Positions 1 through 9,290 of a DNA stretch of 9,290 nucleotides are shown one piece after another. The notes under the pieces were generated by a model. It had not been told where the DNA came from. It made no database searches and was given only the letters and a program-made list of their open reading frames with translations. The DNA comes from DASVDK01 sp036562265 [NCBI: Thermodesulfobacteriota bacterium]. Lineage in GTDB: Bacteria > DASVDK01. How positions within the stretch are numbered: position 1 is the stretch's first letter; each line of letters begins with the position of its first letter. The stretch lies in NCBI GenBank assembly GCA_036562265.1, contig DATCKS010000167.1, forward strand, positions 1 to 9,290, given 5' to 3'. A program made the translations under genes and the position numbers.

Positions 1-633
1 CGCCCGCCGGACGAACGGCTCGTCGAAGTGCGTGCGAAGCCCCGAGACGCTGATCGCCCCCACGAGCGCACCCGCCGCGTCGAAGACCGGCGCGGCGACG
101 GCCGCCGCGTCCGGATCGCGCTCGCCGTACGACGTGTACACCCCCTTGCGCCGGATCTCGTCGTAGCGGGCGCCCTCGGCCCCGCCGAACGCGAGGAGGA
201 TCCGGCCGCTCGCCCCCTGGTCGATGGGGAGCGAGGTCCCCTCCTCGACGTGGTGGCGCGTGGGGCTCGGGGAGTTGTTCCGGAAGAGGCAGATGCGCCG
301 GTCGCCGTCGCGCACGTAGAAGGCCGCCGTCTGCCCGAGGTCGGCGACGAGCCTCGCCAGCACCGGCCGCACGACGTCGGCCAGGTCGAAGGACCGCTGG
401 TACAGCGTGCCGAGCCGCCAGAGGGTGGGGCCGAGCCTGAAGTACCCCTCGCTGTCGCGCCGCAGGTACCCGAAGCGCTCGAGCGACGCCGCGAGCCGCA
501 GGATCGTGCTCTTGTAGAGCCCGGTCCGCTCCGCGAGCTGGGCGAGCGAGAGGCGGGCGTCGCCTTCGGCGAACGCCTCGAGAACGGACAGCGCGCGCTC
601 GACCGCCTCGACGCCCGGCCGCTCCTCAGGCAT
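1..633 (-). CDS. IclR family transcriptional regulator, C-terminal end cut by window edge
   Basis: Seen: an open frame of 211 codons from an ATG at 633 to the first base of the window, with no stop, so it is partial. IclR-family proteins are usually about 250 residues, so some 40 C-terminal residues are missing. Residues 9-60 form the winged helix-turn-helix, beginning VEAVERALSVLEAF, with a recognition-helix region GLYKSTILRLAASLERFGYL at 38-57. Residues from about 75 onward match the IclR effector-binding domain, including a GASGRILLAF stretch near 140-149 and AGALVGAISVSG near 187-198. The start overlaps the stop of the upstream lactonase gene by 8 bases and no Shine-Dalgarno sequence is visible, which points to translational coupling. 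Known of the family: dimeric regulators that bind palindromes near catabolic promoters and respond to small aromatic or organic acids. Inferred: it controls its own operon, perhaps through the palindromes at 6769-6791. Confidence 0.93.
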   Translation of the reverse strand, partial: MPEERPGVEAVERALSVLEAFAEGDARLSLAQLAERTGLYKSTILRLAASLERFGYLRRDSEGYFRLGPTLWRLGTLYQRSFDLADVVRPVLARLVADLGQTAAFYVRDGDRRICLFRNNSPSPTRHHVEEGTSLPIDQGASGRILLAFGGAEGARYDEIRRKGVYTSYGERDPDAAAVAAPVFDAAGALVGAISVSGLRTHFDEPFVRRA

Positions 634-1549
634 GGGAGAAGAGCCGGCGGCCCGCCACCGGGAGGTCGGCCCGGTAGACCGTCCCCGTCTCCGACTCCGT
701 GATGAAGAGGGTCCGGTACTCCGGCCCGCCGAAGGCGACGTTCGTCGTCGTGAGCCCCTCGGGCACGACGACCCGGTAGGTCGGGTGGCCGAGGCGGTCG
801 AAGACCCAGACGCAGCCGTTGCCGGCGTGGGCCACGCAGAGCCCGCCGTCCTCCGTGAGGGCGAGGCCGTCCGGCCCCGAGAGCCCGCCCGAGAGCTGCA
901 CGAAGAGGCCGACCTTCGCCGTGGAGCCGTCCGGCAGGAGCGGCAGCCGCCAGACGGCGTTGGCCCGGGTGACCGAGACGAAGACGGCCGTCTCGTCGTG
1001 GCTCAGCACGATGCCGTTCGGGCTCGGGACGGTGTCGATCAGGCAGTCGAGACGGCCGGCCGACGAGAGGCGGAAGACCCGTCCCGTGGGATCCTGGAGT
1101 CCGGTCAGGCCCTGGTCGGTGAAGTAGAGATCCCCGTTCGACGCGAAGACGAGGTCGTTCGGCCCCTTGAAGCGCTCCACGCGCCAGCGCTCCACGAGCG
1201 GCGTGAGCGCCCCCCGAACGGGGTCGAGACAGAGGATCCCCTGCTTGTAGTCGGCGACGAGGATCCGGCCGTCACGATGGACGGCGATGCCGTTCGGCTC
1301 GCCGTCGTACTCGGCGACGAGGTCGAACTCCCCCTCCGGCGAGACGCGGAAGATCCGCCCCCAGGGGATGTCGGTGAGGTAGAGGCGGCCTGCACGGTCG
1401 AAGGCCGGCCCCTCGATGAACGAGTGCAGTTCCGCACCCGACTTGTTGGCGTCGGCCCAGGCGCACCGGCGCCCGCGGACGCGGAACCGCTCCGGGAGGC
1501 GCGCGAACGGCTCGGCTTCGATGATGCGCGGCGGCGGGTAGAGGCTCAT
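626..1549 (-). CDS. SMP-30/gluconolactonase family lactonase
   Basis: A 307-residue cytoplasmic protein of the SMP-30/gluconolactonase/LRE (regucalcin) family, a six-bladed beta-propeller that hydrolyses sugar or organic-acid lactones using one divalent metal. All four expected metal ligands can be placed: Glu46 in EGPAF, Asn131 in GPNDL, Asn178 in SPNGI and Asp227 in GPDGLAL. The 85-residue gap between the first two equals that of regucalcin (Glu18, Asn103), and the others are close. Blade repeats such as GRLYLTD, GRILVADY and GDLYFTDQ are visible. No signal peptide is seen. The ATG at 1549 overlaps the permease stop in an ATGA; the same frame stays open far upstream, but that part reads as a shadow of the permease gene. 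Its place between a transporter and a regulator suggests it opens a lactone linked to the imported substrate. The substrate cannot be read from the sequence. Confidence 0.92.
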   Translation of the reverse strand: MSLYPPPRIIEAEPFARLPERFRVRGRRCAWADANKSGAELHSFIEGPAFDRAGRLYLTDIPWGRIFRVSPEGEFDLVAEYDGEPNGIAVHRDGRILVADYKQGILCLDPVRGALTPLVERWRVERFKGPNDLVFASNGDLYFTDQGLTGLQDPTGRVFRLSSAGRLDCLIDTVPSPNGIVLSHDETAVFVSVTRANAVWRLPLLPDGSTAKVGLFVQLSGGLSGPDGLALTEDGGLCVAHAGNGCVWVFDRLGHPTYRVVVPEGLTTTNVAFGGPEYRTLFITESETGTVYRADLPVAGRRLFSHA

Positions 1550-3492
1550 GGAGTCGTCATCCGATCGAGACCGCTCATCGCGGTGAGGCTCCGGCCCCCG
1601 ACGTACCAGCGCCGGCCCAGGATCGCCGCTCCGGCGACCGTGCCGATCGTCGTCGTGAGGGCACCAGGCACGAAGACTAGCGCCGACGCGGCGGCAAGCA
1701 AGCCTCGCTCGAGCCGGGTCAGCCGGCCCCGGAAGTACCCGGTCTGGACGACCGCCAGCATGATCACGGCGGCGGCGAGCGCGGCGAGGCCGAGAACCGC
1801 CCTCGCAAGGTGCGGGCCCGAGAGGTCCTGGAGGAGGAGGTCCGGCTGGTAGACCCACAGGAACGGAAAGAGGAACGCCACGAGGCACAGGCGCACGGCG
1901 ATCAGGGCGATCCGCATCACCGGCTCCTGCGCGATGGCCGCGGCGGCGAACACCGCGAGGGCGACCGGCGGCGTGATGGCCGACATGACGGCGAAGTAGA
2001 AGACGAAGAGGTGGGCCGTCAGCACCGGCAGGCCGAGATCGATCATGGCCGGCCCGGCCACGAAGATCACGAGGAGGTACGACGCCGCCGTCGGCAGCCC
2101 CATGCCGAGGAGGAGCGAGCAGAGGGCCGCCGCGACGAGCGCCAGCGGCAGACTGTTCCGCCCGAGGTCGAGGATCGCCTGGCCGAGCTTGACGCCGAGC
2201 CCCGTGGCCGACACGGCGCCGATCACGATGCCGATGGCGGCGCAGGCGGCCGCTACCGCGACCCCCTCCCGGCCCCCCTCCACGAGCACGTCGATCAGCG
2301 CCCTGGGGCGGAGCCGCGTCTCCGGAAACAGCATCGCGACGGCGACGACGGCGACGAGCGCCCCGAGCCCACAGAGGTCCACCGAGTACCCCGCGAAGAG
2401 CATGCCGAGCAGCACGGCGAACGCGGCGACGATGGTGGTCGCCTGCGCCGCGCGCGCCCGCGTCCAGGGCTCGCGCCGCACGGGGGCGGGGGCGAGACCG
2501 AGCTTCCCCGCCTCGAGCGCCGTGGCGGCCGAGAGGCTGAGGAGGAAGAGGAGCGACGGCGCGACCGCGGCGAGCATGATGTTGCCGTAGGGGATGCCGG
2601 TGATCTCCGCCATGATGAACGCGCCGACCCCCATCACCGGCGGCATGATCTGGCCGACGACGGACGACGACGCCTCGACGGCGCCGGCATAGGCCCGACT
2701 GAAGCCGGCGCCGTGCATCATGTTGATCGTGATCGCCCCGTTGGCGACGACGTTCGCGGGCGCCGAGCCGTTGATCGAGCCGAAAAGGGCGGAGGCGACG
2801 ATGGCGCACTGCGCCGAGCCCGAACGGCGTCCCATCGTGAGCCGCCCGGCGATCCAGTCGAAGAACTCCCCGGCGCCGACGATCCTGAGCGCCGCGCCGA
2901 AGATCACGAAGACGTACACGATCTCGACGACCGAGCCCAGGGCGACGCCGAAGATGCCCGACTGGCTGTAGGCCAGCTCGGCGACCTCGGCAAGCCCGAG
3001 CCCCCGATGCCCGAGGATCCCGGGCAGGATCGGGCCGGCGAGGAGGTAGGCGATGCCGAGGAGGACGACCGAGAGGAGGAGGGGCCCCTCGGCGCGCCGG
3101 GTCGCCTCGAGCACCAGGAGCGTGCCGACCACGTACACGGTGAGGTCGGCGGCGTTCGGGATCCCCTCGCGAAAGGCGGCGATCTCGTGGTGGTGCTCGA
3201 TCATGTAGAGGGCGGTGATCACGCCCGCCGCGGCGAGCGCCGCCGAGAGGGCGACGTCGAGGACGGGCGACACGCGCCGCAGGGGACCGGGACTAAGGGC
3301 GAAGACCGCCCCGAGGACGAGCGCCAGGACGACCTCGTACTGGATCCAGTTGGGATAGCGGCCGGCGAGCGTCGTCCAGACGACGAAGAGCGAGACGGCC
3401 GCCGAGCAGGCGTGACCGACGCCTCGCGCGGCGCGGTCGACCGGGTGGGAGCCGGCGCCGCCGCGGGCACGGGACGGGATCGTCTCGTTCAT
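1546..3492 (-). CDS. TRAP transporter fused permease (DctQ-DctM type)
   Basis: A 648-residue inner-membrane protein in which the small (DctQ-like) and large (DctM-like) TRAP permease subunits are joined, the usual form paired with TAXI receptors. Hydrophobic segments run through most of the length, with a short cytoplasmic N-terminus of about 28 residues. Family signatures are clear: FGSINGSAPANVVANGA at 237-253, ASSSVVGQIMPPVMGVGAF at 274-292 followed by MAEITGIPYG, LLGMGLPTAASYLL at 461-474, and AVMSAITPPVALAVFAAAAI at 501-520. After about residue 550 there is a C-terminal extension with two more hydrophobic stretches, also common in fused permeases. Known of the family: secondary transport driven by a sodium or proton gradient, with substrate delivered by the periplasmic receptor. 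The ATG at 3492 follows a GGGAGGAG Shine-Dalgarno with suitable spacing. It lies 42 bases after the receptor gene and its stop overlaps the next start in an ATGA. Confidence 0.95.
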   Translation of the reverse strand: MNETIPSRARGGAGSHPVDRAARGVGHACSAAVSLFVVWTTLAGRYPNWIQYEVVLALVLGAVFALSPGPLRRVSPVLDVALSAALAAAGVITALYMIEHHHEIAAFREGIPNAADLTVYVVGTLLVLEATRRAEGPLLLSVVLLGIAYLLAGPILPGILGHRGLGLAEVAELAYSQSGIFGVALGSVVEIVYVFVIFGAALRIVGAGEFFDWIAGRLTMGRRSGSAQCAIVASALFGSINGSAPANVVANGAITINMMHGAGFSRAYAGAVEASSSVVGQIMPPVMGVGAFIMAEITGIPYGNIMLAAVAPSLLFLLSLSAATALEAGKLGLAPAPVRREPWTRARAAQATTIVAAFAVLLGMLFAGYSVDLCGLGALVAVVAVAMLFPETRLRPRALIDVLVEGGREGVAVAAACAAIGIVIGAVSATGLGVKLGQAILDLGRNSLPLALVAAALCSLLLGMGLPTAASYLLVIFVAGPAMIDLGLPVLTAHLFVFYFAVMSAITPPVALAVFAAAAIAQEPVMRIALIAVRLCLVAFLFPFLWVYQPDLLLQDLSGPHLARAVLGLAALAAAVIMLAVVQTGYFRGRLTRLERGLLAAASALVFVPGALTTTIGTVAGAAILGRRWYVGGRSLTAMSGLDRMTTP

Positions 3493-3534
3493 CGCGCTCC
3501 TCCCGCGGATCCGCGCGGCGACGCCGGCCCCGCG

Positions 3535-4542
3535 TCAGATGACTTTCTTCTCCTTGAAGTACCTCGCCGCGCCGGGGTGGAGTTCGGCCGACAGGCCCTC
3601 GAGCGCGTTGCGGATGTCGAGGGTACGGAGCGCCGCGCTGGCCCTGCGCACCTCCTCCACGTTCTCCCAGAAGACCTTCGTGATGGTGTACGCGACGTCC
3701 TCGGGCAGGTCCTTGCGGACCATGATCATGAACGGAAAGGTCCAGAACCGGACCGGGTCGTCGGCCTCGATGCGACCGCCGTACGCCTCGGCGAGCGTCC
3801 GGGCCGGAACGGTCCGGTAGACGTAGTTCGCGCCGTTGGTGACGGCCGCGCGGAAGGGCGCGAGCGACTCGGCGTCCGGGGAGATGAAGCGGAGCCTGTG
3901 CGACCGGGACGCGTTGTCGAGCGCGGCCTGGGGGATGCCGCCCCAGACGAGGGTCGCGTCGATCTGGCCGTTGCCGAGCTGATCGAGGGCCGGACCGTAG
4001 TCGAGGTACTGGAGCCGAATCTCGCCCTTCTCGGCGTCGAGACCGTGCACGCGAAGGAGGATCGTGGAGACGTGCCCCGCGTTGCCGCCGGGGCGGCCGA
4101 TGGCGACCGTCTTGCCCTTCAGGTCCGCGAAGCGCCGGATGCCGCTGTCGGCGCGCACCACGTACTGCGCCATGCCGCTGTCCATGGCGAAGAGCACCCG
4201 CATGTCCGTGTAGCGGGCGGACAGCTCGGGAGGATCCTCCTTGTAGCTGCCGGTACGGCCGATGGCATCGAGGTAGTGCGGCGCGCCGATCACGGTGATG
4301 TCGACCTTGCCCTGCGCGAGGCTCCGCATCCCGCGAACGGTCCCGGTCTCGACCGGCGTGATCGTGTACCCGAGGCCGGAGCGCCTGAGGATGTTGGACC
4401 ACGCCGTGGCGAGCTGGAAGTCGTCGCTCGTGAGCGACACGGTCGCCATCACGAGTTCGCGTGCCGCGGCCGGAGCCGGTGACGCGGCCAGGGTCAGGAC
4501 GGTGAGGGTCGCGGCGCCGATCGCCGCAAGCGTTCGCTTCAT
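3535..4542 (-). CDS. TAXI family TRAP transporter solute-binding receptor
   Basis: A 335-residue periplasmic receptor of the TAXI (TRAP-associated extracytoplasmic immunogenic) family. The N-terminus is a Sec signal peptide: MKRT, a hydrophobic core to about residue 20, then SPAPAAA with likely cleavage after Ala27. No lipobox cysteine is present, so the mature protein should be soluble. Family-type stretches include the start of the mature chain, the SLAQGKVDITVIGAP region, the LKGKTVAIGRPGGNAG loop that usually contacts ligand, and the NGQIDATLVWGGIPQAAL segment. Known TAXI receptors bind dicarboxylates and related acids; the ligand here is not readable. The ATG at 4542 is preceded by a strong Shine-Dalgarno, AGGGAGGAG, with GGAGG ending five bases upstream. 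Having its own strong ribosome-binding site, with a hairpin just upstream, fits the need for more receptor than permease. Confidence 0.94.
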   Translation of the reverse strand: MKRTLAAIGAATLTVLTLAASPAPAAARELVMATVSLTSDDFQLATAWSNILRRSGLGYTITPVETGTVRGMRSLAQGKVDITVIGAPHYLDAIGRTGSYKEDPPELSARYTDMRVLFAMDSGMAQYVVRADSGIRRFADLKGKTVAIGRPGGNAGHVSTILLRVHGLDAEKGEIRLQYLDYGPALDQLGNGQIDATLVWGGIPQAALDNASRSHRLRFISPDAESLAPFRAAVTNGANYVYRTVPARTLAEAYGGRIEADDPVRFWTFPFMIMVRKDLPEDVAYTITKVFWENVEEVRRASAALRTLDIRNALEGLSAELHPGAARYFKEKKVI

Positions 4543-4545
4543 GGG

Positions 4546-4554
4546 CTCCTCCCT
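4546..4554 (-). promoter_or_regulatory. Strong Shine-Dalgarno of the TAXI receptor gene
   Basis: Reads AGGGAGGAG on the minus strand, with the GGAGG core five bases before the receptor ATG at 4542. It is the best ribosome-binding site in the catabolic operon along with that of the permease (3497-3504). The enzyme genes start at GTG with poorer, G-rich sites. This fits higher receptor synthesis and fixes the start codon. Confidence 0.8.
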
Positions 4555-4571
4555 GGTCGTGCGTGTGTCGA

Positions 4572-4600
4572 GGGCGAGGGACCGTCAGGTCCCCTCGCCC
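4572..4600 (-). other. Hairpin carrying the CoA-transferase stop codon in its loop
   Basis: Two arms, 4572-4583 and 4588-4600, pair over 12 base pairs (six, one bulged C, six), mostly G-C, with a four-base loop. On the mRNA the loop is TGAC, so the TGA stop of the CoA-transferase gene (4585-4587) sits in it. No run of T follows on the minus strand, so it is not a classical intrinsic terminator. Such stems between an enzyme gene and a receptor gene can block 3'-to-5' decay or partly attenuate transcription. The pairing is directly visible; the role is inferred. No folding energy was computed. Confidence 0.6.
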
Positions 4601-5802
4601 CGCCCCCGGTCGACGCCGAGGACGCCCGTCTCCACGAGTCGGGCCACCTCCTCCGGTGCGTACCCCAGCTCGGCGGCGACCTCGCGGCTGTGCTCGCCCA
4701 CGCGCGGCACGTCGAGCCGCCGCCCGAACCGCCGGCCGTCCATCTCGACCGGAAGGGCCGGCACGCGGGTCGGCCGGCCGTCGGCGAGCGTCACCTCGAC
4801 CATCCCGCCGGGCTGGTTGAGGTGCGGGTCGTCGAAGAGCTCCTCGGGCCTGGTGATCGGGGCGAACGGCAACCCCGCTCGCTCGCAGCGGCGCATCAGC
4901 TCCGCCTTCGTCAGGCGACCGAACACCTCGGCCAGTCGCGGCAGGAACCGGTCGCGGCGCGCGACGCGCTGCGGGTTCGTCGCGAGGTCCGGGTCCGCGG
5001 CGAGGTCGGGGAGGTCGAAGGCCTCGCAGAACTGCCGCCACTGCGTGTCGGTGACCACCCCCACGAAGACCTGCTGGCCGTCGGCGGTGTCGAAGACGTC
5101 GTAGACGGCCCAGGCGGAGACCCGCTTCGGCATCGGCGCGGCCGGCACGCCGGTGACGGCGAACTGGACCATGTGCTGCGCGACCAGGAAGGCGTTGTTC
5201 TCGAAGAGCGCGCTCTTCACTTCCTGCCCCCGGCCGGTCGCGTCCCGCTCGCGCAGCGCGGCGAGCACGGCGATCGCCGCGAACATCCCGCCCATGACGT
5301 CGTTCACCGAGGCCCCGGCCCGGAGCGGCCGGCCCGGCGGGCCGGTCATGTAGGCGAGGCCGCCCATCATCTGCACGACCTCGTCGAGGGCGGTGCGCTG
5401 CTCGTAGGGGCCGGCGAGGAAGCCCTTCAGGGAGCAGTAGACGAGGCGCGGGTTGCTCGCGGCAAGCTCGCGGTAGCCGAGGCCGAGGCGCGCCATCGCC
5501 CCCGGCCGGAAGTTCTCGATCACCACGTCCGCGGCATCGACGAGGCGCCGGACCAGGCGGATGCCGTCGGGGTGCTTGAGGTCGACCGCGAGGCTCCGCT
5601 TGTTGCGGTTGTACGTCGGGAAGAAGCCCGCTCCGGACCCGGTGAGGCGCCGCGTGTTGTCGCCGTCGGGAGGCTCGACCTTGATCACGTCGGCGCCGAG
5701 GTCCGCGAGGATGAGACCGCAGCTCGGCCCCATGATCATGTGGGCGAACTCGACGACGCGGATGCCGGCGAGCGGCAGGCGCGGCCCGTCCACGCGGCTC
5801 AC
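4585..5802 (-). CDS. CaiB/BaiF family (class III) CoA transferase
   Basis: A 405-residue cytoplasmic enzyme of the class III CoA-transferase family (formyl-CoA transferase Frc, CaiB, succinyl-CoA:glutarate/HMG CoA transferase SUGCT). It moves CoA from an acyl-CoA donor to a free carboxylic acid. Seen: LAGIRVVEFAHMIMGPSCG at 11-29, the LADLGADVIKVEPP motif at 32-45, NRNKRSLAVDLKHPDG at 65-80, DVVIENFRPGAMARLGLGY at 92-110, and ASVNDVMGGMFAA with Asp168 at the place of the catalytic Asp169 of Frc. Length is normal for the family. The start is taken as GTG at 5802, because its GTGA overlaps the stop of the upstream lyase gene and a run of G lies just before it. A second GTG three codons later is possible. 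Next to an HMG-CoA lyase family protein it probably makes the lyase substrate; HMG, glutarate, citramalate or itaconate are candidates, but none is proven. Confidence 0.94.
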   Translation of the reverse strand: MSRVDGPRLPLAGIRVVEFAHMIMGPSCGLILADLGADVIKVEPPDGDNTRRLTGSGAGFFPTYNRNKRSLAVDLKHPDGIRLVRRLVDAADVVIENFRPGAMARLGLGYRELAASNPRLVYCSLKGFLAGPYEQRTALDEVVQMMGGLAYMTGPPGRPLRAGASVNDVMGGMFAAIAVLAALRERDATGRGQEVKSALFENNAFLVAQHMVQFAVTGVPAAPMPKRVSAWAVYDVFDTADGQQVFVGVVTDTQWRQFCEAFDLPDLAADPDLATNPQRVARRDRFLPRLAEVFGRLTKAELMRRCERAGLPFAPITRPEELFDDPHLNQPGGMVEVTLADGRPTRVPALPVEMDGRRFGRRLDVPRVGEHSREVAAELGYAPEEVARLVETGVLGVDRGRGEGT

Positions 5803-6746
5803 GTCGTCCCCCCCGCCGCGGCGCGCAGGGCGAACCCCTTGGGCACGCCGACCTTCGCGATGTGGCCGAAGAGGGCGCTTGCCGGGATGGCGCGTTCGAG
5901 GACGCGGCGCGCCTCGAGCAACGCGTCGAGGTCCACGCCGGTGCGCAGGCCCATCGCCTCGAGCATGAAGACCAGGTCCTCCGTGGCGACGTTCCCCGAC
6001 GCCCCGGGCGCGAAGGGGCACCCGCCGAGGCCGGCGAGGGAGCTGTCGAACTCGCGGATCCCCTCGTCGAGCCCCGCGAGGACGTTCGCGAGGCCGAGCC
6101 CGCGCGTATCGTGGAGGTGCAGCGCCGTGAGCCGGTCGCCGATCGCCCCGCGCACGGCGCGCACCACGCGGCGCACCTGGGCCGGGTTGGCGTAGCCGAC
6201 GGTGTCCGCGAGGCTCACGTCGTCGGCGCCGGCCTCCGCGGCCGCCGCGGCCAGCCGCACGACCTCGCCCTCGTCGACCGTCCCCTCGTAACTGCACCCG
6301 AAGACCGTGGAGAGTCCCACGGACACCCGCGGACGGCGCGCCGGCGGGAGGCTGTCTCGCAGCGCCACGATCCGCCGCAACTCGTCGAGTTGCTCGTCGG
6401 GCGCCTTGCGAACGTTCGCCAGGCTGTGGCTTCGGCTCACCGAGATCGTCAGGGTGAGCTTGTGGACGCCCGCCGCCACCGCCCGCTCGGCGCCCTTGAA
6501 GTTCGGCACCAGGGCCGCCACGGTGAGGCCGGGGATGCGGAGCGCCTCGGCCGCCACCGCGTCCGCGTCGGCGAACTGCGGGACGACCTTCGGCGGCACG
6601 AAGGAGCAGACCTCGATCTCGCGCACGCCCGCCGCGGCCTCGGCCGCGATCCAGGCCGTCTTGACCGCCGTCGGGACGACGCGGCCCACGTACTGGAGGC
6701 CGTCTCTCGGCCCCACCTCGCTGATCTGGACGTCTACCCGGCTCAC
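5799..6746 (-). CDS. Hydroxymethylglutaryl-CoA lyase family protein
   Basis: A 315-residue TIM-barrel enzyme of the DRE-TIM/HMGL-like family. HMG-CoA lyase cleaves 3-hydroxy-3-methylglutaryl-CoA to acetyl-CoA and acetoacetate with a divalent metal. The active-site set is complete: Arg14-Asp15 in EVGPRDGLQ, Glu45 in IEVCSFVPPKVVPQ, His210 and His212 in ALHLHDTRGLGLAN, and Cys243 in LAGLGGCPFAPGASGN, the signature loop. The start is set at GTG 6746, with GGGGG nearby as a possible Shine-Dalgarno. A longer in-frame version from GTG 6812 would begin inside the likely promoter and add 22 residues unlike the family. It is the first gene of the operon, and its stop overlaps the CoA-transferase GTG. 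Related lyases act on other 3-hydroxyacyl-CoAs, so HMG-CoA is the default rather than a certain substrate. No targeting peptide is seen. Confidence 0.93.
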   Translation of the reverse strand: MSRVDVQISEVGPRDGLQYVGRVVPTAVKTAWIAAEAAAGVREIEVCSFVPPKVVPQFADADAVAAEALRIPGLTVAALVPNFKGAERAVAAGVHKLTLTISVSRSHSLANVRKAPDEQLDELRRIVALRDSLPPARRPRVSVGLSTVFGCSYEGTVDEGEVVRLAAAAAEAGADDVSLADTVGYANPAQVRRVVRAVRGAIGDRLTALHLHDTRGLGLANVLAGLDEGIREFDSSLAGLGGCPFAPGASGNVATEDLVFMLEAMGLRTGVDLDALLEARRVLERAIPASALFGHIAKVGVPKGFALRAAAGGTT

Positions 6747-6750
6747 GTCG

Positions 6751-6767
6751 CCCCCAGGGAAAGGGGG
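6751..6767 (-). promoter_or_regulatory. Hairpin covering the ribosome-binding site of the lyase gene
   Basis: On the minus strand CCCCC, a seven-base spacer TTTCCCT, then GGGGG, four bases before the GTG start of the lyase gene. The GGGGG is the only Shine-Dalgarno-like element there, and a perfect five-pair G-C stem would hide it. It may lower translation of the first gene of the operon. The pairing is seen; the effect is inferred. Confidence 0.4.
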
Positions 6768-6768
6768 A

Positions 6769-6791
6769 TTCTGTCCAACAGAACTGCGTTC
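6769..6791. promoter_or_regulatory. Overlapping palindromes, candidate operator of the catabolic operon
   Basis: Two perfect inverted repeats overlap. At 6769-6783, TTCTGT-CCA-ACAGAA has six-base arms and a three-base centre. At 6781-6791, GAAC-TGC-GTTC has four-base arms and a three-base centre. Both lie just downstream of the proposed transcription start of the minus-strand operon (about 6796), where a bound repressor would block initiation or early elongation. IclR-family regulators bind short palindromes of this size, and the operon encodes one, so it is the natural candidate. No binding consensus was matched. Confidence 0.5.
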
Positions 6792-6802
6792 CGACAGTCG
6801 CA

Positions 6803-6831
6803 ATGCTCGCACGGCGTCGCGGGCGTGTCAA
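6803..6831 (-). promoter_or_regulatory. Sigma-70 type promoter of the catabolic operon
   Basis: On the minus strand, a perfect -35 box TTGACA (6831-6826), a 17-base spacer, and a -10 box GAGCAT (6808-6803), which keeps the A at its second position and AT at its end. Transcription would start near 6796, leaving about 50 untranslated bases before the lyase GTG at 6746. The weak -10 box suggests help from an activator or low basal strength. No other candidate of this quality was seen ahead of the operon. Confidence 0.55.
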
Positions 6832-6888
6832 CCATGGTCTTGCAGTCGCTCCGCGCTGCCAGGCGTCCGGCGGAACCTCTCGCGCGGC

Positions 6889-6917
6889 TTGACGCTCGTA
6901 GCGCACACCGCTAGACT
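6889..6917 (+). promoter_or_regulatory. Sigma-70 type promoter of the rplU-rpmA-obgE-proB operon
   Basis: A -35 box TTGACG at 6889-6894, exactly 17 bases, and a -10 box TAGACT at 6912-6917 (five and four of six consensus bases). Expected start is near 6924, about 110 bases before the rplU ATG. It points away from the minus-strand promoter, whose -35 box is about 57 bases off, so the two operons share a short divergent control region. The rest of the 289-base gap between the lyase and rplU starts holds no supported gene. Confidence 0.6.
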
Positions 6918-6953
6918 TTCGAGGTTTTTCTCTCGGGACTCTTCGGGACAATC

Positions 6954-7013
6954 GTCGGGCCGAACCGCATCTCGCCGCCTTCCCGCGGCGCGCGGACAGC
7001 CGGCCCGCCCGAC
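6954..7013 (+). other. Foldable 5' leader of the ribosomal-protein operon
   Basis: The leader can form an outer stem, GTCGGGC (6954-6960) with GCCCGAC (7007-7013), enclosing an inner hairpin CGCCGC (6973-6978), six-base loop, GCGGCG (6985-6990). Part of the outer arm has a second partner, CGGGCCG (6956-6962) with CGGCCCG (7001-7007), so two exclusive folds exist. L21 leader RNAs exist in some bacteria, but I cannot match this one to a known family. At this GC content chance stems are common, so confidence is modest. Confidence 0.35.
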
Positions 7014-7035
7014 AGCGAGACGGAGACGCACGGAC

Positions 7036-7350
7036 ATGTACGCGGTCATCAGGAGCGGCGGCAAGCAGTACCGGGTCGCCGAGGGCGAGGTCGTCCGCCT
7101 CGAGAAGCTTCCGGGCAACGTCGGCGACGCCGTCACGCTCTCCGAGGTCCTCATGGTCGGCGAAGGGGACGCCGTCAAGGTCGGCACCCCCATCGTGGCC
7201 GGCGCCAGCGTCTCGGCCGAGATCGTCGAGCAGGACCGCGGCAAGAAGATCGTCGTCGGCAGGAAGAAGCGCCGCAAGGGCTACTCCAAGTTCCGCGGCC
7301 ACCGGCAGTACTACACCGCCGTGCGGATCACGGCGATCCAGGGAGTGTAA
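7036..7350 (+). CDS. rplU: Large ribosomal subunit protein bL21
   Basis: A 104-residue 50S subunit protein that binds 23S rRNA, encoded first in the operon. Seen: the N-terminus [20 protein letters not shown], a central [20 protein letters not shown] segment, and a basic C-terminal part with [25 protein letters not shown] at about 75-99, all standard for bL21. Length is the usual 100-105 residues. The frame stays open far upstream of 7036, but the ATG there gives the exact bL21 N-terminus; a weak GGAG lies about ten bases before it. rpmA begins seven bases after the stop, so the two are co-transcribed as in most bacteria. Nothing unusual is seen in the protein itself. Confidence 0.98.
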
Positions 7351-7357
7351 CGGCACC

Positions 7358-7630
7358 ATGGCTCACAAGAAGGGCGTCGGCAGCAGCCGCAACGGGCGCG
7401 ACTCGATCGGCAGGCGCCTCGGCGTCAAGAAGTTCGGCGGCGAGTTCGTGCGGGCCGGCAACATCATCGTCCGGCAGCGCGGCACGAAGATCCACCCGGG
7501 GCTCAACGTCGGCCTCGGCCGCGACTACACGCTCTTCGCGCTGGTCGACGGGCACGTCGCCTTCCAGCAGGCCGGCAGGGACCGCAAGAAGGTCTCCGTC
7601 ATCCCGGTCGCCCCGGCCGCCACGGCCTAG
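7358..7630 (+). CDS. rpmA: Large ribosomal subunit protein bL27
   Basis: A complete 90-residue bL27, which sits near the peptidyl-transferase centre with its N-terminal tail reaching toward the P-site tRNA. The sequence begins [20 protein letters not shown] directly, with no cleavable N-terminal extension of the Firmicutes kind. The core [20 protein letters not shown] and the [16 protein letters not shown] stretch are typical. A GGGAG at 7341-7345, inside the end of rplU, is a plausible though distant ribosome-binding site. It is followed by a 95-base gap containing a long hairpin before obgE, the only sizeable gap in this operon. Confidence 0.98.
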
Positions 7631-7643
7631 GGCTTCGCAACCG

Positions 7644-7685
7644 GCGGGGTCCGGGCCGGGTGTCGGCGGCCCTCGTGGACCCCGC
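7644..7685 (+). other. Long hairpin between rpmA and obgE
   Basis: Outer arms GCGGGGTCC (7644-7652) and GGACCCCGC (7677-7685) pair perfectly over nine bases. The inner arms GGGCC (7653-7657) and GGCCC (7668-7672) add five more, with a four-base bulge (7673-7676) on one side and a ten-base loop. No T run follows, so a standard intrinsic terminator is unlikely. It could attenuate transcription, mark an RNase cut or protect the upstream ribosomal-protein mRNA, giving less Obg than L21/L27. The stem is seen; the role is inferred. Confidence 0.5.
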
Positions 7686-7725
7686 ACCCCTCCTCCACCT
7701 CGCCCCGGTCGCTCGAGGGGCCTTC

Positions 7726-8781
7726 ATGAAGTTCGTCGACGAGGTCACCGTCACGGTCCGGTCCGGCGCGGGAGGCGCCGGGGCGGTCTCGTTCCGCCGC
7801 GAGGCCAACGTGCCGAAGGGGGGCCCAGACGGCGGTGACGGCGGCCGCGGCGGCGACGTCGTGTTCGAGGCCGACCCCAGCAAGACGACGCTCCTCGACC
7901 TCCAGTACCAGCAGACCTACAGGGCCGCGGACGGCGAACGGGGGCGCGGCAACGAGATGGCGGGCCGCAGCGCCGAGGCCCTCGTCGTCCGCGTGCCGGT
8001 CGGGACGCTGATCCGCGACCCGGAGGACGGCGCCGTCCTCGCCGACCTCGACGCGCCCGGCATGCGCTGGGTGGCGGCGCGCGGCGGGCGCGGCGGCAAG
8101 GGCAACGCCCACTTCAAGTCGGCGCGCCGGCAGGCGCCCCGCTTCGCCCAGCCGGGCGAACCGGGCGAGGAGCGGCGCCTTCGGCTCGAGCTGCGCCTGC
8201 TCGCCGACGTGGGGCTCGTCGGCTTCCCGAACGCCGGCAAGTCGACCCTCATCTCGGCCATCTCGACCGCCCGGCCGAAGGTTGCCGACTATCCCTTCAC
8301 GACCCTCGTGCCGCACCTCGGCGTCGTCCGCGTGGGCGACCGCACGTTCGTCGCGGCCGACATCCCGGGACTCATCGAAGGCGCGGCCGAGGGGGCGGGG
8401 CTCGGGCTGCGCTTCCTCAAGCACGTCGAGCGCTGCCGGCTGCTCCTGCACCTCATCGACCTCGCCGAGCCTTCTGCCGAGCGCTGCCTTGCGCGGTTCG
8501 ACGCGCTGAACGCCGAGCTCGCGAAGTTCGATCCGGCGCTCGCCGCCAAGCCGCAGATCGCCGTCCCGACGAAGCTCGACGTGACCGAGGCGCAGGCCAA
8601 CCTCCCCGCCGTCCGGGCGGCGCTCGAGGCGCGGGGGTACGAGGTGGTCCCGATCTCCGCGGCGACGCGACAGGGGCTCGACGCCCTGCTCGGCGCCGTG
8701 GCGCGGCGGCTCTTCGCCGCGGAGGAGGCGCGCGAAGCCCGGCGCCGCGCGTCGGGGGAGCGGGTGACGTGGCAGCCGTAA
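7726..8781 (+). CDS. obgE: Obg family GTPase (ribosome assembly)
   Basis: A 351-residue Obg/CgtA GTPase, which binds the 50S subunit and acts in its late assembly and in stress control. The glycine-rich Obg fold spans residues 1-158, with FVDEVTVTVRSGAGGAG and KGGPDGGDGGRGGDVVF. The G domain follows: G1 GFPNAGKS at 166-173, switch I YPFTTLVPHLG at 189-199, G3 DIPGLIEGA at 212-220, G4 TKLD at 282-285, and G5 SAA at 311-313. G4 has Thr where NKxD is usual. The chain ends about 40 residues after G5 without a separate OCT domain, as in many shorter Obg proteins. Start chosen at ATG 7726 because GAGGGG lies five bases upstream and the protein then begins MKFVDEV; an in-frame extension to 7660 lacks both. 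The stop overlaps the proB start by one base (TAATG). Confidence 0.97.
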   Translation: MKFVDEVTVTVRSGAGGAGAVSFRREANVPKGGPDGGDGGRGGDVVFEADPSKTTLLDLQYQQTYRAADGERGRGNEMAGRSAEALVVRVPVGTLIRDPEDGAVLADLDAPGMRWVAARGGRGGKGNAHFKSARRQAPRFAQPGEPGEERRLRLELRLLADVGLVGFPNAGKSTLISAISTARPKVADYPFTTLVPHLGVVRVGDRTFVAADIPGLIEGAAEGAGLGLRFLKHVERCRLLLHLIDLAEPSAERCLARFDALNAELAKFDPALAAKPQIAVPTKLDVTEAQANLPAVRAALEARGYEVVPISAATRQGLDALLGAVARRLFAAEEAREARRRASGERVTWQP

Positions 8782-9290
8782 TGGCCGCGGCGGCCGGGCG
8801 GGAGCCGGTCACGCGGGCCCGGCGCCTCGTCGTCAAGCTCGGGACGAGCGTCCTCACGGGCGGCCCGACGACCAGGGGGGCCGGCCTCGACCTCCCCTAC
8901 TTCGCTCGTCTCGCCTCGCAGGTGCAGGCGCTCGCCGCCGGCGGGCGGGAGACCGTCATCGTCTCCTCGGCCGCGATCGCCTGCGGGATGCACGTGCTCG
9001 GCCTCAAGGAGCGGCCGAGGGCGATCCCGATGAAGCAGGCCTGCGCCGCGGTCGGGCAGAGCGGCCTCATGCGCGCCTACGAGGAGGCCTTCGCGCCGCA
9101 CGGCCGCCGCAGTCCCAACGCCGATCTGAACGAGCGAATCGCCGCCGGCATTCTCGCCTGCTTTCCACCAGAGCTATTCGATTCGACTGGCTTGTTCCAC
9201 TCGCTCTGGATGGTCCGTCTTCGCTATGCCACCGAAGAGGCCGAAGGCATGCTCGAGGAACTCATCCGCACGGAGCGGGCTTGCGCAGAG
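8781..9290 (+). CDS. proB: Glutamate 5-kinase, N-terminal part only, with unrelated downstream sequence
   Basis: Begins at ATG 8781, sharing its A with the obgE stop. Residues 14-108 match glutamate 5-kinase, the first enzyme of proline synthesis, which phosphorylates glutamate with ATP: RRLVVKLGTSVLTGG at 14-28 with Lys19, ETVIVSSAAIACGM at 57-70, and IPMKQACAAVGQSGLMRAYEEAF at about 82-104. After HGRR at 107-110, where the family continues with a VxQVLLT-type strand, the sequence becomes unrelated, although the frame stays open for 60 more codons to the window end. The substrate- and ATP-binding residues of the later kinase domain and the PUA domain are absent. The other two forward frames do not restore ProB, so this is not a simple frameshift. 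The motif SSAAI replaces the usual SSGAI. Either a truncated gene or a chimeric sequence end. Confidence 0.85.
   Translation, partial: MAAAAGREPVTRARRLVVKLGTSVLTGGPTTRGAGLDLPYFARLASQVQALAAGGRETVIVSSAAIACGMHVLGLKERPRAIPMKQACAAVGQSGLMRAYEEAFAPHGRRSPNADLNERIAAGILACFPPELFDSTGLFHSLWMVRLRYATEEAEGMLEELIRTERACAE
9111..9290 (+). other. Unrecognised segment of different composition at the right edge
   Basis: From about 9111 the G+C content drops to about 61% (109 of 180 bases by hand count), against about 73% in the 60 bases 9001-9060. Codons ending in A or T (CCA, CTA, ACT, CGT, CTT, GAA, GCA) become frequent. The proB frame remains open and reads as plausible protein, with segments such as AAGILACFPPELFDSTGLF and EEAEGMLEELIRTERACAE, still favouring G/C in third positions, so it may be coding in that frame. 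I do not recognise the family. No inverted repeat, tRNA end or transposase motif marks the boundary. Confidence 0.6.

Follow-up and report, generated by a model that had tools for sequence, protein, structure and literature searches.

A proB reading frame continued by a Pirellulales-type gene fragment at the end of a high-GC bacterial sequence: most likely a contig-end artefact

The window analysed here, a stretch of 9,290 nucleotides, ends in one reading frame that begins as proB and finishes as a piece of an unrelated gene whose relatives were found in the order Pirellulales (Planctomycetota). We regard it as very probable that two organisms have been joined in the window, at a contig end, by a chimeric read, a library molecule or a misassembly. 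The comparisons presented below show directly where the break lies, that the tail but not the body is related to Pirellulales, and that the fusion is absent from the collections searched.

The proB head and the point where it stops

A cluster of genes on the minus strand occupies positions 1-6812 of the window. It comprises an IclR-type regulator (1-633), cut by the window start and scoring below the NCBIfam cut-offs, and, all above their cut-offs, a fused TRAP permease (1546-3492), a TAXI TRAP solute-binding protein (3535-4542) and a hydroxymethylglutaryl-CoA lyase-type gene (5799-6812), before which stands a reading frame that we take from its translation to be a CaiB-type CoA-transferase. 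On the plus strand, the frames at 7038-7630, just upstream of obgE, are presumably rplU- and rpmA-like, as recognised by eye from their translations. The obgE gene itself (7660-8781, plus strand) is intact, lies within the high-GC body and was identified by the NCBIfam profiles NF008955 (E 2.8e-140) and TIGR02729, both above cut-off. Its stop codon is overlapped by the ATG of proB, and the same obgE-proB gene order is present in Paracoccus pFER4. Neither a tRNA nor an Rfam family was found when the window was searched for them.

The 5' part of proB (8781-9110, plus strand) amounts to about 110 of some 370 codons and is defined by two profiles and an alignment to references. In the NCBIfam profile search, TIGR01027 (proB) covered residues 18-114 of the ORF read from 8769, equivalent to profile positions 1-93 of 363 (E 3.5e-25), with a score of 88.9 bits that does not reach the curated cut-off of 186. 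Pfam AA_kinase, above its cut-off, covered residues 19-113 of the same ORF. The N-terminal amino-acid-kinase part of ProB is thereby accounted for, whereas profile positions 94-363 are absent and unrelated sequence stands in their place. Both profiles end at nucleotides 9107-9110, residue 114 ending at 9110. From the profile ends and the alignments the break was placed at about 9108-9111, within a junction interval of 9105-9113.

The reference set consisted of complete ProB proteins from Paracoccus, E. coli and four Pirellulales; the row Pir_L008 represented an incorrect frame, as the longest ORF there is something other than ProB, and was left out of the counts, and the identity counts for the tail in this alignment, scattered by gaps, were not used. 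At the break a strand of the form xQ(I/L/M)(L/V)(L/V)T follows in all six references, the window having HGRR-SPNADLNERIAAG instead; the window sequence at this place is SPNADLNERIAAGILACF. The fit to ProB ends with HGR(R), and the fit to the Pirellulales family starts with the S of SPNADLN. The head is identical to the Paracoccus protein at 47 of 95 residues, to that of E. coli at 44 of 96 and to those of the four Pirellulales at 31-43 of 96, and by itself it does not separate these lineages well. Well upstream of the junction, at 8970-8972, the window has an alanine (VSSAAIACG) where 6/6 references have the glycine of the (S/T)SGAIA-type motif.

The composition changes at the same place. GC content is 76.6% for 8769-9110 and 60.6% for 9111-9290, and among the 9110 windows of 180 bases the five with the lowest GC start at 9103-9110. 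GC at third codon positions (GC3) drops from 0.96 before the break to 0.70 after it; in six body genes, 1539 overlapping windows of 60 codons included no GC3 value of 0.70 or less, the minimum being 0.78. The proB frame stays open through the last base of the window. A blastx search of 9111-9290 against the ProB references gave a best E of 0.38, and no frame matched ProB; a frameshift concealing the rest of ProB was rejected on this result. The initial annotation had described an abrupt loss of ProB similarity near 9110 with the loss of a conserved VxQVLLT-type strand, a fall in GC with more A/T-ending codons, and a continuation that is open in the proB frame and is restored to ProB by no other frame, and each of these observations was borne out.

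The tail and its family in Pirellulales

The same annotation had called the continuation not recognisable, and this did not hold. The 60 residues encoded by 9111-9290 (plus strand, in the proB frame and running off the window end) match the C-terminal part of an uncharacterised Pirellulales protein. When contigs of species genomes were searched with these residues, 199 pattern-match stretches yielded 6 confirmed loci in 5 MAGs, which are named Planctomycetaceae, Pirellulales or Pirellulaceae. An order sample was drawn from the genome of the first of these loci (G001 and L001) and was taken to represent Pirellulales because it contains G002, G003 and G004, named Pirellulales or Pirellulaceae. 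A match to the tail at E <= 0.001 was found in 142 of its 396 genomes (best E 4.5e-22), with 65% identity over 57 residues and 67% over 54 in the two best matches; of the 20 best places, 18 have an alignment starting at the first residue past the break. In DNA comparisons, 9111-9161 shares 86% identity with L004 (51 bases) and 9116-9256 shares 72% with L001 (141 bases). A 55-residue stretch of another family member, L019, used as query matched in 73 of 146 genomes of the order. In a sample of the phylum, for which the share of order members is not given, a tail match occurred in 2 of 199 genomes (G001 and G020), both of them in the order list, and the family was not seen outside Pirellulales in these 199 genomes.

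The family was examined in 26 loci (L001-L006 and L017-L036); L001 and L023 are one gene, which makes 25 genes in all, and L020 is truncated at the 5'-end. In the 25 loci with both frame ends closed, the length from the first possible start is 258-402 residues, and the part matching the tail extends from residue 205-320 to a point 10-47 residues short of the stop. From SPNADLN onwards the tail aligns without gaps over about 50 residues with the 14 family members shown; upstream of the S the window and these 14 diverge, with a gap of three or four residues. The conserved C-terminal motif of the family may be written SPNADLN...LSCF...ELFDSTG..SLW, as exemplified by L019 at 1501-1665. Pfam contained no family for the tail and gave nothing above cut-off for two whole Pirellulales proteins of the family (best E 0.17).

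The tail thus carries the SPNADLN...FDSTG...SLW region from near the C-terminus, with up to 67% identity over the SPNADLN part. It differs from the family in that it has neither the first 205-320 residues nor the stop, only a part of the C-terminal third being present, and in that ProB stands upstream of 9111 where the N-terminal two thirds should be. Sequence comparison shows the tail to be a fragment from the C-terminal third of a gene of Pirellulales type whose function is uncharacterised. Its GC content of 60.6% is close to the mean of 61.0% for the matching DNA in the 26 Pirellulales loci. DNA searches with 9100-9290 returned only short chance matches among plasmids and phages, with E of 2 to 7 in the 20 of 80 plasmid records and 15 of 15 phage records listed, none covering 80% of the query, and tblastn of the tail against plasmids gave five records with E of 4 to 8.

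The lineage of the body and the search for the fusion

The body of the window was compared with Pirellulales through its ObgE. Some match to this protein was present in 57/57 Pirellulales genomes sampled; 54 of them had a match at the level of ObgE (E 1.8e-85 or better) with 46-55% identity, and the remaining three showed weak matches to GTPases only. The four Pirellulales ObgE proteins closest to that of the window are 65-80% identical to one another and 53-55% to the window. Because the window protein stands at 46-55% against the 65-80% found among these four, the body is assigned to a high-GC bacterium from outside Pirellulales. With a mean GC of 73%, the window lies above all 26 Pirellulales loci (51-67%). 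Among plasmids, all 57 records matching the window ObgE did so with less than 60% identity. Pirellulales possess a complete ProB of their own, as found above cut-off in 5/5 genomes.

None of 36 loci joins the two halves in one place. In viral contigs, 9 candidate stretches for the fusion were found and 0 confirmed, and among plasmids 76 records matched the fused ORF, 0 of them with a single place covering 80% of it. With the fused ORF as query, 15 of the 26 tail loci start their alignment at residue 115 or 116, and the other 11 extend 2 to 29 residues upstream of the break, with a gap; three ProB loci (L007-L009) extend 9-10 residues past it. The residue view of this alignment holds plus-strand matches only, and the boundary marked in it is shifted where rows are gapped (e.g. 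L001, L002, L021, L033). The upstream extensions cover a stretch compatible with ProB (GQSxLxxAYEExFAPHG), and those past the break are explained by a chance similarity between DLNER and the DLNDR found in ProB. Since residues 97-114 fit ProB, and given the close DNA identity of 9111-9161 to L004, we read the alignments crossing the break as extension noise.

As the part of the Pirellulales gene that matches the tail begins 205-320 residues into that gene, the break lies in the interior of both of these unrelated genes, and 180 bases of sequence follow it. No SPN-like residues follow HG in the ProB references, and no HGRR-like residues precede SPN in the 14 aligned Pirellulales proteins. Neither family carries the residues of the other at this place, and a long shared word of the kind that leads to a k-mer misjoin therefore looks unlikely, judged from the families rather than from the parent sequences. 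A join without a shared k-mer would point to a chimeric molecule or read in preference to a repeat in the assembly graph.

How the two halves came together

Chimeric contig ends that combine species are a known class of artefact. The window resembles this class in that two lineages are joined inside unrelated genes with a step in GC, and in that a short foreign piece lies at the sequence end in a join seen nowhere else in the collections searched, namely the 36 loci, the viral contigs and the plasmids. The body would derive from the high-GC bacterium and the last 180 bases from a different organism, one related to Pirellulales; both were presumably members of one community. A chimeric read or library molecule, or a misjoin during assembly, would have connected them in the middle of both genes at a contig end; the join would accordingly date from library preparation or assembly, with no cellular event behind it, and the contig probably ends where the window does. 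Several points speak against a chimera: the frame is kept across the join, some alignments cross the break, the ProB head on its own separates the lineages poorly, and an exact source genome was found for neither side. The shared open frame is put down to chance, which would produce it in about one in six cases if strand and phase were random.

Had genuine recombination or insertion in the high-GC organism brought in a fragment of a Pirellulales gene and shortened proB, this would explain why body and tail lie on one sequence with a frame open across the join. Against such an event, which we hold to be most improbable, the fragment is missing the start and the initial 205-320 residues of its gene, has its closest relatives in another lineage, retains the GC of the donor group and sits at the extreme end of the sequence; its matches in plasmids and phages did not exceed chance, the search for mobile elements having covered plasmids, phages, tRNAs and Rfam. 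The outcome that this event would imply, an inter-phylum recombination in which the end of a Pirellulales gene took the place of the proB 3' part, leaving an in-frame fusion in a probable proline auxotroph, is likewise very doubtful. The initial annotation had rated an assembly chimera as at least as likely as recombination, and the evidence favours the chimera more strongly than that, with the tail gene found here in one planctomycete order only and a body that is not of that order.

An open frame would also be expected if the proB of this organism truly went on with the tail sequence as a native, lineage-specific variant. The tail, however, belongs to a different family that has an upstream part of its own, and no ProB in the loci or the plasmid records goes on as the window does. 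Homologues with this same continuation, which the initial annotation had named as the observation that would mark the sequence as native, were looked for in the collections searched and not found, and the chance of a native variant is exceedingly small. The whole window might also come from a member of Pirellulales in which both genes were joined, as the order has proB in 5/5 and ObgE-level matches in 54 of 57 genomes sampled; the distance of the window ObgE from those of the four best-matching Pirellulales and the GC of the window, above that of every locus, make this origin just as hard to credit. A chimera of two organisms is the reading that we retain.

The feature is most likely an artefact of a contig end and not biology. 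Taken at face value, it would be annotated as a truncated proB fusion and would suggest a false inter-phylum gene transfer; the last approximately 180 bases should therefore be trimmed or flagged. The tail nevertheless offers one modest lead, as it points to a so far unnamed family of proteins with frequent occurrence in Pirellulales.
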